A stretch of 64,000 nucleotides of DNA. Source: Lachnoclostridium sp. An181 (lineage in GTDB: Bacteria > Bacillota > Clostridia > Lachnospirales > Lachnospiraceae). The notes under the pieces are model-generated. The model was given only the letters and a program-made list of their open reading frames with translations. It ran no database searches and was not told the origin of the DNA. How positions within the stretch are numbered: the stretch's first letter is position 1; the number at the start of each line of letters is the position of its first letter. Position numbers and translations under genes: made by a program. Location of the stretch: NCBI RefSeq assembly GCF_002160325.1, contig NZ_NFKJ01000004.1, forward strand, positions 124,001 through 188,000, in the 5' to 3' direction. This document shows positions 1-64,000 of the stretch, one piece after another.

Positions 1-2
1 AG

Positions 3-518
3 AGCGCCCCGTTTGCCCATCCGACAAATCAAAATAAAAAAGCGGTTGGAGCGGAGTGGACCGTCAAAACAGCAACGCTTTTTAAAAATCCACAGGAGGC
101 GGGAATTTCTATGGATGAAGTATTGACGGACAATGAGACACATTATGATCTTCAGACGGGTGAGCCATCTGGAGTGGACCTTTCAAAATCTAGTTTTCTA
201 CTCTGCGATATTACGATTAAAAATATCAGCTCAGAATACATGAATATTACAGATCTTAGCCTAGTTTATCTTCCAGAGAGAGACAAAGAGTTGAAATTAG
301 TCGGACTTCCGGCTTATTTTTTTAAACCAAAAGAAGTAGAGGACAGTACAGATTATTACAATTTTAAATTGCCGGTGGACAAGACTGTGGATACCAAGGT
401 TGGATGGTGGGTAAATTTGGAAGAGTGTAAAAAAGAAAATTTATATCTCATGTTTAGTTATGGAGGAGACTCAGAGTACCAGCAATTTTGGAATTTGAAT
501 CTGCAGGGAGGGGAATGA
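3..518 (+). CDS. secreted or surface protein, partial (start lies before the window)
   Basis: The frame is open from base 3 to the TGA at 516-518, so the gene begins upstream; the ATG at 111 is internal. 171 residues are visible. The segment starting AEWTVKTATLFKN and the later NISSEYMNITDLSL resemble YTIQVLDSKLL and NVSNEHVGEQG in the protein at 2885-3472, so the two look like members of one extracytoplasmic beta-sandwich family (possibly DUF5028-like; this name is a guess). The stop overlaps the start region of the first ABC permease, so it is probably the first visible gene of that operon. Function unknown; an accessory or substrate-sensing role for the exporter is inference. Confidence 0.6.
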   Translation, partial: SAPFAHPTNQNKKAVGAEWTVKTATLFKNPQEAGISMDEVLTDNETHYDLQTGEPSGVDLSKSSFLLCDITIKNISSEYMNITDLSLVYLPERDKELKLVGLPAYFFKPKEVEDSTDYYNFKLPVDKTVDTKVGWWVNLEECKKENLYLMFSYGGDSEYQQFWNLNLQGGE

Positions 519-1375
519 TATTGAAAGAGATGTTAAAACTGGAATTTAGAAAGGCGTTGAGAAATAAATCATTCTATATTTCACTGATTATTGGATGTAT
601 CATTACTATGTTTTCGCTTGTATACAATATAGAAATTTATCAAAATGAAATTATGATGATTCAGGGAGACCGTTTAAATCCAATGTATGGAGTCCTAAGT
701 CTGTTTAATCGATGGATTGGTGGAGAACCGTTCTCTTTTGGATCATCTGCTTATTTTTTTGTTTTTCCACTATTAGTTGCAATTCCATATGGATGGTCTT
801 ATTGTGAAGAAAAGCAGAGTGGTTACACAAGGCTTGTGACAGTATATTCCGGGAAAAAGGCTTACTTTTTGGCTAAGTATGCAGCTGTATTTTTGAGTGG
901 TGCTTTGGCCATGGTGCTTCCGCTAGTATTCAATTTTCTGGTATCTGCATTATTTTTTCCGGCAGTCACTCCGTCCCCATTATATTGCACGAGTAATGGA
1001 GTTTTTTACGGTTCGCTCATGTCGATGTTGTATTATTCGGCTCCATTTTTGTATGTGTTTTTTTATCTTTGTATTGATTTTGTTTTTGGAGGACTGATTG
1101 CCTGTTTAAGTTATAGTGTTTCCTGCATTGTAAAATACAAGGTAATTGTGGTGATATTACCGTTGTTTCTTTTACTGGCATTTCACTATTTGCGCCAGTT
1201 TATCTACACCTCACCGGAAGTTCATCATTACAAAGAGATTTCGCCACTGTTTTTTCTGCGACCGGTTCAAATTGTGTACCATACATCATGGACAGTGATT
1301 TTGATTGGCGCGGCGATACTGTTTTTCATTACATTTTTGAGTATTATATGGGAGTACAGACATGAAATTTATTAG
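515..1375 (+). CDS. ABC-2 type transporter permease, first subunit
   Basis: This 286-residue integral membrane protein has about six hydrophobic segments and a cytoplasmic N-terminus (EMLKLEFRKALRNKSFYISL) typical of ABC-2 type export permeases. The ATG at 515 lies only 3 bases from the GGAGG at 507-511, while the TTG at 521 has ideal spacing, so the true start may be TTG 521. The in-frame ATG at 488 lies before the ribosome site and is rejected. It overlaps the next permease by 14 bases, which suggests coupled translation. With the second permease and the ATPase at 2216 it should form one exporter. Substrate unknown. Confidence 0.75.
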   Translation: MILKEMLKLEFRKALRNKSFYISLIIGCIITMFSLVYNIEIYQNEIMMIQGDRLNPMYGVLSLFNRWIGGEPFSFGSSAYFFVFPLLVAIPYGWSYCEEKQSGYTRLVTVYSGKKAYFLAKYAAVFLSGALAMVLPLVFNFLVSALFFPAVTPSPLYCTSNGVFYGSLMSMLYYSAPFLYVFFYLCIDFVFGGLIACLSYSVSCIVKYKVIVVILPLFLLLAFHYLRQFIYTSPEVHHYKEISPLFFLRPVQIVYHTSWTVILIGAAILFFITFLSIIWEYRHEIY

Positions 1376-2204
1376 ATATTTGCGATTTGATATACAGCAG
1401 GGGATTCTTCGCAACAAAGCGCTGCTTTTCACTCCGGCAGTGATTGCGATAATCATATTTTTGGATTTTGTGGGAAAAGCACATAGATTTTTGGATGCCG
1501 GATTGATCGCAGAAGGAGTCAGCTATGGGGATTACTGCTTTTATCTGTATGGCGGCATGTATGAATACATTCCAGATGTTGCAAACGCATTTCGGTTTCC
1601 GGTTGTCTGGATCACGGTATTTCTGGTTATTCCATTTCTGCTTTTAAATTATCCGTTTAAGGATCTATTTGGGGCAGGGCAGCAAATCCTTGTACGATCC
1701 GGAAGACGTACTGCATGGTGGATGTCAAAATGCTGCTGGAATATTTTAGGAACAATCTTATATCATCTGATTATGCAATTGACCGCTCTTGCGTTGTTTG
1801 GTGTTTTGAGGATGGAGATCTCGAACCGGATCCATATGGACTTTATTCGGCTGGCGTTTCAGATTGGGCATCAGGAGGTATGGGAGCAATCTATATTGCC
1901 TTTTGCAGTGGCTTTTTTGCCAATCCTGGTATCAGTCAGCATCAATATGTTTCAGATGACGCTTTCATTGTTTGTGAAACCAATCTTTGGATTTTTCACA
2001 GTGAGTCTTTTGTTCTTGGCATCCGCTTACCGTCTGTCCTCCTGGCTGATTGGTAACTATGCTATGATATACCGATATGATTGGATGTTGAAGACAGGAG
2101 TTTCCATGAAGGTTGGCGCAGGTATGGTAGCAAGTCTGTTGTTCGTGTCGGTTATTGCAGGGCTGATCCGGTTTCGGTATTATGACATATTGGAAAAGGA
2201 ATAG
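1362..2204 (+). CDS. ABC-2 type transporter permease, second subunit
   Basis: 280 residues with an N-terminal cytoplasmic stretch (RYLRFDIQQGILRNKALL) followed by about six membrane segments, the same plan as the permease just upstream. It starts inside the preceding gene (14-base overlap) and ends 11 bases before the ATPase gene. The two permeases are probably the membrane halves of a heterodimeric exporter. A 113-codon frame inside it (1715-2056) is only a shadow. Confidence 0.75.
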   Translation: MKFIRYLRFDIQQGILRNKALLFTPAVIAIIIFLDFVGKAHRFLDAGLIAEGVSYGDYCFYLYGGMYEYIPDVANAFRFPVVWITVFLVIPFLLLNYPFKDLFGAGQQILVRSGRRTAWWMSKCCWNILGTILYHLIMQLTALALFGVLRMEISNRIHMDFIRLAFQIGHQEVWEQSILPFAVAFLPILVSVSINMFQMTLSLFVKPIFGFFTVSLLFLASAYRLSSWLIGNYAMIYRYDWMLKTGVSMKVGAGMVASLLFVSVIAGLIRFRYYDILEKE

Positions 2205-2215
2205 GAGAGATTGTT

Positions 2216-2863
2216 ATGGTTGAGATTGAAGTAAATCATGTGACAAAACGAATTCATAAAAATACGGTACTTCAGGATATTAGTGCAAAAATGCACGAGG
2301 GGAGGATTTACGGACTTCAGGGAATAAATGGTTCTGGAAAGACCATGTTGATGCGTGTGATCATTGGCCTGATTCGACCTACAGAGGGAACTGTATCCAT
2401 TAATGGAGATGTTCTGGGAAAGGATATTGAGTTTCCGGAAAGTATTGGATTTCTCCTGGAAAACCCCACATTTCTGGGCCGTTATTCCGGGTTGGAAAAT
2501 TTAAAAATGCTGGCGGGAATCAAAAAGCGTATTTCTGAAGACAAAATAAGGGAAAGTATCCGGGCAGTAGGGCTGGATCCGGAAGACCGGAAAAAATACC
2601 GAAAGTATTCTCTTGGAATGAAACAGCGCCTTGGTATTGCAGCGGCTATTATGGAAGAGCCGGATATCGTAGTTCTGGATGAGCCGACAAATGCGCTGGA
2701 TGAGTCAGGAATAGGTCTTGTAAAAGAGATTTTGTTTCAGCAGAAAGAAAGGGGAGCACTTGTTATTGTTTCTTGCCATGATATCAGTATTCTAAAAGAG
2801 ATTTCGGATGAGATTTTTAAATTGGAGGAAGGTAGAGTGATCGATCATTTTTGCCCGGAGTAA
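2216..2863 (+). CDS. ABC transporter ATP-binding protein
   Basis: A 215-residue stand-alone nucleotide-binding domain. The Walker A motif is GINGSGKT near residue 39, the signature is YSLGMKQRLGIA near 135, the Walker B is DIVVLDEP near 155, and the switch histidine is in SCHD near 187. Length is normal for drug or peptide exporter ATPases. It follows the two permeases by 11 bases and is followed after 21 bases by a secreted protein. Substrate not deducible. Confidence 0.88.
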   Translation: MVEIEVNHVTKRIHKNTVLQDISAKMHEGRIYGLQGINGSGKTMLMRVIIGLIRPTEGTVSINGDVLGKDIEFPESIGFLLENPTFLGRYSGLENLKMLAGIKKRISEDKIRESIRAVGLDPEDRKKYRKYSLGMKQRLGIAAAIMEEPDIVVLDEPTNALDESGIGLVKEILFQQKERGALVIVSCHDISILKEISDEIFKLEEGRVIDHFCPE

Positions 2864-2884
2864 TGATAAAATGAGGAGGAGAGC

Positions 2885-3472
2885 ATGATGTGGAAAAAAA
2901 GAATTGGAATTGCGGCCATTGTATGCTGTCTCATTGGCATCTATGGTGCTAGAGTGTACGCAGTCAATGAAGATACGCACCTGTACCTGCCAAAACGACA
3001 GGTTTTTGAAAAAGGGGAGAAGGTTGCATTTGAAACCGATTATAATGTATCAAAAAGTGATATGGCCGAAGGATATACCATTCAGGTGCTGGATTCAAAG
3101 CTACTGTCTGCGGAGGAATTTTTTCAGGAGTATGATGCTGAAGATATGGGTATGGCTACTCATTATTATATGGTGAAGGTATGTGTGGAAAATGTCAGCA
3201 ATGAACATGTGGGTGAGCAAGGAGTTGCAACAGGAATGACTATGTTGGTTGGAACAAATTATGCGATTATTCCATCTCCGGATATGTTTCGGGCAGTGAA
3301 CCCGGATATGCCGGCGCAGTCATTTTCTCTGCAGCTTGGAACAAAGAAAGAGATATGGCTTGTATTTTCCATTATTCCCGGAAATACACCGGATTATAAG
3401 CATATAGAGGAGGATACACCGATGCTGCAGATCACACAGTATCCTAATCAAAAATTGTTGCAGATTTTATAA
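2885..3472 (+). CDS. secreted protein related to the one at the left window edge
   Basis: 195 residues with an N-terminal signal sequence or membrane anchor (basic MMWKKR, hydrophobic residues to about 20, then YGARVYAVNE). The remainder is predicted beta-rich and extracytoplasmic and resembles the partial protein at 3-518, so the exporter genes are bracketed by two members of one unnamed family. GAGGAGGAG lies just before the ATG at 2885. It is the last gene of the operon and is followed by a hairpin at 3557-3584. I do not recognise a function; a role in sensing or handling the exporter substrate is inference. Confidence 0.65.
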   Translation: MMWKKRIGIAAIVCCLIGIYGARVYAVNEDTHLYLPKRQVFEKGEKVAFETDYNVSKSDMAEGYTIQVLDSKLLSAEEFFQEYDAEDMGMATHYYMVKVCVENVSNEHVGEQGVATGMTMLVGTNYAIIPSPDMFRAVNPDMPAQSFSLQLGTKKEIWLVFSIIPGNTPDYKHIEEDTPMLQITQYPNQKLLQIL

Positions 3473-3556
3473 GAATTTGGAGTTTTGTTACTGCTCTAAA
3501 CCTTTGAAAATTGAGAAAGTCAAATAAATTGTCGGTTGAGTAAAAAGGCTGATTTT

Positions 3557-3590
3557 AGAGACACGAGATTTTTCTCGTGTCTCTTAATAT
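3557..3590 (+). terminator. hairpin, likely rho-independent terminator of the exporter operon
   Basis: A perfect 11-bp stem (AGAGACACGAG at 3557-3567 with CTCGTGTCTCT at 3574-3584) and a 6-base A/T loop. The downstream tract is only moderately T-rich, so it may act for both strands, since the gene on the other strand ends at 3743. Confidence 0.6.
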
Positions 3591-3742
3591 TTGTATTTGG
3601 AAAAACAGATAGGACTGAGATGCTGTATCTAAATTTAGAAAATAAATTTTGGAGTCAAAGGCTTTGTTGTTATATAGTGGCTATAGATTGCCGAAATGAT
3701 TGCTCCGCTTTATGTAGAAAAACGCTCTTTGAGGCATCTTGC

Positions 3743-4354
3743 CTACTCTGTAAGCTTAAAATTTTCCGCATCTGCCAAATCTTCTTTCAAATTTTCAAAG
3801 TGTTCCGACCAGGAATTTTCCACGTCCGCATCACCGGAAAGCGATTGGTTTTCTTTAAACTCTTTTTCAAGGCTTTCTACATATTTTTGGATTGGCAGAT
3901 CTTTTTTGTAAACTTCAAATTCGAATTGCCAATAAGCATCTTCATTTTCAAATTGCTGAATTGCTTTTTCGACGTCTTCTTTGTTGTCTGCGGTTTCGAT
4001 AAACTGTTTTAGCTCGTCAAGATAAGCCCAGATCTCATCGTCTGTTACAGTGTATCCATGTTTTATGGCATCCTGGAACAGGGCTTCTCTTTCAAAAACA
4101 TACTCTTTTGCCTGAAGTTCGGCATCTTGCTCGGATATTCCGGAGCGGATAAAAAATTGTTTTGCCTGATCAAATTCTGTTTGGAGAATTTCTCCATTGT
4201 GCCCAACCGCATAGATTTCTTTTGAAGTGTTTTGAGTAACACGTTTTTGAGGCTCTGTCCCGGAAGTGCGGGTTTGGACAAACACAATAATGAGCAACAG
4301 TGCCAGAAAGGCAAGAATACAGACGACAGATATCCGATATTTTTTGTTTTTCAT
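3743..4354 (-). CDS. membrane-anchored SurA/PrsA-N-like chaperone-like protein
   Basis: 203 residues. Residues 1-28 form a signal anchor (MKNKKYR then a hydrophobic run ending near VFVQTRTSG). The rest is helical and charged; the stretch around EILQTEFDQAKQFFIRSG, DAELQAKEYVFEREALFQDA and KHGYTVTDDEIWAYLDELK matches the plan of the N-terminal chaperone region of SurA/PrsA peptidyl-prolyl isomerases. No parvulin domain is visible, so it would be a chaperone-only or degenerate member. It stands alone on the minus strand, convergent with the exporter operon and divergent from the symporter gene at 4619. Client unknown. Confidence 0.6.
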   Translation of the reverse strand: MKNKKYRISVVCILAFLALLLIIVFVQTRTSGTEPQKRVTQNTSKEIYAVGHNGEILQTEFDQAKQFFIRSGISEQDAELQAKEYVFEREALFQDAIKHGYTVTDDEIWAYLDELKQFIETADNKEDVEKAIQQFENEDAYWQFEFEVYKKDLPIQKYVESLEKEFKENQSLSGDADVENSWSEHFENLKEDLADAENFKLTE

Positions 4355-4556
4355 AACTTTTCACCTCTCTCTATACAAGACCAGATAAAATGGTGCCAAT
4401 TGTGTTGTTCCCAATGTATCGTTAATTATATTATAAGGTAAATGACTTTGAAATCAATTATTATGAACTGAAAAAGAAGGATGATTTCAGAACAAATTTT
4501 TCATTGCCTGTGACAAAAATATAGAGAAAATCAATAAATATATAAAAAATATTTAT

Positions 4557-4585
4557 TTGCAATTATTTGTACAAATACTTAAAAT
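4557..4585 (+). promoter_or_regulatory. promoter of the symporter operon
   Basis: TTGCAA (4557-4562), a 17-base spacer and TAAAAT (4580-4585) form a fair vegetative promoter 33 bases before the symporter start. The surrounding 150 bases are strongly A/T-rich. Confidence 0.5.
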
Positions 4586-4618
4586 AGTACGGGCAAAAAA
4601 GGAAAGGGAGGTTTTAGA

Positions 4619-6007
4619 ATGGACGCACTTTTAAGTGTGAACTGGATAGCATTACTTGTGCTGATGATTGCGCTTTTGATGTTTAAAGTTTTGAATCGTC
4701 TGGCGTATAAAATCAACTGGACATTTGTAATTCTGATCAGTATGGTTATGGGAGCTGTGATCGGTATTGTCTTTGCTTCCGAAAATAATTCATACCTGAC
4801 ATGGCTGGGCCTGATAGGAGATATCTATGTAAATCTGATCACAGCACTTGTGGCACCGGTCATTTTGGTATCTGTTATTTCAGGGCTCATTGCACTGAAT
4901 GACAAAGAAAAAATGAAACGGATTGGAACAAAATCCGTATTCTGGCTGATGATCTCATCAGTCATTGCAGTTGTGATCACGATCTTGTTCGGGATGGCGA
5001 CGCACATTGGAAATGGTGCTGGAGCAGTATTTTCCGATATTGCAAGTGTTACGGATACAACACTGAGCGCTTATGAGGAGATGGGCACATCCCTGGACAA
5101 GATTATTTTAAGTCTGTTCCCGACAAATATTGTAGGAGATCTTGCAGCAGATAATATTGTCGCAATTATCATCATTGCAGTGGCCATTGCAGTGGCATAT
5201 GTGAATGTAGCTACGGACGAAGGAGAAGGTAAAGTAAAGGCATTTAAAGATTTTGTGGAGGCCTTCAAGAAGATCATTTTCCATGTACTTACATTTGTGA
5301 TCGATCTGACACCGTATGCAGTGCTCTGCCTGACTGCAGTTTCCGCAAGCCAGCTGCTCAGCGATAAAGATGCGCTTGTACAGCTTGTGATCCTTGTGGG
5401 GCTCATCTATATTGTATGTCTGATCCAGACATACGGTGTGAATGCACTGCTTTTGAAATTTGGGGCAAAGGTAAGTCCGCTGAAATTTTTTAAGAAAACG
5501 TTTGATGCACAGGCAACAGCATTTACTACACAGAGCAGTGTAGGAACACTTCCCATCACCATAGACAGATTGATCCGCAAGGTCGGAGTGGACGAGGAAG
5601 TTGCAAACTTTTCTGCTCCTCTTGGAACCACGATCGGAATGGCAGGATGTACGTGTATCTGGCCAATTTTGCTGGCAATGTTTTATATCAATGCCACAGG
5701 ACAAAACTGGAGTGCAAGCCAGTATCTGGTGATGTGTTTCATGTGTCTTGTACTTTCACTGGGAAGCGCAGGAATGCCGGGAATCGGAGTCGTTACAGCA
5801 GTTTCTCTGTTCAGTGCAGTGAATCTTCCGATTGCAGCTGTTGTACTTTTGATTCCGATCAATAATATTACGGATATGGTCCGTACACTGACCAACGTGG
5901 TTGGAGCCAGTGTGACTGCAACGGTTGTTGCGCGCAACACAGACCTTCTGGATGACGAAGTGTTTGAGAAAGAAGAGATGACACAGAAGAAGGAGGGACA
6001 GGCATGA
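4619..6007 (+). CDS. dicarboxylate/amino acid:cation symporter, TcyP-like
   Basis: A 462-residue polytopic transporter of the DAACS (glutamate/dicarboxylate:cation symporter) family. The conserved hairpin motif FTTQSSVGTLPITI, the stretch APLGTTIGMAGC and the last-helix NNITDMVRTLTNVVG are present. The Q-S-S-V-G-T-LPI version is closer to cystine carriers of the TcyP type than to glutamate carriers, and the redox proteins just downstream fit a sulfur substrate, but that substrate is inference. GGAAAGGGAGG precedes the ATG. The last codons overlap the next gene by 4 bases (ATGA). The cytoplasmic tail is unusually acidic. Confidence 0.8.
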   Translation: MDALLSVNWIALLVLMIALLMFKVLNRLAYKINWTFVILISMVMGAVIGIVFASENNSYLTWLGLIGDIYVNLITALVAPVILVSVISGLIALNDKEKMKRIGTKSVFWLMISSVIAVVITILFGMATHIGNGAGAVFSDIASVTDTTLSAYEEMGTSLDKIILSLFPTNIVGDLAADNIVAIIIIAVAIAVAYVNVATDEGEGKVKAFKDFVEAFKKIIFHVLTFVIDLTPYAVLCLTAVSASQLLSDKDALVQLVILVGLIYIVCLIQTYGVNALLLKFGAKVSPLKFFKKTFDAQATAFTTQSSVGTLPITIDRLIRKVGVDEEVANFSAPLGTTIGMAGCTCIWPILLAMFYINATGQNWSASQYLVMCFMCLVLSLGSAGMPGIGVVTAVSLFSAVNLPIAAVVLLIPINNITDMVRTLTNVVGASVTATVVARNTDLLDDEVFEKEEMTQKKEGQA

Positions 6008-6495
6008 AAAAATCAACGATCGTCCTGATCGTGGCTGCGGTTGTTTGTCTGGGACTTTCTGCATTTTCCCTGAAAGCATCGGTTTCCAGAACAGACAAAG
6101 CGATCGCCGCAATCGGAGAGGTTACATACACGGATAAATGTAAGGAAAAAATTGACCGCGCAGTTGAATACTATAATGCGCTGGACCCGAATTTTAATCT
6201 GAAAGATAAAATTGAAAATAAGAAAGAATTTGACACAGCAAAAATTGAATACGCACGTTTGGCGATCAAAGCGGCCAGCGTGGCGGATGCAAGAAAAACA
6301 GCAGAAGGATATTCTTCGGATGATGTGAAAAAATATGTCACAGAGGCAAGGGCGGTTGTGGACAGTTATCTGACACCTGACCAGTATGCTCTTGTGGAAA
6401 ATTATGCAGATCTTACTGCATTGGAGTCTGAATACACTTCCACAGGCGGAAGCGGCGGAGGAGATTCCGAAGAAGTATCTATTCCGATGTGTTAG
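6004..6495 (+). CDS. secreted helical protein of unknown function
   Basis: 163 residues. An N-terminal signal or anchor (MKKSTIVLIVAAVVCLGLSAFSLKA) is followed by a mostly alpha-helical region and a flexible TGGSGGGDSEEVS tail ending in cysteine (IPMC). It overlaps the symporter stop by 4 bases and is followed after 21 bases by a lipoprotein gene, so the three are probably one operon. I recognise no family. A periplasm-facing partner of the symporter is possible, but only from context. Confidence 0.6.
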   Translation: MKKSTIVLIVAAVVCLGLSAFSLKASVSRTDKAIAAIGEVTYTDKCKEKIDRAVEYYNALDPNFNLKDKIENKKEFDTAKIEYARLAIKAASVADARKTAEGYSSDDVKKYVTEARAVVDSYLTPDQYALVENYADLTALESEYTSTGGSGGGDSEEVSIPMC

Positions 6496-6516
6496 GATAA
6501 CAGGAGGAGATTCAGG

Positions 6517-8031
6517 ATGAAAAGAAAATTGATCTCGGCTGTTCTTGTTGCTGCGATGACAGTCGGAATATTGGCAGGATGTGCGCTCTCCCAGAAGGAG
6601 AGCAATAGAAACGAGGCAGGCTCACAGAAAAAAGAAACGTTGGAAAGTACAAAAACACAGCTTTCCTCGCCGGATTATGATTTTGAAAAAGAATATGCTT
6701 TTGGGGACTTCAATGCACATTCCCGTGCAGATATGGAGCGCCAGGGAGGAATCGATACTTTTGAAGACAAGGAGATCGTATTCCAGGACATCAGCTATGA
6801 CCAGTTGATCTATCTTTTGCAGCAGGAGGGTAATTTTTTGATCCAGTTAAGCGGATCCTGGTGTCATAACAGCCGCGCAATGAGCCCTTCGGTAAATGCG
6901 TTTGCAAAAGAGTATGGGATTGATACTATCTATTCCTATGACTTTAATGTAGATAACGGTGAAGATGGATCCATGTTTGTGCGCATGTCAAATGAGAAAA
7001 CAACGCTCGGCACAAAATATAATTATATGTATGGTGAATTCGTGTCAAAATATCTTACCAATCTGGACGACTGGATTGCATATCCGTCTGATGATGACAC
7101 CGCTGTTTCCTACACAAATGCGCAAGGAAAGGAAGTAACGGTCGGAAGATTACAGCAGCCGTTTTTATTCCTCTACAACAAGGACAATACGGTTGACAAC
7201 AGCGGTTCCGGAAACGGCAGCAAAAAATGCCCGGTTGTCTATGCGTTTGAGGAGATGGCAGAGCGCGATTCAAAAGGGGTTTATGTAAAAGAGACTGACG
7301 ATGAGGGAAATCCGGTTCTCGATGAGGATGGAAATCCTGTGAGAAAGTACATCACAGAGGAATACAATGAACGTCTTCGCGGAATTTTCGACCACATTAA
7401 GAATAATAACCTGCAGCTTGCCCATTACACAAAAACAGACTATATGCGCCAGGCTTTCAACAGTTATGGAACGGAAATCTTTAAACCGGATGAACAAATC
7501 AATGTCTATCCGGTGACTTACCGTCAGTTAAAGTGGCTGCTTGGCGAAGATGGAAATTCCCTTGTGCTCATCGGAGGCCCGGGAAGTGAAAAGACAAGGG
7601 CAGTGATTTCCAAGATCAATCAGTATGCAGTGGAAAATCAGGTAAGGGTCTACATGTATGATCCGCAGATCGATGGCGGATATACGATAGATAAATGGGG
7701 CTATACACAGACAACAAATATTTGTGAAGAAGATTCCCCGATCATAAAAATGTACACAGACCTTGTAGATGGATATCTGACAAATCTGGAGGTCGCAAAG
7801 ACAACGGAAGACGGTGTACCGCTGATTCAGGAACCATTTTTGTTTGCATACAATAAAGATGCAGTGGATGAGGATGGATTTGCGGCGCCGATTGCAGCAT
7901 ACGCAGAGCTGCCATATACATTGGACCCGGAGACAAGACACTATATTGGCAAGGAAAAAAATCAGACTGCATGTGATGAACAGATTAAGACTGTATATGC
8001 AGGATATGCCAAGTGGGCAGGCATTGAGTAA
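6517..8031 (+). CDS. lipoprotein with two degenerate thioredoxin-like domains
   Basis: 504 residues with a lipoprotein signal whose lipobox is LAGC (lipidated Cys22). Two copies of a thioredoxin-like module follow. In the first (about 90-240) the active-site position reads SWCHNS (Cys116), so only one cysteine remains. In the second (about 330-490) the same place reads GGPGSEKT with no cysteine. Both copies later carry YLTNL and then QPFLF/EPFLF-YNKD, which shows an internal duplication. It is the third gene of the symporter operon. It is probably extracytoplasmic with a binding or scaffold role rather than a classical dithiol oxidoreductase; that is inference. Confidence 0.7.
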   Translation: MKRKLISAVLVAAMTVGILAGCALSQKESNRNEAGSQKKETLESTKTQLSSPDYDFEKEYAFGDFNAHSRADMERQGGIDTFEDKEIVFQDISYDQLIYLLQQEGNFLIQLSGSWCHNSRAMSPSVNAFAKEYGIDTIYSYDFNVDNGEDGSMFVRMSNEKTTLGTKYNYMYGEFVSKYLTNLDDWIAYPSDDDTAVSYTNAQGKEVTVGRLQQPFLFLYNKDNTVDNSGSGNGSKKCPVVYAFEEMAERDSKGVYVKETDDEGNPVLDEDGNPVRKYITEEYNERLRGIFDHIKNNNLQLAHYTKTDYMRQAFNSYGTEIFKPDEQINVYPVTYRQLKWLLGEDGNSLVLIGGPGSEKTRAVISKINQYAVENQVRVYMYDPQIDGGYTIDKWGYTQTTNICEEDSPIIKMYTDLVDGYLTNLEVAKTTEDGVPLIQEPFLFAYNKDAVDEDGFAAPIAAYAELPYTLDPETRHYIGKEKNQTACDEQIKTVYAGYAKWAGIE

Positions 8032-8047
8032 ACAATAAATACGAAGA

Positions 8048-8085
8048 CAAAGAATCTTTTGTGAGCATTCACAGAAGATTCTTTG
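8048..8085 (+). terminator. long hairpin after the double-thioredoxin gene
   Basis: A 17-bp stem with one G-T wobble (8048-8064 with 8069-8085) closed by a 4-base loop, 16 bases past the stop codon. No long T run follows, so it may also be an mRNA 3' stabiliser. Confidence 0.55.
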
Positions 8086-8256
8086 TGCTATAGGAAACTT
8101 CGATTTCCTATAGCACAAAGCCTTCCGGGAGGATGTGCACGCCGCAAAAGGGGCGTTTACCGCTCTGCGGTATTGCGGCGGCGCGCAAAGTGTAAAGCCC
8201 CTCATGAGTGAGGGGAGAGAGAGTTGAAGTGGGCTTGCCCACTTTGTTTTGTATTA
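8086..8256. repeat. palindrome-rich intergenic repeat element, long copy
   Basis: A compact, GC-rich stretch of successive inverted repeats. TGCTATAGGAAA at 8086-8097 pairs with TTTCCTATAGCA at 8104-8115. ACCGC-tct-GCGGT follows near 8159-8171, GGGGCGTTTAC can pair with GTGTAAAGCCCC, and it ends with AAGTGGGC-tt-GCCCACTT near 8228-8245. The left part (AAAGCCTTCCGGG) and the right part (GTTGAAnTGGGnTTGCCCACTTTG) recur at 44463-44516 with the middle missing, so this is a repeat family and not a unique leader. No coding potential is seen. Confidence 0.55.
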
Positions 8257-8268
8257 AGGAGTACGGTG

Positions 8269-8793
8269 ATGAGAAAAAATTGGAAAAAAAGGGCACTCTG
8301 TGCAGTCCTGTTTATACTTTGTACAGGTCTTTTGGGGTGTGGCGGCAGTTACCAGGAGCTTTCCAAAGGGGTGGATGCCCCGGATTTTACGGCAGAGCTG
8401 AACAGCCATGAAAGTTTTATTTTGTCAGAGCAGCAAGGGCGGGTGGTTCTTCTCAATTTCTGGGCGACTTGGTGCTCTCCCTGTGTGGAAGAAATGCCGG
8501 CTCTGCAGCAAATATATGATGAGTACGGAAAGCAGGTGGAAGTGATCGCAGTCAATTGTGCTGAGGACAAAAAAGTGGTGGATCGTTTTATAGAAGAAAA
8601 GGGATATACATTTCCTGTGGCATATGATGAAACAAATGAGATTGCGGAAAAATATCCAAGTGCCGGAATTCCCTATACACTTGTGATCGGAAAAGATGGA
8701 CGTGTGACAGAGGTATTTACAGGAGCGCAGAGTTCAGACGTCCAGTATAAGGCATTCCGGCGTGCCATCAAGGAGGCGGTGGAAAACTCATGA
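8269..8793 (+). CDS. TlpA/ResA-like thioredoxin lipoprotein
   Basis: 174 residues. A lipoprotein signal ends at GLLGC (Cys24). The AhpC/TSA-thioredoxin fold includes DFTAELN, LLNFWATWCSPC (redox pair Cys69/Cys72) and the cis-Pro loop GIPYTLVIGKDG. It should reduce or oxidise extracytoplasmic thiols at the membrane surface. The start at 8269 was chosen because AAGGAG lies just upstream and it gives a clean lipoprotein signal; an in-frame ATG at 8224 would add a Cys-rich leader inside the repeat. It overlaps the next small gene by 4 bases (ATGA), so the three redox genes are tightly coupled. Confidence 0.88.
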   Translation: MRKNWKKRALCAVLFILCTGLLGCGGSYQELSKGVDAPDFTAELNSHESFILSEQQGRVVLLNFWATWCSPCVEEMPALQQIYDEYGKQVEVIAVNCAEDKKVVDRFIEEKGYTFPVAYDETNEIAEKYPSAGIPYTLVIGKDGRVTEVFTGAQSSDVQYKAFRRAIKEAVENS

Positions 8794-8921
8794 AAAAAAG
8801 GAGAATTCTGTTGACAGGGACAGCGGTTTTGCTGATCCTTGCCGGGGTATGGCAGTCCGGGCAAAAAGATGTGATGAACAAAGCAACCCGGATATGCCTG
8901 GAATGTATCGGCATCGGATGA
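8790..8921 (+). CDS. CD1871A-type small CXXC protein
   Basis: A 43-residue protein with a single hydrophobic segment (about residues 6-22) followed by DVMNKATRICLECIGIG, in which Cys36-x-x-Cys39 forms the CXXC pair. This matches the small CD1871A family CXXC proteins of Clostridia, which accompany TlpA-like and NapH-like genes. It overlaps the stop of the thioredoxin gene (ATGA) and its own TGA overlaps the ATG of the Fe-S membrane protein, so all three are translationally coupled. It may be a membrane thiol relay between the two neighbours; this is inference. Confidence 0.75.
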   Translation: MKKRRILLTGTAVLLILAGVWQSGQKDVMNKATRICLECIGIG

Positions 8922-9769
8922 TGTGGATAAGAGAACGAAAAAGACGGTTGATTCAGTTGATCTGCGCTCTTTTATACAATCTGAATATTACCGGATTTTT
9001 TAGCGCGACCATTTATCAGGGAAAGTGGAAAATGACTTGTGTACCGGGGCTGAATTGCTATTCCTGTCCGGGGGCGATCGCATCCTGTCCAATCGGCAGC
9101 CTGCAAAGTGCACTGGTGTCTGCAAAGTATAAATTTCCCTATTACATACTTGGACTTCTTCTTTTATTTGGAGTAATTTTGGGGCGTGTTGTCTGCGGAT
9201 TTTTATGTCCTTTTGGACTGCTGCAGGAGATTTTATACAAGATTCCCACAAAAAAGGTGAAAAAAGGAAGGTGGTCAAGAAAACTTTCCCTCCTCAAATA
9301 CGTGATCCTCATTGTATTTGTGGTGGGAATTCCGCTTGTATTTGCAGTTCCTGGATTTTGCAAGTACATCTGCCCTGCAGGAACTTTGGAAGCTGGTGTG
9401 TTTTTGCCTGTAAAGAATGAGCAACTCAGAAACCTTCTTGGGGTTCTGTTTTCCTGGAAGATAATCGTACTGCTCGCTTTTGTTGTAGCGGCAGTTTTCA
9501 TTTTCCGCAGTTTCTGCAGATTTTTGTGTCCCCTTGGTGCGTTTTATTCTCTGTTTCACAAAACAGCATTGTTTGGAATGATTGTGGAAGAGGATAAATG
9601 TTGCGGATGTAAAAAGTGCGTTCGTTTTTGCAGGATGGACGTTAAAAAAGTGGGGGACAGGGAGTGCGTACAATGCGGACAGTGCCTGGAGGGGTGCCCT
9701 CAAAACGCACTGTCCTTTGGACGTATCACTTCTTCTGGCGGTTCTTTAGATAAATCAGATGATAGGTGA
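8918..9769 (+). CDS. NapH/CcdA-context 4Fe-4S membrane protein
   Basis: 283 residues. Membrane segments are interleaved with cysteine motifs CVPGLNCYSCPGAIASCP, CGFLCPFG, CKYICPAG and CRFLCPLG, followed by two ferredoxin-type clusters, CCGCKKCVRFC and CVQCGQCLEGCP. This is the NapH/YccM/RdxA-like electron-transfer design. The start at 8918 was chosen because its ATG overlaps the TGA of the CXXC peptide; the longer in-frame start at 8762 would overlap two genes. It probably passes electrons across the membrane to the TlpA-like lipoprotein. The 3' end overlaps the convergent LysR gene by 44 bases. Confidence 0.82.
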   Translation: MMWIRERKRRLIQLICALLYNLNITGFFSATIYQGKWKMTCVPGLNCYSCPGAIASCPIGSLQSALVSAKYKFPYYILGLLLLFGVILGRVVCGFLCPFGLLQEILYKIPTKKVKKGRWSRKLSLLKYVILIVFVVGIPLVFAVPGFCKYICPAGTLEAGVFLPVKNEQLRNLLGVLFSWKIIVLLAFVVAAVFIFRSFCRFLCPLGAFYSLFHKTALFGMIVEEDKCCGCKKCVRFCRMDVKKVGDRECVQCGQCLEGCPQNALSFGRITSSGGSLDKSDDR

Positions 9770-10541
9770 CATTGGCCTCCGTATCGGTGATCGGAATGAT
9801 CTGTCTGTTTTTTGGAAGTTTTGCGGTATCCTGTGCAAGATTGGTAGTAAAACATGGCAGGGAAGATTCGTTTATCAGTTCCTGAAAGGCGAAATCGTCG
9901 GTTTGAACAAGGAATTTTGAGGACGGCATTTTTTCCCGGCACATGTTATCCCAGAAACCGATTTCAGAACGCAAAAGAAAGTTGAAACCGTTCATCTGTG
10001 TAAAGGTGAGAGTTTTATTTCCGGCAAGGCTGTGTTCCGGCAGTACACAGACGGACAAACATTCCTTAAGGAACGGTTCACAGTGAAGATCGGGTTCATT
10101 GCAAGCCCAGGGAAGGATGCCTACATCGCAGGACCCGGAACGTACATGATTTATAATGTCCGGTATTTCGTTTATGCTGGAGGATATGGTCATATCCGGA
10201 TAATGTCCTGCAAGGGAAGGCAAAAAGGACCAGAGAGGAGCCGGGGCGCATGATTCAACAGTGATCGTGTGCAGGCTCTTGTCAAAGGTGCGTACCTGCT
10301 GGATGGAATGCCCTGCCTCAGCCAGAAGTTTTTTTGCGCATTCCACAGCTACCTCACCGGTTTTATTTAAGGTAATCTTGTTTTTTTGGCGGTGGAACAG
10401 CGGGACAGCGAATATTTCTTCTAAATGCTGCATCGTGCGGGTGAGCGTTGGCTGAGAAATATGCAGCTGTTCTGCCGCTTTTGAGAGTGTTCTGCAATCG
10501 GCAAAAACAACCAATTGCTGCAATTCTGTTAAATCTAACAT
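9726..10541 (-). CDS. LysR family transcriptional regulator
   Basis: 271 residues. The N-terminal winged helix-turn-helix (LQQLVVFADCRTLSKAAEQL, then HISQPTLTRTMQHLEEIFAVPLF) is followed by a LysR substrate-binding domain, a little shorter than the usual 290-300. It diverges from the aldo/keto reductase gene at 10680, the classical arrangement for a LysR regulator and its target, and a LysR-like dyad lies at 10561-10575. Its 3' end overlaps the Fe-S membrane gene on the other strand. Confidence 0.87.
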   Translation of the reverse strand: MLDLTELQQLVVFADCRTLSKAAEQLHISQPTLTRTMQHLEEIFAVPLFHRQKNKITLNKTGEVAVECAKKLLAEAGHSIQQVRTFDKSLHTITVESCAPAPLWSFLPSLAGHYPDMTISSSINEIPDIINHVRSGSCDVGILPWACNEPDLHCEPFLKECLSVCVLPEHSLAGNKTLTFTQMNGFNFLLRSEIGFWDNMCREKMPSSKFLVQTDDFAFQELINESSLPCFTTNLAQDTAKLPKNRQIIPITDTEANVTYHLIYLKNRQKK

Positions 10542-10560
10542 CGTATTCCTCTTTCTTGTT

Positions 10561-10575
10561 ATTCATATTTTGAAT
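10561..10575. promoter_or_regulatory. LysR-type operator between divergent genes
   Basis: ATTCA-N5-TGAAT is a perfect dyad that fits the T-N11-A LysR box, 20 bases before the LysR start and in the shared intergenic region with the aldo/keto reductase. The binding protein is inferred from position only. Confidence 0.5.
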
Positions 10576-10679
10576 AGTAGGTTTCGTTATTGATATTGTA
10601 CATTCTTTTGATTTCTATGTAAACTGTAATTGAAAAAAGAAAAAAACTGTTTCTGAATTTGAATAAGGGAGGATATAAT

Positions 10680-11519
10680 ATGGAGTATGTAACACTGAAA
10701 AACGGGGTAAAAATGCCAAAGCTTGGTTATGGTGTTTATCAGACACCTCCAGAAGAGACAGAAAAATGCGTTCTGGAGGCCATTCAAACAGGATACCGCA
10801 GCATTGATACTGCACAGGCATACGGAAACGAAGAAGGGGTTGGAAATACACTTGCCAAATGCGGTCTTCCAAGAGAAGAATTCTTCATCACAACAAAAGT
10901 ATGGATTTCTAATGCAGGATATGAAAAAGCAAAGGCGTCGATCGAAGAGTCTTTGAAGAAACTGAAAACAGATTACATTGACCTTCTTTTGATCCATCAG
11001 CCTTTTGGCGATTATTATGGAACTTACCGTGCTATGGAAGAGGCATACGAGGAGGGAAAAGTAAGAGCGATCGGGGTATCAAACTTCTATCCTGACAGAT
11101 ATCTTGACATCGAGCATTTTTCCAAAATCAAACCAGCAGTCAACCAGGTGGAGACTCATGTGTTCTGGCAGCAAAAAGAAGCAAAAAAATATATGAAGAA
11201 ATACGGCACTCAGATCATGTCCTGGGGACCGTTTGCAGAAGGAAAGAATGATTACTTTAACAATCCGGTGTTAAAGGAGATTGGGGGAAAATATGGAAAA
11301 TCTGTGGCGCAGGTGGCGCTGCGTTTCCTTTTGCAGAGCGATGTAGTGGTAATTCCGAAGTCTGTTCATAAAAACAGAATGGAGGAAAACTTCAATGTAT
11401 TTGACTTTGAACTGACAGCGGAGGATATGGCTAAGATTGAAGGACTGGACGGAGGAGAAAGCCTGTTTTTCTCTCACTATGACCCGGAAACTGTAGAGTG
11501 GTTTATGACAATGGCATAA
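10680..11519 (+). CDS. aldo/keto reductase
   Basis: 279 residues of the AKR (alpha/beta)8 barrel family, NAD(P)H-dependent carbonyl reductases. The signature GYRSIDTAQAYGNEEGVG carries the catalytic Asp and Tyr, TTKVW the Lys and LLIHQPFGDYYGTYRAME the His. The coenzyme-binding IPKSVHKNRMEENFNVFDF lies near the C-terminus. GGGAGGATATA precedes the ATG at 10680; the upstream frame extension from 10659 has no ribosome site. The LysR gene on the other side of the operator is the likely regulator. Confidence 0.92.
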   Translation: MEYVTLKNGVKMPKLGYGVYQTPPEETEKCVLEAIQTGYRSIDTAQAYGNEEGVGNTLAKCGLPREEFFITTKVWISNAGYEKAKASIEESLKKLKTDYIDLLLIHQPFGDYYGTYRAMEEAYEEGKVRAIGVSNFYPDRYLDIEHFSKIKPAVNQVETHVFWQQKEAKKYMKKYGTQIMSWGPFAEGKNDYFNNPVLKEIGGKYGKSVAQVALRFLLQSDVVVIPKSVHKNRMEENFNVFDFELTAEDMAKIEGLDGGESLFFSHYDPETVEWFMTMA

Positions 11520-11551
11520 AATTCAACTGATGTGGAAGAGGAGGAGTGAAT

Positions 11552-12205
11552 ATGTATAATCTGCAGCTTGAGACATTTATTGTTGTTGCAGATCTTGGGA
11601 GTTTCAACAAAGCGGCAGAAACTCTCTATATCACTCCGCCTGCGGTCACAAAACAGATCAACCTTCTGGAGAAGGACCTTGGACTTACGCTTTTTGTCCG
11701 CACTCATAGAGGATTGGCATTGACAGAAGCAGGAAAATCATTGTACAAAATTGATATTGTGGCAGGAATTTTTGATGAGACGATGCTGAAACTGCGCCAG
11801 TGTGCAGGGATGGAGATTGGCAGACAACAAATCTGCTGTGCGGTCTCTGTCAATCATAGGCTGGCGGAAAAGGAGATGCTCACATTCCAGGATTTGTACG
11901 GGGAAAATCCCCTTATGATGCGCCGGGGCTGGAGCAACTATGTAGATGAGCTGCGGGACGAAATCTGGAAAAATCATCCTCAGATCCGCGTGGTGGATTT
12001 TGATATCTACAGTGTAGATATCTTTAACCAGTGTGAGAACAGCAATGACATCCTCATGGCAGTCGAAAATTGGAAAGATGTACATCCTCTTTTAAAAGTG
12101 ATCCCGGTAGAATGGAAATACACGATTCCTTATGGCGTTTTGTATTCTCCTGAACCGTCCAAACTGGTCAGGAGATTTCTGGAAGGTATAAAAAAGGCGA
12201 TTTGA
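11552..12205 (+). CDS. LysR family regulator with an internal deletion
   Basis: 217 residues instead of about 290. The winged helix (LETFIVVADLGSFNKAAETL, YITPPAVTKQINLLEKDLGL) is intact to the linker (LTEAGKSLYK). The sequence then jumps to IDIVAGIFDETMLKLRQCAG, which normally lies well inside the effector domain, so about 70 residues, most of subdomain I, are missing. The frame is kept. It follows the aldo/keto reductase by 32 bases. The product could bind DNA but hardly a ligand, so it is likely non-functional or a constitutive variant. Confidence 0.7.
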   Translation: MYNLQLETFIVVADLGSFNKAAETLYITPPAVTKQINLLEKDLGLTLFVRTHRGLALTEAGKSLYKIDIVAGIFDETMLKLRQCAGMEIGRQQICCAVSVNHRLAEKEMLTFQDLYGENPLMMRRGWSNYVDELRDEIWKNHPQIRVVDFDIYSVDIFNQCENSNDILMAVENWKDVHPLLKVIPVEWKYTIPYGVLYSPEPSKLVRRFLEGIKKAI

Positions 12206-12322
12206 CAATTGGATCCCCGAGTATAAAGCAAAAGGTATGAACTGCAAAACAATGGAGACTTCTGCGGGAGGCCTCTTTTTTCTATAATAAAGTCAGCGAG
12301 GAGTGCAGGAGGTTTTCGGGAA

Positions 12323-12696
12323 ATGGATAATTTTATATATGAAAATAAGACAAAAGTCTATTTTGGTCAGTGATGTGTGAAGGAATTCCTCGCTTGTTTT
12401 ATAAAAAATCACAACAATGTTATGCTGGCTTATGGGCAGGGGGTGTCAAAAAACGGAATATACGATGAAGTTGTGAATATCCTGATGAAAGAGGGGAAAA
12501 ATGTGGTATAATTCTTTGGGATGCATGCACTTTCAGAGTTTATCCGGGAAATCGGCCTTCCCACAACAATCCGGGGGCTTGGGATAAAGAGACAAAAGAG
12601 TCTTAAGAAAACGCATATTTCTGCCGCTATTCTCCGGGCAGCTACAAAAGAATGGAGCCTTTGGAAATCCTGGAAATCTTTCAGGAGTGCTTTTGA
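12323..12696 (+). pseudogene. decayed iron-containing alcohol dehydrogenase
   Basis: The translated start MDNFIYENKTKVYFGQ and the end EILEIFQECF are the N- and C-terminal hallmarks of NADH-dependent butanol dehydrogenases (about 390 residues), but only about 125 codons remain. After VYFGQ comes TGA where Gly is expected, then KEFL, VMLAYGQG and GIYDEVVNIL in the same frame, then TAA. A large deletion joins this to HALSEFIREIGLPTT. A frame change precedes SYKRMEPLEILEIF. The catalytic iron ligands are gone. GCAGGAGG still precedes the ATG. Confidence 0.8.
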
Positions 12697-12746
12697 ATGA
12701 TGGGAATATTTAAAACTTAGATGTAAACATGAACAGGAGGATGAAC

Positions 12747-13364
12747 ATGAACGTATTGATGATCAACGGGAGTCCCCATAAACAGGGGAATACTTATATT
12801 GCATTGCAGGAGATGCAAAAAATCTTTGAACAAGAGGGCATCGACAGCGAGATCATACAGGTTGGAAACAAAGCGATCAGAGGATGTATTGCCTGTCGTG
12901 CCTGTGCCCAAAATGGGAAATGTGTTTTTGACGACTGTGTGAATGAAATCGCGCCAAAGTTTGAGGCATGTGACGGTCTGGTCATCGCAAGCCCGGTCTA
13001 TTATGCCTCCGCGAATGGAACATTGATCTCATTTTTGGACCGTCTGTTTTTCAGCACACCGTTTGACAAGACCATGAAAGTAGGGGCCAGCGTAGTGGCT
13101 GCAAGAAGAGGAGGACTTTCTGCTACCTTTGATGAGCTGAACAAATATTTTACAATCTGCGGCATGCCGGTGGCCTCCGGGCAGTACTGGAACAGTATTC
13201 ACGGAAGAGAGATCGGCGAAGCAACAGAAGATGCGGAAGGTCTGCAGGGCATGCGGACTGTGGCAAGGAACATGGCGTTTTTGATGAGATCCATTGAATT
13301 GGGAAAAGAGAAATACGGGCTGCCAAAAAAGGAACCTTTTCTGCGGACAGATTTTATCCGGTAA
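12747..13364 (+). CDS. NADPH-dependent FMN reductase / iron-sulfur flavoprotein-like protein
   Basis: 205 residues. The flavodoxin-fold FMN site is NGSPHKQGNTY near the N-terminus and SPVYYASANGTLISFLDR is the second flavin loop. Between them CIACRACAQNGKCVFDD supplies four cysteines, as in the ISF-like flavoproteins of anaerobes. It probably reduces flavin or quinone substrates in the cytoplasm. Start chosen at 12747, 6 bases after AGGAGG; two earlier in-frame ATGs fall in or before the ribosome site. Confidence 0.85.
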   Translation: MNVLMINGSPHKQGNTYIALQEMQKIFEQEGIDSEIIQVGNKAIRGCIACRACAQNGKCVFDDCVNEIAPKFEACDGLVIASPVYYASANGTLISFLDRLFFSTPFDKTMKVGASVVAARRGGLSATFDELNKYFTICGMPVASGQYWNSIHGREIGEATEDAEGLQGMRTVARNMAFLMRSIELGKEKYGLPKKEPFLRTDFIR

Positions 13365-13530
13365 AAAGCATTTACCTTTAATTTATGCTGGATAAAAATA
13401 TGAAAGCTAAAAAATACTTTCTGCAATTGGTGGAAGGACTTGGACTGTAGAAGGCAGAGGGAATTCTAAAATCTAATATGTTTTCCAATCCAAGGTACCG
13501 GAGGTTGGCATAAATAGAAAAATGAACTAT

Positions 13531-13573
13531 GAAAAGGGAATGTTTAGTGCAGCGCCATAGACATTCCCTTTTC
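13531..13573. terminator. inverted repeat, likely bidirectional terminator
   Basis: GAAAAGGGAATGT (13531-13543) and ACATTCCCTTTTC (13561-13573) form a perfect 13-bp stem with a 17-base loop between convergent genes. T-rich flanks are short on both sides. Bases 13365-13530 before it hold no gene that I can see. Confidence 0.5.
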
Positions 13574-13635
13574 TAAACAACAGTCCAAAGATTTATGCCG
13601 CTATATACCAATTTCCAGCGTATTTTCCCATATTA

Positions 13636-13887
13636 TCAGTCCCCTTTTCTGAATATGTCAATAGAACGACTTGTGATACCTAATAGATTTTTACGTTCAC
13701 AGGTAGTAAAGTGATATTTCAAATACAAGTCAAATGTATCGTCATCCATCTCGTCTATCGTTTCGCGCATGAATAAGGCACAACCGTCTGTTGCTACATA
13801 ATGCAACAGGGTTGTCGGAAATATAGACATCAAATCGTCAATATCTTCTTTTCGCACAAGTTCAAATAAATGCTTTGGCTCGGATTG
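13636..13887 (-). pseudogene. C-terminal fragment of a SAM-dependent methyltransferase
   Basis: The frame starting just after a TAG stop reads SLQSEPKHLFELVRKEDI and continues to LYLKYHFTTCERKNLLG and SIDIFRKGD, which looks like the last 85 or so residues of a class I SAM-dependent methyltransferase found in Clostridia. The SAM-binding domain is absent. A GTG at 13857 could start a 73-residue product, but no good ribosome site precedes it. It runs straight into remnants of a response regulator. Confidence 0.55.
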
Positions 13888-14075
13888 CAGGCTCTATCTT
13901 CTTGCGCAGATGGTGGATGATACTGACAGCAGAATGTTGATATGGTTTGACTGTCCATGTTCCACACTGCCTCAAAAATCTGCTGCTGGCTGAACACCCG
14001 TCCGGGCTGCTGTGTCAGATAACACAGACAATACCTTATTCAAGACCTGATACTCGTCATCTTTGAAGATTAATA
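13880..14075 (-). pseudogene. remnant of an OmpR-type response regulator output domain
   Basis: Read on the minus strand, overlapping frames give EYQVL, then LCYLTQQPGRVFSQQQIFEAVWNM, then VSIIHHLRKKIEP. These are in the order of the winged-helix effector domain of OmpR/PhoB regulators, but the frame changes at least twice and no receiver domain remains. It lies directly downstream of the ABC transporter ATPase gene and abuts the methyltransferase fragment. Confidence 0.5.
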
Positions 14076-14089
14076 TCATTACTTTCCCA

Positions 14090-14740
14090 TCAATCATTCC
14101 TCTCTTGATTTTTAGAAATTTGGAGTTCCCCGCGTTTCAAGCGGAACACCACATCCGCCTCTTTTGCAAGTGCCTCTGAATGGGTGACGACAACTACGCA
14201 CTTATTCATCCGGTGGGCGCTTTCTTTTAAGATTTCTGTAATATCACGGGCAGTATCTTCATCCAGATTCCCGGTTGGCTCGTCTGCAAGCAGTACCTTT
14301 GCCTCACTTGCTAATGCCCGTGCTATGGCAACTCTTTGTTGCTGGCCGCCGGATAATTTAAGTACATTGCGGTTGGCTTCCTCTTTGGTAAGCCCCAACC
14401 GTTCTAAAATCGGCATAGTCGGCAGTTTCGAGGTCAAAGCAACATTTTCCTTTGGTGTCAGATAATCAATCAGATTATAGTTCTGAAAGATGAAAGCAAC
14501 ATGATTTTTTCGGTGGCCGGAAAGACCGTTTTTTTCAATATCTTGTCCATCATATAAAATCTGTCCGTTTGAAGGGCTGTCCAAACCTCCGATCAAAGAC
14601 AGAAGTGTTGTTTTTCCACACCCGGATGGGCCGAGGATTGCATACATTTTTCCTTCCTCTACAGACATGTTTATACTTCTAAGCACCTTCTTTTTGTTAT
14701 TGTAGACATATCCGACATTTTTAACTTCTATGATATTCAT
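14090..14740 (-). CDS. ABC transporter ATP-binding protein, module 1
   Basis: 216 residues of the MacB/LolD/BceA-type ATPases. Walker A is GPSGCGKTT, the signature is LSGGQQQRVAIARAL and the Walker B is VLLADEPTGNLDE. It is closely similar to the ATPase at 47399-48022, including NYNLIDYLTPKENVAL against NFNLLEYMTAEENVAL. It lies 41 bases after the two large-loop permeases and is the last gene of the operon. Confidence 0.9.
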   Translation of the reverse strand: MNIIEVKNVGYVYNNKKKVLRSINMSVEEGKMYAILGPSGCGKTTLLSLIGGLDSPSNGQILYDGQDIEKNGLSGHRKNHVAFIFQNYNLIDYLTPKENVALTSKLPTMPILERLGLTKEEANRNVLKLSGGQQQRVAIARALASEAKVLLADEPTGNLDEDTARDITEILKESAHRMNKCVVVVTHSEALAKEADVVFRLKRGELQISKNQERND

Positions 14741-14781
14741 AATAATCTACCTCATTTCTTTATGATTTTTCTGTTTCCATG

Positions 14782-16056
14782 CTATTCCATTTGAGCTAAG
14801 ATTGCTTTTGGCTTGAATCGAAAAACAGGAATACAGGATAACAGGATGGCTACAACCAGCAGAATCCCTCCTGCAATGACAACCAGTTCAAAGTGCTGCG
14901 GCGTAACGATCACGTTCTCTGCAGTTTTTCCAAATAATGTTCCAAGAGTTCCCGCCACCTGCTGACTGGACAAACAGGCCAGCGGGAAAGCCACCATTGC
15001 GATCAGAAGTGTCTCCAACATATATTGCAGAAGGACAGCGGGTTTCGCGATTCCTACTGCCAGTAAAATTCCGATTTCCCGTTTCCGGCTGCGGATGGAC
15101 ATAGAGAGAATGAGAATCATCAGCACCATACTTACCACGGTTATGACAATGATCAGCGTAGTTATGAGGGTTTCGGTATCGGTAAGGGAACTGGAAATAT
15201 TTTGATATACTTCATCATTAGCCGTAATGGTGTAATTGTTCCAGTTGATTGAAGGAATATTTCGCACTTCTTTGATTACACTATCTAGCTGGGCTGCGTC
15301 TGTAACATAGTAATATGCTTCTGAAATTCCATCACCATCTTCTCCCCATCCTTTTATTAGACCTTCTGCTGCCTCCATACTACAAAAAACAAAGCTGGAA
15401 TAGTCATAATAGGATGAATCAGTATACATGTTTAGCTGGTCGTCTTTGTCCGCTACAACATCAAAGATACCTACAATTTTCATATCTACCGCAGGAGTGT
15501 TATTTTCAGGATAGTAAATTCCTGTCAAGGTATCTCCGATTTTCAGACTATTCTGATCCGCAAGTTCCTTACTGATGATAATGCCATCCGCCATATCATC
15601 TGTGATATGAGAACCTTCTATCAGTTCAAATCTTCCTGATAAAAAAAGTTTATGGTATTGAGAATTATAAGAACCATAGTTATAAAAACTATAATTCTCA
15701 TGTTCCAATTCTTTTCCATTTTCCTTGAAAATACGCGGAAGGGTGATTAAAGACGCGTCATACCCGGAAATTCCGTCAACTGCTGCAATTTTCTGAATCA
15801 TATCTCCGGTCATAAATTCCTGTGTACTATAAGAACCTCCACTGCCGCTAGACCATCCACCACTGGATAAATCCCGTTGCACTGTAAAGCTGGCTCCTGT
15901 TGTTTGGCGGACTTCCTCTGCCTGTTCCTCCTGCGCGTCTGCTATCGCCAGTCCTGACAGCACAAGGGTTGTAACAGACAGGAGCAGACAGAACAGGAGC
16001 AGTGTTTTTTTCCATTTTCGCATAGTATACAATGCTGCTCTTATGCCTAAATTCAT
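14782..16056 (-). CDS. FtsX/MacB-like ABC permease, module 1, second subunit
   Basis: 424 residues. One N-terminal membrane segment (about 17-37), a large extracytoplasmic domain (about 40-285) and three C-terminal segments (LITTLIIVITVVSMVLMIL; KPAVLLQYMLETLLIAM; LVVIAGGILLVVAILLS) ending with PKAILAQME. This is the MacB/FtsX layout. It follows its partner permease by 13 bases and precedes the ATPase. A TCS-linked role in cell-envelope stress or peptide detoxification is inferred from the neighbouring regulator genes. Confidence 0.82.
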   Translation of the reverse strand: MNLGIRAALYTMRKWKKTLLLFCLLLSVTTLVLSGLAIADAQEEQAEEVRQTTGASFTVQRDLSSGGWSSGSGGSYSTQEFMTGDMIQKIAAVDGISGYDASLITLPRIFKENGKELEHENYSFYNYGSYNSQYHKLFLSGRFELIEGSHITDDMADGIIISKELADQNSLKIGDTLTGIYYPENNTPAVDMKIVGIFDVVADKDDQLNMYTDSSYYDYSSFVFCSMEAAEGLIKGWGEDGDGISEAYYYVTDAAQLDSVIKEVRNIPSINWNNYTITANDEVYQNISSSLTDTETLITTLIIVITVVSMVLMILILSMSIRSRKREIGILLAVGIAKPAVLLQYMLETLLIAMVAFPLACLSSQQVAGTLGTLFGKTAENVIVTPQHFELVVIAGGILLVVAILLSCIPVFRFKPKAILAQME

Positions 16057-16069
16057 GCTGCATTTCCTC

Positions 16070-17407
16070 CTAACTCATTTGTGATAAGATACTTTTTGGT
16101 TTCATCTTCATAATCGGATAAGCGGCAAGGGCGGTCGAGGCCAGACACAGCACCAGATCAGAGCACCACACAGTCAGGTAATTTTGTGTGGGGACATGTA
16201 CAATGACCTCCGACAGGCCTAAATCTTTTGTGGGCTGCTCTGCTGCCTTGGTATCTTGGGTCAGATCTATTGTCTCATAGGTTTCTGTCGTTACCTGTGA
16301 AAGCAGCCTGTTTCCGATTTGATCAGAAATGGCTGAGCTTGTGCCATAAGCAAGAAACAGGGCAATGACCGCGGCAAAAAATACTTCTGCCAAATACTGT
16401 AACAATACTGCACACTTTGAGATACCCATTGCTAAATAGACACCTGTTTCATGGATACGTCTGCGTATGCGTAAAGCAAGAAATAAGGATAATACCAAAA
16501 AACAGATTACCGATACAACTGCAATAGCGATGAACACAATATTCTGTAATCCTTCCAGAGATTCTTTCGCATTCTGGTAGTCCTTATCGTAACGGGTCAG
16601 AGTACAATTCTCCCATTCCACACCGGGAATCTTCTTTGTTTCGTCTATGATCCGGTCAAGTTCATCCGGGTCATTCACATAGAAATCGCCATACTGGACA
16701 TTGGTTTTATCTTCCGCGCCATAGAGCAGGTATGAGGCTGTGGACAGATTGGTAAATACGATATTATCGTATAGATCATAAGAAGGAGCCATTCCGATAG
16801 AATCCTGTTCTTTGGTATTGGTGAAAATTCCCACTATTGTAACCGGGATTGTACGGTTTTTTTTCGCTGGATCGCCAAGCAATATGGTGTCTCCTAAAAA
16901 AAGCCCGTTTCTCTTGGCAAACTTTTCGTGGACCAGCACTTCATTCCCATTTTCGGATGTAATGGCATTTCCCTCTGCCAGCTCCAATCCTCCTTCTGTG
17001 AAATAGCTGTCCTCCCCGGAATTTGAGTTTGCAATCAATCTTCCGGCGTGTTCATAGCCTTCTGGTATCTGTGCTGCGTCCTCGGTGTTGATTTCCAGAG
17101 AGGTTCCATCAGAATCATAATAATTGGCATAGGAATAAGAACGCAGTGTATATTTACCGCTTAAACCTTCCATGTCAAGAATCTGGTCTAATGTTTCCTC
17201 TGTGATCCCCATATCCAAGCGCCGTGCATTGATGGTAAAATATCCAAGCAGAGCTTTCTTCATATTTGCAGTGGCTGTTTTTGTTGCAGACTGGATAGAA
17301 AGACAGGTCAATATCAGCGTTGCCATTATAAGCAGAAATGCAAGAAGTGTCGCTGTCTTTCCTTTCTTCCGCACAGAATACAGAAAGGCTCGTTTCCATA
17401 AGTTCAT
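16070..17407 (-). CDS. FtsX/MacB-like ABC permease, module 1, first subunit
   Basis: 445 residues with the same four-segment layout and large external domain as the next gene. It begins WKRAFLYSVRKKGKTATLLAF and ends PKSILSQMS. It is the counterpart of the permease at 44650-45996, which starts RGSLYIRRSKKKTVLMF and ends PKTILSQME. AGGAGGTGACC precedes the ATG. A terminator-like hairpin separates it from the broken kinase gene upstream, so the transporter operon may have its own promoter in 17408-17555. Confidence 0.82.
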   Translation of the reverse strand: MNLWKRAFLYSVRKKGKTATLLAFLLIMATLILTCLSIQSATKTATANMKKALLGYFTINARRLDMGITEETLDQILDMEGLSGKYTLRSYSYANYYDSDGTSLEINTEDAAQIPEGYEHAGRLIANSNSGEDSYFTEGGLELAEGNAITSENGNEVLVHEKFAKRNGLFLGDTILLGDPAKKNRTIPVTIVGIFTNTKEQDSIGMAPSYDLYDNIVFTNLSTASYLLYGAEDKTNVQYGDFYVNDPDELDRIIDETKKIPGVEWENCTLTRYDKDYQNAKESLEGLQNIVFIAIAVVSVICFLVLSLFLALRIRRRIHETGVYLAMGISKCAVLLQYLAEVFFAAVIALFLAYGTSSAISDQIGNRLLSQVTTETYETIDLTQDTKAAEQPTKDLGLSEVIVHVPTQNYLTVWCSDLVLCLASTALAAYPIMKMKPKSILSQMS

Positions 17408-17555
17408 CTTTCGGTCACCTCCTAATGTTCTGGACAGGAATCAAGACAAACGGCTTGATATTCCCGCCTGACGGAAACATAATTAAAATACCGGAGAAAA
17501 ATGGAGCCCCGGTGGATTTAAGGAGTATTTTAGATGGAGCGGGCAATACAGGCGC

Positions 17556-17593
17556 AAAAAAACAAGGCAGACCATATACTCTAATCTGCCTTG
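17556..17593 (-). terminator. rho-independent terminator between kinase and transporter genes
   Basis: On the minus strand CAAGGCAGA and TCTGCCTTG form a perfect 9-bp stem followed by seven T residues, just past the stop of the kinase gene. Confidence 0.75.
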
Positions 17594-17601
17594 CTGCTTT
17601 T

Positions 17602-18791
17602 TTAGAAAATAGCGGAAAATTTTACGCCGCTTTCCGTGTTTTCCATTCTATATGTGAGTCCATGATGATCCAGTATCATTTTGGTAATATACAACCCCAA
17701 TCCGCTCCCACCGCTATTGCGGTTCCGGGATTTATCCACTCGATAAAATGGAGTAAAAAGCCGTTTTAAATCTTCTTCTGCAATATGAATCCCCGTATTT
17801 TCAACATAGAATCTTCGGTCCTGCAAGGAAACCGTTATGACCGCTCCCTTTGGCGAATAGGCCACGGCATTGCCGATTACATTAGAAAACACTTTATTGA
17901 GCAGCCGTTCATCACCTTCATAATGAAAGTCCGGCTGTATATCCAGACGCAGCTCCATTTCCTTATCCTCAATCCGGCCGCTGACTTTCTGACAGCTTTT
18001 TTGTAATAGTTTACTAACATTCAAATCAGAACGGATTAACTGAAAATCACTGCCGCCCATTCTTGCTGATGTCAGAATTTCCTTCACAATTTCTTCCATA
18101 TCATTGACGGTTTTCAGGCAATGGCGCAGATAGGTATTTCTGTCTTTGTATTCTCCAACCTGATAGATCATTCCTTCCAGCTCGCCTTTGATGATCGCAA
18201 TGGGGGTTTTCAGTTCATGGGAAACTTCCACGTCATATCCAGCTTTGTCATGCGTTTCGCAACACTGCAGATACTGACAAGTGGTTTTGAAAAATAGCGG
18301 GAGCAGATAAACGCACCGCTCACGGAGATCAAAAGGATGATAGCCGCAATAAACGGAATGAGCTTAATTAACACATCATAGGACTGCGTGACAGCTACCA
18401 GAGAAACATTTGCGGAAAGCTGATAGGTTTGTCCGCTCTGCCAAAAAGCTGCTGAACAACTCATCGTTCTATCAGAAGATTCCCCATCCTCAGTATTGGT
18501 AAAATTGACGGAAAATATATTCTGATTCTTTTCACCTGTAATTTTCACCGAGGCATTATTTTTCATGGAGAATTCCATCAGGGAATCGCAACTTTCTTGT
18601 AAGCCGTTTTGCTCCAATACTTTCACCAGATCATAAAAATCTGCTGATACCTGATTTTCAAGTTCTGTCTGATAACTCTCAGGCAGAAAGACCATCACCA
18701 TGCCGTAAATGACGATACAGCATACAACAAGTAGCACCAGCATACCAAGAAAGGTCTTTGTCTGAATACTTTCACTGATTTTCCTTTTCAA
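17602..18791 (-). pseudogene. sensor histidine kinase disrupted by an out-of-frame deletion
   Basis: The 5' part (TTG start at 18791, overlapping the regulator gene) encodes TM1, a sensor domain, TM2 and the first half of HAMP (YFSKPLVSICSVAKRMTKLDMTW) and then stops at 18210. The rest, in another frame from 18231 to 17602, runs from VSHELKTPIAIIKGE (phospho-His) through the HATPase motifs to the end. Compared with the kinase at 49100-50488, about 55-60 residues of HAMP and coiled coil are missing at the junction. A TGGAAG sits at the joint and is expected at both former edges, which suggests deletion between short direct repeats. No intact kinase can be made without frameshifting. Confidence 0.85.
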
Positions 18792-19449
18792 TTTTATATC
18801 CCACCCCTCGGATTGTTTCGATATAGTCAACACCTAACTTTCTACGGATATTTTTGATATGGGTATTTACGATTTTTGCGTCACCAAAATAATCAAAGCC
18901 CCAGATACGATCCAGAAGATGTTCTCTGGAAAACACATGCCCCTGATTTTCCAGAAAGAATTTTAAAATCTCAAACTCTCTGGTAGTCAGCGGCTTGTTT
19001 TTACCATTGACGGAAACAGTAAAACTGTCTGTATCCAGTGCAATTTCTTTATAGTGTATTACGTTATTGTCAATCCGTCCGTTTTTTTCTGCTCGGCGAA
19101 GTACCGCTTCGATACGTTTTACCACAACGGGCATGGAAGTAGATTTTGTAATAAAGTCATCTGCCAAAGCGTCAAAGCCCTTCATCTGGCTGTCATCATC
19201 ATCCAAAGCGGTCAGCATGATAATAGGAATATAGCTCTCTTTCCGCAGCATTTCACAGACCGTAAATCCGTCTATCTTCGGGAGCATAAGGTCAAGCAGC
19301 ACTAAATCAGGATGGTGGCTATGAAACTGTTCCATTCCTTCCATGCCGTCATTCGCCAGTATCACAGTATATCCAGCGTCCTCAAGGAACGCTTTGACAA
19401 TGTTCTGAATGGATTCTTCATCTTCGATAATCAAAATTGTCTTAGGCAT
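18772..19449 (-). CDS. OmpR-family response regulator, module 1
   Basis: 225 residues. The receiver domain has ED acidic residues near 10-11 and the phosphoryl Asp53 in LLDLMLPK, with a C-terminal winged helix (LTTREFEILKFFLENQGHVF to ETIRGVGYKIEKENQ). The conserved Lys-Pro before helix 5 reads TKSTS instead of KPF as in the paralogue, so the cis-proline is lost. It stands upstream of the broken kinase and overlaps its TTG start, so it has lost its cognate partner here. Confidence 0.88.
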   Translation of the reverse strand: MPKTILIIEDEESIQNIVKAFLEDAGYTVILANDGMEGMEQFHSHHPDLVLLDLMLPKIDGFTVCEMLRKESYIPIIMLTALDDDDSQMKGFDALADDFITKSTSMPVVVKRIEAVLRRAEKNGRIDNNVIHYKEIALDTDSFTVSVNGKNKPLTTREFEILKFFLENQGHVFSREHLLDRIWGFDYFGDAKIVNTHIKNIRRKLGVDYIETIRGVGYKIEKENQ

Positions 19450-19561
19450 AATAAGTACACACCTCCAAAAAGGAGTTTATCATAGAAGTGTGGAGTTTTG
19501 GTGGAGTTGAAGACTTTGACAAAATATTTTTAGAATTATATTACATGTATTATTTGGCAAG

Positions 19562-19960
19562 CTATTGCTCCTGCGGAATCAAATTACTGATATACGGGCG
19601 TTTTCCGGACAGAACATCATCATAGAAACCATGTTTCCAGTCAATATAATCCACACATTCCTCCAGCTCTTTGATGGAGGCAAGAAGAGATTCCCGTTTT
19701 TTTGCAAGCATCTCCTTGCGCTGTGGGATGGTGGATTGACCCTTCAGGCACAGTTCAAGATAGTCCTTCATTTCCTGAATACTCATATTGCATTTTTTCA
19801 GACGCACAAGGTCCTTGATCCATTTTAAATCACGCTCGTCAAAAATACGGCGGTTGTTCTTATCCCGCTTTACGTTTGGGACCAAGCCTTCGTTACAATA
19901 ATATTTCAAGGCCTGGTAGGTCATATTGGTTTCCTTACAGACTTGCATCATAGTATACAT
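19562..19960 (-). CDS. MerR family regulator, AdhR/NmlR-like
   Basis: 132 residues. The N-terminal MerR helix-turn-helix reads TMMQVCKETNMTYQALKYY, followed by KWIKDLVRLKKCNMSIQEM and a long dimerisation helix. The layout resembles aldehyde-responsive AdhR of Bacillus, including the KGQSTIPQRKEMLAKKR stretch. It lies 18 bases downstream of the PHP phosphoesterase gene in one operon. The palindrome at 20904-20924 upstream of that operon is a candidate site. AAGGGGGGAA precedes the ATG. Confidence 0.8.
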   Translation of the reverse strand: MYTMMQVCKETNMTYQALKYYCNEGLVPNVKRDKNNRRIFDERDLKWIKDLVRLKKCNMSIQEMKDYLELCLKGQSTIPQRKEMLAKKRESLLASIKELEECVDYIDWKHGFYDDVLSGKRPYISNLIPQEQ

Positions 19961-19978
19961 TTGAGTTTCCCCCCTTAA

Positions 19979-20842
19979 TCATAAAATGTCAAACTGCTTA
20001 TCATAAGATTGAAGAGCAGTACTTTTGGAATCCACACCCATAATATCCCTGCCGTTGGCGCCGTGAAAGTCGCTGCCCGCGGTGTAGAAACATCCAAAAC
20101 GCGCGGCAAGTGCGCGCAGCCATTGCCGGTCAGTTTCGGAAAAAGCAAGATAGTCAGCCTCCAGACCGTCAAGCCCTATGGATGTTAAGTAAGACAAAAT
20201 GGTATCAATATCCTGGCGGGAAATTTGTACTTTCTGGAAATGATGGTATACACAGAAAGGATGAGCCCACACCGCCATTCCGCCTGCTCCGTGGATCAGG
20301 GTGATACCTTCCTTTGGAGTGATATTGACTGAAGAAAGAGGGGAGGCGTAAGAGTCTATAAGAGCAAAAGGTGTTTCGTCTTTTGGGGCATAGATTTTTT
20401 GAATATAGGAAGAGACATCACACAATTGCAGCACATTTCCGCAGCTTATAGGAATGTCCTCTATTTTTGTATTGTATCCCAAAGAAGAAAGCTCTCCGGC
20501 CAAAGTTTCAAAGACATGCCGGCTCATGGTGGCCCGTTCTGCCAGTCTTTTCAAAAGCTTTTCATTATTTTCATCAAATCCGTATCCAAGAAGGTGAATG
20601 GAAAATGGCGTGGAAACGTTGGGAATGGAAATTTCCCGGCAGGTGATTTCAATGCCGGAAATAAAATGCAGAGGATCTTTATGTTCGGCTGCAAAATTTT
20701 TTGCGGTTTTTGTTCCGGAAACGGTGTCATGGTCTGTGATGGAAAAAGATTGGATACCCTGGTTTTGAATGAAATTCAGAACCTCCTCTACAGTGAAAAT
20801 TCCATCGGAACAGAGTGTGTGTATGTGGTAATCGATCTTCAT
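19979..20842 (-). CDS. PHP-domain metal-dependent phosphoesterase
   Basis: 287 residues of the PHP superfamily (TrpH/RnmA type). The metal-binding motifs are DYHIHTLCSDG at the N-terminus, ITDHDTV near 37, GIEIT near 62, WAHPF and GSDFHG near the C-terminus. It probably hydrolyses a phosphoester such as a nucleoside bisphosphate or short oligonucleotide; the substrate cannot be read from sequence. It is followed by the MerR gene, and it faces a decayed alcohol dehydrogenase across a shared operator. Confidence 0.85.
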   Translation of the reverse strand: MKIDYHIHTLCSDGIFTVEEVLNFIQNQGIQSFSITDHDTVSGTKTAKNFAAEHKDPLHFISGIEITCREISIPNVSTPFSIHLLGYGFDENNEKLLKRLAERATMSRHVFETLAGELSSLGYNTKIEDIPISCGNVLQLCDVSSYIQKIYAPKDETPFALIDSYASPLSSVNITPKEGITLIHGAGGMAVWAHPFCVYHHFQKVQISRQDIDTILSYLTSIGLDGLEADYLAFSETDRQWLRALAARFGCFYTAGSDFHGANGRDIMGVDSKSTALQSYDKQFDIL

Positions 20843-20903
20843 ATTACAGCCTCCTCCTATAAATACTTGTCAAGATTTTATCTAAAGAATTATAAAAATG
20901 TTT

Positions 20904-20932
20904 AACCGATTGTTACAATCGGTTGGTATAAT
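20904..20932. promoter_or_regulatory. palindromic operator in the divergent PHP/MerR and ADH-remnant promoters
   Basis: AACCGATTG-tta-CAATCGGTT is a perfect 9-bp dyad at 20904-20924. On the plus strand it ends 2 bases before TATAAT (20927-20932), the MerR-type position between -35 and -10. On the minus strand it contains TTGTAA, 18 bases before a TATAAT (20895-20890) that would drive the PHP/MerR operon. The AdhR-like MerR protein is the obvious candidate ligand. Confidence 0.6.
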
Positions 20933-21008
20933 TTTAGTGTAGCGCACAAAAAAATAAAAAACAAGTATAATATCAGTAGTTTTAGAAGAAAAACAGCAGG
21001 TATTTTTC

Positions 21009-21136
21009 ATGAATGAATTTACATTTATTTACCCGATATAAGTTTATTTTGGAGAAGGGATTGAGGCGCTGGCAGCGTTTATCCAAGAGAGCTTGGCAAG
21101 GACGAATTTTATGAGATTCTTATGGAATGTATGTAA
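21009..21136 (+). pseudogene. decayed iron-containing alcohol dehydrogenase, second example
   Basis: MNEFTFIYPI, a stop, then VYFGEGIEALA match the N-terminus of iron-dependent alcohol dehydrogenases. After a huge deletion and a frame change, GKDEFYEILMECM followed by TAA matches their C-terminus. About 42 codons remain of roughly 390. It stands just downstream of the MerR-type operator, so the regulator appears to have outlived its target gene. The rest of 20933-21205 holds nothing I can identify. Confidence 0.65.
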
Positions 21137-21205
21137 GACGAGAAAAGGATATGTATTCGGGCAGGGCCGTGTGGCTCTGCCTGGTTTGGACTAAAAGAGC
21201 AAGTA

Positions 21206-21463
21206 CTATTTCATGGAAGCCTGTGTGAGAATAGACTTTACATGCTCCACTTCCTGCTGAGTCGCTTTGGCAGCAGGGATATAATAACTTTTTTCGCGCG
21301 CAAGCTGGTAGAGCTCTTCCTGTGACATTTCTGTCTGGTTACGCATCTGTTTTAAACATTGTTTCAGCTCCTTGTTCTCTGTCTGCGCGATCATATCTCC
21401 GAACATTTTCAGTTCTCCATTCACACCGACAAGAGCGTCGGCAACCATTGTTTTGTCATCCAT
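21206..21463 (-). CDS. CotF-like spore coat protein
   Basis: 85 residues, helical. The C-terminal part (LAREKSYYIPAAKATQQEVEHVKSIL) fits the CotF coat family, where SYY-PA is typical. AGGAGGATTTC precedes the ATG. It follows by 12 bases a second small protein of similar type, so the two form an operon expressed probably in the mother cell. Confidence 0.65.
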   Translation of the reverse strand: MDDKTMVADALVGVNGELKMFGDMIAQTENKELKQCLKQMRNQTEMSQEELYQLAREKSYYIPAAKATQQEVEHVKSILTQASMK

Positions 21464-21475
21464 TTTGAAATCCTC

Positions 21476-21658
21476 CTATAAAAACTTCATCAGTTCCTGT
21501 TTGTTTTTCATTGCAGAATCCGCTGCCTGCTGGAAAAGCTGTTTTACCTGTGCATCCTGGGCTTGGGACGCGTATTCAGTCATTTTGCAGTGAGTGGTAG
21601 AGTAGCCGCCAATCAGATGGCGCAGATTTTGTAAATCTAGAATAGAAATCTCTGACAT
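21476..21658 (-). CDS. small CotF-related protein
   Basis: 60 residues (MSEISILDLQNLRHLIGG, then YASQAQDAQVKQLFQQAADSAMKNKQEL), the two-helix pattern of short CotF-family coat proteins. The ATG at 21658 was chosen because it lies 7 bases after AGGAGGT; an in-frame ATG at 21664 is too close to the ribosome site. It is the first gene of the pair with 21206-21463. Confidence 0.6.
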   Translation of the reverse strand: MSEISILDLQNLRHLIGGYSTTHCKMTEYASQAQDAQVKQLFQQAADSAMKNKQELMKFL

Positions 21659-21837
21659 GTTCATACCTCCTGTCGTATCTTCATATTTTTCATGTTCAAA
21701 GACAGTATGTGCAGGAATGATAGAAGTATACCGGGGAAAGAAGATAAAATCTTGCCAAAAATTTTTTAAAATATAAAATAGATATAAAAATTCAGTAGTG
21801 GCCTCAAAAAGATAGGCAGGAAAAAGTGGTTACGAAA

Positions 21838-21881
21838 AGGGCATAGAGCCATGCTCCCTTGTGGAAAGCAACCCTATGCCC
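21838..21881 (-). terminator. terminator after the nagB operon
   Basis: GGGCATAG and CTATGCCC arms (21839-21846 and 21874-21881) with a 27-base loop lie just past the stop at 21894. Read on the minus strand, TTTTC follows the second arm. Confidence 0.55.
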
Positions 21882-21893
21882 ATATTTTATTAC

Positions 21894-22253
21894 TTATGAA
21901 AATACTTTTCCGGCAAATGTTTCACAACCTTTTTCAAACAACTCAATCTGTTCACTCAAAAGCTGAAGTGTATGTTCATCCAAATCAGATAAAAGCGCTG
22001 TCATCTTCTCTTTGGTAAGTGCCGGATTACATGGAGGAACAAGCGCAAAATCACTGTACGCGCGCAGCTTGTTGAAGTAAAGGCCGGCATCCGAAAGATC
22101 TTGGCTTTTCATGTCCATCTCAAACATCATCTGACAGTCCGTGATATCAAGATCACAAACCTCTTTGCAGATCCATTTTCCAAGAAAATAGAAACGTCCG
22201 TTTATTTTGTACACAAATCCATCATACCGAAGTAATTTTTCTAGAAGTTCCAT
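21894..22253 (-). CDS. hypothetical protein coupled to nagB
   Basis: 119 residues, no family recognised. The start codon lies 1 base past the nagB stop, so translation is almost certainly coupled. The N-terminal YDGFVYKINGRFYFLGKWICKEV looks beta-rich and the C-terminal half is helical and acidic. A role connected with amino-sugar catabolism is only a guess from the coupling. Confidence 0.6.
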   Translation of the reverse strand: MELLEKLLRYDGFVYKINGRFYFLGKWICKEVCDLDITDCQMMFEMDMKSQDLSDAGLYFNKLRAYSDFALVPPCNPALTKEKMTALLSDLDEHTLQLLSEQIELFEKGCETFAGKVFS

Positions 22254-22254
22254 C

Positions 22255-22989
22255 TTATTTATTCACCTTGGAAAGTGCAGCTGCATCTGCGATCAAAGTC
22301 ACGTTTTTGTGGAGCTGCAGTACGGATGCAGGTACCTGTGGGGTAACTGGCCCGAAGAATGCTTTTGCTACGATATCGGCTTTATCCTCTCCGCTTACAA
22401 GGATCAGGATTTTATCAGCGTTCATGATTGTTCCAATTCCCATTGTGTATGCTTTTCTTGGCACATCGTCGATGGATGCAAAGAAACGTTTGTTGGCCTC
22501 GATGGTGCTCTCCTGAAGATCCACGCAATGTGTTGCAACAGGGAAGTCATCGGCAGGTTCATTGAATCCAATGTGTCCGTTGTGACCAAGACCCAAAAGC
22601 TGAAGGTCAACACCGCCCAACTCTTTGATGAGTTCTTCGTATGCTGCACATTCTTTTTCGGCATCTTCTTTTGTTCCGTCCGGGATATTCGTATTTTCAG
22701 GATCAATATTTACATGATTAAAAAGATTGTCATGCATGAAGAAGTAGTAGCTTTGGTCATTGTCTCTTGTAAGACCTTTGTACTCGTCAAGATTTGCGGT
22801 TTTGACGCCGGAGAAATCAAGATCTCCTGCCTCGTACATTTCTACCAGACGTTTGTATGTACCAATTGGTGTGGAACCTGTTGCAAGACCAAGTACGCAG
22901 TTTGGTTTGGAAATCACCTGTGCTGCGATAATGTTAGCTGCCTTGCGGCTCATTTCATTGTAATCTTCTGTTTTAATAATACGAATCAT
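22255..22989 (-). CDS. nagB: glucosamine-6-phosphate deaminase
   Basis: 244 residues. It converts glucosamine 6-phosphate to fructose 6-phosphate and ammonia, the last step of N-acetylglucosamine use. Motifs: GLATGSTPIGTYKRL (phosphate loop), TANLDEY (catalytic Asp), GLGHNGHIGFNEP (His ring-opening site). The ATG at 22989 follows AAAGGAGG; a 38-residue hydrophobic upstream extension is not coding. A near-operator palindrome at 23005-23026 lies just before the ribosome site. Confidence 0.95.
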   Translation of the reverse strand: MIRIIKTEDYNEMSRKAANIIAAQVISKPNCVLGLATGSTPIGTYKRLVEMYEAGDLDFSGVKTANLDEYKGLTRDNDQSYYFFMHDNLFNHVNIDPENTNIPDGTKEDAEKECAAYEELIKELGGVDLQLLGLGHNGHIGFNEPADDFPVATHCVDLQESTIEANKRFFASIDDVPRKAYTMGIGTIMNADKILILVSGEDKADIVAKAFFGPVTPQVPASVLQLHKNVTLIADAAALSKVNK

Positions 22990-23004
22990 AAATATCCTCC
23001 TTTG

Positions 23005-23026
23005 ATGTATACATAAGTGTATACAT
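23005..23026. promoter_or_regulatory. operator palindrome upstream of nagB
   Basis: ATGTATAC-ataagt-GTATACAT is a perfect 8-bp dyad located between the promoter region and the ribosome site of nagB. It is the kind of site bound by GntR/HutC-type repressors of amino-sugar genes (NagR/DasR). No such regulator gene lies in the window, so the protein is inferred. Confidence 0.65.
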
Positions 23027-23206
23027 ATTTCGCTTATACTAACTGTAACAAAAGCAGGGAGTAAAAACAAGGCGGAAAAAGAAAATAAGAAGAAAAAGTA
23101 CAAAAATCAGGATGATTGTGCCATGGCGATGTGGCAGATATGCAGGAACCAAAGACAAAAATCTGCATATAGTAATATCATAATTGAACAAAATGGGGAG
23201 AGAGAT

Positions 23207-23623
23207 ATGGAGAAACATGTTCCTTATTATATGGCGTACCCTATGCCGCTTCAGTTTGACGATGAGAGAATAGAAAAACGGGATCTGGAGTACTTAAAAA
23301 GTATGTACCCTTCCACAGCAAAGATCATTCTCCCGTATGTGGAGGAAGAGTGTGAGAAAATGGAGTACGAGGGAAGCATGATCTACGATGAGTACCCGGA
23401 CCGCCTTCAGATACGTCTTCTGTGCGGAAAAATTTATGATAAAGTAAAAGATCTGCCGGTGGTGCGTGATAAGATGACTGAGGAGACAGAAGGGATGGCG
23501 CAGGCGTTCAAAGAAAGAAAAAAACGTGACGGACATTTATGGGACCTCGTTGAAGTGCTCGTATTTCAGGAGCTTTTTCGGAAAAGATGTGCAAAACGAA
23601 AGTGCAGGAGAAGATATTTTTAG
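23207..23623 (+). CDS. hypothetical protein
   Basis: 138 residues, rich in Glu, Lys and Tyr, mostly helical, with a basic end (FRKRCAKRKCRRRYF). GGGGAGAGAG precedes the ATG at 23207; the frame is open upstream to 23123 but without a ribosome site. The middle part (EYLKSMYPSTAKIILPYVEEECEKM and DRLQIRLLCGKIYDKV) looks like a conserved helical domain, but I recognise no function. Confidence 0.6.
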   Translation: MEKHVPYYMAYPMPLQFDDERIEKRDLEYLKSMYPSTAKIILPYVEEECEKMEYEGSMIYDEYPDRLQIRLLCGKIYDKVKDLPVVRDKMTEETEGMAQAFKERKKRDGHLWDLVEVLVFQELFRKRCAKRKCRRRYF

Positions 23624-23715
23624 ATGAGCTGCAAAATTTCGTGAATGCACATTGCGCAGAGCATACACGGAATGGTATTATTTTATAGAGAAAATATTCT
23701 GAAAGGGAAGTACAA

Positions 23716-24216
23716 ATGAAGAATGTAATTTTAATCGGAATGCCGGCTGTTGGGAAAAGTACGGTCGGAGTTGTCGTTGCAAAGAGACTGGGATTTGAGT
23801 TTATAGATACAGATTTGTTGATACAAAAGCAGGAGGGCAAACTTTTAAAGGATATCATTGAGGAGAGAGGAATCGACGGGTTCCTTGAAGTGGAAAATCA
23901 GGTGAACAGAGATGTGGAGACATCCGGTGCAGTCATATCTCCGGGTGGAAGTGTTGTATACTGCAGGGAGGCCATGGAGCACTATAAGGAGATAGGAGTG
24001 GTCGTGTATCTGAAAGCATCTTTTGAGATTATCTCGCAAAGGCTGAAAGATACGAAACAAAGAGGTGTGGTATTAAGAGATGGGCAGACATTAAAAGATT
24101 TGTACGACGAGCGCACAGAACTCTTTGAAAAATATGCAGATATCACGGTCTGCGAGGACGGACAATTGCTGGAAGACACAATAGGGACAGTGCTTGAGGC
24201 TTTGGCTGGTTGGTAA
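23716..24216 (+). CDS. aroK: shikimate kinase family protein
   Basis: 166 residues, the normal size of shikimate kinase. The P-loop is GMPAVGKST near residue 8. DTDLLIQKQEG carries the Mg/shikimate Asp pair and SPGGSVVY corresponds to the substrate-binding GGG region, but with Ser-Val instead of Gly-Gly. The Arg of the lid is in QRGVVLRDGQTLKDLYDER. It would phosphorylate shikimate in chorismate synthesis. The altered GGG motif leaves room for another small-molecule kinase role. Confidence 0.75.
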   Translation: MKNVILIGMPAVGKSTVGVVVAKRLGFEFIDTDLLIQKQEGKLLKDIIEERGIDGFLEVENQVNRDVETSGAVISPGGSVVYCREAMEHYKEIGVVVYLKASFEIISQRLKDTKQRGVVLRDGQTLKDLYDERTELFEKYADITVCEDGQLLEDTIGTVLEALAGW

Positions 24217-24266
24217 TTTTTAACAGAATCCGGGAGCATAGAATAGCCGCTGATGAAGAAAAATAT

Positions 24267-24336
24267 TTTACAAATAAAAATTTTATGCTATAATGTCTAA
24301 CATACTATGCGGAATGGTGGGGAAATGGGCCATTCC
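24267..24336 (+). promoter_or_regulatory. extended -10 promoter and 5' hairpin of murA
   Basis: TTTACA (24267-24272) and TGCTATAAT (TATAAT at 24289-24294) form a plausible promoter. A 7-bp hairpin GGAATGG (24311-24317) / CCATTCC (24330-24336) lies in the leader. Confidence 0.45.
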
Positions 24337-24392
24337 ATAAAGCAGAAGTATAGATGAAGATGGGCAGAGTATAGTAATGATCGAGGTGCGAT

Positions 24393-25685
24393 ATGGAGCA
24401 GTATATTATAAAAGGTGGAAATCCGCTGGTCGGAGAAGTTGAGATAGCAGGTGCAAAAAATGCAGCTCTTGCGATTCTGGCAGCAGCGATTATGACAGAT
24501 GAGACGGTTACGATTGATAATATTCCGGATGTCAATGATATCAATGTTCTTTTGGAAGCAATGAGTGGAATCGGGGCAAGGATTCAAAGACTGGACCGTC
24601 ATTCTGTAAAGATCAATGGAAGTAACGTGCATGATTTTAGTATAGAGTATGATTATATAAAGAAAATCAGAGCGTCTTATTATCTTTTGGGCGCATTGCT
24701 TGGAAAATACAGAAGAGCGGAGGTTGCTCTTCCGGGTGGGTGCAATATCGGCAGCCGTCCGATCGATCAGCATCTGAAAGGGTTCCGCGCACTGGGTGCG
24801 GAGGTTGAGATCGAACACGGGAAGATCGTTGCGGAGGCGGAACAGCTGTGTGGAACCCATATGTATTTTGACGTTGTAAGCGTTGGGGCTACGATCAATG
24901 TGATGATGGCGGCATCCATGGCAGAGGGAACCACGATTTTGGAGAATGTTGCAAAAGAGCCGCATGTTGTGGATGTGGCAAACTTTTTGAACAGTATGGG
25001 TGCAAATATCCGCGGCGCAGGTACAGATGTCATTAAGATCAAAGGTGTTTCAAGGCTGCACGGAACGAGTTATTCCATTATTCCGGATCAGATCGAGGCC
25101 GGTACTTTTATGTTTGCGGCAGCAGCCACAAAAGGCGATATCACTGTCATGAATGTCATACCAAAACATCTTGAGGCCACAGCTGCAAAGCTTTTGGAAA
25201 TCGGCTGTGAGATAGAAGAATTTGATGATGCGGTGCGCGTGGTGGCAAAGGGGCGTCTGAAACATACGCAGGTGAAGACACTGCCGTACCCTGGTTTTCC
25301 GACAGATATGCAGCCGCAGATGGGTGTTGTATTGGCTCTGTGCGAAGGGACAAGTACGATCACAGAGAGTATTTTTGAGAACCGTTTCAAATATCTGGAT
25401 GAACTTGCCAGAATGGGAGCAGTGAGTAAGATTGAAGGAAATTCAGCTACAATTGAGGGAGTGCCGAGATTTTCCGGGGCAAGAGTGAGCGCGCCGGATT
25501 TGAGGGCAGGGGCTGCGCTGTGTATTGCAGGTCTTGCGGCGGAAGGCATCACAATTGTGGATGACATTGTATATATTCAGAGAGGCTACGAGAGGTTTGA
25601 AGAGAAATTGAGAAGCCTTGGCGCTATGATCGAGAAGGTCTCAAGCGACAAGGAGATTCAGAAGTTTAAATTGAAAGTAGGCTAA
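24393..25685 (+). CDS. murA: UDP-N-acetylglucosamine 1-carboxyvinyltransferase
   Basis: 430 residues. It transfers enolpyruvate from PEP to UDP-GlcNAc, the first committed step of peptidoglycan synthesis. The start EIAGAKNAALAILAAAIMTDE contains the Lys-Asn pair of the active site, the catalytic Cys is in LPGGCNIGSRPIDQHLKGF (Cys117, so a fosfomycin-sensitive type is expected) and PTDMQPQMGV is the substrate loop. The length is usual. The gene stands alone with its own promoter and terminator. Confidence 0.95.
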   Translation: MEQYIIKGGNPLVGEVEIAGAKNAALAILAAAIMTDETVTIDNIPDVNDINVLLEAMSGIGARIQRLDRHSVKINGSNVHDFSIEYDYIKKIRASYYLLGALLGKYRRAEVALPGGCNIGSRPIDQHLKGFRALGAEVEIEHGKIVAEAEQLCGTHMYFDVVSVGATINVMMAASMAEGTTILENVAKEPHVVDVANFLNSMGANIRGAGTDVIKIKGVSRLHGTSYSIIPDQIEAGTFMFAAAATKGDITVMNVIPKHLEATAAKLLEIGCEIEEFDDAVRVVAKGRLKHTQVKTLPYPGFPTDMQPQMGVVLALCEGTSTITESIFENRFKYLDELARMGAVSKIEGNSATIEGVPRFSGARVSAPDLRAGAALCIAGLAAEGITIVDDIVYIQRGYERFEEKLRSLGAMIEKVSSDKEIQKFKLKVG

Positions 25686-25693
25686 AGAGGATG

Positions 25694-25725
25694 AAAAGAG
25701 TTCACATGCGGAACTCTTTTTTTTG
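25694..25725 (+). terminator. rho-independent terminator of murA
   Basis: AAAAGAGTTC (25694-25703) and GAACTCTTTT (25711-25720) form a 10-bp stem with a 7-base loop, continuing into a T run. Confidence 0.85.
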
Positions 25726-25821
25726 TTTTTGGAAAATATTTTGAAATGGGAGGAGTTTTGGGAAAATTATGATATAATTTAGGAAAATATTAAATTATCT
25801 GAATAGAGAGGAGGAAAAGTT

Positions 25822-26739
25822 ATGAATGAAGAAATTGTGTTTGAGGAACATGAGTGCAGAATAGGGCCTCATCCATGGAAGAGATTTTTGTCATATAACC
25901 TCGATAAAATCGTGTATCAGTTGGTTATGGGGGCTGTTGTATTCTTAGGATTTTGTGTGTATCCTTTGGAGAGAAGATTAGTGTTTACGATTTTGCAAAT
26001 CTGTTTGTTTTCAATCGTCTCACTTTTTGTTGATGCCATTTTGTTTTCTCTATTTGGGACTACTTTCGGAAAACTGATTTTTGGCATCCGCGTTCTGCAT
26101 GAAAGCAGCAGAAAGCTGACACTAAAAGAGGCACTTGGCAGAAATTTCTTGAGGTGGATCTATGGCGAAGGCTGTGGAATCGTGGGCGTGAGTATTTATC
26201 GTAATTTCAGGAGCTACCAGGCATGCAAAAGAGGGGAAGTGCTTCCATGGGATGATGAAGTGCGGTATGAATTCAAGGATCAGAAAGCGGTAAGGGGATT
26301 GGTATATGTTGTCTGTATTGTTTTCGTCTATATTGGTTCGTGGTGGGTCAGTGCAAAGGCGGTCATGCCAAGGATTCAAGGAGAATGGACCAGAGAGGCG
26401 TTCTGGGAAAATTATACAAATACAATGACGCATGTGTTCCATGCGGAAATCTATCATCCGGATATGGAGTTTAAAGAAACAGGGGAGAACTTGGAGGAGA
26501 TCCGGATTGAGCGCGAGGAGGATTCGCCGGGACATATAAAAGGAATTGGCTCAGAACTGGCTGCGGTGTACGCGGTAGTGGGGATGGAGCCGGGACGGGG
26601 CGGCTTTGATTATACCCATCTGATGCAGGTGATGGTAGAGTACGGAAGAGAGCAGACAGCAGACTTTCACTACGAAGATGAGTATGTGTCCATAAACAGG
26701 ACAAAGGATGAGTGTGTCATTACAATAAAAAAGTCTTGA
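25822..26739 (+). CDS. RDD family membrane protein
   Basis: 305 residues. The N-terminal half has RDD-type membrane helices with KRFLSYNLDKIVY and GTTFGKLIFGIRV, then a further membrane segment near residue 165 (GLVYVVCIVFVYIGSWWV). A charged extracytoplasmic domain of about 120 residues follows (EGEWTREAFW-like start, MEFKETGENLEEI). RDD proteins are poorly defined membrane proteins, some of them ion antiporters. GAGGAGGAAAAG precedes the ATG. It stands alone. Confidence 0.7.
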   Translation: MNEEIVFEEHECRIGPHPWKRFLSYNLDKIVYQLVMGAVVFLGFCVYPLERRLVFTILQICLFSIVSLFVDAILFSLFGTTFGKLIFGIRVLHESSRKLTLKEALGRNFLRWIYGEGCGIVGVSIYRNFRSYQACKRGEVLPWDDEVRYEFKDQKAVRGLVYVVCIVFVYIGSWWVSAKAVMPRIQGEWTREAFWENYTNTMTHVFHAEIYHPDMEFKETGENLEEIRIEREEDSPGHIKGIGSELAAVYAVVGMEPGRGGFDYTHLMQVMVEYGREQTADFHYEDEYVSINRTKDECVITIKKS

Positions 26740-26756
26740 CATAAAAAAGAAAACAC

Positions 26757-26785
26757 TTGACTTTTTGGCGGATACAGTGTAAAGT
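26757..26785 (+). promoter_or_regulatory. promoter of the metK riboswitch leader
   Basis: TTGACT (26757-26762), a 17-base spacer and TAAAGT (26780-26785), 34 bases before the first riboswitch stem. Confidence 0.5.
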
Positions 26786-26818
26786 CACTAGCGTAGTAAA
26801 ACTTAACACATGAGCTTT

Positions 26819-26915
26819 CTCTTATTCAGAGTGGTGGAGGTACAAAGGACCTGTGAAGCCACGGCAACCCCTTAAAGGAAGGTGCCAACCTGAGCGAGTG
26901 ATCGAACAATAAGAG
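26819..26915 (+). promoter_or_regulatory. SAM-I riboswitch (S-box)
   Basis: The P1 stem CTCTTAT (26819-26825) pairs with ATAAGAG (26909-26915). Inside are the conserved S-box blocks: AGAGTGGTGGAGG, then GAAGCCACGGCAACC and GGTGCCAACCTGAGCGA. Binding of S-adenosylmethionine should favour the terminator just downstream and lower expression of metK when SAM is plentiful. Confidence 0.96.
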
Positions 26916-26937
26916 GATTGATATATGAATCAGATAT

Positions 26938-26966
26938 AGCAGTCCGCTTACACGGGCTGCTTTTTT
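26938..26966 (+). terminator. riboswitch-controlled terminator
   Basis: AGCAGTCC (26938-26945) and GGGCTGCT (26954-26961) form an 8-bp stem with one wobble, followed by six T residues, between the aptamer and metK. Confidence 0.85.
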
Positions 26967-27026
26967 AATTGCTTTTCAAAAAGCAGTCCGACAGCGAGAG
27001 AAAGGATAGAAGAAAGGAAGGAAACA

Positions 27027-28214
27027 ATGGAAAAAATCTTATTTACATCTGAGTCTGTTACAGAAGGACATCCGGATAAAATGTGTGATGCGATTTCCGA
27101 TGCGATCCTTGACGCACTGATGGAGCAGGACCCGACAAGCCGTGTTGCATGCGAGACAGCAACGACAACAGGCATGGTACTTGTGATGGGAGAGATCACA
27201 ACGAATGCGTACATTGACATTCAAAATATTGTACGCGAGACGATCCGGGAGATTGGCTATACACGTGGAAAATTTGGATTTGATGCGGACAACTGCGGCG
27301 TGATGGTGATGATCGACGAGCAGTCTGCGGATATTGCGCTTGGCGTTGACAAGGCGCTGGAAGCAAAAGAGAACACAATGACAGAGGATGAGCTGGATGC
27401 GATCGGTGCAGGAGATCAGGGAATGATGTTCGGATATGCCTGCAATGAGACCCCGGAGTATATGCCATACTCCATTTCTCTTGCTCATAAACTTGCAAGA
27501 AAACTTGCAGAGGTGAGAAAGAACGGAACATTGCCGTACTTAAGGCCGGACGGAAAAACCCAGGTGACAGTGGAGTATAACGAAGAGGGAAGACCAATCC
27601 GCCTGGATGCGGTTGTTCTTTCCACACAGCATGATCCGGATGTGACACAGGAGAAGATTCACGAGGACATTAAAAAGTATGTGTTTGAGCCAGTGCTCCC
27701 AAAAGAAATGGTGGATGCTGATACAAAATTCTTTATCAATCCAACAGGGCGTTTTGTCATCGGAGGACCTCACGGTGACAGTGGTCTGACAGGAAGAAAA
27801 ATCATCGTGGATTCCTACGGTGGGATAGGGCGTCACGGCGGCGGTGCTTTCTCCGGAAAAGACTGTACAAAAGTGGACCGTTCCGCGGCATATGCAGCGC
27901 GCTATGTAGCGAAAAATATCGTGGCTGCAGGGCTTGCAGAAAAGTGTGAGATTCAGCTTTCCTATGCGATCGGTGTTGCACATCCGACATCCATCCGTGT
28001 GGATACATTCGGAACAGGAAAGTTGGAGGATACAAAACTCGTTGAGATCATCAGAAAACACTTTGATCTTCGCCCGGCAGGAATCATCAAGATGCTCGAT
28101 CTGAGAAGACCAATCTATAAACAGACAGCTGCCTACGGACATTTTGGACGCACAGATGTGGATCTGCCATGGGAAAAACTGGACAGAGTAGAAGAACTGA
28201 AAACTTATCTGTAA
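27027..28214 (+). CDS. metK: S-adenosylmethionine synthetase
   Basis: 395 residues. It makes SAM from methionine and ATP. The start [16 protein letters not shown] holds the ATP/Mg-binding His and Asp, [12 protein letters not shown] is the first signature, GGGAFSGKD the second, and GDSGLTGRK the phosphate site. It is controlled by the S-box leader upstream and followed by a strong hairpin. Confidence 0.97.
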
Positions 28215-28233
28215 AAAATAAAAAGAGCGGGGA

Positions 28234-28275
28234 GGCTGCGCGCATTTTGGGAGGAGAAATGTGCGCAGCCTTTCC
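28234..28275 (+). terminator. terminator of metK
   Basis: GGCTGCGCGCATTT (28234-28247) and AAATGTGCGCAGCC (28257-28270) make a 14-bp stem with one G-T pair. The following TTTCCCACTTTGTT resembles the right end of the repeat element at 8086-8256. Confidence 0.7.
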
Positions 28276-28382
28276 CACTTTGTTCCTAATTGAGTAGAAA
28301 GGAAGGGGAGGGTATGCTAAAATAGAGATAGTTTTAAAATACTGTCCGGCGACGGCAGGAGATATGGAAAAGAGGAGAGCAA

Positions 28383-29429
28383 ATGGATTATCGAAAAGAA
28401 CAATTCGGACAGACAAAGAAAAGTGAAAATGCGTCTTTGTATACTTTGTCAAATGAAAACGGAATGAAAGTGAAAATTACTGATTATGGGGCGAATGTAG
28501 TATCCATCATTGTAAAAGATAAAGCGGGAAACGAGCGGGATGTGGTGCTTGGATATGACGATGCATCCGGCTATGAACAGGGTGATGTTTTTTTTGGAGC
28601 ATGTGTGGGAAGAAATGCAAACCGTATTGGAGGGGCAAAATTTTCACTGAACGGCAAAATCTATGAACTTGCCAAAAATGACGGCGGCAAAAACAATCTT
28701 CACAGCGGACCGCATTGCTTTCACACCCGCATGTGGGAGGTTGAGAAAGTGGATGGCCATTCTATCACACTTTTTATCCACAGCAAGGACATGGAGCAGG
28801 GATATCCCGGAAATGCGGACATTCGAGTGACATATGAAGTGACAGAGGACAACGCTTTCCGGATTACATATGAAGGGGTTCCGGATGCGGATACAGTGTT
28901 TAATATGACAAATCATAGTTATTTTAATCTGAACGGACATGATTCAGGACTTGTATTGAACCAGAAAGTCTGGCTCAATGCAGAGAAATATACAGAGGCA
29001 AACAAAGACTCCGTTCCTACCGGACGGATTCTTGACGTAGCAGGAACGCCGATGGATTTTACCGAAGAAAAAGAGCTTGGAAGAGACATTGAGGAGGACT
29101 ATCCGGATCTTTGTTTTGGGGCAGGGTATGACCGAAGCTTTGTCATAAACGGAGAAGGGTACCGGAAAGCCGGTTCTTTGTATGCGAAAGAGAGCGGTAT
29201 TTTTATGGAGGTGTATACAGATTGTCCTGCAGTACAACTTTACACAGCCAACTATGTGATAGAAGAAAAAGGAAAAAACAGCGCAGTGTATGACAGAAGG
29301 CATGCGGTATGCTTTGAGACGCAGTTTTCCCCGGATGCTGTAAACCACAATAAATTTAAAAGCCCGGTTTGCAAAAAAGGACAAAAATATTTAAGCCGTA
29401 CTGCGTATGTGTTTGGTATCCGTAAATAA
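28383..29429 (+). CDS. galM: galactose mutarotase (aldose 1-epimerase)
   Basis: 348 residues of the beta-rich aldose epimerase fold. It interconverts alpha and beta anomers of hexoses. Motifs: FFGACVGRNANRI with the sugar-binding Asn-Arg, NMTNHSYFNLNGH with the catalytic His, FGAGYDRSFV, and ETQFSPDAVNH with the catalytic Glu. It has no sugar-operon partners here. A short A/T-rich hairpin (GAAAAAAG 29438-29445 / CTTTTTTC 29460-29467) just after it may terminate it. Confidence 0.92.
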   Translation: MDYRKEQFGQTKKSENASLYTLSNENGMKVKITDYGANVVSIIVKDKAGNERDVVLGYDDASGYEQGDVFFGACVGRNANRIGGAKFSLNGKIYELAKNDGGKNNLHSGPHCFHTRMWEVEKVDGHSITLFIHSKDMEQGYPGNADIRVTYEVTEDNAFRITYEGVPDADTVFNMTNHSYFNLNGHDSGLVLNQKVWLNAEKYTEANKDSVPTGRILDVAGTPMDFTEEKELGRDIEEDYPDLCFGAGYDRSFVINGEGYRKAGSLYAKESGIFMEVYTDCPAVQLYTANYVIEEKGKNSAVYDRRHAVCFETQFSPDAVNHNKFKSPVCKKGQKYLSRTAYVFGIRK

Positions 29430-29520
29430 AAAAGATAGAAAAAAGCTCTGATATCAAGACTTTTTTCAACAGAAAAATTTTCCTTTCCTGTTGTTTTACA
29501 AAAATTTTAGAAAAATTTAT

Positions 29521-29559
29521 GCCACCTTTCGTGTACGGGAGGTGGCAAAGTGCTATAAT
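29521..29559 (+). promoter_or_regulatory. dyad and promoter of the two-component operon
   Basis: GCCACCT (29521-29527) and AGGTGGC (29540-29546) form a 7-bp inverted repeat immediately before an extended -10, TGCTATAAT (TATAAT 29554-29559). The dyad covers the -35 position, so it could be an operator. Confidence 0.5.
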
Positions 29560-29592
29560 GGGGAGAAGAACTATGGCAAAGGATGAAGGCAG

Positions 29593-31089
29593 ATGAAGTT
29601 AAAAACAAAACTGATCGTCGCATTTGTGACATTGATCATACTCCCAGTAGGCCTGATCGTACTGGCTGTCTATGGGTTTGGAAGTTATCAGATCAAAGTG
29701 ATCGAGAAGACCTATGAGCTTTCCGGTACTACATATGAATCTCTTTTGAACTCCGTACAGATGATGAATCGCCTGGCAGAGCAGTCCTACCATAAATTGA
29801 AGGACATTGCACAGGAAGACCCGGAAAAGCTGGAGGATGCGACCTATCTGGACAAAGTGAACCAGAAACTGGAGAGAAAGAGTTCCTACCTGATCGTCAG
29901 AAGAGGGGAAAATATTTCTTATATTGGCGCAGATTCCACTAAGACACAAAAGGTCATCGAACATCTTCCGCAATATCAGGGCGAAGAGGGAGCCTCTGAG
30001 AATGGCGTTTATCTTGGAGGAGAGTCCAGAGCCCTTGTCAAACAAATAGATTTTCAATACCCGGATAAAGAAAAGGGAAGTATCTTTATCGTTACAGATG
30101 CTGCGAGCATGGTCCCTGAGGTGAAAGCTTTTCTTGTAGATATTGTGTTCGCAGTCATTGCCATTCTATTTTTGACGGCATCTGTATTTATCTTATGGAT
30201 ATACCGAAGCGTAGTCAGCCCCATCCGCAGGATGCAGGCAGCGGCGGCCAATATCAAGGAGGGCAATTTGGATTTTCATCTGGAGGCAGAGGCTGATGAT
30301 GAGCTTGGAGAGCTGTGTCACAGCATGGAGGACATGAGGCTGAAATTAAAAGACACTATGGAAGAAAAACTTGTGTATGACAAGGAGAGCAAGGAGCTTA
30401 TCAGCAACATCTCCCACGATCTGAAGACGCCGATCACAGCTATTAAAGGTTATGTGGAGGGGATCATGGACGGTGTGGCGGATACACCGGAAAAAATCGA
30501 CAAGTACATCCGCACGATCTATAATAAGGCAAATGAGATGGATGCTCTGATCAATGAGCTGACACTGTATTCCAAAATCGACATGAACCGCATCCCTTAC
30601 AATTTTGCCACAATTCCGGTAAATGCATATTTTGAAGACTGTGCGGAAGATTTATCCCTGGAGCTGGAGGCAAAAGGAGTGGATTTTTCATATTCAAATT
30701 TCGTAGAGGGGGATATCCGCATTATCGCGGACGCAGAGCAGTTAAAGAGAGTCATCAACAATATTGTCAATAACTCTTTAAAATATATGGACAAGGAGAA
30801 AGCAAAGATCCAACTGCGCGTAAAGGATGTGGGTGACTTTATACAGGTGGAACTGGAGGACAATGGCAAAGGCATTGCAAACAAAGATCTGCCAAATATT
30901 TTTGAACGGTTTTACCGCGCGGATGCGTCGAGGAATTCCTCAAAAGGAGGGAGCGGAATCGGTCTGTCCATTGTAAAGAAGATCATTGAAGAGCACGGAG
31001 GAAAAATCTGGGCTACGAGCAAAGAAGGTACAGGGACGATCATGTACTTTGTAATAAGAAAATATCAGGAGGTACCTGTTCATGAGTAG
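29593..31089 (+). CDS. sensor histidine kinase
   Basis: 498 residues. TM1 (about 7-28), an extracytoplasmic sensor domain (about 29-175), TM2 (about 185-208), HAMP (SPIRRMQAAAANIKEGNLDFHL), dimerisation domain with the phospho-His275 in NISHDLKTPITAIKGY, then an ATPase domain with N box INNIVNNSLKY and G boxes VELEDNGKGI and GGSGIGLSIVKKI. Its stop overlaps the response regulator start by 8 bases. The stimulus is unknown. Confidence 0.93.
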   Translation: MKLKTKLIVAFVTLIILPVGLIVLAVYGFGSYQIKVIEKTYELSGTTYESLLNSVQMMNRLAEQSYHKLKDIAQEDPEKLEDATYLDKVNQKLERKSSYLIVRRGENISYIGADSTKTQKVIEHLPQYQGEEGASENGVYLGGESRALVKQIDFQYPDKEKGSIFIVTDAASMVPEVKAFLVDIVFAVIAILFLTASVFILWIYRSVVSPIRRMQAAAANIKEGNLDFHLEAEADDELGELCHSMEDMRLKLKDTMEEKLVYDKESKELISNISHDLKTPITAIKGYVEGIMDGVADTPEKIDKYIRTIYNKANEMDALINELTLYSKIDMNRIPYNFATIPVNAYFEDCAEDLSLELEAKGVDFSYSNFVEGDIRIIADAEQLKRVINNIVNNSLKYMDKEKAKIQLRVKDVGDFIQVELEDNGKGIANKDLPNIFERFYRADASRNSSKGGSGIGLSIVKKIIEEHGGKIWATSKEGTGTIMYFVIRKYQEVPVHE

Positions 31090-31771
31090 AATATTGATTA
31101 TTGAAGATGAAAAATCCATTGCAGAGCTGGAAAAGGATTATCTGGAGCTGAGTGGATTTGAAGTGGAGGTGGAGCAGGACGGACAAAAAGGGCTTGTGAA
31201 AGCCTTGAAGGAAAATTTTGATCTGTTCATCCTGGATTTGATGCTGCCGGGAATGGATGGATTTGAGATCTGCCGTCAGATCCGCGATGAGAAAAATACA
31301 CCGATCATCATGGTATCGGCAAAAAAAGACGATATTGACAAAATCAGAGGACTTGGGCTTGGGGCGGATGATTATATGACAAAACCGTTCAGTCCAAGCG
31401 AACTTGTTGCCAGAGTGAAGGCGCATCTGGCAAGATATGAAAGACTGATCGGCAGCGCCGTTGAGGAGAACAAAGTCATTGAGATCAGAGGACTTAAGAT
31501 CGACACCACTGCAAGAAGGGTATGGGTCAATGGCGTGGAGAAGACATTTACCACAAAAGAGTTTGACCTGCTTACATTTTTGGCATCACATCCAAACCAT
31601 GTATACACAAAGGATGAACTTTTCAGCGAGATCTGGGACATGGAGTCAATCGGAGATATCGCCACAGTCACTGTGCACATCAAAAAGATTCGGGAGAAGA
31701 TTGAGTACGATACATCCAATCCTCAGTATATTGAAACAATCTGGGGTGTCGGATATCGGTTTAAAGTCTGA
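31082..31771 (+). CDS. OmpR/PhoB-family response regulator
   Basis: 229 residues. The receiver has acidic Glu-Asp near 9, phosphoryl Asp52 in LDLMLPG and Lys in TKPFSPSELVARV. The winged-helix output ends QYIETIWGVGYRFKV. It partners the kinase that overlaps it. The overlap and the downstream gene 18 bases later suggest an operon including the rRNA methylase. Confidence 0.94.
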   Translation: MSRILIIEDEKSIAELEKDYLELSGFEVEVEQDGQKGLVKALKENFDLFILDLMLPGMDGFEICRQIRDEKNTPIIMVSAKKDDIDKIRGLGLGADDYMTKPFSPSELVARVKAHLARYERLIGSAVEENKVIEIRGLKIDTTARRVWVNGVEKTFTTKEFDLLTFLASHPNHVYTKDELFSEIWDMESIGDIATVTVHIKKIREKIEYDTSNPQYIETIWGVGYRFKV

Positions 31772-31789
31772 GATTTGGGAGAGAGGAAC

Positions 31790-32578
31790 ATGATTACAAG
31801 CACAGCAAATGCACAGGTGAAACAACTGCTCCAATGGCAGAAGAAGAGCAGACAGAGGAATAAAGATGGAATTTTTCTTGTGGAAGGAATCCGCATGTGG
31901 AAGGAAGTGCCGAAAGAGCGGCTGCTCAAGGTATATGTTTCCGAAAGCTTTTTGAAGAGATATGAAAAGGACCTTAAAAATTCCACAGTCAGAACGGAAG
32001 TTTTGTCAGATCAAATTTTTGAACGGGTGTCGGATACGAAGACGCCCCAGGGGATTTTGTGTGTGGTAAAGAGAAAGGAGTACAGCCTGAATGATATCCT
32101 GAAAGGGGATGCTCTGTTTTTGGTCATTCTGGACAATCTTCAGGATCCGGGAAATCTCGGAACAATTGTAAGAACGGCAGAAGGCGCTGGAGTCGACGGG
32201 ATCATTATGAGCCAGGGGTGTGTGGATATCTACAATCCAAAGACGATCCGCTCTACCATGGGTTCCATTTACCGTATGCCGTTTTTGTATGCAGAGCATA
32301 TGGATGAGGTGTTTGGGATGTTAAAGGAAAAACAGATCACAGTGTATGCTGCACATCTGGAAGGAAAGACCTTTTATGATGAGCAGGACTATAGAAAGGG
32401 CTGTGCCTTTTTGATTGGAAATGAAGGAAATGGGCTGTCAGAAGAAATGGCGGCGAGCGCGGATGTGAAGATACGGATACCTATGTACGGCCAGGTGGAA
32501 TCTTTGAATGCAGCTGTGGCAACCTCTGTACTGATCTATGAGGCAAGCCGCCAGAGAAGACGGGCAAGCGTGGAGTAA
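31790..32578 (+). CDS. SpoU/TrmH-type RNA 2'-O-methyltransferase
   Basis: 262 residues. It methylates a ribose 2'-OH in rRNA or tRNA with SAM. The N-terminal substrate-binding part (QRNKDGIFLVEGIRMWKE) is followed by the SPOUT knot motifs LDNLQDPGNLGTIVRTAEG, FLIGNEGNGLSEE and IPMYGQVESLNAAVATSVL. ATG 31790 was chosen over a TTG at 31775 because GGGAGAGAGG lies between them. The target nucleotide is unknown. Confidence 0.9.
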   Translation: MITSTANAQVKQLLQWQKKSRQRNKDGIFLVEGIRMWKEVPKERLLKVYVSESFLKRYEKDLKNSTVRTEVLSDQIFERVSDTKTPQGILCVVKRKEYSLNDILKGDALFLVILDNLQDPGNLGTIVRTAEGAGVDGIIMSQGCVDIYNPKTIRSTMGSIYRMPFLYAEHMDEVFGMLKEKQITVYAAHLEGKTFYDEQDYRKGCAFLIGNEGNGLSEEMAASADVKIRIPMYGQVESLNAAVATSVLIYEASRQRRRASVE

Positions 32579-32597
32579 AGAATTATTCCAAAAAGTA

Positions 32598-32633
32598 GAA
32601 TGTTACTTGGATAAAAAGTAGCATTCTTTTTTT
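32598..32633 (+). terminator. rho-independent terminator
   Basis: GAATGTTACTT (32598-32608) and AAGTAGCATTC (32616-32626) form an 11-bp stem with one wobble, followed by seven T residues. Confidence 0.85.
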
Positions 32634-32717
32634 GTTTGTTTTGATACAGAACTTTATTTCTTTTCTCCCTTGTGGGGGCAGAGAAGTGACCTGAAGCATT
32701 GACAAAAGAGAGAGGGG

Positions 32718-32746
32718 TTGACAAAATTGAAATCCAATGTTAATAT
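32718..32746 (+). promoter_or_regulatory. promoter of the wall hydrolase gene
   Basis: TTGACA (32718-32723), 17 bases and TAATAT (32741-32746), followed by an A/T-rich leader of about 115 bases. Confidence 0.5.
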
Positions 32747-32861
32747 AATCGAACAGAATGTAACAATTCTGTAATAATTGTAATAAAAGCATCACATTCT
32801 CAATATGATAGAGGATGTACATAGCCAAATTACAGTTGTATATTAAAGGAGGATTTGAAAC

Positions 32862-33977
32862 ATGAAGGAGAATAAGAAAGTGCTCGCATGTGCATTGCTG
32901 TCAGGTTGCCTTGTTTTTACGGCAGTGTTACCGAGCAGTGCGGCAGCAACACAATCGGAAGCTCTGACAAACACGAGTATAAATAATGAAGGAAAGGCAC
33001 TGCTCTCAGTGGTGATGGATAAGATTCCGGAAGCAGCCGCGATTGCAGAAGAGACACAGGAATGGCATCAAAAGGCAGTTGCCAATGTAGATGTACAGGC
33101 CGATGTGCATGTCTCCATGCATGAGGACAGCGAAGTGGTCGGAAGAATCTACCACAACACCATTGTAGAGGTGGCAGATAAAGGAACCGTATGGTCCAAG
33201 ATCGTATCCGGCAATGTGACAGGATATGTGCAGAACAGCGCGCTGGCATTTGGCCAGGATGCGGTTGCGCGTGCGGAGGCGGTATGTCCGGAGGTTGCGA
33301 CAGCGCAGGACAAGACAGAACTTCGCGAAGAACCGAATGCCAAAGGGGAAGTAAAAGGATACGCCAGTGCGGAAAAACAGTACAAAGTCGTAGAAACGGA
33401 GAGCGGTGAAGATGAGCAGAATGGATTCATCCGCATTCAGGATGAAAACCAGGCGCAGTTCTACGTACCGGCAGAGTCTGTGACAGTGACAAGACCAAGC
33501 CAGACAGCAAAGACCATGGAGCAGATTCGCGCTGAAGAAGAGGCAAAGAAAAAAGCAGAGGAAGAAAAGCGCAGAGCAGAGGAAGCGGCAAAAAGAGCAG
33601 AAGAGGCAAAGAAAGCCGGGGCAACCAGCCCGGCGATGTCAGCCAGTGCAAGCGATGAGGAACTTTTGGCAGCCTTGATCTACTGCGAGGCAGGCGGAGA
33701 GCCGTATGAAGGCCAGGTGGCGGTCGGTGCAGTTGTGCTCAACCGTGTGCGCAGCGGAAAGTTTCCGAATTCGATCCGTGGAGTGATCTACCAGGCAGGC
33801 CAGTTCGGACCGGCTGTGACAGGGAAACTTGAGAGAGTGCTCGCATCCGGCAGGACAACCGACAGCGCAAGGCGCGCAGCAGCTGAGGCGCTTGCAGGGG
33901 TAAACCCAATCGGAGATGCGCTCTACTTTGGAAACGGAAATACAGGTTACCGTATCGGAGGACACTATTTCCACTAA
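32862..33977 (+). CDS. secreted SH3/SleB-type cell wall hydrolase
   Basis: 371 residues. Signal peptide about 1-28 (LPSSAAA cleavage region), two SH3-like modules (about 75-135 and 150-205), a charged coiled linker (EEEAKKKAEEEKRRAEEAAK) and a C-terminal Hydrolase_2 (SleB/CwlJ) domain from about 262 (LLAALIYCEAGGEPYEGQ with the catalytic Glu, VAVGAVVLNRV, ALYFGNGN). It should cleave peptidoglycan in the wall or spore cortex. AAAGGAGGATT precedes the ATG. Confidence 0.88.
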   Translation: MKENKKVLACALLSGCLVFTAVLPSSAAATQSEALTNTSINNEGKALLSVVMDKIPEAAAIAEETQEWHQKAVANVDVQADVHVSMHEDSEVVGRIYHNTIVEVADKGTVWSKIVSGNVTGYVQNSALAFGQDAVARAEAVCPEVATAQDKTELREEPNAKGEVKGYASAEKQYKVVETESGEDEQNGFIRIQDENQAQFYVPAESVTVTRPSQTAKTMEQIRAEEEAKKKAEEEKRRAEEAAKRAEEAKKAGATSPAMSASASDEELLAALIYCEAGGEPYEGQVAVGAVVLNRVRSGKFPNSIRGVIYQAGQFGPAVTGKLERVLASGRTTDSARRAAAEALAGVNPIGDALYFGNGNTGYRIGGHYFH

Positions 33978-33992
33978 GATAAAAGAAAAATG

Positions 33993-34040
33993 AAAAGGTG
34001 ACAAGGTCAAAAAGAAACATTTGGCCGCGTCGCCTTTTTT
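33993..34040 (+). terminator. terminator of the wall hydrolase gene
   Basis: AAAAGGTGAC (33993-34002) and GTCGCCTTTT (34029-34038) form a 10-bp stem with one wobble, followed by T residues. Confidence 0.65.
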
Positions 34041-34101
34041 GATTATTTGATATGGATGCGTGTATAATGATAGATAGTAAAAAGGACGGGAGGTGCGCAG
34101 C

Positions 34102-36207
34102 ATGCAGCCAGTGATAGATTTGACAAAGGAATATGGGATTGTACTGGACGGAGGAGGAGCGAGAGGAGCCTATCAGATAGGGGCGTGGAAAGCGCTGGGA
34201 GAGGCTGGAGTAAAAATTACAGCCGTTGCCGGAACATCTGTAGGCGCACTCAATGGAGCGCTCATCTGCATGGGTGATGTGGAGAAGGCCCAGAGGATAT
34301 GGAAAGAAATCCGGTTTTCAAAGGTGATGGATGTGGACGATGACTGGATGGAGAGGTTTTTTAACAAGGAAATACCCTTGTCTGAACTTTTCCTGGAACT
34401 GAAGGAGCGGATCAAGGATGGCGGGGTAGATATTACACCGTTAAAAAATCTGATCCACACATATATTGACGAAGAGAAAGTCAGAAAATCGGGAATTGCA
34501 TTTTATCTTCTGACCTTTTCCCTGACAGATAAAAAAGAGCTGGAGCTGTGCGTGGATGAGCTGGAGGAAGGGACTTTGGAAGACTTTCTTCTGGCAAGCG
34601 CATCTTTGTGGGGATTCAAAAATGAACCAATGAGAGATGGAAAACGGTATATGGACGGAGGGGTTGTAAACAATGTCCCGCTTGGCTCCCTTGCAAAGCG
34701 GGGATATAAAAATATCATTTCCATACGCATCCACGGGCCGGGGAGAGAACCGAAGGTACAACTTTCGGAAGGAACAAAGGTATATGAAATCAGTCCAAGA
34801 GTCCGGCTTGGAAGTATTCTGGAATTTGACAAAAAGCGCAGCAAGCTGAATATGAAGATCGGATATTATGACGCAAAACGGGTTTTGTACGGTCTCGTAG
34901 GGCGGATATACTATATTGAAGAAACAAAAGATACGTGCTATTATGAAAAGAAACTGCAAAGCCTAAGCGAGGTAGAGAAAGCGCAGGCTGCCTTTGTGTT
35001 GAAACTTCCGCTTGGCTATGATGAGAAAGATTTGTACATGGGTATGCTCGAGGCAGCGGCAAAATTGCTCGGCATACCGAAATACCGGATATACAAAGTA
35101 GAGGAACTGGAGGAGGCGGTGGAGCGCGCGCTGGGGGAAAGGCAGGAACAGGAAACGCTGCCGCGTTTTGTACGCTATTGGATGCGTATCAGGGAGGAAG
35201 GCAAAATGAAATTAACGGGAAGAGATTTTTTGACACTAAAAGATTTTACAGAAGAGGAAATACTCTATCTTCTGGATCTGGCAAAAGATTTTAAGAAAAA
35301 GAAAAAAGAAGGCGTGCCGGTTGACATTTTAAAAGGGAAAAATGTGGCTCTTATCTTTGAAAAGACGAGTACAAGGACAAGGTGCGCATTTGAGGTTGCG
35401 GCACATGATCTTGGGATGGGGACGACCTATCTTGATCCAAGCGGCTCTCAGATCGGCAAAAAGGAGAGCATTGCGGACACTGCCCGCGTGCTGGCAGGTA
35501 TGTACGATGGTATCGAGTACCGCGGATTTGGACAGGAGATTGTGGAGGAGCTTGCAAAAGGGGCGAATGTGCCGGTGTGGAATGGCCTGACAAATGAGTT
35601 TCATCCTACCCAGATGCTGGCGGATATGCTGACTATTCAGGAACATTTCGACCGCCTGAAGGGACTGAAACTGGTGTACATGGGGGATGCCCGCTTTAAC
35701 ATGGGCAATTCCCTTATGATCGCCTGTGCAAAGCTGGGGCTTGACTTCACTGCGTGTGCACCCGAGAAATATTTTCCGGACAAAGAGCTTGTAAAGCAAT
35801 GTGAGGAATATGCGAAACAATCCGGCAGCACATTATCTTTTATCACGGACGTGGAAGAGGGAACTAAGGATGCGGACATTATCTGCACGGATGTATGGGT
35901 ATCCATGGGAGAACCGGACGATGTGTGGGAAGAGAGAATCCGGGAGCTCACCCCTTACAAGGTGACAAAGGATGTCATGGCAAATGCAAAGAAGAGCGCA
36001 ATCTTCCTCCACTGTCTTCCTGCCTTCCATGATCTGAAGACCACGATCGGCAAACAGATCCACGAAAAATTTGGTCTTACGGATATGGAAGTGACGGATG
36101 AAGTGTTTGAATCGTCCCAGTCGAAAGTATTTGAGGAGGCTGAAAACAGGATGCACACCATAAAGGCAGTTATGGCTGCAACGCTCAGTGAAAAGGAGCT
36201 TTTATAA
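34102..36207 (+). CDS. patatin-like phospholipase fused to ornithine carbamoyltransferase
   Basis: One 701-residue frame holds two complete enzymes. Residues 1-368 are a patatin-like lipase: oxyanion loop [11 protein letters not shown], nucleophile GTSVGALNG, catalytic Asp in DGGVVNNVP. From Met369 (35206) a full 333-residue ornithine carbamoyltransferase follows: carbamoyl phosphate site [28 protein letters not shown] and ornithine site HCLPAFHD. An ideal ribosome site AGGGAGG (35191-35197) lies 8 bases before that Met, so the second enzyme can also be made alone. Removing one A from the AAAA at 35203-35206 would end the patatin at Lys with a TGA overlapping the ATG, so the fusion may be recent, slippage-prone or a sequencing error. 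The TAA overlaps the next ATG. Confidence 0.85.
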
Positions 36208-36992
36208 TGAGAAACAATGCACTGAAACCATACCTTACTACTGCGTGGGCAGGGCAGTGCTTTCTGTATGAGGAGGAGACAGATTCCACAAACCTTATGG
36301 CAAAACGGCTTGCAAAAGAAGGGGCAGCACACGGAACACTGGTGTGTGCTGCCCGCCAGAGCGCAGGGAGGGGGAGAAGAGGGAGGACGTGGATTTCCGA
36401 GGAAAACGGAAACATTTACATGAGTCTTTTGCTGCGTCCTGATATGGAACCTTCCCACGCACCGATGATGACCCTGATCATGGCGTACAGTGTGGCAAAG
36501 GCAGTGGAACAGGTCTGCAAAGTGAAGACAGGCATCAAATGGCCCAACGATATTTTGAATGGCACAAAAAAAATATGCGGGATTCTCACAGAGATGGGCA
36601 TGGACAAAGGCATGATTTCCTATGTGGTCATTGGAGTGGGCATCAATACAGGACAAATGGAAATTCCGGAGGAGTTAAAGGACAAAGCCTTCTCCCTTGA
36701 CATCGGAAAGGAACAAAAAGAAGAACTCATGGCTGTGTGTATGAACTTGTTTGAGGAGAATTATGAAACATTTGCGGGCTGCGGTTCTTTGAAGTTTCTG
36801 AAAGAAGAGTATGAGACAAGACTTGTCAACAGGGGGAAGACCGTGTGTGTGCTGGAGCCGGGAAATGAGTACAGAGGGCGTGCGCTTGGTATTACCGAAA
36901 AAGGCGAGCTTTTGGTGGAAAAAGAGACAGGAGAGATCGTGGAAGTATATTCCGGGGAAGTGTCAGTGCGCGGGGTATACGGATACGTGTAG
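36207..36992 (+). CDS. biotin-protein ligase without DNA-binding domain
   Basis: 261 residues. The catalytic core has RQSAGRGRRGRTWISE (biotinyl-AMP loop), GIKWPNDIL and GILTEM with a C-terminal SH3-like cap. There is no N-terminal helix-turn-helix, unlike the second ligase at 55975-56970, so this copy should be an enzyme only. It attaches biotin to carboxylase carrier domains. Its ATG shares a base with the preceding stop codon, giving close coupling. Confidence 0.88.
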   Translation: MRNNALKPYLTTAWAGQCFLYEEETDSTNLMAKRLAKEGAAHGTLVCAARQSAGRGRRGRTWISEENGNIYMSLLLRPDMEPSHAPMMTLIMAYSVAKAVEQVCKVKTGIKWPNDILNGTKKICGILTEMGMDKGMISYVVIGVGINTGQMEIPEELKDKAFSLDIGKEQKEELMAVCMNLFEENYETFAGCGSLKFLKEEYETRLVNRGKTVCVLEPGNEYRGRALGITEKGELLVEKETGEIVEVYSGEVSVRGVYGYV

Positions 36993-37008
36993 GATAGAAG
37001 GAGAAACT

Positions 37009-37338
37009 ATGTACGAAGACAAAGTAGTGTTGTGCGGTGCAAACGCATACGAACGAAAATATTATCTGAATCCGGATTTTGAAAACCTTCCGGAGCATAT
37101 AAAAAATGAGCTGAAGATCATGTGCGTGCTGTATACAGAGGACGTGGGGGGAATCCTCACACTTTCCTATGAAGAGGACGGGACTCTTGTATTCGATGTG
37201 GCGAGTGAAGATTACGATCCGGGATTCGATGAGATAGGCAGCAGGCTGAAGATGAAAGAAATACAGAGGACAAAGGGAGAACTTTTAAGGTCACTGGAGC
37301 TGTATTACAAAGTTTTCTTTTTGGGAGAGGAGATCTAG
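37009..37338 (+). CDS. DUF6145-like hypothetical protein
   Basis: 109 residues, cytoplasmic (KVVLCGANAYERKYYLNPDFENLP, FDVASEDYDPGFDEIGSRLKM). It resembles small Lachnospiraceae proteins often found upstream of coaX. AGAAGGAGAAAC precedes the ATG at 37009, and the stop abuts the coaX start. Function unknown; the family name is from memory. Confidence 0.65.
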   Translation: MYEDKVVLCGANAYERKYYLNPDFENLPEHIKNELKIMCVLYTEDVGGILTLSYEEDGTLVFDVASEDYDPGFDEIGSRLKMKEIQRTKGELLRSLELYYKVFFLGEEI

Positions 37339-38109
37339 ATGTTATTAGCAATTGATGTCGGAAACACCAATATTACGCTGGGACTGTTCCGGGGAGAAAA
37401 TCTGGTCGCTCAGTTTCGAATGACTACAAAATCAGAGAGGACTTCCGATGAGTATGGGATTTTTCTCTGCAGCCTGATCGAGCACAAAGGATTTTCTGTG
37501 CAGGAGGTGGAAGGCGTGATCATTGCCTCCGTAGTGCCGGATATCATGCACTCGCTGACAAGCGGGATCATCAAGTACTTTGAAACAACGCCTTTGATCG
37601 TCTCTGCGGGGATCAAGACCGGAATGCGCATTCTCACGGAAAATCCCAAACAGCTTGGCGCGGACAAGATCGTAGATGCAGTGGCAGCCCACAAACTGTA
37701 TGGAGGGCCGGCGATTGTCATTGATTTTGGAACAGCCACAACCTTTGATCTGCTCAATGAAAACGGAGATCTGATCGCAGGCGTGATAGCGCCCGGGATC
37801 CGTACCTCCGCAAGAGCGCTCTGGGGAAGGGCTGCCATGCTGCCGGAAGTGGAGATCAAAAAACCGGAGTCCATCCTGGCAAAGGAGACGATCTCCAGTA
37901 TGCAGGCGGGGCTTGTGTACGGGTACATTGGACAGACAGAGTACATCATTGACAGAATGAAACAGGAGTCCGGATATATGGATGCAAAAGTAGTGGCAAC
38001 AGGAGGTCTTGGAAAGATCATTGCAAAAGAGACCCCGGTCATTGATGTGTATGATCCGATCCTCACGCTTGTGGGACTTCGGATGATCTACGAAAAAAAT
38101 AAACGGTGA
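37339..38109 (+). CDS. coaX: type III pantothenate kinase
   Basis: 256 residues of the ASKHA fold. It phosphorylates pantothenate, the first step of coenzyme A synthesis. Motifs: [15 protein letters not shown] (phosphate 1), [22 protein letters not shown] (phosphate 2 and catalytic Asp), GGLGKIIA (adenosine). Starts immediately after the stop of the DUF6145-like gene and is followed after 12 bases by dusB. Confidence 0.94.
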
Positions 38110-38121
38110 GCAAAAGGACAG

Positions 38122-39096
38122 ATGAAAGAATTAAAGATTGGAAATGTAACACTGAAAAACAGATATATACTCGCGCCAATGGCAGGAGTATCTGACATGC
38201 CTTTCAGGTGTCTTTGTCAGGAACAGGGCGCATCTCTTTTGTGTATGGAGATGATCAGCGCTAAAGCCATCCAGTACAACAACAGAAACACAAAAGAACT
38301 TTTAAAAATCCATCCCCGGGAAGACAAGGTTTCCCTTCAGTTGTTTGGTTCTGACCCGGACATTATCAGCGAAATCGCAAAGCGAATTGAAGAACTGCCT
38401 TTTTCCAGCCTGGATATCAATATGGGCTGCCCGGTGCCTAAAATCGTAAAAAATGGCGAAGGATCTGCGCTTATGAAAGAGCCGCGTCTTGTGGAGGAGA
38501 TTCTGGACAAACTGGTAAAAGCCATTAAAAAGCCCGTTACAGTAAAAATCCGAAAAGGATTTGATGATACGTGTATCAATGCAGTGGAGATCGCAAAGAT
38601 CGCGGAGGGGTGCGGAGTGGCGGCAGTCGCAGTACACGGAAGGACAAGGGAACAGTATTATTCGGGAAAAGCGGACTGGGAGATCATCCGCAAGGTTAAG
38701 GAGGCGGTCTCCATTCCCGTGATCGGAAACGGGGATGTGACATCCGCAGAAAAAGCACAGGAAATGTTTGTGGAGACTGGCTGCGACGGCATTATGATCG
38801 GCCGGGCAGCCCAGGGAAATCCATGGATCTTCCGGGAACTTGTGGAGTATGAAAAAACAGGGATTGTCCCGAAAAGACCGGATATTCACGAAGTAAAGGC
38901 AATGATGCTGCGCCACGCAAAGATGCAGATGGAGCATAAAGGAGATTATCTTGGCATTCGGGAGATGAGAAAACATGTGGCATGGTATACCACAGGGCTG
39001 CCAAACTCAGCGAAACTAAGGGATGCCATCAATCATGTGGAAAGCTATGGAGAGCTGGAAGAACTTTTGGAGAAAAAACTGGAAGAAAAAGTATAA
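38122..39096 (+). CDS. dusB: tRNA-dihydrouridine synthase
   Basis: 324 residues, FMN-dependent reductase of uridines in the tRNA D-loop. LAPMAGVSDMPFRCLC is the FMN-binding start, NMGCPVPKIVKNGEGSALM has the catalytic Cys, VHGRTREQYYSGKADW and GNGDVTSAE the FMN phosphate sites, and GRAAQGNPWIF closes the barrel. It ends the run birA-like/DUF6145/coaX/dusB. Confidence 0.93.
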   Translation: MKELKIGNVTLKNRYILAPMAGVSDMPFRCLCQEQGASLLCMEMISAKAIQYNNRNTKELLKIHPREDKVSLQLFGSDPDIISEIAKRIEELPFSSLDINMGCPVPKIVKNGEGSALMKEPRLVEEILDKLVKAIKKPVTVKIRKGFDDTCINAVEIAKIAEGCGVAAVAVHGRTREQYYSGKADWEIIRKVKEAVSIPVIGNGDVTSAEKAQEMFVETGCDGIMIGRAAQGNPWIFRELVEYEKTGIVPKRPDIHEVKAMMLRHAKMQMEHKGDYLGIREMRKHVAWYTTGLPNSAKLRDAINHVESYGELEELLEKKLEEKV

Positions 39097-39101
39097 ATAA
39101 G

Positions 39102-39151
39102 AAAGCCTGCTGATACATATAATGTACAAGTATATGACAGGGGGCTTTTTT
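39102..39151 (+). terminator. imperfect hairpin after dusB
   Basis: AAAGCC (39102-39107) can pair with GGGCTTT at the other end of a 30-base A/T-rich stem-loop, followed by a T run. It lies only 2 bases before the greA promoter. Confidence 0.55.
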
Positions 39152-39152
39152 C

Positions 39153-39181
39153 TTGACATTGCGGGGGTAATCATGTATAAT
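39153..39181 (+). promoter_or_regulatory. consensus promoter of greA-lysS
   Basis: TTGACA (39153-39158), exactly 17 bases and TATAAT (39176-39181), a perfect vegetative promoter, with a leader of about 110 bases. Confidence 0.9.
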
Positions 39182-39298
39182 ACCAGAATTGCGGGAATAT
39201 ATGATTTTAGCGTAATGACGGTGAAGAACCGTATGAAAAAAGCAATATACCAGGCCAAAATGGCTGATTTCGTCTTGAAACCAGGGAGGATGTAAATA

Positions 39299-39781
39299 AT
39301 GGAAGAAAAGAAAACAATACTTACTTATGCCGGATTAAAAAAACTGGAAGAAGAGCTTGAAAACTTAAAGGTCGTAAGACGTAAAGAAGTTGCGCAGAAA
39401 ATCAAAGAGGCAAGAGAGCAGGGCGACCTGTCCGAGAATGCAGAATACGACGCAGCAAAAGATGAGCAGAGAGATATTGAGGCGCGCATTGAAGAACTGG
39501 AAAAGATCTTAAAAAATGCGGAAGTAGTAGTGGAAGATGAGGTAGACCTGGAAAAGATCAATATCGGCTGCACAGTGACTGTGTATGACAATGAATTTGA
39601 AGAAGAGATTGAGTTTAAGATCGTAGGTTCCACGGAGGCAAACAGCCTTCAGGGGAAGATCTCCAATGAGTCTCCGGTCGGAAGAGCGCTACTTGGACGG
39701 AAAGTCGGAGACACAGTGGAAGTGGAAACACAGGCAGGAGTAATTGAGTATAAAGTACTGAAAATCGACAAATCAATTTAA
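39299..39781 (+). CDS. greA: transcription elongation factor GreA
   Basis: 160 residues, the standard size. The N-terminal coiled coil ([21 protein letters not shown]) with the acidic tip EYDAAKDEQ stimulates cleavage of backtracked RNA in RNA polymerase. The C-terminal domain contains [19 protein letters not shown]. It is followed after 12 bases by lysS. Confidence 0.96.
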
Positions 39782-39793
39782 GGAGTGAGGAAC

Positions 39794-41722
39794 GTGGCGG
39801 AGCAGAAAAATGTACAGGAACAGGACCTGAACCAGTTGAGAAAAGTTCGCCGTGAAAAATTGGCGGAGCTGCAGGCAAACGGAAAAGACCCGTTTGTCAT
39901 CACAAAGTATGATGCAACTCATCATAGTATGGAAATCAAAGACAATTTTGAAGAGTTAGAAGGAAAACCGGTATCCGTGGCAGGACGTATCATGTCCAAG
40001 AGGATCATGGGAAAAGCGTCTTTCTGCAATATCCAGGACCTGCAGGGGAATATCCAGTCCTATGTGGCAAGAGACAATATCGGGGAAGAATCCTACAAAG
40101 AATTTAAAAAGATGGATGTGGGCGACATTGTCGGCATCAAAGGTGAGGTTTTCAAGACCAAGACAGGAGAAATCTCCATTCATGCATCCCAGGTGGAACT
40201 TTTGGCAAAGAGCCTTCAGATCCTTCCGGAGAAATTCCATGGGCTGACAAACACAGATCTTCGTTATCGTCAAAGATATGTGGATCTGATCATGAACCCG
40301 GATGTAAAGGATACCTTTATCAAACGCTCCAAAATCCTGAGCGCGATCAGAAGATATCTGGACGGAGAAGGATTTATGGAAGTGGAGACGCCGATGCTTG
40401 TGGCAAACGCAGGAGGAGCTGCGGCAAGGCCGTTTGAGACACATTTTAATGCTCTGAGTGAAGACTTTAAACTTCGCATTTCCCTGGAGCTGTACTTAAA
40501 GAGACTGATCGTGGGAGGAATGGAGCGCGTATATGAGATTGGACGTGTATTTAGAAATGAAGGTCTCGACACAAGACACAATCCGGAATTTACATTGATG
40601 GAGCTTTACCAGGCATACACAGACTACAACGGAATGATGGATCTGACAGAAAATCTGTACCGCTATGTGGCAAAAGAAGTGCTTGGCACAACAGTCATCA
40701 CATACAACGGGGTTGAGATGGACCTTGGAAAACCATTTGCGCGCATGACAATGATAGATGCTGTGAAAAAATACGCAGGTATTGACTGGAACGAAGTGGA
40801 GACACTGGAGCAGGCACGCGCACTTGCAAGGGAGCATCATGTGGAATTTGAAGAGCGCCATAAGAAGGGAGATATCCTTTCCCTGTTCTTTGAAGAGTTT
40901 GCAGAAGAACATTTGATCCAGCCGACCTTTATCACAGACCACCCGATTGAGATTTCACCGCTCACAAAGAAAAAACCGGACAACCCGGATTATGTGGAGC
41001 GTTTTGAGTTCTTCATGAACGGATGGGAGATGGCAAACGCATACTCTGAGCTGAACGACCCGATCGATCAGAGAGAGCGTTTCAAAGCCCAGGAAGAACT
41101 TCTGGCACAGGGAGATGAAGAGGCGAACACAACGGACGAGGACTTCCTCAATGCGCTGGAGATCGGTATGCCGCCTACAGGTGGAATCGGATTTGGAATT
41201 GACAGAATGTGTATGCTGCTTACAAATTCCGCAGCGATCAGAGATGTTTTGTTGTTCCCGACAATGAAGTCACAGGGCGCAGTAAAGAACGAAGTAAACA
41301 ATGCAGCACAGTCTGTAAAAGCAGAAGAAAAACCGGCGGAGAAGATAGATTTCTCCAAGGTAGAGATTGAGCCGCTTTTTAAAGATTTCGTTGATTTTGA
41401 GACATTTTCCAAGTCTGATTTCCGGGCAGTAAAGGTAAAAGAGTGTGTGGCTGTTCCGAAGTCCAAGAAACTCCTGCAGTTTACTCTGGATGATGGAACA
41501 GACGAAGAACGCACGATTTTAAGCGGAATTCATGACTATTACGAACCGGAAGAACTGGTAGGCAAGACATGTATTGCCATCACAAACCTGCCGCCGAGAA
41601 AGATGATGGGCGTTGATTCCTGCGGTATGCTGATCAGTGCAGTACATCAGGAAGAGGGAGAGGAAAAGCTTCATCTTCTGATGGTGGACGACCACATTCC
41701 GGCTGGTGCGAAGTTATATTAA
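39794..41722 (+). CDS. lysS: lysyl-tRNA synthetase with C-terminal tRNA-binding domain
   Basis: 642 residues. A class II aaRS: OB-fold anticodon domain ([18 protein letters not shown]), motif 2 [18 protein letters not shown], motif 3 [15 protein letters not shown]. After a linker of about 30 residues an EMAPII/Arc1p-like tRNA-binding domain follows ([19 protein letters not shown] to [15 protein letters not shown]). GTG 39794 was chosen, 8 bases after AAGGAG; the GTG at 39785 overlaps that site. The extra domain should raise affinity for tRNA; it is uncommon outside Clostridia. Confidence 0.95.
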
Positions 41723-41865
41723 ATCATTCTTCCAGGATAAGAAAAAACCATTGTTCCTGACAAGAAAATATTAATTTGACAACAAATTCAAGCTTAATCA
41801 TGAATTATCATGAAGAGTGGTAAATAGTTGTCATTCATCCAATGCCGGCAAATACGATTGCAGAA
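41723..41865 (+). other. intergenic stretch after lysS
   Basis: A/T-rich, no gene seen. A plus-strand frame ends VIHPMPANTIAEGAAALI and a stop inside the following palindrome, and could be the tail of a lost gene; I do not recognise it. Confidence 0.3.
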
Positions 41866-41906
41866 GGGGCTGCCGCACTAATTTAGTGCGGCAGCCCCGT
41901 TTTTTT
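41866..41906 (+). terminator. strong GC-rich terminator
   Basis: A perfect 16-bp stem (41866-41881 with 41883-41898), followed by G and seven T residues. It lies between lysS and the HTH fragment on the other strand. Confidence 0.85.
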
Positions 41907-42108
41907 AGAAAGCTGCTGTTTTGAGCTCCATTTGCATATGTGATCCTGGAAGAGTCATAGGTACAGTTTCAACAGACTCCCATTTTGCCACAGCCTGCCT
42001 GGTCACACCGATTTTCTCACCCATTTCTTCCTGGAAATATTTGTGATACTGGCGCAGAGCGGTTATATTTTGAGAAATCAGATTTGATTGTTTTTCATGT
42101 ATTTCCAA
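41905..42108 (-). pseudogene. truncated XRE-type helix-turn-helix protein
   Basis: 67 residues. ITALRQYHKYFQEEMGEKIG followed by VTRQAVAKWESVETVP is a Cro/C1 helix-turn-helix, normally RQAVAKWESGE-VPD followed by a longer chain. Here it turns after VP into an unrelated tail (MTLPGSHMQMELKTAAF) and stops at the terminator. It is probably the 5' end of a regulator joined to foreign sequence by deletion. Confidence 0.55.
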
Positions 42109-42232
42109 CCTCCTTGGCCTTATTATGCCTTGTCACTGCCGGATTTCTACCGACAGGCGCTGACAAAGTATATGCGTTTTGGTTGGCTTTTTGGTGGAAG
42201 TATTGTTAAAAATACAGAGATTCATTTTTGGC
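42109..42232 (+). other. stretch with an unassigned open frame
   Basis: The plus strand is open here (LPDFYRQALTKYMRFGWLFG can be read), which might be a decayed coding fragment. No ribosome site and no family recognised. Confidence 0.25.
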
Positions 42233-42261
42233 TTGACAAAAGATGCGGGATGGATTATATT
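42233..42261 (+). promoter_or_regulatory. promoter of the GPP34-like gene
   Basis: TTGACA (42233-42238), 17 bases, TATATT (42256-42261), a strong vegetative promoter about 54 bases before the start codon. Confidence 0.75.
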
Positions 42262-42314
42262 CATATCGTAAGTAGTAAGTAATAAGTAAATATAAAATCA
42301 ACGGAGGTGTTGTT

Positions 42315-42965
42315 ATGAAAAACTTATCCATTACCCAGCAATATCTGCTGTGCATACTGAAAAAGAATGGTAAACTTTCTACTCTTGAAATGGAAAAAAC
42401 GACCTGTTTAGCGGCTTCCGGAGTGCTGGAATTATTGCTGGATAATGTTTTTTCTTTTGACGGGAAGAAATTGTCAGTTCAGGCTGAATTGCCGGAAGAT
42501 AAGATTTATGTGCGTTCAGTTTATGAAGTTGTAAAAAGAAAACAGCCGGTAAAATTTGAGAATGTTGTTGAATGTTTTTCTTTTAATTTTACGGATAAAT
42601 ATATTAGCAGTCTGATTGATGGTGTGGGAGAATCTCTTGCGGAACTGGGCTGTGTACAGAAGGAAAAGGGCGGTTTTATGAATGGGAGGACAGTCTATAT
42701 CCCCAATGCCGCCGATGTGGATAATATTGTACAGAACATCCGGGCAGAACTCCTGGAGGATGGAGAGCTGTCAGAGGATATTGTGGCTTTAACTGCTCTT
42801 TTAAATAAAAGTAAGGATCTGCAGAGATATTTTTCTGCGTATGAAAAGCAGGCTCTGAAAAAACGACTGAAAGAAATCAAGGAGAATCCTCAAAGTGAGA
42901 TGATCCAAAAAGTAGCCGATTATATTGACTCCATGTTTCTTTTGTTTATCGTGGCGATTTCATGA
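42315..42965 (+). CDS. GPP34 (GOLPH3-like) family protein
   Basis: 216 residues. The pattern ITQQYLLCILKKNGKLSTLEMEKTTCL, a stretch of Leu-rich short helices (LELLLDNVFSFDGKKLSV) and LLEDGELSEDIVALTALLNKS is what I expect of bacterial relatives of Golgi phosphoprotein 3. Eukaryotic members bind phosphoinositides; the bacterial role is unknown. The end MFLLFIVAIS is hydrophobic. ACGGAGGTG precedes the ATG. It is followed after 18 bases by a MerR-like gene. Confidence 0.5.
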   Translation: MKNLSITQQYLLCILKKNGKLSTLEMEKTTCLAASGVLELLLDNVFSFDGKKLSVQAELPEDKIYVRSVYEVVKRKQPVKFENVVECFSFNFTDKYISSLIDGVGESLAELGCVQKEKGGFMNGRTVYIPNAADVDNIVQNIRAELLEDGELSEDIVALTALLNKSKDLQRYFSAYEKQALKKRLKEIKENPQSEMIQKVADYIDSMFLLFIVAIS

Positions 42966-42983
42966 TGAAGGAAGGTGCACATA

Positions 42984-43250
42984 ATGTCAAGGCAGAGAAG
43001 TATGGAGGCAATTCTGGTTTCCGAGTATGTGACGATCGGGGAATTGGTGCGCCTGACTGAGACCCGGTACAGTACATTAAAGTTTTATACAGAGGAAGGA
43101 TTTCTTCCGTTTGTTCAGGAAGGAGCAAATTTGACACGTCGGTATCCCAGAGAAAAAACAGTAGAACGTATTGCATATATTAGAGGTTTGCGGGACCAGA
43201 AGAAAACGATTCCCCAGATCAGAGAAATCTTGAAGGAAAAAGACCGTTGA
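42984..43250 (+). CDS. MerR-like DNA-binding protein
   Basis: 88 residues. A winged helix of MerR type, VTIGELVRLTETRYSTLKFY, then EEGFLPF, RRYPREKTVERIAYIRGLRD and the end IPQIREIL. There is no effector domain. ATG 42984 was chosen after GAAGGTG; a start at 42975 has no better ribosome site. It is probably co-transcribed with the GPP34-like gene upstream. Confidence 0.7.
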   Translation: MSRQRSMEAILVSEYVTIGELVRLTETRYSTLKFYTEEGFLPFVQEGANLTRRYPREKTVERIAYIRGLRDQKKTIPQIREILKEKDR

Positions 43251-43371
43251 GGAGAACTGCTCACCTCCTCCTGTACACCGGATAGACGAAGAAATGCTGG
43301 TATAGTTACAAAAAATTTCAAAAATTATCAATTACTCCTATCTCAATAAAACAATGTAGAGGAGGATGGAG

Positions 43372-43752
43372 ATGGAATTTAGAGTAAATGATACTGACCT
43401 TATGGCTTCCGTATTTATTCCGTTTGTGAATCAAATATGGCAGGGCAATTACGATACTGATCGTACACAGATAGCATTATCCAAAACAATTAATATTACA
43501 GCATATGATGATAATAAGCTGGTAGGGTGTCTGCGGATTCTAACAGACGGATATTTCTTTGGTACAATTACAGAATTGCTTGTTCTGCCAAAATATCAGA
43601 AAAGAGGATTGGGAAGTGAACTGCTTGAATTGGCAAAGGCAAATACTCCAACGATGTTGTATTTTGGAGCGCAGCCGGGAGTAGAAGAATTTTATGAAAA
43701 GAATGGCTGTAAAAAGAGTTTACAGTCATACTCGATAGAACCTATTAATTGA
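43372..43752 (+). CDS. GNAT-family N-acetyltransferase
   Basis: 126 residues. The acetyl-CoA binding motif A is LVLPKYQKRGLGSELLELA, preceded by beta strands (INITAYDDNKLVGCLRIL) and followed by YFGAQPGVEEFYEKNGCKK. It would acetylate an amine; substrate unknown. ATG 43372 lies 6 bases after AGGAGG; the ATG at 43366 is too close. Confidence 0.85.
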   Translation: MEFRVNDTDLMASVFIPFVNQIWQGNYDTDRTQIALSKTINITAYDDNKLVGCLRILTDGYFFGTITELLVLPKYQKRGLGSELLELAKANTPTMLYFGAQPGVEEFYEKNGCKKSLQSYSIEPIN

Positions 43753-43880
43753 GATTTGTTCTCCTAAAAGGAGACCATCGTGAAAGAATTAAAAACGATT
43801 ATGGATCATATAGAAATATGCCAGAATCTATCTATATGAAGAAAAATATATAAGATGTAATGTGAGGAGGTATACAACCC

Positions 43881-44213
43881 ATGAGAGATATGATTGCGTA
43901 TTGCGGGCTGGACTGTGAAAAGTGCGATGCGTATCTTGCAACAATCAATGATGACCAAACTCTGCGGGAAAAGACTGCTAAACTATGGGCTGAATTAGAT
44001 AATGCACCCATTCTGCCTGAGCATATAAACTGTAAGGGGTGTCGTACTGACGGGGTTAAAACTGTATTTTGCGAAAATCTTTGCAGTATCCGGCAATGTG
44101 CATTGAAAAAAGGAGTCGCCACCTGCGGAGATTGTCTGAACTTAGAAAATTGTTCAACTGTCGGTGCGATTATCTCAAATAATCCTTCTGCTTTGAAAAA
44201 TTTGGAAGGATAA
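43881..44213 (+). CDS. DUF3795-like cysteine-rich protein
   Basis: 110 residues. MIAYCGLDCEKCDAYLAT followed by INCKGCRTDG, CENLCSIRQCALKKG and CGDCLNLENC gives the cysteine pairs of the DUF3795 family of anaerobes. It probably binds zinc or an Fe-S centre. AGGAGGTATAC precedes the ATG. Role unknown. Confidence 0.8.
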   Translation: MRDMIAYCGLDCEKCDAYLATINDDQTLREKTAKLWAELDNAPILPEHINCKGCRTDGVKTVFCENLCSIRQCALKKGVATCGDCLNLENCSTVGAIISNNPSALKNLEG

Positions 44214-44257
44214 AATACATAGCTTAACGAATTGCAATTTGCAGGAGAAAAAAATGA

Positions 44258-44389
44258 AATAACTATTCCGGGGAAGAGATAAAAGATGGCTTAAGATATG
44301 TGGTTGATATGTACGGATATGGGTATATCAGTGATATTTTTTTGGAAGAGCCGGAGCGACAGATATTTTTGAAATATGAAAAGAATTGA
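44258..44389 (+). pseudogene. unrecognised coding remnant
   Basis: After an in-frame TGA the frame reads NNYSGEEIKDGLRYVVDMYG and ends EERQ-like IFLKYEKN and a stop, 43 codons. It reads like the end of a lost protein, but no start or ribosome site is present and I cannot name a family. It runs into the duplicated terminator. Confidence 0.3.
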
Positions 44390-44436
44390 GAAAGAGATGG
44401 GATTTTGTATAGATAAAATTTCCATCTCTTTTTTAT
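44377..44436 (+). repeat. terminator copy 1 flanking the second ABC/two-component module
   Basis: AAAGAGATGG (44391-44400) and CCATCTCTTT (44422-44431) form a 10-bp stem with a T run. The whole 60-base block is about 85 percent identical by eye to 50492-50550, including the preceding TGAAAAGAATTGAG. Confidence 0.7.
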
Positions 44437-44462
44437 TCTAGTAAGAAAGTCCTTATGAATCC

Positions 44463-44516
44463 CCTATAGAATAAAAGCCTTCCGGGCAGTTGAACTGGGG
44501 TTGCCCACTTTGCTGT
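44463..44516. repeat. palindrome-rich repeat element, short copy
   Basis: CCTATAGAATAAAAGCCTTC and GGGCAGTTGAACTGGGGTTG, then CCCACTTTGCTGTG correspond to the left and right ends of the element at 8086-8256, with its roughly 85-base middle absent. Confidence 0.5.
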
Positions 44517-44528
44517 GTGCGGAAAAAT

Positions 44529-44593
44529 CTAACCAAAAGCAAATCAAACTCTAACCGAATGCAAACCACAAAGGAAAACCAATTTGCTATAAT
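44529..44593 (+). promoter_or_regulatory. direct repeats and -10 box before the ABC operon
   Basis: CTAACCAAAAGCAAATC (from 44529) and CTAACCGAATGCAAACC (from 44551) are direct repeats with a 22-base period, the second covering the -35 position of a TATAAT at 44588-44593. No -35 hexamer is present. This is the layout of an OmpR-type activator site, and the response regulator at 48445 is the natural candidate. Confidence 0.6.
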
Positions 44594-44649
44594 ACCAACG
44601 TAATTTGAAACAGACACAGATGAGTAGCGCCAGAAAGGAGAGGAAGCAT

Positions 44650-45996
44650 TTGACTACAATACAGCGAGGTAGTTTGTACATTAGACGGAGTAAGAAAAAG
44701 ACAGTATTGATGTTTGGAATATTTTTGCTGATTTCAGTTTTATGCTTTCTTTGTACTGTAATCGCTAAAGAAGCAAACCTGTCGGTAGAGAAGATTCGAG
44801 AGTCCATTGGCGGTGAATTTTACATCCGGCCAACACAGAAAAGTATGGTTGATGAAGGTGGGAATATATCAACGGAAACGGTCGATGCTACGATTTCCAA
44901 AGAGACAATAAAAGAAATTCTCGATGAGTCAAAGGTACGTTACTGGAATACAGTAAATTATGGATATGCGAAATCAGAGCAGCTGAGGTTTGTGCCTGGT
45001 CAAGATGACAATGAAGGAAATAATATGGGCCGTATCCGAAGTATGAATTATTCGGAACTGGATGAAAACTTTCTGGATGGAACCTATGTGATGCTGGATG
45101 GCAAGCATATTGTTGCGGGTGACAGCAGGAAGGTTCTTATAACGGATCAGTTGGCAGAAACAAATGGATTGAAGGTTGGTGACCGGATTTGGCTAAAGAG
45201 TTCAAAGTTACAGGAGAAAGATGGCAGTTATTATGATGGGCTCACAGGGAATCGGGCGAGCGTTGAGGTGGAGGTTAAGGGAATTTATTCCACCACAGAG
45301 GAGAATATCATGAACCTTCCGACAGCTGCTATGCCGGAAAACAGTGTCATAGCAACTTTTGACATTCTGGATGAGTTGGGGCAATCCGAGCCCGGCATCT
45401 ATAAAGGCGAGCAACGTTTTTTTGTGAAGGATCCCAAAGAGATTCCCGCTATAGAAAAGAAAATCCGCGCAATTCCAGGCATAGATTGGGAGAAATATTT
45501 CATTTATTCCAATGATTATAAATACAGTAAGGTGTCTGAAGGAATGGAAGAAATGGAAACCTTGATGGAATTACTAAGAATCATTGTCTACTGCGTGGGA
45601 ATCATTATTCTGTTTCTGGTGCTGATTGTAAATATCCGAAACAGGAAGAAAGAGGCAGGTATTTACTTGTCCATAGGAATCTCCAAGAGAATGATTGTGG
45701 TGCAATATCTCCTGGAAGTGACACTGACATTTTTGGCGGCGTTTGTGATTGCCATCATAGTAATACAGGGAATGTCTGGTGTTGTGGCAGACCGGCTGTT
45801 TGTGGAAGTTCCGGAGAAACTTATTTCAGTAGAGAATCTGAATGTGAATGGGGTTGACGGAACTGGGGGACTGCCGGCAGTTGATATTGTAATGTGGCTT
45901 GGCTTAGAGATTGCAGGCTTATACAGCGCGGTAATCTTGGCAGCTATTCCGATTTTAAAATTACAACCCAAAACCATACTGAGTCAAATGGAGTAG
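44650..45996 (+). CDS. FtsX/MacB-like ABC permease, module 2, first subunit
   Basis: 448 residues. One N-terminal membrane segment, a large external domain and three C-terminal segments (LLRIIVYCVGIIILFLVLIV; IVVQYLLEVTLTFLAAFVI; MWLGLEIAGLYSAVILAAIP), ending PKTILSQME like its paralogue at 16070-17407. The TTG at 44650 is taken as start because AAGGAGAGG lies just upstream and it matches the paralogue length; TTG 44605 and ATG 44620 precede the ribosome site. Confidence 0.82.
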   Translation: MTTIQRGSLYIRRSKKKTVLMFGIFLLISVLCFLCTVIAKEANLSVEKIRESIGGEFYIRPTQKSMVDEGGNISTETVDATISKETIKEILDESKVRYWNTVNYGYAKSEQLRFVPGQDDNEGNNMGRIRSMNYSELDENFLDGTYVMLDGKHIVAGDSRKVLITDQLAETNGLKVGDRIWLKSSKLQEKDGSYYDGLTGNRASVEVEVKGIYSTTEENIMNLPTAAMPENSVIATFDILDELGQSEPGIYKGEQRFFVKDPKEIPAIEKKIRAIPGIDWEKYFIYSNDYKYSKVSEGMEEMETLMELLRIIVYCVGIIILFLVLIVNIRNRKKEAGIYLSIGISKRMIVVQYLLEVTLTFLAAFVIAIIVIQGMSGVVADRLFVEVPEKLISVENLNVNGVDGTGGLPAVDIVMWLGLEIAGLYSAVILAAIPILKLQPKTILSQME

Positions 45997-46042
45997 GTGG
46001 ACGGGCAGTGGCGATTTGAAGTGGCGCAGTAAAGGAGCAGAT

Positions 46043-47344
46043 ATGAATTTTTTTAAAAGAGCATTTAAGTATTGTATCAGACAGCGGACAAAAAATATGA
46101 TTCTGTTTTGTATTATGTCAGTGATTGCAATATTCTTGATTTTGAGTGTTTCTATTTTGACATCATCAAAGAATGCGTCTTTGAATGTAAAAGGGGATGT
46201 CACTGGAAAACTACAGTTGACGATAGATGAAACGGGGAATTATGGAAGCGGTACTGGTTCTCAGAATGGAATGAGTTACATTTACAATGGAGATAAGATT
46301 ACTTCGAAATTGATAGAGGCAATAAGTAAGGTGGAAGGAGTGGTTGACTACAATTCCGAAACCAAAGAGTGTTATTACGGCGCAGCTGTTAACTTCAAGT
46401 ACTTTTCTGCTTCTTTTGGGGGTGGCTTTACGCCGTATGGTGATGCATCGGGAATCACTTGTGTGCTCTCTTCTAAGAAAAGTGAAAAGTTTGAAAGCGG
46501 AGTTTATAAGCTAAAGGCTGGAAGACATATCCAGCCCGATGATCAGTATGTGGCTTTGATGTCCGATGTCCTGGCAGAATATAACAATTTGAAAGTAGGT
46601 GACAAAATTAAATTATACCTTCCCTCTCCGGCTGACAGTATTGTGGAGTTGGAAATTGTCGGTATCTACGAAGGGGCTGAAGGTGCGCAGAGCGAAACGA
46701 TGTTTTTGGATGATATAGATGCCAATGTGCTGTATTCGGATTTTAATCCGGGTAACGATGAGTACGATGAGCCGGATGAATACTTAGATCTGACTATTTA
46801 TGTGGAGGATCCGGTCAACATCCGGAATGTGTATAACAGGATTATGGATTTGCCGGAAATGCAGGGCAAAACCTTAAAGCTGGAAATGGACAATTCTGAG
46901 TATGAGCAGATTGTAAATCCGCTTACGCAGGTACAAAAGGTTATAAAGATTCTTATTATTGTGGGTATCATTGTAAGTATCATTGTTTTAACCTTGATTC
47001 TGAATATATGGATTCGTAACCGCAAACAGGAGATTGCTATTTTGATAGCGCTGGGAAACAGCAAAAAAAATATTTTTGGACAATTTCTATGCGAGGTTCT
47101 GGGAGTGGCAATGTTTGCTTTCGTGGCAGTTGGTGTATTGGTGACTGCACTAAGAGGAGTTTTGAATGATATTATTGTCCGGCTTATCGGAGACGAAACA
47201 ATCTCCTTTTCATTACAGATAAGTTCGGTTCAGATGCTCTTCATGTGCATTGCAGGCAGTGTGATCCTTGTTATTGCGGTGTCGATTGTCACATATTCCA
47301 TTATGCGGCATAAACTGGTAGAACTGTTTTCAAAGACAGACTGA
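46043..47344 (+). CDS. FtsX/MacB-like ABC permease, module 2, second subunit
   Basis: 433 residues with the same plan: start FFKRAFKYCIRQRTKNMILF, a large external domain (about 45-295), and three membrane segments near the end (VIKILIIVGIIVSIIVLTLI and two more). AAAGGAGCAG precedes ATG 46043; the upstream frame from 46016 is not used. It lies 46 bases after its partner permease and 54 bases before the ATPase. Confidence 0.82.
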   Translation: MNFFKRAFKYCIRQRTKNMILFCIMSVIAIFLILSVSILTSSKNASLNVKGDVTGKLQLTIDETGNYGSGTGSQNGMSYIYNGDKITSKLIEAISKVEGVVDYNSETKECYYGAAVNFKYFSASFGGGFTPYGDASGITCVLSSKKSEKFESGVYKLKAGRHIQPDDQYVALMSDVLAEYNNLKVGDKIKLYLPSPADSIVELEIVGIYEGAEGAQSETMFLDDIDANVLYSDFNPGNDEYDEPDEYLDLTIYVEDPVNIRNVYNRIMDLPEMQGKTLKLEMDNSEYEQIVNPLTQVQKVIKILIIVGIIVSIIVLTLILNIWIRNRKQEIAILIALGNSKKNIFGQFLCEVLGVAMFAFVAVGVLVTALRGVLNDIIVRLIGDETISFSLQISSVQMLFMCIAGSVILVIAVSIVTYSIMRHKLVELFSKTD

Positions 47345-47398
47345 TTTCAAAGCTGAGGAACAGGTAGACGGTTAGAAAAATAGAAATGAGGTAAAGAT

Positions 47399-48022
47399 AT
47401 GGCTTTGCTGGAAGTAATGAATTTGAGATATGGATATGAAAAGAATAAGAATATCCTGAAAGGGATTTCAGCAGAATTTGAAGCGCGGAAGTTTTATGCA
47501 ATCCTGGGACCGTCAGGTTGTGGAAAGAGTACCCTGCTTTCATTAATAGGAGGGTTGGAACAGCCCAATGCAGGAAAAATTTTATATAAAGGTAAGCAGA
47601 TTTCTGAACTGGGACTACAGAATCACCGGAAACAGAATGTGGCGTTTGTTTTCCAGAATTTCAATTTGTTGGAATATATGACAGCGGAGGAAAATGTAGC
47701 TCTCGTTTCTGAACTTCCGCCTCTGCCTATTTTGAAAAAAATGGGATTGACACAGGAGGAGGCAAAAAGAAACGTGAAAAAGTTATCTGGCGGTCAGCAG
47801 CAGCGAGTGGCTATTGCAAGGGCTTTGGCATCGGAACGCCAGCTTTTGCTGGCGGATGAACCTACCGGGAATCTGGATGAGGAGATGGCGCAGGAGATTA
47901 TAGAGATTCTGAAGGAGAGTGCATATGTTCATGGAAAGTGTGTGATCGTTGTGACACATTCTTTGGAGCTCGCCGGTCAGGCGGATGTTGTTCTGACACT
48001 GAAAGGCGGTAAGTTGTTGTAA
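47399..48022 (+). CDS. ABC transporter ATP-binding protein, module 2
   Basis: 207 residues. Walker A GPSGCGKST, signature LSGGQQQRVAIARAL, Walker B LLLADEPTGNLDE. Clear paralogue of the ATPase at 14090-14740. With the two permeases it forms a BceAB/MacB-like transporter, typically for antimicrobial peptide detoxification or envelope-stress sensing when linked to a two-component system. Confidence 0.92.
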   Translation: MALLEVMNLRYGYEKNKNILKGISAEFEARKFYAILGPSGCGKSTLLSLIGGLEQPNAGKILYKGKQISELGLQNHRKQNVAFVFQNFNLLEYMTAEENVALVSELPPLPILKKMGLTQEEAKRNVKKLSGGQQQRVAIARALASERQLLLADEPTGNLDEEMAQEIIEILKESAYVHGKCVIVVTHSLELAGQADVVLTLKGGKLL

Positions 48023-48098
48023 GAGCAAGAAGACCGTTTCTACTGTAAGCTATAATGGTAGCGTAGCTGGCGGAGCGATTACCAGCGTGAACCAAAAA

Positions 48099-48152
48099 GA
48101 TATGGGATTATCAGGGATAGGTTTTTAATATGCTTTGATAATCCCATCTTCT
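48099..48152 (+). terminator. hairpin after the ABC transporter genes
   Basis: TGGGATTATCA (48103-48113) and TGATAATCCCA (48136-48146) form a perfect 11-bp stem, followed by TCTTCTTTAT. Confidence 0.6.
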
Positions 48153-48444
48153 TTATGCTATAATAAAAAAGTTTATGTAAAAATGATATGGGATAGATTG
48201 AGTAAATACAGAATTGATATAGATAGAATATTACCTATTTTGTTAAAGAAGTTTGAAAAGAGAGGAAACAATTATGGCAGGATGAGAAGGATCACGATGA
48301 GGATATGCAGATGAATGCACAATATTTGGGAGTAATATTTTTCTTAAACAGAGCAATAGTAGGAGGTAGGTTGCAAAATATGCGATCGCTGTGCTGGACG
48401 TAGGCCAAGTGGTTAAAGCAGATAACATTTTGCAGAGTAGTGCA
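48153..48444 (+). other. leader region before the second response regulator
   Basis: No gene is seen. An excellent ribosome site AGGAGGTAGG (48361-48370) is followed by an 7-codon frame (ATG 48380, MRSLCWT, TAG 48401-48403) that is out of frame with the response regulator. The regulator itself has no obvious ribosome site, so a leader peptide or translational coupling is possible. Confidence 0.35.
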
Positions 48445-49110
48445 ATGAAGAAGATTTTAATTGTAGAAGATGATAGGTTTATTCAAAATGCCCTGGGAGA
48501 ATTATTGCGCGTAAGCGGTTATGAGGTGTTTCAGGCATATGACGGCGCGGAAGGAATTACAGAATTTAGGAAAAGGGAAATTGACTTGATCTTACTGGAT
48601 ATTATGATGCCGGAGAAGGATGGTTATGATGTCTGTAAAGAGGTCAGAGCAGTTTCTTTGGTGCCTATTATCATTTTAACTGCATTGGATGAAGAGGAAG
48701 CAGAGATCAAGTGCTTTGACCTGAAGGCGGATGATTATATCGTAAAACCATTTTCAGTACGGGTAGTACTCAAACGGATCGAAGCAGTGCTGCGGCGGAT
48801 GAGTGTAGGAAATTCTGAAGACGAAGAATCGTGTTTGAAAAATGAAAATGTGAAACTGGATATTGCCAGCCGGGTGGCTTTTGTTGATGGCAAGGAAGTC
48901 TATCTTACACGTACCGAATTCGACATTGTAAAGTATTTGATGGAAAACATGGGGAAAGTATGTACGCGATATGAGTTGATAATTGGAGATAAGGGGGACG
49001 ATTTCAGCACCGGAGAAAGGGAGGTCAATTTTCATATAATGAATCTGCGGAAAAAAGGGCTCACATGTATTCAAACAGTAAGGGGGATAGGATATAAAAT
49101 TGAAAAATAA
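48445..49110 (+). CDS. OmpR-family response regulator, module 2
   Basis: 221 residues. Receiver with phosphoryl Asp52 (LLDIMMPE) and intact Lys-Pro-Phe (VKPFSVRVV), winged helix ending QTVRGIGYKIEK. Start set at ATG 48445 (MKKILIVEDD); the frame is open back to GTG 48391. It overlaps the kinase gene by 11 bases in the same way as the paralogue in module 1. It probably controls the ABC genes through the direct repeats at 44529-44568. Confidence 0.88.
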   Translation: MKKILIVEDDRFIQNALGELLRVSGYEVFQAYDGAEGITEFRKREIDLILLDIMMPEKDGYDVCKEVRAVSLVPIIILTALDEEEAEIKCFDLKADDYIVKPFSVRVVLKRIEAVLRRMSVGNSEDEESCLKNENVKLDIASRVAFVDGKEVYLTRTEFDIVKYLMENMGKVCTRYELIIGDKGDDFSTGEREVNFHIMNLRKKGLTCIQTVRGIGYKIEK

Positions 49111-50488
49111 ACTTAGAACCAGTTTGAGTATAAAATTTTTTATTGGCACGGTTTTTGTATTGGTTATCTGCAGCGCCTTTGTCTATGCAATTATGATGTT
49201 GTCTATTCCGAAAACGTATCAAAAAAATGTCAATGTACAGGTACAGAGGAACACGGATGACTTTGTTGAAAAACTATCTTCGATGACGTTGGAAGAAGCC
49301 AAGGAACCAATTTACAACTTCTGTATAGAAAATGTGGTATTGGCGAAGTTGGACACTGCTGACGGGCAGAAGTTTTCCTTTGGAGATATGGATAAGATTA
49401 AAGAGACAACAGAGGATGAGTTGAACAGTTTGGCATATGGGGTGCAATTTAAAAACAGTACACAGGAGGATATGCTTGTATTTTTTGTGGTTGATTCCTC
49501 GGGAAGGCAGAATGTAACACTGAGCTTTTGGAAAAGTATCCCGCTGGTATTGATCTTAGTACTACTGGCATCCTTTATAACAGCATATCTCTGTCATCGG
49601 ATATTGATTAGACCGATCATATATCTGAGCAGAGTGTCCAAAAGGCTTTCGACGCTTGATTTGACATGGCGATGCAATACGAAACGAAAAGATGAGCTGG
49701 GAATCTTGGCAGAAAGTCTGGATTCCATGAGTCTGAATCTGCAGAGGACGCTGAAGGAACTGGAGATGAAGAGTGAGCAGCTAGAGCAGGATATTGTGAA
49801 GATGAAAGATATGGAGCGGCAGCGGAAGAGTTTTTTTGCGGCTGTGTCCCATGAATTGAAGACTCCGATTACTATTTTGAAGGCTTACTCCGAAAACATG
49901 CTTTATAAGATTGGAGATTTTGCAGATAGGGAGAAGTATCTGCGGGAGAACCTAACTGTATTGAACAGCCTGGAGAAACTGGTAAAAGAGATTATTCTAG
50001 TTGCAAAGCTAGATGCAAATGATATGCAGCAGTCTTATGAAGAGGCCAGCCTGGTAAGAATGATCAAGTCCGATATTAAGTCGATATTGCCGATTGCAAA
50101 AAAGAAACAAATCCAGATAAAGAATCAGATAGATACGGATATCAAGATATATGTTAATGAGCGCTTGTTTAAAAAAGTTCTGTCCAACATTATCCTGAAT
50201 GCGGTTCAGTATTCGCCCCCACAGGAGCAGGTGATTTTGAAACTAGAGAACGAGAAACGCCTGCAGATTATCAATACGGGAACGCGCATAGAGAACCTGG
50301 AGGACATTTTCCAGCCATTTTTCCGTGTGGAGAAATCCAGAAATAAGGCTACTGGTGGATCTGGTATGGGATTGTATATCGTGAAAAAGGTTTTGGAACT
50401 GCATGGCATGGACTATCAGATGAGTAATGTAGAAGGGGGTGTGATGTTTGAAATTACATTGGATGGAGAAATAATAGATAATTTTTAA
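49100..50488 (+). CDS. sensor histidine kinase, module 2
   Basis: 462 residues, TTG start overlapping the regulator end. TM1 (about 10-30), an external domain of about 115 residues, TM2 (about 150-170), HAMP (RPIIYLSRVSKRLSTLDLTW), a coiled coil, the phospho-His251 in AAVSHELKTPITILKAYSE, N box SNIILNAVQYS and G box GGSGMGLYIVKK. It is the intact paralogue of the kinase broken at 17602-18791 and shows which part that gene has lost. Confidence 0.92.
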   Translation: MKNKLRTSLSIKFFIGTVFVLVICSAFVYAIMMLSIPKTYQKNVNVQVQRNTDDFVEKLSSMTLEEAKEPIYNFCIENVVLAKLDTADGQKFSFGDMDKIKETTEDELNSLAYGVQFKNSTQEDMLVFFVVDSSGRQNVTLSFWKSIPLVLILVLLASFITAYLCHRILIRPIIYLSRVSKRLSTLDLTWRCNTKRKDELGILAESLDSMSLNLQRTLKELEMKSEQLEQDIVKMKDMERQRKSFFAAVSHELKTPITILKAYSENMLYKIGDFADREKYLRENLTVLNSLEKLVKEIILVAKLDANDMQQSYEEASLVRMIKSDIKSILPIAKKKQIQIKNQIDTDIKIYVNERLFKKVLSNIILNAVQYSPPQEQVILKLENEKRLQIINTGTRIENLEDIFQPFFRVEKSRNKATGGSGMGLYIVKKVLELHGMDYQMSNVEGGVMFEITLDGEIIDNF

Positions 50489-50491
50489 AAT

Positions 50492-50550
50492 TGAAAAGAA
50501 TTGAGAAAGAGATGGGAGGCTTATAGACAAAAATTCCGTCTCTTTTTTAT
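50492..50550 (+). terminator. terminator copy 2, end of the second ABC/two-component module
   Basis: AAAGAGA (50506-50512) and TCTCTTT (50539-50545), extended by a wobble and GG/CC pairs, with T run. Near-identical to 44377-44436. Confidence 0.8.
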
Positions 50551-50628
50551 AGTGTCTTTAAAAGTCATGTGATATAATAATAAAGTACCTTTGCAGTATG
50601 TATTGAAACTTAAGAAAAGAGGGAAGAA

Positions 50629-51429
50629 ATGAAATATTTCAAAATAGCTGTGATTGTGGTTTTTATCGTGGGAATTGGCTTGTATGCAGGCGCTCTGGCA
50701 AAGGAAAAAGCGGCTCAGGATCCGAACAGACCGGTAATAACCAGTCAGAAGAGTGAAATAGAGATTCCGGTAGACTATACAAAAGAGCAGCTTAAGGAAG
50801 GATTAACTGCGTGGGATGAAGAAGATGGCGATTTGACGGACAAGATTCTTTTGGGAGATCTTTCTCAGTTTATTGAAAAGGGTGTATGCAATGTAAGCTA
50901 CATTGTATTTGATTCGGCAAACCAGGCGGCAACCTTAACAAGAAAGATTAGGTTTACAGGATATGAATCTCCCCAATTTACATTATCTTCACCGCTTATA
51001 TTCGAGTCAGGCGTGGCAGTGGACATACTTGGCAAAATTGGAGCCAGCGATGTGCTGGATGGAAATATTTCTTCCATGGTAAAACAGACCGCCAGCGATG
51101 TAGTATATCAGGCGCCCGGGGCCTACACAATTCATGTGGAGGTGACAAATAGTTTTGGAGATGTGACAAATGCAGCACTACCGGTACATATTGTGGATTC
51201 ATCAATACAATTGCTCAGCAACAATGCTCCGCTTATCTACCTCAAAAAAGGTACAGCATTCGATGTAAATACATGTAAAAATCAGGTCACAGATGCACAG
51301 GGGAAAGCTGTGAATGCGGCAAAAATCCAGGTTTCCTCCAATGTAAATATAAATGAAGAAGGTGTATACGAAGTACAGCTGACTTCGGAGGCAGGGATGA
51401 CATGGACCACAGTGATCGTGAGAGAGTAA
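50629..51429 (+). CDS. membrane-anchored Ig-like (DUF5011-type) protein
   Basis: 266 residues. Signal anchor 1-24 (VIVVFIVGIGLYAGALA), then beta-sandwich repeats: AWDEEDGDLTDKILLGDLSQ followed by YIVFDSANQAATLTRKI is a DUF5011/HYR-like Ig unit, and GASDVLDGNISSMVK begins a second. It lies 11 bases before the first BY-kinase gene and starts the cluster. It is probably an external partner of the polysaccharide co-polymerase proteins; I infer this from context only. Confidence 0.65.
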   Translation: MKYFKIAVIVVFIVGIGLYAGALAKEKAAQDPNRPVITSQKSEIEIPVDYTKEQLKEGLTAWDEEDGDLTDKILLGDLSQFIEKGVCNVSYIVFDSANQAATLTRKIRFTGYESPQFTLSSPLIFESGVAVDILGKIGASDVLDGNISSMVKQTASDVVYQAPGAYTIHVEVTNSFGDVTNAALPVHIVDSSIQLLSNNAPLIYLKKGTAFDVNTCKNQVTDAQGKAVNAAKIQVSSNVNINEEGVYEVQLTSEAGMTWTTVIVRE

Positions 51430-51440
51430 AGGAGAGAGCC

Positions 51441-52868
51441 ATGAAAGATACAAGAGAGTTTAATTTTGATGAGATCAGTATTTATCATATCTGTGTGGAT
51501 TTGGTGAAAAATATCTGGGTTATCATCCTTGCTGCTGCGGCCATGTGGTTTGGAATCGAGGGGGCATACAAATGGATGTATGTTCCGGAATATACGGCTC
51601 AGGCAACAGTTGCGGTTGCAGCCAAAGGAAATGATTCCGGAGCCTACTCGTCATTAAATCTTACAACACAGATGGCGGGAGTTCTCAGTGAAGTATTTCA
51701 AAGCGATGTTTTGTTTGACAAAATACAGGAGGAGCTGGGAGAAGAATTAAATGGAAAGCTTTCTTCCACAGTAATCCAGGAGACAAACCTTATGGTTTTA
51801 CAGGCCACGGCAGAAAATCCTAGACAGGCTTACCTGATGTTAAAAACAGCACTGAAAAATTATACCACAGTGTCAGACTATCTGTTTTCCAATGCAGTTC
51901 TTAGGATGGTGAAGGAACCTTCTGTGCCGGTTAGTCCATCCAACACACTTTATGTGGACAGGATAAAAAAACTTGGAGCTATTGGAGGGGGAGCGCTTGC
52001 AGCGGCCGTCATAGTTTTGTTTTCTGTGCTGCGATTTACAGTCAAGACAAAGGCATCGGCAAGAAGAAATCTGGATGGAAAGATTTTAGGTAAAATACCA
52101 TATGAAAAAAAACGCCATACACTAAAAGAGATTATTCGCAGAAGAAAGAAATCTATTTTGATTTCTCAGGCAACAGTGAGTATGACATTTGCTGAATCAT
52201 ATCGAAAGCTTGCTACCCGGCTTGAAAATCATATGAGGAGACATGGGGAGAAAGTGATGCTCATCACAAGTGTGGCGGAAAATGAAGGAAAGTCATCTGT
52301 AGCAGCCAATATAGCGCTTGCCCTTGCGGAAAAAGGGAGAAAAGTCCTTTTGATAGATGGCGATTTAAAGAAACCAGCACAAACATTGATTTTTGACGCG
52401 AAAGAGACGACTAAGATTATGCTCAAAGATTATCTGGATGGAAAGGCCGCTGCAAAAGAGATTCTCAATTATGATGAGAAAACACGCTTGTACACCATCT
52501 ACCAGAAAAAAGGTATCGCAAATTCGGGAAACTGGATTCATTCGCAGAAAATGAAAGATTTATTGAAACTGTACAGGGAGAAGATGGATTATATTATCAT
52601 GGATACCTCTCCGATGGGATATTCCAGCGATGCGGAGCTTGCAATGGAGATGGCGGATCTTGCAGTTCTTGTTGTAAGGCAGAATTGGAGCGATATCCGT
52701 GCCATCAATGAGGCAGTGGATGCAGTTTCCCAGAGCAAGATAGATTTTGCAGGCTTTGTGCTGAATGTATTCCACAAAGAGCTTGGAATATATGGAAATT
52801 CCGGATACCATTATTCCGGATATGGAGAAAGAGTAAGGAAGAGGGGGGGATCGGATGAGCGAGCTTAA
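51441..52868 (+). CDS. Wzz-like co-polymerase fused to BY-kinase, first copy
   Basis: 475 residues. An N-terminal Wzz-type region with two membrane segments (about 24-44 and 175-198) flanks an external domain. A cytoplasmic tyrosine kinase follows: Walker A SVAENEGKSSVAANIA, Walker A' VLLIDGDLKKP, Walker B YIIMDTSP. The C-terminal tyrosine cluster is short (YGNSGYHYSGYGER). In Gram-positives the two parts are usually separate (CpsC and CpsD). Such proteins control chain length of exported polysaccharide. Start at 51441 after AAAGGAGAG; it overlaps the next gene by 14 bases. Confidence 0.85.
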   Translation: MKDTREFNFDEISIYHICVDLVKNIWVIILAAAAMWFGIEGAYKWMYVPEYTAQATVAVAAKGNDSGAYSSLNLTTQMAGVLSEVFQSDVLFDKIQEELGEELNGKLSSTVIQETNLMVLQATAENPRQAYLMLKTALKNYTTVSDYLFSNAVLRMVKEPSVPVSPSNTLYVDRIKKLGAIGGGALAAAVIVLFSVLRFTVKTKASARRNLDGKILGKIPYEKKRHTLKEIIRRRKKSILISQATVSMTFAESYRKLATRLENHMRRHGEKVMLITSVAENEGKSSVAANIALALAEKGRKVLLIDGDLKKPAQTLIFDAKETTKIMLKDYLDGKAAAKEILNYDEKTRLYTIYQKKGIANSGNWIHSQKMKDLLKLYREKMDYIIMDTSPMGYSSDAELAMEMADLAVLVVRQNWSDIRAINEAVDAVSQSKIDFAGFVLNVFHKELGIYGNSGYHYSGYGERVRKRGGSDERA

Positions 52869-54330
52869 TCATGCAGAAACAGAGGAAATGGAGATAGACA
52901 TTGTCAGTCTGATTCAGAATTTTATTTCTGGGATATTCAGATGGTGGTGGTTGATCGTCCTTTTAGCTTTGATAGGGGGGAGCATTTTCTATCTCCGGGC
53001 ATCAAGGTTTTATACACCGATGTACAGAGCAGAAGCCGTTTTTACCGTGATGACAAGCACACAGTCAAACAGCGAAAACAGCGGCAGTTACAATTTCTAT
53101 TATGACAGCACAACAGCAGGTCAGCTTGCAAAGACGTTTCCTTACATTTTGAGCAGTAATCTTTTAAATGAGGCCATCAAGGAAGATTTGGGAATTTCCT
53201 CCATCAATGGAAGTATCACTGCAAGTGTGGTGCCGGATTCTAACTTGATCACAATGTCTGTGGTCAGCATGAATGCATCGGAGGCAAAGACAATTTTAGA
53301 GTCCGCGATTCGAGTATATCCAAATATATCGCGGTTTGTCATCGGCAATACCAAGTTCAATATGATCGATGTGCCGACAGAGCCAACGGAACCTTTTAAT
53401 AAGCCAAATTATGTGAGAACAACGGTAAAAGGGGCATTCCTTGGCGTGCTGGCAGGCCTTTTGCTTGTTGTATTGTATGCGTTTTTGAAAAGAACCGTAC
53501 AGAAACCAGAGGAACTAAAAAAGGTAAGTAATTTAAAGTGTTTGGCAAAGATTCCGAATGTAAGGCAAAAAGCAAGAAAGAAAAGAATAGAATCGAGGAT
53601 TACGGTTTTTGACAGCCGTGTGGGTGCGGGGTTCCGGGAAAATATCAAGGGCCTCCAGATGAGGGTCAAAAGGGAAATGGAAAGAATTGACGGGAAGGTT
53701 CTGCTTGTGACGAGCACGGTGGCGGAAGAGGGGAAGACAACAGTTGCAGTCAATCTGGCATTTTCCCTTGCAGAGTATGGATATAAGGTGCTTTTGTTGG
53801 ATGGTGATATGAGAAAACAGACGGACTGGAAATACATAGAAGGGGTCAAAGGAAAAGGGCTTTATGAAGTTTTGCGTAAAGAGTGCACTGTGAAAGACGC
53901 TATTTTCCATGATGAAGAAAGTGGGGTATATTTTCTTGGAGGAAAAGAACCTATAAAAGAAGTGACACAGACTCTTAATTCTTCCAATCTGTTGGATGTG
54001 ATGGAAAGTCTGAGAAAAGAGATGGATTATGTGATCATTGATGCACCGCCGTCAGAAATGTTTGAGGATGCGGCCGTGCTGTCGGAATATGCAGATGGTA
54101 TCCTCTATGTGGTGAGGTATGATTTTGTTCAAAGAAGAAGGGTGTTGGATGGCCTTGCGGAGCTGGACGGCGTGCATACAAGACTGCTTGGGTATGTCTT
54201 CAACGGAATTAAAGTAGGCCACAGCGGTTATGGCTATGGATATGGTTATGGCTACGGTTATAATTATGGCTACGGCTATAGGCGTGATGGAGAGTATGGA
54301 GATGAAAAATATGCGAACAGGGAGAAGTAG
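52855..54330 (+). CDS. Wzz-like co-polymerase fused to BY-kinase, second copy
   Basis: 491 residues, same design: Wzz region with segments about 27-47 and 190-212 and the Pro-rich PTEPTEPFNKPN before the second helix. Kinase motifs are STVAEEGKTTVAVNLA, VLLLDGDMRKQ and YVIIDAPPSEM. The tail has nine tyrosines in a Gly-Tyr repeat, then two more, much longer than in the first copy. The divergence between the copies suggests different targets or a hetero-oligomer rather than a recent duplication. Confidence 0.87.
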   Translation: MSELNHAETEEMEIDIVSLIQNFISGIFRWWWLIVLLALIGGSIFYLRASRFYTPMYRAEAVFTVMTSTQSNSENSGSYNFYYDSTTAGQLAKTFPYILSSNLLNEAIKEDLGISSINGSITASVVPDSNLITMSVVSMNASEAKTILESAIRVYPNISRFVIGNTKFNMIDVPTEPTEPFNKPNYVRTTVKGAFLGVLAGLLLVVLYAFLKRTVQKPEELKKVSNLKCLAKIPNVRQKARKKRIESRITVFDSRVGAGFRENIKGLQMRVKREMERIDGKVLLVTSTVAEEGKTTVAVNLAFSLAEYGYKVLLLDGDMRKQTDWKYIEGVKGKGLYEVLRKECTVKDAIFHDEESGVYFLGGKEPIKEVTQTLNSSNLLDVMESLRKEMDYVIIDAPPSEMFEDAAVLSEYADGILYVVRYDFVQRRRVLDGLAELDGVHTRLLGYVFNGIKVGHSGYGYGYGYGYGYNYGYGYRRDGEYGDEKYANREK

Positions 54331-55159
54331 AATACATACGATCATTGGAGTGACAGCGCTGGTTTTGCTGACAGCAGTGTTTGCGGCGGCTGTATGGAAA
54401 AACCGGACTGCGCACACTTCTGGGGGAAAACGAACGGCTTTTGAGGGACCGGTATTAAAAATGGAGACTGACGAACTTGTGTATGATGGAAGAGGAGAAC
54501 TCAATCTTATGCAGGGGGTTCGTGCAGTTTCTCAAGACGGAGAGGATCTGACTGATAAAGTGACAGCAGTGCTGACAGGTGATGGAAATGAGACAAACAA
54601 AATTATAAGATATACTGTATTTGATAAAAATGGAAAAGAGACAACCAGAAGAAGAGATTTAAAATTAGTTGGATACAGCGGACCGTCTATTCAGGTGAAT
54701 GACCATTTAAACCTCAAAGCAGAAAATATGACTAATCTGACCGCATTCCTCAAAGAGTCTGGACTTCTCCGGGGAGAGGATGGATTTGGCAAGGATACGA
54801 CAGAGGAAATTACCTGGATGAGAGAAAAAGCAGCTCAAGGAAAATATAAGATTACGTTTTACTACACGAATGCATATCAAGACAGTGTAGAAAAGACTGT
54901 GGATGCAGATGTGGAAGGAACTTTGGAGGATTTGACGGTAACATTGAAGGCAGACAATATCCAATTGGCGGTTGGCTCGGAGTTTATTGCAGAGGATTAT
55001 ATTGAAATAATCTCCGATCCTTCCGGGTCGGGGAGCCGCGTGAGCGTGACGAGCAGTGTGGACACTTTGCACGCGGGAAATTATGAAGTGCGATATACTG
55101 TTGTTTCGACTGATAATACCCAGAAGGTTTCACAGGTTTTAAAGGTTACAGTAAAGTAA
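54302..55159 (+). CDS. membrane-anchored Ig-like protein, second copy
   Basis: 285 residues. A single N-terminal membrane segment (IIGVTALVLLTAVFAAAVW) and an external beta-rich part with GEDLTDKVTAVLTGDGNETN and YTVFDKNGKETTRRRDLKLV, the same Ig-like unit as in 50629-51429, ending in a second unit (VTLKADNIQLAVGSEFIAED). ATG 54302 was chosen because GGAGAG lies 7 bases before it; the frame is open further upstream inside the BY-kinase gene, which it overlaps by 29 bases. Confidence 0.65.
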   Translation: MKNMRTGRSRIHTIIGVTALVLLTAVFAAAVWKNRTAHTSGGKRTAFEGPVLKMETDELVYDGRGELNLMQGVRAVSQDGEDLTDKVTAVLTGDGNETNKIIRYTVFDKNGKETTRRRDLKLVGYSGPSIQVNDHLNLKAENMTNLTAFLKESGLLRGEDGFGKDTTEEITWMREKAAQGKYKITFYYTNAYQDSVEKTVDADVEGTLEDLTVTLKADNIQLAVGSEFIAEDYIEIISDPSGSGSRVSVTSSVDTLHAGNYEVRYTVVSTDNTQKVSQVLKVTVK

Positions 55160-55175
55160 AAGGCGGGATACAAAA

Positions 55176-55937
55176 ATGGTTGATTTACATGTACATATTC
55201 TGCCTGAACTGGATGATGGTGCAAAGGACTGGGAGGATGCGCTTGATATGGCCGATATGGCAAGTTCCTCGGGAGTACGGACACTGGTTGCCCTTTCTCA
55301 TGCCAATCTTCCCGGCCAGAACAGTGCCGAGTTTTTAAAAAAATATTGGGAGCAATTTTATAACCTTGAAAATCTGCTAAAAAAAGAAGGAAGTTCTCTT
55401 GAAATAGTTCCGGGCATGGAGCTGATGTCTGATGGACGTCTTCCAGGGCTTTTGAAGGAAGAGAAGTTTCTTACTTTAAATGGGACAAAATATGCACTTA
55501 TTGAATTTGATTTTGAGGTTTCTGCCTCTCAGATATATGAAGATGTGGATGGAATGTTGAATGCAGGATATATCCCGGTGCTTGCCCATCCGGAGCGTTA
55601 TCGGTGCGTATCAAGGCAAATTGGGCATGTCTTTGAATGGCAGCAAATGGGAGCTGTGATACAAGTGAATAAGGGCAGTATACTGGGGAGATTTAGCGAA
55701 AGGATAAGAAGGAATGCGGACCTTATTTTAAAACATAGAATTGCATCTGTTGTGGCGTCTGATGCTCACAGTTCAGAATATCGGACAACAGAAATGAACG
55801 AAGTGGCAGAGATTTTGGAAACTTACTACGGAAGTGCAAGTGTGGAAATTTTATTAAAGGAAAATCCGTGGAGGATTCTTTGTGGAGAAGAAATTCTTGA
55901 TAGCATGCCAATTTCATTTGAGCAAACACTGACATGA
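55176..55937 (+). CDS. CpsB/YwqE-type tyrosine-protein phosphatase
   Basis: 253 residues of the PHP fold. VDLHVHILPELDDGAKD supplies the metal-binding His pair, GMELMSD, VLAHPERYRCV and VASDAHSS the other sites. It should dephosphorylate the BY-kinases upstream, acting in the cytoplasm. It closes the cluster. Confidence 0.92.
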   Translation: MVDLHVHILPELDDGAKDWEDALDMADMASSSGVRTLVALSHANLPGQNSAEFLKKYWEQFYNLENLLKKEGSSLEIVPGMELMSDGRLPGLLKEEKFLTLNGTKYALIEFDFEVSASQIYEDVDGMLNAGYIPVLAHPERYRCVSRQIGHVFEWQQMGAVIQVNKGSILGRFSERIRRNADLILKHRIASVVASDAHSSEYRTTEMNEVAEILETYYGSASVEILLKENPWRILCGEEILDSMPISFEQTLT

Positions 55938-55974
55938 TAGTATAATAACCACATACAAAGAAACGAGGTGCGCT

Positions 55975-56970
55975 ATGACAGTCAAAGAAAAAGTCCTGAC
56001 TTTTTTGCTTGGGGCAGAAGACAAATCAATCTCCGGGGAGGAAATCGCAAAGGCGCTGGATGTCACTAGAAGCGCTGTGTGGAAGGCGATTCACAGTCTG
56101 CAAAAAGACGGCTACCAGATTGAAGGTGTGAGAAACAAAGGCTACCGTCTCCTTGCGGACAGTGACAAGCTTTCAGCTGCTGCCATCCAAAGCAATCTTA
56201 AAGAGGAAAAGACCAAATTTGTGATTCAGATATACGAAGAACTGCCGTCCACGAACCAGAAATTAAAGGAGTTGGCGGACAAAGGAGCAAAGGAGGGGAC
56301 GGTTGTTTTAGCTGAATGTCAGAAAGAGGGAAGAGGTCAGAGGGGCAGAGTGTTTTATTCCCCGCCTAAAACCGGACTTTATATGAGTATCCTGCTGCGG
56401 CCGTCTATGGAACAGACAAAAGCCATGCTGTTCACCGCAGCTGCCGCGGCTGCGGCTGCGCTTTCCATAGAGGAGGTTGTGGGAGTGAAGACCCAGATCA
56501 AATGGGTCAATGACATTTTCATAGACGGGAAAAAAGTGTGCGGGATTCTGACCGAAGGCTCAATGTCTATGGAGAGTGGTGAGATGGACTGCCTTGTGGT
56601 GGGGATAGGCATCAATGTCTACCGGCCAAAAGAAGAGTTTCCGGGGAAACTAAAGAACACAGCGTCTGCTATCTGCAAGGAGACTGGGAAAAATGTAAGA
56701 AACATTCTGGCTGCAAAATTGCTGGAGCGGTTTTGGAGATATTATCAAAATCTGGATGAAAAGAAATTTTATCAAGATTACAGGGAACGGCTTGTTGGTC
56801 TTGGAAAAGAAATCCTGATCTGTAAAAAAGACAGGCAAGTGAAGGCAAAAGCAGTGGATCTGGATGACACATGCGGGCTTGTAGTGGAAAGAGAGGACGG
56901 AATAAAAGAAACTTTGCGAGGAGGAGAAGTCCGTATCCTGCAAGGTGGAGATAAGGAGGAAAATCCGTGA
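55975..56970 (+). CDS. birA: bifunctional biotin ligase/repressor BirA
   Basis: 331 residues. The N-terminal winged helix (ISGEEIAKALDVTRSAVWKA, IHSLQKDGYQIEG) is followed by the ligase core (QKEGRGQRGRVFYSPP, QIKWVNDIF, GILTEGS) and C-terminal SH3-like cap. It adds biotin to carboxylases and represses biotin genes. A GTGA overlap couples it to the acetyltransferase. This is the second ligase in the window; the one at 36207 lacks the DNA-binding domain. Confidence 0.93.
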   Translation: MTVKEKVLTFLLGAEDKSISGEEIAKALDVTRSAVWKAIHSLQKDGYQIEGVRNKGYRLLADSDKLSAAAIQSNLKEEKTKFVIQIYEELPSTNQKLKELADKGAKEGTVVLAECQKEGRGQRGRVFYSPPKTGLYMSILLRPSMEQTKAMLFTAAAAAAAALSIEEVVGVKTQIKWVNDIFIDGKKVCGILTEGSMSMESGEMDCLVVGIGINVYRPKEEFPGKLKNTASAICKETGKNVRNILAAKLLERFWRYYQNLDEKKFYQDYRERLVGLGKEILICKKDRQVKAKAVDLDDTCGLVVEREDGIKETLRGGEVRILQGGDKEENP

Positions 56971-57536
56971 GGTTAAGACTTGTTAAAGAAGAAGATACGA
57001 AAGCAATCCTGGATATTTACGCACAATATATTGACACAGCCATTAGTTTTGAGTATGTGCTGCCGGATGAGGAAAGTTTCAGGAAACGGATCAAGGGGAT
57101 CGCTAAGGAGTATCCGTATCTTGTGTGCGAAACGGATGAGGGGATCGCAGGATATGCCTATGCGCACCGGCAGATGGAGCGCGAGGCTTACCAGTGGAAT
57201 GCAGAACTTTCAATTTATCTTTCAAAAGATGCCACATCCAAAGGGTACGGAAAAAAGCTTTATACTTCTTTGATGGATATTTTAAAACTGCAGGGTGTGA
57301 AGACTGTCTACGGGCTTGTCACTGTGCCGAATGAAAAAAGCGAAGCTTTGCATGAGTCGCTTGGCTTTGAGAAAGTTGGGGTGTGTAAAAACACAGGGTA
57401 CAAAAGCGGGGCGTGGAGAGACGTGACATGGTTTGAAAAACAGATCGCACCATATGAAAGTGAGCCAAAACCGATTTTTTCTGTATGGGAAATTCCCCAG
57501 GAAAAGATAGCGGAAATTTTGCGAAAGAACAGCTGA
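56967..57536 (+). CDS. GNAT N-acetyltransferase, phosphinothricin-acetyltransferase-like
   Basis: 189 residues, GTG start inside the birA stop. LRLVKEEDTKAILDIYAQYI is the family start, AELSIYLSKDATSKGYGKKL the acetyl-CoA motif, and SLGFEKVGVCKNTGYKSGAW the conserved end found in Pat/Bar-type enzymes. The C-terminal tail after about 165 is additional. Substrate unknown. Confidence 0.85.
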   Translation: MRLRLVKEEDTKAILDIYAQYIDTAISFEYVLPDEESFRKRIKGIAKEYPYLVCETDEGIAGYAYAHRQMEREAYQWNAELSIYLSKDATSKGYGKKLYTSLMDILKLQGVKTVYGLVTVPNEKSEALHESLGFEKVGVCKNTGYKSGAWRDVTWFEKQIAPYESEPKPIFSVWEIPQEKIAEILRKNS

Positions 57537-57566
57537 TTTGAAAGAGCAGCTGTCTTTCTTTTTTTT
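57523..57566 (+). terminator. rho-independent terminator
   Basis: GAAAGAACAGCTG (57523-57535) pairs with CAGCTGTCTTTC (57547-57558) with one bulged A, followed by eight T residues. The first arm covers the last codons of the acetyltransferase. Confidence 0.75.
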
Positions 57567-57629
57567 ATGCAATCGTTTATAATAAAAAATTGGAATACGT
57601 GATTTTTAGAAGAAGAGGAGTGATTTGTA

Positions 57630-58754
57630 ATGGAAAAATCAAAGGTTTACTATTCGGACCTGCGCGCGCGTCCGGGGACGAATCTTCCAAAAAAACTGCA
57701 GAAACTGATCAAGGCGGCAGGGATTGGAAATATTGATTTTGAAAAAAAGATGGCAGCCATTAAGATACATTTCGGGGAACCGGGCAACTTGTCTTTCCTT
57801 CGTCCAAACTATGCAAAGGCAGTGGCGGATGTGGTGAAAGAGCTGGGAGGACGGCCATTTCTTACGGACTGTAATACCTTGTATGTGGGGAGAAGAAAAG
57901 ATGCTCTGGAACATTTGAGCGCTGCCTATGAAAACGGATTCAACATTCTCTCCACAGGTTGCCACATCATCATTGGTGATGGACTGAAGGGAACCGATGA
58001 GGTATCTGTTCCGGTGGAAGGCGGAGAGCTTGTAAAAGAGGCAAAAATTGGCCGGGCAGTGATGGATGCGGATGTGTTTATCAGCCTGAGTCATTTTAAA
58101 GGGCATGAGGCAACCGGGTTTGGCGGATGCCTGAAAAATATCGGAATGGGCTGCGGCAGCCGTGCAGGTAAGATGGAGCAGCACAATAGCGGAAAGCCGA
58201 CCGTGGACCAGAAAAAGTGTGTGGGCTGCGGATGTTGTGCAAGAAATTGTGCTCACAGTGCGATTTCCTTTACAGACAAAAAAGCGAGCATTGACCACAG
58301 TAAATGTGTGGGCTGCGGACGCTGTCTTGGCGCATGCAATTTTGATGCAGTTTACAATACAAATGAGAGTGCAGTCAAAGAGCTGGATATGAAGATTGCA
58401 GAGTACACAAAAGCAGTTGTGGACGGACGGCCTTGTTTCCACATCAACCTTGTCATTGACGTGTCTCCGTACTGTGACTGCCATGCAGAAAATGATCTTC
58501 CGATCCTTCCGGATGTGGGGATGTTTGCAAGTTTTGACCCAGTTGCGCTTGACCAGGCATGTGCGGATGCATGCAATGCACAACAGCCGATTCCTGGAAG
58601 CCTTTTGGATGAACGGATGCATGCACATGGTTTCTGCGATCACCATGATCACTTTACAAATACCACACCGGAGAGCGAGTGGAAAGTCTGTCTTGAGCAT
58701 GCGGAAAAACTTGGGCTTGGAAGCAGAGAATACGAATTGATCGAAATAAAATAG
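57630..58754 (+). CDS. DUF362 domain 4Fe-4S protein
   Basis: 374 residues. The DUF362 part (MAAIKIHFGEPGNLSFLRPN, FLTDCNTLYVGRRKDALEH, SLSHFKGHEATGFGG) surrounds two ferredoxin motifs CVGCGCCARNCAHSAI and CVGCGRCLGACNFDAV. It is probably a cytoplasmic electron carrier or Fe-S scaffold; the reaction is not known. AAGAAGAGGAG precedes the ATG. Confidence 0.9.
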   Translation: MEKSKVYYSDLRARPGTNLPKKLQKLIKAAGIGNIDFEKKMAAIKIHFGEPGNLSFLRPNYAKAVADVVKELGGRPFLTDCNTLYVGRRKDALEHLSAAYENGFNILSTGCHIIIGDGLKGTDEVSVPVEGGELVKEAKIGRAVMDADVFISLSHFKGHEATGFGGCLKNIGMGCGSRAGKMEQHNSGKPTVDQKKCVGCGCCARNCAHSAISFTDKKASIDHSKCVGCGRCLGACNFDAVYNTNESAVKELDMKIAEYTKAVVDGRPCFHINLVIDVSPYCDCHAENDLPILPDVGMFASFDPVALDQACADACNAQQPIPGSLLDERMHAHGFCDHHDHFTNTTPESEWKVCLEHAEKLGLGSREYELIEIK

Positions 58755-58766
58755 AGGGAGAAAAAC

Positions 58767-59291
58767 ATGAAGATATCGACAAAAAAACTGGTGATCTGTG
58801 CCCTGTTCCTTGTACTAGGAATTGTTTTTCCTACTATTTTCCATATGGCAGGACTTGGCTCCGCTTTTCTGCCGATGCATATTCCGGTGTTTATCTGTGC
58901 CTTTTTGTGTGGGCCTATGCTCGGTGCCGTTGTTGCAGTCTGCACCGTATTTTTGAGTTCTATGCTGACCGGAATGCCGATGCTTTTTCCGGTGGGTGTG
59001 GCTATGATGATCGAGCTTGCAGTTTATGCCATAGCGGCAGGCGCATTGGGCAGTGGAAAGACAAATTCCATTCCAAGGCTTTATGGAGCGTTGATTGTGG
59101 CGGTCGTGCTTGGGCGGATTGCAAACGGACTTGCCAATGTGGTTTTGCTTGGAACTACAGGAGCATCCTACTCAGCCGCAGCTTTTGTAAGCGGAACATT
59201 GATCACCACAATTCCGGGAACCATTCTTATTTTTGTCTTTGTGCCGGGACTTACAAAACTGATTTCAAAATTGGTGAAACTGCATGAATGA
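58767..59291 (+). CDS. ECF transporter S component
   Basis: 174 residues, about six membrane segments. KISTKKLVICALFLVLGIVF is the usual start of substrate-binding subunits of energy-coupling factor vitamin transporters; an Ala/Gly-rich motif in segment 1-2 (PMHIPVFICAFLCGPMLGAV) resembles the BioY/FolT/ThiW group. The energizing ATPases are not in the window. Substrate unknown. It overlaps the next gene by 8 bases. Confidence 0.8.
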   Translation: MKISTKKLVICALFLVLGIVFPTIFHMAGLGSAFLPMHIPVFICAFLCGPMLGAVVAVCTVFLSSMLTGMPMLFPVGVAMMIELAVYAIAAGALGSGKTNSIPRLYGALIVAVVLGRIANGLANVVLLGTTGASYSAAAFVSGTLITTIPGTILIFVFVPGLTKLISKLVKLHE

Positions 59292-59766
59292 TGTAATTAT
59301 TTTGTGCGGAAAAACTGCGGCCGGAAAAACAACTTACGCAAAGAGGCTGCAGAAGGAGAAACGTGCGGTCATCCTTTCAGTGGATGAAGTGATGCTGAAA
59401 GTATCCGATCAATGCGAGGGAAGGAAGGCGCACCTGGAACTTGCGCGCCGGGTAAATGAGTATTTGATGGAGTTTTCCCTTTCCCTTATCCGACAGGGGA
59501 TTGTGTGCGTGTTTGATTACGGATACTGGACAAAGGAAGAGAGGCGGAGGATCTGTACATTTTTTAAAGAAAGGCAAATCCCTTATACGCTCATCTGCAT
59601 GGAGGCGGATGAGCGTACACGACTTGAGCGTCTTGCGGTGCGCAATGAGACAAACGCAATGAAAGAGGGGCGTCAGTACATTATCACGGAAGAGATGCTG
59701 AGACGTTTTGACGGCTGGTTTGAGCCTGTGGAAGCTGACGAGGATGCTGTTTTTCTATTTTCTTAA
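59284..59766 (+). CDS. P-loop kinase-like ATPase
   Basis: 160 residues. Walker A is CGKTAAGKTTYAKRL at the N-terminus, with DEVMLK and FDYGYWTKEERRRI as in small-molecule kinases and zeta-like P-loop proteins. It overlaps the ECF S gene by 8 bases, so a salvage kinase acting on the imported vitamin is an attractive but unproven idea. Its 3' end overlaps the convergent MATE gene by 83 bases. Confidence 0.75.
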   Translation: MNDVIILCGKTAAGKTTYAKRLQKEKRAVILSVDEVMLKVSDQCEGRKAHLELARRVNEYLMEFSLSLIRQGIVCVFDYGYWTKEERRRICTFFKERQIPYTLICMEADERTRLERLAVRNETNAMKEGRQYIITEEMLRRFDGWFEPVEADEDAVFLFS

Positions 59767-61075
59767 GATAGAAGAAAATGACTGCCAGCATCAGAATGGA
59801 AGAAAACGGGGAGACCAGTCCATAATAAAAAAGAGAGTGAACCTGATGGCTGGACAAAACATACATCAGTGGCATGCGCACAAGCAGTGCACCCAGGCAG
59901 CAGTTTGTCATGGTAAATATTGTTTTTTCCCTTCCGTTTAAATAGCCGTTGAGGCAGAAAAGGAAGGACACAGCAAGGTAATCAAAGCTGCACGCGCGGA
60001 AGAAAGGCACACCTGCGCGGATGACCTTTGCGTTTCCGGAAAAAAGGGAGATCATGCTCTCCGGAGAAAGCTGTGCCCAGAGAAAGAACAGGAGCGAGCA
60101 GAGGAATGCGGCAAAAGTTCCGTATTTGACAAATGAAACTGCCCGCTCTTTTTTATTAGCTCCCATATTCTGAGAAGTAAGTGCAGCCAGAGCATTTGCG
60201 ATAGAGGTTGCCGGCAGCATGGCAAAGACATCATACTTTGCGGCAATGCCCACTGCAGAGGAGGTGTAGATGCCAAAGCTGTTGGTGATGGAATTTAAAT
60301 ATAAAAATGAGATGCGCACAATACATTCCTGGAAGGAAACAGGTATGCCGATGAGAATCATCTCTTTTAAAATCTGTTTGTCAATCCGAAGCGTCTGCAG
60401 GGAAAAACGAAAGATGAAGTTTTTTCGGTTCAGATAAAAAATGGCACAGAACATGCTGATCCCCTGGGAGGCGATGGTTGCAATGGCTGTTCCGGCAACA
60501 CCCATGTGCAGAACTGCTACTGTAAAAAAATCGCCGACAACATTGCAGACACAGGCAATGGATACGAAGATGAGGGGACTTACGGAATCCCCGTATCCGC
60601 GCAGGATGGCGCTTAGAGCATTGTACTCGCATATAAAAAATATACCAAGACAGCAGATGAAGACATATTCATGAGCTCCGGAAAAAGCGTCCGCGGGTGT
60701 CTTTAAAAGGCTTAGGATATTTGAAATATTCATAGTCAGCACTACAGTGAGAATGACGGAAAAGATCCCAAAAGAACAGATTGTTGTTGCTATGGATTTT
60801 TCCACTTTGTCCTTTTGCCCCATGCCCTGATATTTGCCTACAAGAATGGTTCCGGAGAGGGTAAGACCGGAGATCAGGCTTGTGATGATCTGCGTGACGG
60901 ATGTACCTGTGGATACTGCAGCCACGCTGCTGGCATCGCAGAATCTTCCGATCACAAAAAGGTCAACTGCTCCGTACAAAGCCTGCAGAAGATTCGCGAG
61001 GAGAAAAGGTACAGAAAAACGAATGAGTACCTTTGCAATATTTCCTTCAGTCAAAGAAAGTGAATTTTGTTTCAT
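59684..61075 (-). CDS. MATE family efflux transporter
   Basis: 463 residues, 12 membrane segments. Two MATE halves begin FSVPFLLANLLQALYGAVDL and IGIPVSFQECIVRISFLYLN. Na+ or H+ driven export of drugs or metabolites. Its C-terminal tail of about 28 residues lies in the region overlapped by the P-loop kinase gene; an earlier stop would leave a normal MATE, so the overlap is only tail. The gene diverges from a Crp/Fnr regulator. Confidence 0.92.
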   Translation of the reverse strand: MKQNSLSLTEGNIAKVLIRFSVPFLLANLLQALYGAVDLFVIGRFCDASSVAAVSTGTSVTQIITSLISGLTLSGTILVGKYQGMGQKDKVEKSIATTICSFGIFSVILTVVLTMNISNILSLLKTPADAFSGAHEYVFICCLGIFFICEYNALSAILRGYGDSVSPLIFVSIACVCNVVGDFFTVAVLHMGVAGTAIATIASQGISMFCAIFYLNRKNFIFRFSLQTLRIDKQILKEMILIGIPVSFQECIVRISFLYLNSITNSFGIYTSSAVGIAAKYDVFAMLPATSIANALAALTSQNMGANKKERAVSFVKYGTFAAFLCSLLFFLWAQLSPESMISLFSGNAKVIRAGVPFFRACSFDYLAVSFLFCLNGYLNGREKTIFTMTNCCLGALLVRMPLMYVLSSHQVHSLFYYGLVSPFSSILMLAVIFFYLKKIEKQHPRQLPQAQTSRQNVSASLP

Positions 61076-61134
61076 AAGTGTGATCCTCCTGTTGTTGAAT
61101 ATATATACTATACCTGTACTTTCAGAAGGATACC

Positions 61135-61177
61135 GTAGCCTGGGCTACAGAAAATCTATTTTATTGGCGTGTATAAT
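61135..61177. promoter_or_regulatory. operator dyad and promoter between MATE and Crp/Fnr
   Basis: GTAGCC-tg-GGCTAC (61135-61148) is a perfect 6-bp dyad. TATAAT at 61172-61177 serves the Crp/Fnr gene, and TATAGT on the minus strand (61113-61108) would serve MATE with the dyad at its -35. Binding by the Crp/Fnr protein is inferred. Confidence 0.5.
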
Positions 61178-61205
61178 AGGAGCGATGATATGAGGAGGGA
61201 AGAAC

Positions 61206-61877
61206 ATGGAGCAGATAAAGATACCGGAACAGCTGTATCCATATTTTGAGAAGGCCGGGTATTCCCTGAAGTATGAACCAGGGCAGACAATCTATATGCA
61301 GGGGGATGTGGCCCAGTCTTTATATTTTATAAAAGAAGGCAGAGTGAGAGCGTTCTGCACGACCAAGTCGGGAAGAGAAATGACGTTTGAAATTGTGGGA
61401 AGAGGGAAAATTATCGGAGAGACTTCCTTTTTAAGCCATGGAATTTATCCGGTGTGTGTAGAGGCAGTAAATCAGGTGGAACTTTTAGTGTGTAATCTGA
61501 ATCAATTGTATGATTTTATGGAGGAGTCAAAAGATTTAATGAAGGTGATGATGCAACTGCTTTCCAGGACATGCAACCATCTTGTTGAACAGCTTAGAAG
61601 AGTGACTCTCTATGACCGCTATCAGAAAATCGCAAGTTTTCTCCTCTATGAGACAGAGATGCCGGATTCGGATAAGGGCGTCACAAAAGATTCAATTCCC
61701 TACACACAGGAAGAGCTTGCCATGATTCTTGGGATGAACCGTGTGACAGTGTCAAGAGTACTCGGCGAGTGGAAAAAGGGTGGAATTATTTCCTCTTCTT
61801 ATAAAAAAATCAGGATTCAAGACCGGAACTATTTAAAAGAGCTTTTAAAGCCTTCCGCAGGTTCGGTTGATTCCTGA
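61206..61877 (+). CDS. Crp/Fnr family transcriptional regulator
   Basis: 223 residues. Cyclic-nucleotide-like beta barrel (YEPGQTIYMQGDVAQSLYFI, GKIIGETSFL) and C-terminal helix-turn-helix (YTQEELAMILGMNRVTVSRV). There is no N-terminal cysteine cluster of FNR type; cysteines are scattered. It probably regulates the divergent MATE gene and itself. GAGGAGGGAAG precedes the ATG. Confidence 0.9.
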   Translation: MEQIKIPEQLYPYFEKAGYSLKYEPGQTIYMQGDVAQSLYFIKEGRVRAFCTTKSGREMTFEIVGRGKIIGETSFLSHGIYPVCVEAVNQVELLVCNLNQLYDFMEESKDLMKVMMQLLSRTCNHLVEQLRRVTLYDRYQKIASFLLYETEMPDSDKGVTKDSIPYTQEELAMILGMNRVTVSRVLGEWKKGGIISSSYKKIRIQDRNYLKELLKPSAGSVDS

Positions 61878-61918
61878 TGGATGATAAATAAAGGGTGCCC
61901 AAGGCATCCTTTCTTTAT

Positions 61919-62335
61919 TTACGGTTTTGTATAACGTTCATTTAAAATGTCTCCGATTGTTCGTTTTAAAACAACATTGTCGATTTCATTTTGCAGTATC
62001 TGATAATATTTGCGGATCATGCAGGTAGCTGTCGCGTTCCTGCTGCAGTATGTGTCCGCCTCCAGACACCGGTTGATCTTCATCGTTGTTTCGGTTGTCG
62101 AGATAATTTCTCCGAGGGTGATTTCTTCAGGTCTTTTGACAAGCATATAGCCACCTTGAGAACCGGCAATAGATCGGACCAAGCCCGCTTTTTTAAGTTT
62201 TTTTAAAATTTTTGCCAGATAATTGTGCGGAATCTTCATGTTGGAGGCTATGTCTCCGGACGTTACAATTTCGTTATTCTGGCCAAGGAAAATAACGGTT
62301 CTGATAGCATAGTCTGTCGTAATATTAAGTTGCAC
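61919..62335 (-). CDS. Rrf2 family regulator
   Basis: 138 residues, GTG start 5 bases after AAAGGAGGT; a 46-residue in-frame extension is not coding. The winged helix (MKIPHNYLAKILKKLKKAG, GSQGGYMLVKRPEEITLGEI) is followed by three cysteines in NRCLEADTYCSRNATATC, spaced like the Fe-S ligands of IscR/NsrR. It may therefore sense Fe-S, NO or redox state. It faces the surface protein gene to its right. Confidence 0.85.
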   Translation of the reverse strand: MQLNITTDYAIRTVIFLGQNNEIVTSGDIASNMKIPHNYLAKILKKLKKAGLVRSIAGSQGGYMLVKRPEEITLGEIISTTETTMKINRCLEADTYCSRNATATCMIRKYYQILQNEIDNVVLKRTIGDILNERYTKP

Positions 62336-62521
62336 GATGTACCTCCTTTGAAATATAAAAATGTGAGTTTCACAATCTTTCACAAGTGTAGCCTTTTTGT
62401 CGGAAAAAGTCAATTGAATTCGGCGAAAGATTTTTCTGATAAAAAACAGTGAAATAAATTCTTTCTGTACCATTAAATAATGAGAAAATCTCTCAAAAGC
62501 CCTGTTTTACAGGCAATTTTA

Positions 62522-62549
62522 TTGACATGAGAAAAATACATTTTATAAT
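62522..62549 (+). promoter_or_regulatory. promoter of the surface protein gene
   Basis: TTGACA (62522-62527), 16 bases and TATAAT (62544-62549), about 65 bases before the start codon. Confidence 0.7.
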
Positions 62550-62614
62550 AATTAGCTGGGACTAACCATTGATGCGGAAGAAATTACCAATATTTATAAG
62601 GAGGAAAGAAGAAC

Positions 62615-64000
62615 ATGAAAAAATTTTTGAAAGCAGCAGCAGGAGTTCTCTGTACCTGCATGATGGTGATCGGCATGTTTCCGGTATCCCAGGCGCAGGC
62701 AAACGAGGCGGGCGGGGATTACGTCATTGACGATAATTCCTTTGATCTGGATACATACTTGGAAAGTCTTGGTGATGCAACAGTCGTGAAAGTGGCCGCG
62801 GATATAGCAGGGATCGGGAATACAGTTCTTCCGTCCCAGGTAAAAGAGCTGAAAGGATGGCAGCAGAAAACTTTCTTTGACGAAGAAGGGGATAAGGTCA
62901 GAAGGCTTGGAAACCATATAGAAGGGGATATGTTTACATTTGCATCCGGAAGCAAAGTTATGGTGAAGAACATACAATTTCGTCTGCCGGAAAAAGGGAT
63001 CACGATTCCGGAAGGTGCAAGTGTGACATTTGAGAACTGTACTTTCAGCAAAACCATTGTGAACAATGGGACAGCAGTGTTCAACAACTGTACATTTGAA
63101 AACGGGAAGATTGAGAACAACGGGGCAGTAGAATATTTAAACGGAACAAAGGAACCGGAAAATATGGGGACAGAGAAACCGTCCCATATTCGCCTTAGTC
63201 TGACTTTGAGGGAAGACACACTCTCCGGCGCAGTGAAAGGTGCCGCGTTTCATGAGAACGTAGGTTATGAGCTTGGCGGCACAAATAAAGACCAGGCAGT
63301 TCTTAAAGTGGATGTGCAGCCAAAAGACCAGGGGATCACTGCAAAGGCACAGGACGGAATCCTTACGGTGAGCGGAACTCCAAAGATGGCAGGGGAATAC
63401 AAAATCGCCGTGACAGCAGAGGCGCAGGGCGATACGCCTGTGACAAAGACGGTTGTGCTGACAGTCAATGAAAAACTGGCAATCTCTCTGGAAGGAGAAC
63501 TTGACTGTGTAACTGCGGGGCAGAGCGGTTACCAGGATTATCTGGAGGTTTATGTGACAGAGGGAAACGGAGAGAAGATCTCTTTCTATGAATACGCGCA
63601 GAAAAACAAGGATGCGAAGATGGAAGTAAGCTTGTCTCCAAGCGGCAGCGGTATGACGGCATCCTATCTTTTTGACAAAATTGCGGTGTCAGGACAGCCG
63701 GTGAAAGCCGGAACCTATCAGGTCAGTGCAGTGCTCAAAGATAAAGGACAGAGCATTGAGAGCAATCAAAAAGAACTTCGCATTTATACAGGAAACGAGA
63801 CATTAAAAGAGCAGTTTGCCAATATCACAGCGGGAACAGATACATGGGATATAGAACCATACGAGATTGCAGTGAGTGATGATGCAGTTGTTCCAAAAAA
63901 TTTAAAGACCGTTTACGGGTCACACGAATCAGGCCTTTATGCAATAATTGGAAATAATCAGGCTGTGGGGAGCGATACGCTTGTCATACCTGCTGGCTGT
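62615..64000 (+). CDS. large secreted surface protein, partial (runs off the window)
   Basis: 462 codons are visible with no stop before base 64000. Signal peptide about 1-28 (AGVLCTCMMVIGMFPVSQAQ then ANE). A region with N-terminal right-handed repeat character (VTFENCTFSKTIV, AVFNNCTFENGKIEN) precedes Ig-like units (FHENVGYELGG, ILTVSGTPKMAGEY). AAGGAGGAAAG precedes the ATG. It is probably an adhesin or wall-linked protein; the anchor would be beyond the window. Confidence 0.75.
   Translation, partial: MKKFLKAAAGVLCTCMMVIGMFPVSQAQANEAGGDYVIDDNSFDLDTYLESLGDATVVKVAADIAGIGNTVLPSQVKELKGWQQKTFFDEEGDKVRRLGNHIEGDMFTFASGSKVMVKNIQFRLPEKGITIPEGASVTFENCTFSKTIVNNGTAVFNNCTFENGKIENNGAVEYLNGTKEPENMGTEKPSHIRLSLTLREDTLSGAVKGAAFHENVGYELGGTNKDQAVLKVDVQPKDQGITAKAQDGILTVSGTPKMAGEYKIAVTAEAQGDTPVTKTVVLTVNEKLAISLEGELDCVTAGQSGYQDYLEVYVTEGNGEKISFYEYAQKNKDAKMEVSLSPSGSGMTASYLFDKIAVSGQPVKAGTYQVSAVLKDKGQSIESNQKELRIYTGNETLKEQFANITAGTDTWDIEPYEIAVSDDAVVPKNLKTVYGSHESGLYAIIGNNQAVGSDTLVIPAGC

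Follow-up and report, generated by a model that had tools for sequence, protein, structure and literature searches.

A patatin-like phospholipase fused in frame to ornithine carbamoyltransferase in Lachnospiraceae, with a putative inner start for the free carbamoyltransferase

A patatin-like phospholipase and a complete ornithine carbamoyltransferase (OTC) follow each other in a single 701-codon ORF in Lachnoclostridium sp. An181, on the forward strand of the 64,000-nucleotide stretch of contig NZ_NFKJ01000004.1 analysed here (the window). The frame runs from an ATG at 34102 to a TAA at 36205–36207; the ORF listing also offers an alternative upstream start, a GTG at 34093. Judged from sequence comparison across the family, the patatin–OTC fusion is real, old and kept with few breaks. 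The locus is probably a nested gene, a single frame giving both a patatin–OTC protein of ~79 kDa and a free OTC of ~37 kDa. Ribosomes starting at 34102 would meet no stop at the patatin end and make the ~79 kDa protein, while those starting at the inner Shine-Dalgarno and ATG (35206) would make the ~37 kDa enzyme. Free OTC would then make up most of the trimeric enzyme that serves arginine synthesis, and patatin molecules would ride on OTC trimers of mixed fusion and free subunits, the tail helix presumably lying ahead of OTC helix 1. We infer the making of both proteins from the features of the locus listed here and their conservation in relatives.

34039..34068, + strand: sigma-70-like promoter TTGATT-18-TATAAT, 33 nt upstream of the patatin ATG (consensus scan only, 10/12 matches)
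34088..34093, + strand: patatin Shine-Dalgarno GGGAGG (sequence)
34102..36207, + strand: fused ORF, patatin-like phospholipase + ornithine carbamoyltransferase, 701 aa, about 79 kDa (sequence, Pfam, TIGR00658)
34138..34689, + strand: patatin domain PF01734, residues 13–196, with nucleophile Ser46 in GTSVG and Asp185 in DGG
35158..35205, + strand: patatin tail, a linker of 16 codons (helix 355–367 in the structure model)
35191..35197, + strand: inner Shine-Dalgarno AGGGAGG, within the coding frame, 8 nt from the inner ATG
35206..35208, + strand: inner ATG, in-frame putative start of free OTC (about 37 kDa), residue 369 of the fused ORF
35206..36207, + strand: OTC, long type, the sole sequence in the genome above the OTC cut-off
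36207..36992, + strand: ORF that we take to be birA (biotin ligase); overlaps the OTC stop by 1 nt and is, in relatives, the fusion partner in three loci

A run of four A residues (35203–35206) lies within the patatin–OTC junction, and no terminator-like site was present on the + strand between the two parts. At the far end, the OTC stop and the birA start overlap in a TAATG at 36205–36209; the N-terminal helix-turn-helix present in the BirA of locus L063 was not seen, by eye, in the window's birA. The search for RNA elements in 26000–42000 found only a SAM riboswitch (26819–26915, 74.6 bits), an ordinary one ahead of an ORF at 27027 that resembles what we take to be metK.

Profile searches and alignment agree with the ORF reading and bear out the original prediction that two complete enzymes, each with its motifs, share one frame; its coordinates were right wherever they were checked. 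The first half belongs to the Pfam patatin family PF01734 (103.3 bits; cut-off 27.7). In the second, the OTC domains occupy residues 374–693 (OTCace_N, 169.9 bits, cut-off 29.9; OTCace, 181 bits, cut-off 29.4), and the score for TIGR00658, the OTC family, was 421.1 bits, above the curated cut-off of 280.85. Membership of the OTC subfamily PRK04284 (NF003286) was rejected, as 502 bits fall below its curated cut-off of 515. Across 32 aligned fused proteins, the window's and 31 others, the patatin motifs GGG (17–19), GTSVG (44–48, with Ser-46) and DGG (185–187, with Asp-185) are invariant (32/32); we take the Ser nucleophile in GxSxG and the Asp in DG[GA] to be the patatin hallmarks. Equally invariant (32/32) are STRT (423–426), HPTQ (501–504) and HCLP (637–640), the last of which we presume to be an OTC motif. 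SxRT and HPxQ are given as OTC motifs in excerpts of PMC4581275.

An AlphaFold model of the fused protein (mean pLDDT 84, pTM 0.56) shows both halves folded, with an unreliable placing of one relative to the other, and has a helix at 355–367 followed by a break ahead of the OTC. The modelled OTC half matched solved OTCs with a TMt of 0.95–0.96 for the best five. Since all 50 structure matches listed were OTCs, only sequence served to place the patatin half. By phmmer it matched PlpD (PDB 5fqu) with an E value of 3.5e-12, residues 10–218 of the 366 in the query being aligned; PlpD shares the patatin domain with the fused protein, and its solved chain of 314 residues carries no transcarbamylase. 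Both halves look complete.

A search of 60 relatives yielded a full-length fused ORF in one more genome, at 61% identity and with no A-run at the join. For a wider survey, patatin loci were drawn from GTDB genomes with names (the best 80 of 459 relatives) and from 397 further genomes of the family, 73 of which had this patatin at E<=1e-60; these searches were unselected for fusion, except one that used a fused ORF as query. Eight of the 187 patatin loci had neither OTC nor BirA in the fetched stretch and were dropped (L032, L037, L189, L196, L197, L204, L208 and L213; seven stop at 366–414 codons, and the contig ends 229 codons into L213). Removal of near-duplicates (>98.5% identical) reduced the resulting 179 rows to 120, in which one genome (G384) is doubled among the separate rows because both of its loci, L147 and L193, were retained. 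The patatin is fused in frame with the next gene in 62 of the 120 loci: with a long-type OTC in 38, a short-type OTC in 21 and BirA in 3. The other 58 comprise 57 with separate genes and one (L050), counted apart, that a contig end cuts just past the join. Fused loci occur in named strains of Faecalicatena contorta, Dorea phocaeensis, Coprococcus comes, Mediterraneibacter massiliensis and Sporofaciens musculi, and one (L056) is in AP025573.1, an assembly titled complete genome.

OTC is the recognised next gene in 49 of the 57 separate rows (L125 among them), and the gap is −4 to 200 nt in 45 of these 49, with the three phases represented 14, 16 and 15 times. Separate patatin and argF genes in other Lachnospiraceae therefore resemble the fused locus in gene order and enzymes and differ from it in their separate frames or intervening stop. 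Beyond the family, no fusion was met at E<=1e-185 in 390 other genomes of the class, a sample that held some genomes of the same family and evidently no fused ones.

In a patatin tree built without the tail, all 62 fused rows group in a single clade of 65 rows (SH-aLRT 99; 100/99 in the careful tree, against three outgroup rows). Within it, only two loci have separate genes: L125, with a TAG two codons ahead of the ATG, and L095 (Suipraeoptans), whose patatin overlaps birA by 4 nt. The fusion state requires three changes on this tree, one gain and two losses. Most simply, the join would have arisen once, in the ancestor of this Lachnospiraceae clade, when the patatin stop was lost ahead of the neighbouring argF. 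A sister placing of the window's patatin with Sellimonas (SH-aLRT 91) was dropped, as the careful tree gave 48/14. An in-frame join in dozens of species upholds the view that the fusion is real; the refuting case first proposed, relatives with separate genes throughout, fails for the window's own clade and holds for the more distant Lachnospiraceae patatin loci.

The AGGGAGG ahead of the inner Met is well placed, as predicted, with a spacing of 8 nt; a genome-wide search for the AGGGAGG-ATG pattern found the motif to be frequent and taught us nothing further. The inner start codon over the 59 fused OTC loci is ATG in 57, GTG in one and ATC in one. The ATC (L099, 5114–5116; Candidatus Dorea intestinavium) has an in-frame TTG two codons downstream. 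The anti-Shine-Dalgarno duplex energy is −7.25 at the join (n = 59), compared with −3.23 at 1286 other in-frame ATGs and −10.09 at the starts of separate OTC genes (n = 45), the inner Shine-Dalgarno being on average weaker than in the latter. It exceeds the mean of a synonymous null in 47 of 59 loci (sampled control ATGs, 166/330), and only 10 of 59 beat their own null at p<=0.05; for the window itself the energy is −10.9 and p is 0.28. The mRNA fold at the junction is −5.29 compared with −11.69 for the synonymous null, and is the weaker in 56 of 57 loci (sampled controls, 79/177). OTC codon 3 (Leu) is TTA in 57/59 fused loci and 37/49 separate OTC genes, and TTA makes up 8% of Leu elsewhere in the fused ORFs. 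In all these start-signal counts the rows are related and codon usage is pooled across species, so that they are not independent events. Start codon, Shine-Dalgarno and open mRNA, the signals of in-frame internal initiation, are thus found together over the set of 59, with L099 as the exception, and the inner ATG appears to be functional as a start.

The same data bear on a plain obligate fusion, in which a 79 kDa bifunctional enzyme would be the only product and the inner start signals would be vestiges of a once-separate argF. The stop-free single ORF speaks for it. So do the Shine-Dalgarno weaker than in separate genes, the count of only 10 of 59 loci beyond their synonymous null and the ATC in place of the inner ATG in L099, all of which also count against the nested gene. 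However, vestiges should have decayed across a subtree that spans 9.25 amino acid changes per column, whereas synonymous sites around the inner ATG appear held against drift (TTA in 57/59, a weak fold in 56/57). We regard an obligate fusion as unlikely.

We then considered the missing stop. The test covered the 58 fused OTC loci whose tails align in register, L099 being left out. The last ten codons ahead of the inner Met carry 210 non-synonymous and 94 synonymous inferred changes, a near-neutral ratio of about 0.73, from which 12.5 (by non-synonymous changes) to 18.1 (by synonymous changes) stop gains would be expected. These 58 loci were picked as fused and are stop-free by construction, so the fair comparison is with breaks across the 65-row clade, which amount to a single in-frame stop, in L125, and a single frame break, in L095; related rows are non-independent here and parsimony counts rough. 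No indel was seen in the 16-codon tail, and the Pro and Phe of an LPxF motif stand at a constant distance from the inner Met in 57/58, which indicates a fixed linker length. Over the 32 codons around the join, the +1 frame contains a stop in 59/59 loci and the +2 frame in 22/59. Stop avoidance could partly serve the patatin tail itself.

These counts are hard to reconcile with a reading in which the product of importance is free OTC from inner initiation, while lack of the stop has no selective effect and the fusion protein is incidental. Start signals at the inner ATG would be expected on such a reading, and repeated exchange of the partner, including BirA in three loci, tells against a fixed domain partnership. 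Yet a neutral tail should have gained 12–18 stops rather than the one stop and one frame break found in 65 clade rows, and should not hold its Pro/Phe spacing to Met in 57/58 without a tail indel. We therefore think it improbable that the fusion protein is a by-product. On the nested-gene reading, which we prefer, the absence of a tail stop and the inner start both look to be under selection; that L125 and L095 live with separate genes speaks against it.

The remaining proposal, that a sequencing error or a slippage-prone A-run has artificially joined two genes, draws on the AAAA at 35203–35206 and the ATGA in the window and is refuted for the clade by the in-frame join in 58 other OTC loci, in dozens of species, named strains and AP025573.1, and by the presence of AAAATG at only 4 of 59 fused OTC junctions, which leaves no conserved slippery run to act as a switch. 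The arithmetic behind the proposal was right: with one A less, the patatin would end at Lys-TGA and the OTC would start at the overlapping ATGA. A recent one-base change from a coupled pair, as first suggested, is nevertheless contradicted by the age of the join and by the 55 of 59 junctions that lack AAAATG. ATG is followed by AAT, AAC or AAA in 48/59 fused loci; the ATGA arises because this is the usual OTC N-terminus, and alone it is no trace of a former overlap.

The partner behind the join has been exchanged. The OTC tree divides deeply into a long and a short type, and both are found behind the same patatin tail. Parsimony gives 9 partner changes within the clade; well-supported branches, with each label counted alone, force at least 3 for the long type, at least 4 for the short type and at least 3 for BirA. 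The window's OTC groups with separate long-type OTCs (88, OTC tree), a placing of weak support. In L051, L063 and L089, which have no OTC next and sit on two separate branches of the patatin tree, the patatin ORF continues in frame into birA. Genome G147 has a patatin (L155) with no difference from that of L051 across 330 residues, and in it neither OTC nor argG had a match above the cut-offs. Such exchange argues against a specific patatin–OTC partnership. The conserved OTC N-terminus (Met-Asn/Asp-Leu-Lys-Gly-Arg) could be a recombination anchor that keeps the frame. Across Lachnospiraceae, separate genes included, the two OTC types also alternate at the patatin–argF locus, with 20 partner changes by parsimony over 119 rows, counting BirA.

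It is possible, if doubtful, that the stop-less patatin is kept joined to whichever enzyme adjoins it, either OTC type or, where argF is missing, BirA. The partner may then act as a general-purpose oligomer or anchor to which the phospholipase is attached: an OTC trimer, for instance, might array three patatins on the membrane, with the amount of free OTC from the inner start as the tuning factor, and so connect the turnover of lipids with the supply of arginine.

The fused OTC is the sole match above the TIGR00658 cut-off in all 11 fused-OTC genomes tested. argG scored above its cut-off in the same 11, and in 13 of the 14 genomes searched overall. A search for the arginine deiminase gene arcA was negative in these 14 genomes (the same search was positive in 3/14 control genomes), so a catabolic OTC of the arginine deiminase pathway was rejected. 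Being the only OTC, with argG present and arcA absent, the fused enzyme is most likely biosynthetic.

Fusions and inner starts are known kinds; what is new is their combination with partner exchange behind a fixed join. Fusions of ATCase with CPS2 and DHOase join enzymes of one pathway, unlike the patatin–OTC protein, in which a phospholipase-like protein is joined to OTC. These transcarbamylase fusions, the subject of the review PMC4581275, resemble patatin–OTC in having a transcarbamylase on a larger chain. Excerpts on Salmonella SpaO (PMC13059759) and archaeal Cas11b (PMC11899642) describe in-frame internal initiation that yields a long and a short product, as proposed for patatin–OTC: one ORF, an inner start and a C-terminal part also made alone. 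As described there, the short product of SpaO or Cas11b is part of one protein, whereas that of patatin–OTC would be an entire metabolic enzyme from a different family, one that otherwise exists on its own. Full-text searches of open-licence literature, judged by titles and abstract openings, gave no published account of a patatin–OTC fusion among the papers listed.

In the fused Lachnospiraceae genomes tested, the sole OTC shares one chain with a patatin-like phospholipase, a link that could be missed when genes are annotated by their best domain. The locus offers a natural case in which a fusion junction and an inner start have seemingly been kept together while the fused partner was exchanged. 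A mutation in the patatin part could alter how much OTC is available, and the arrangement makes it possible to ask directly if these bacteria couple lipid hydrolysis to arginine synthesis.
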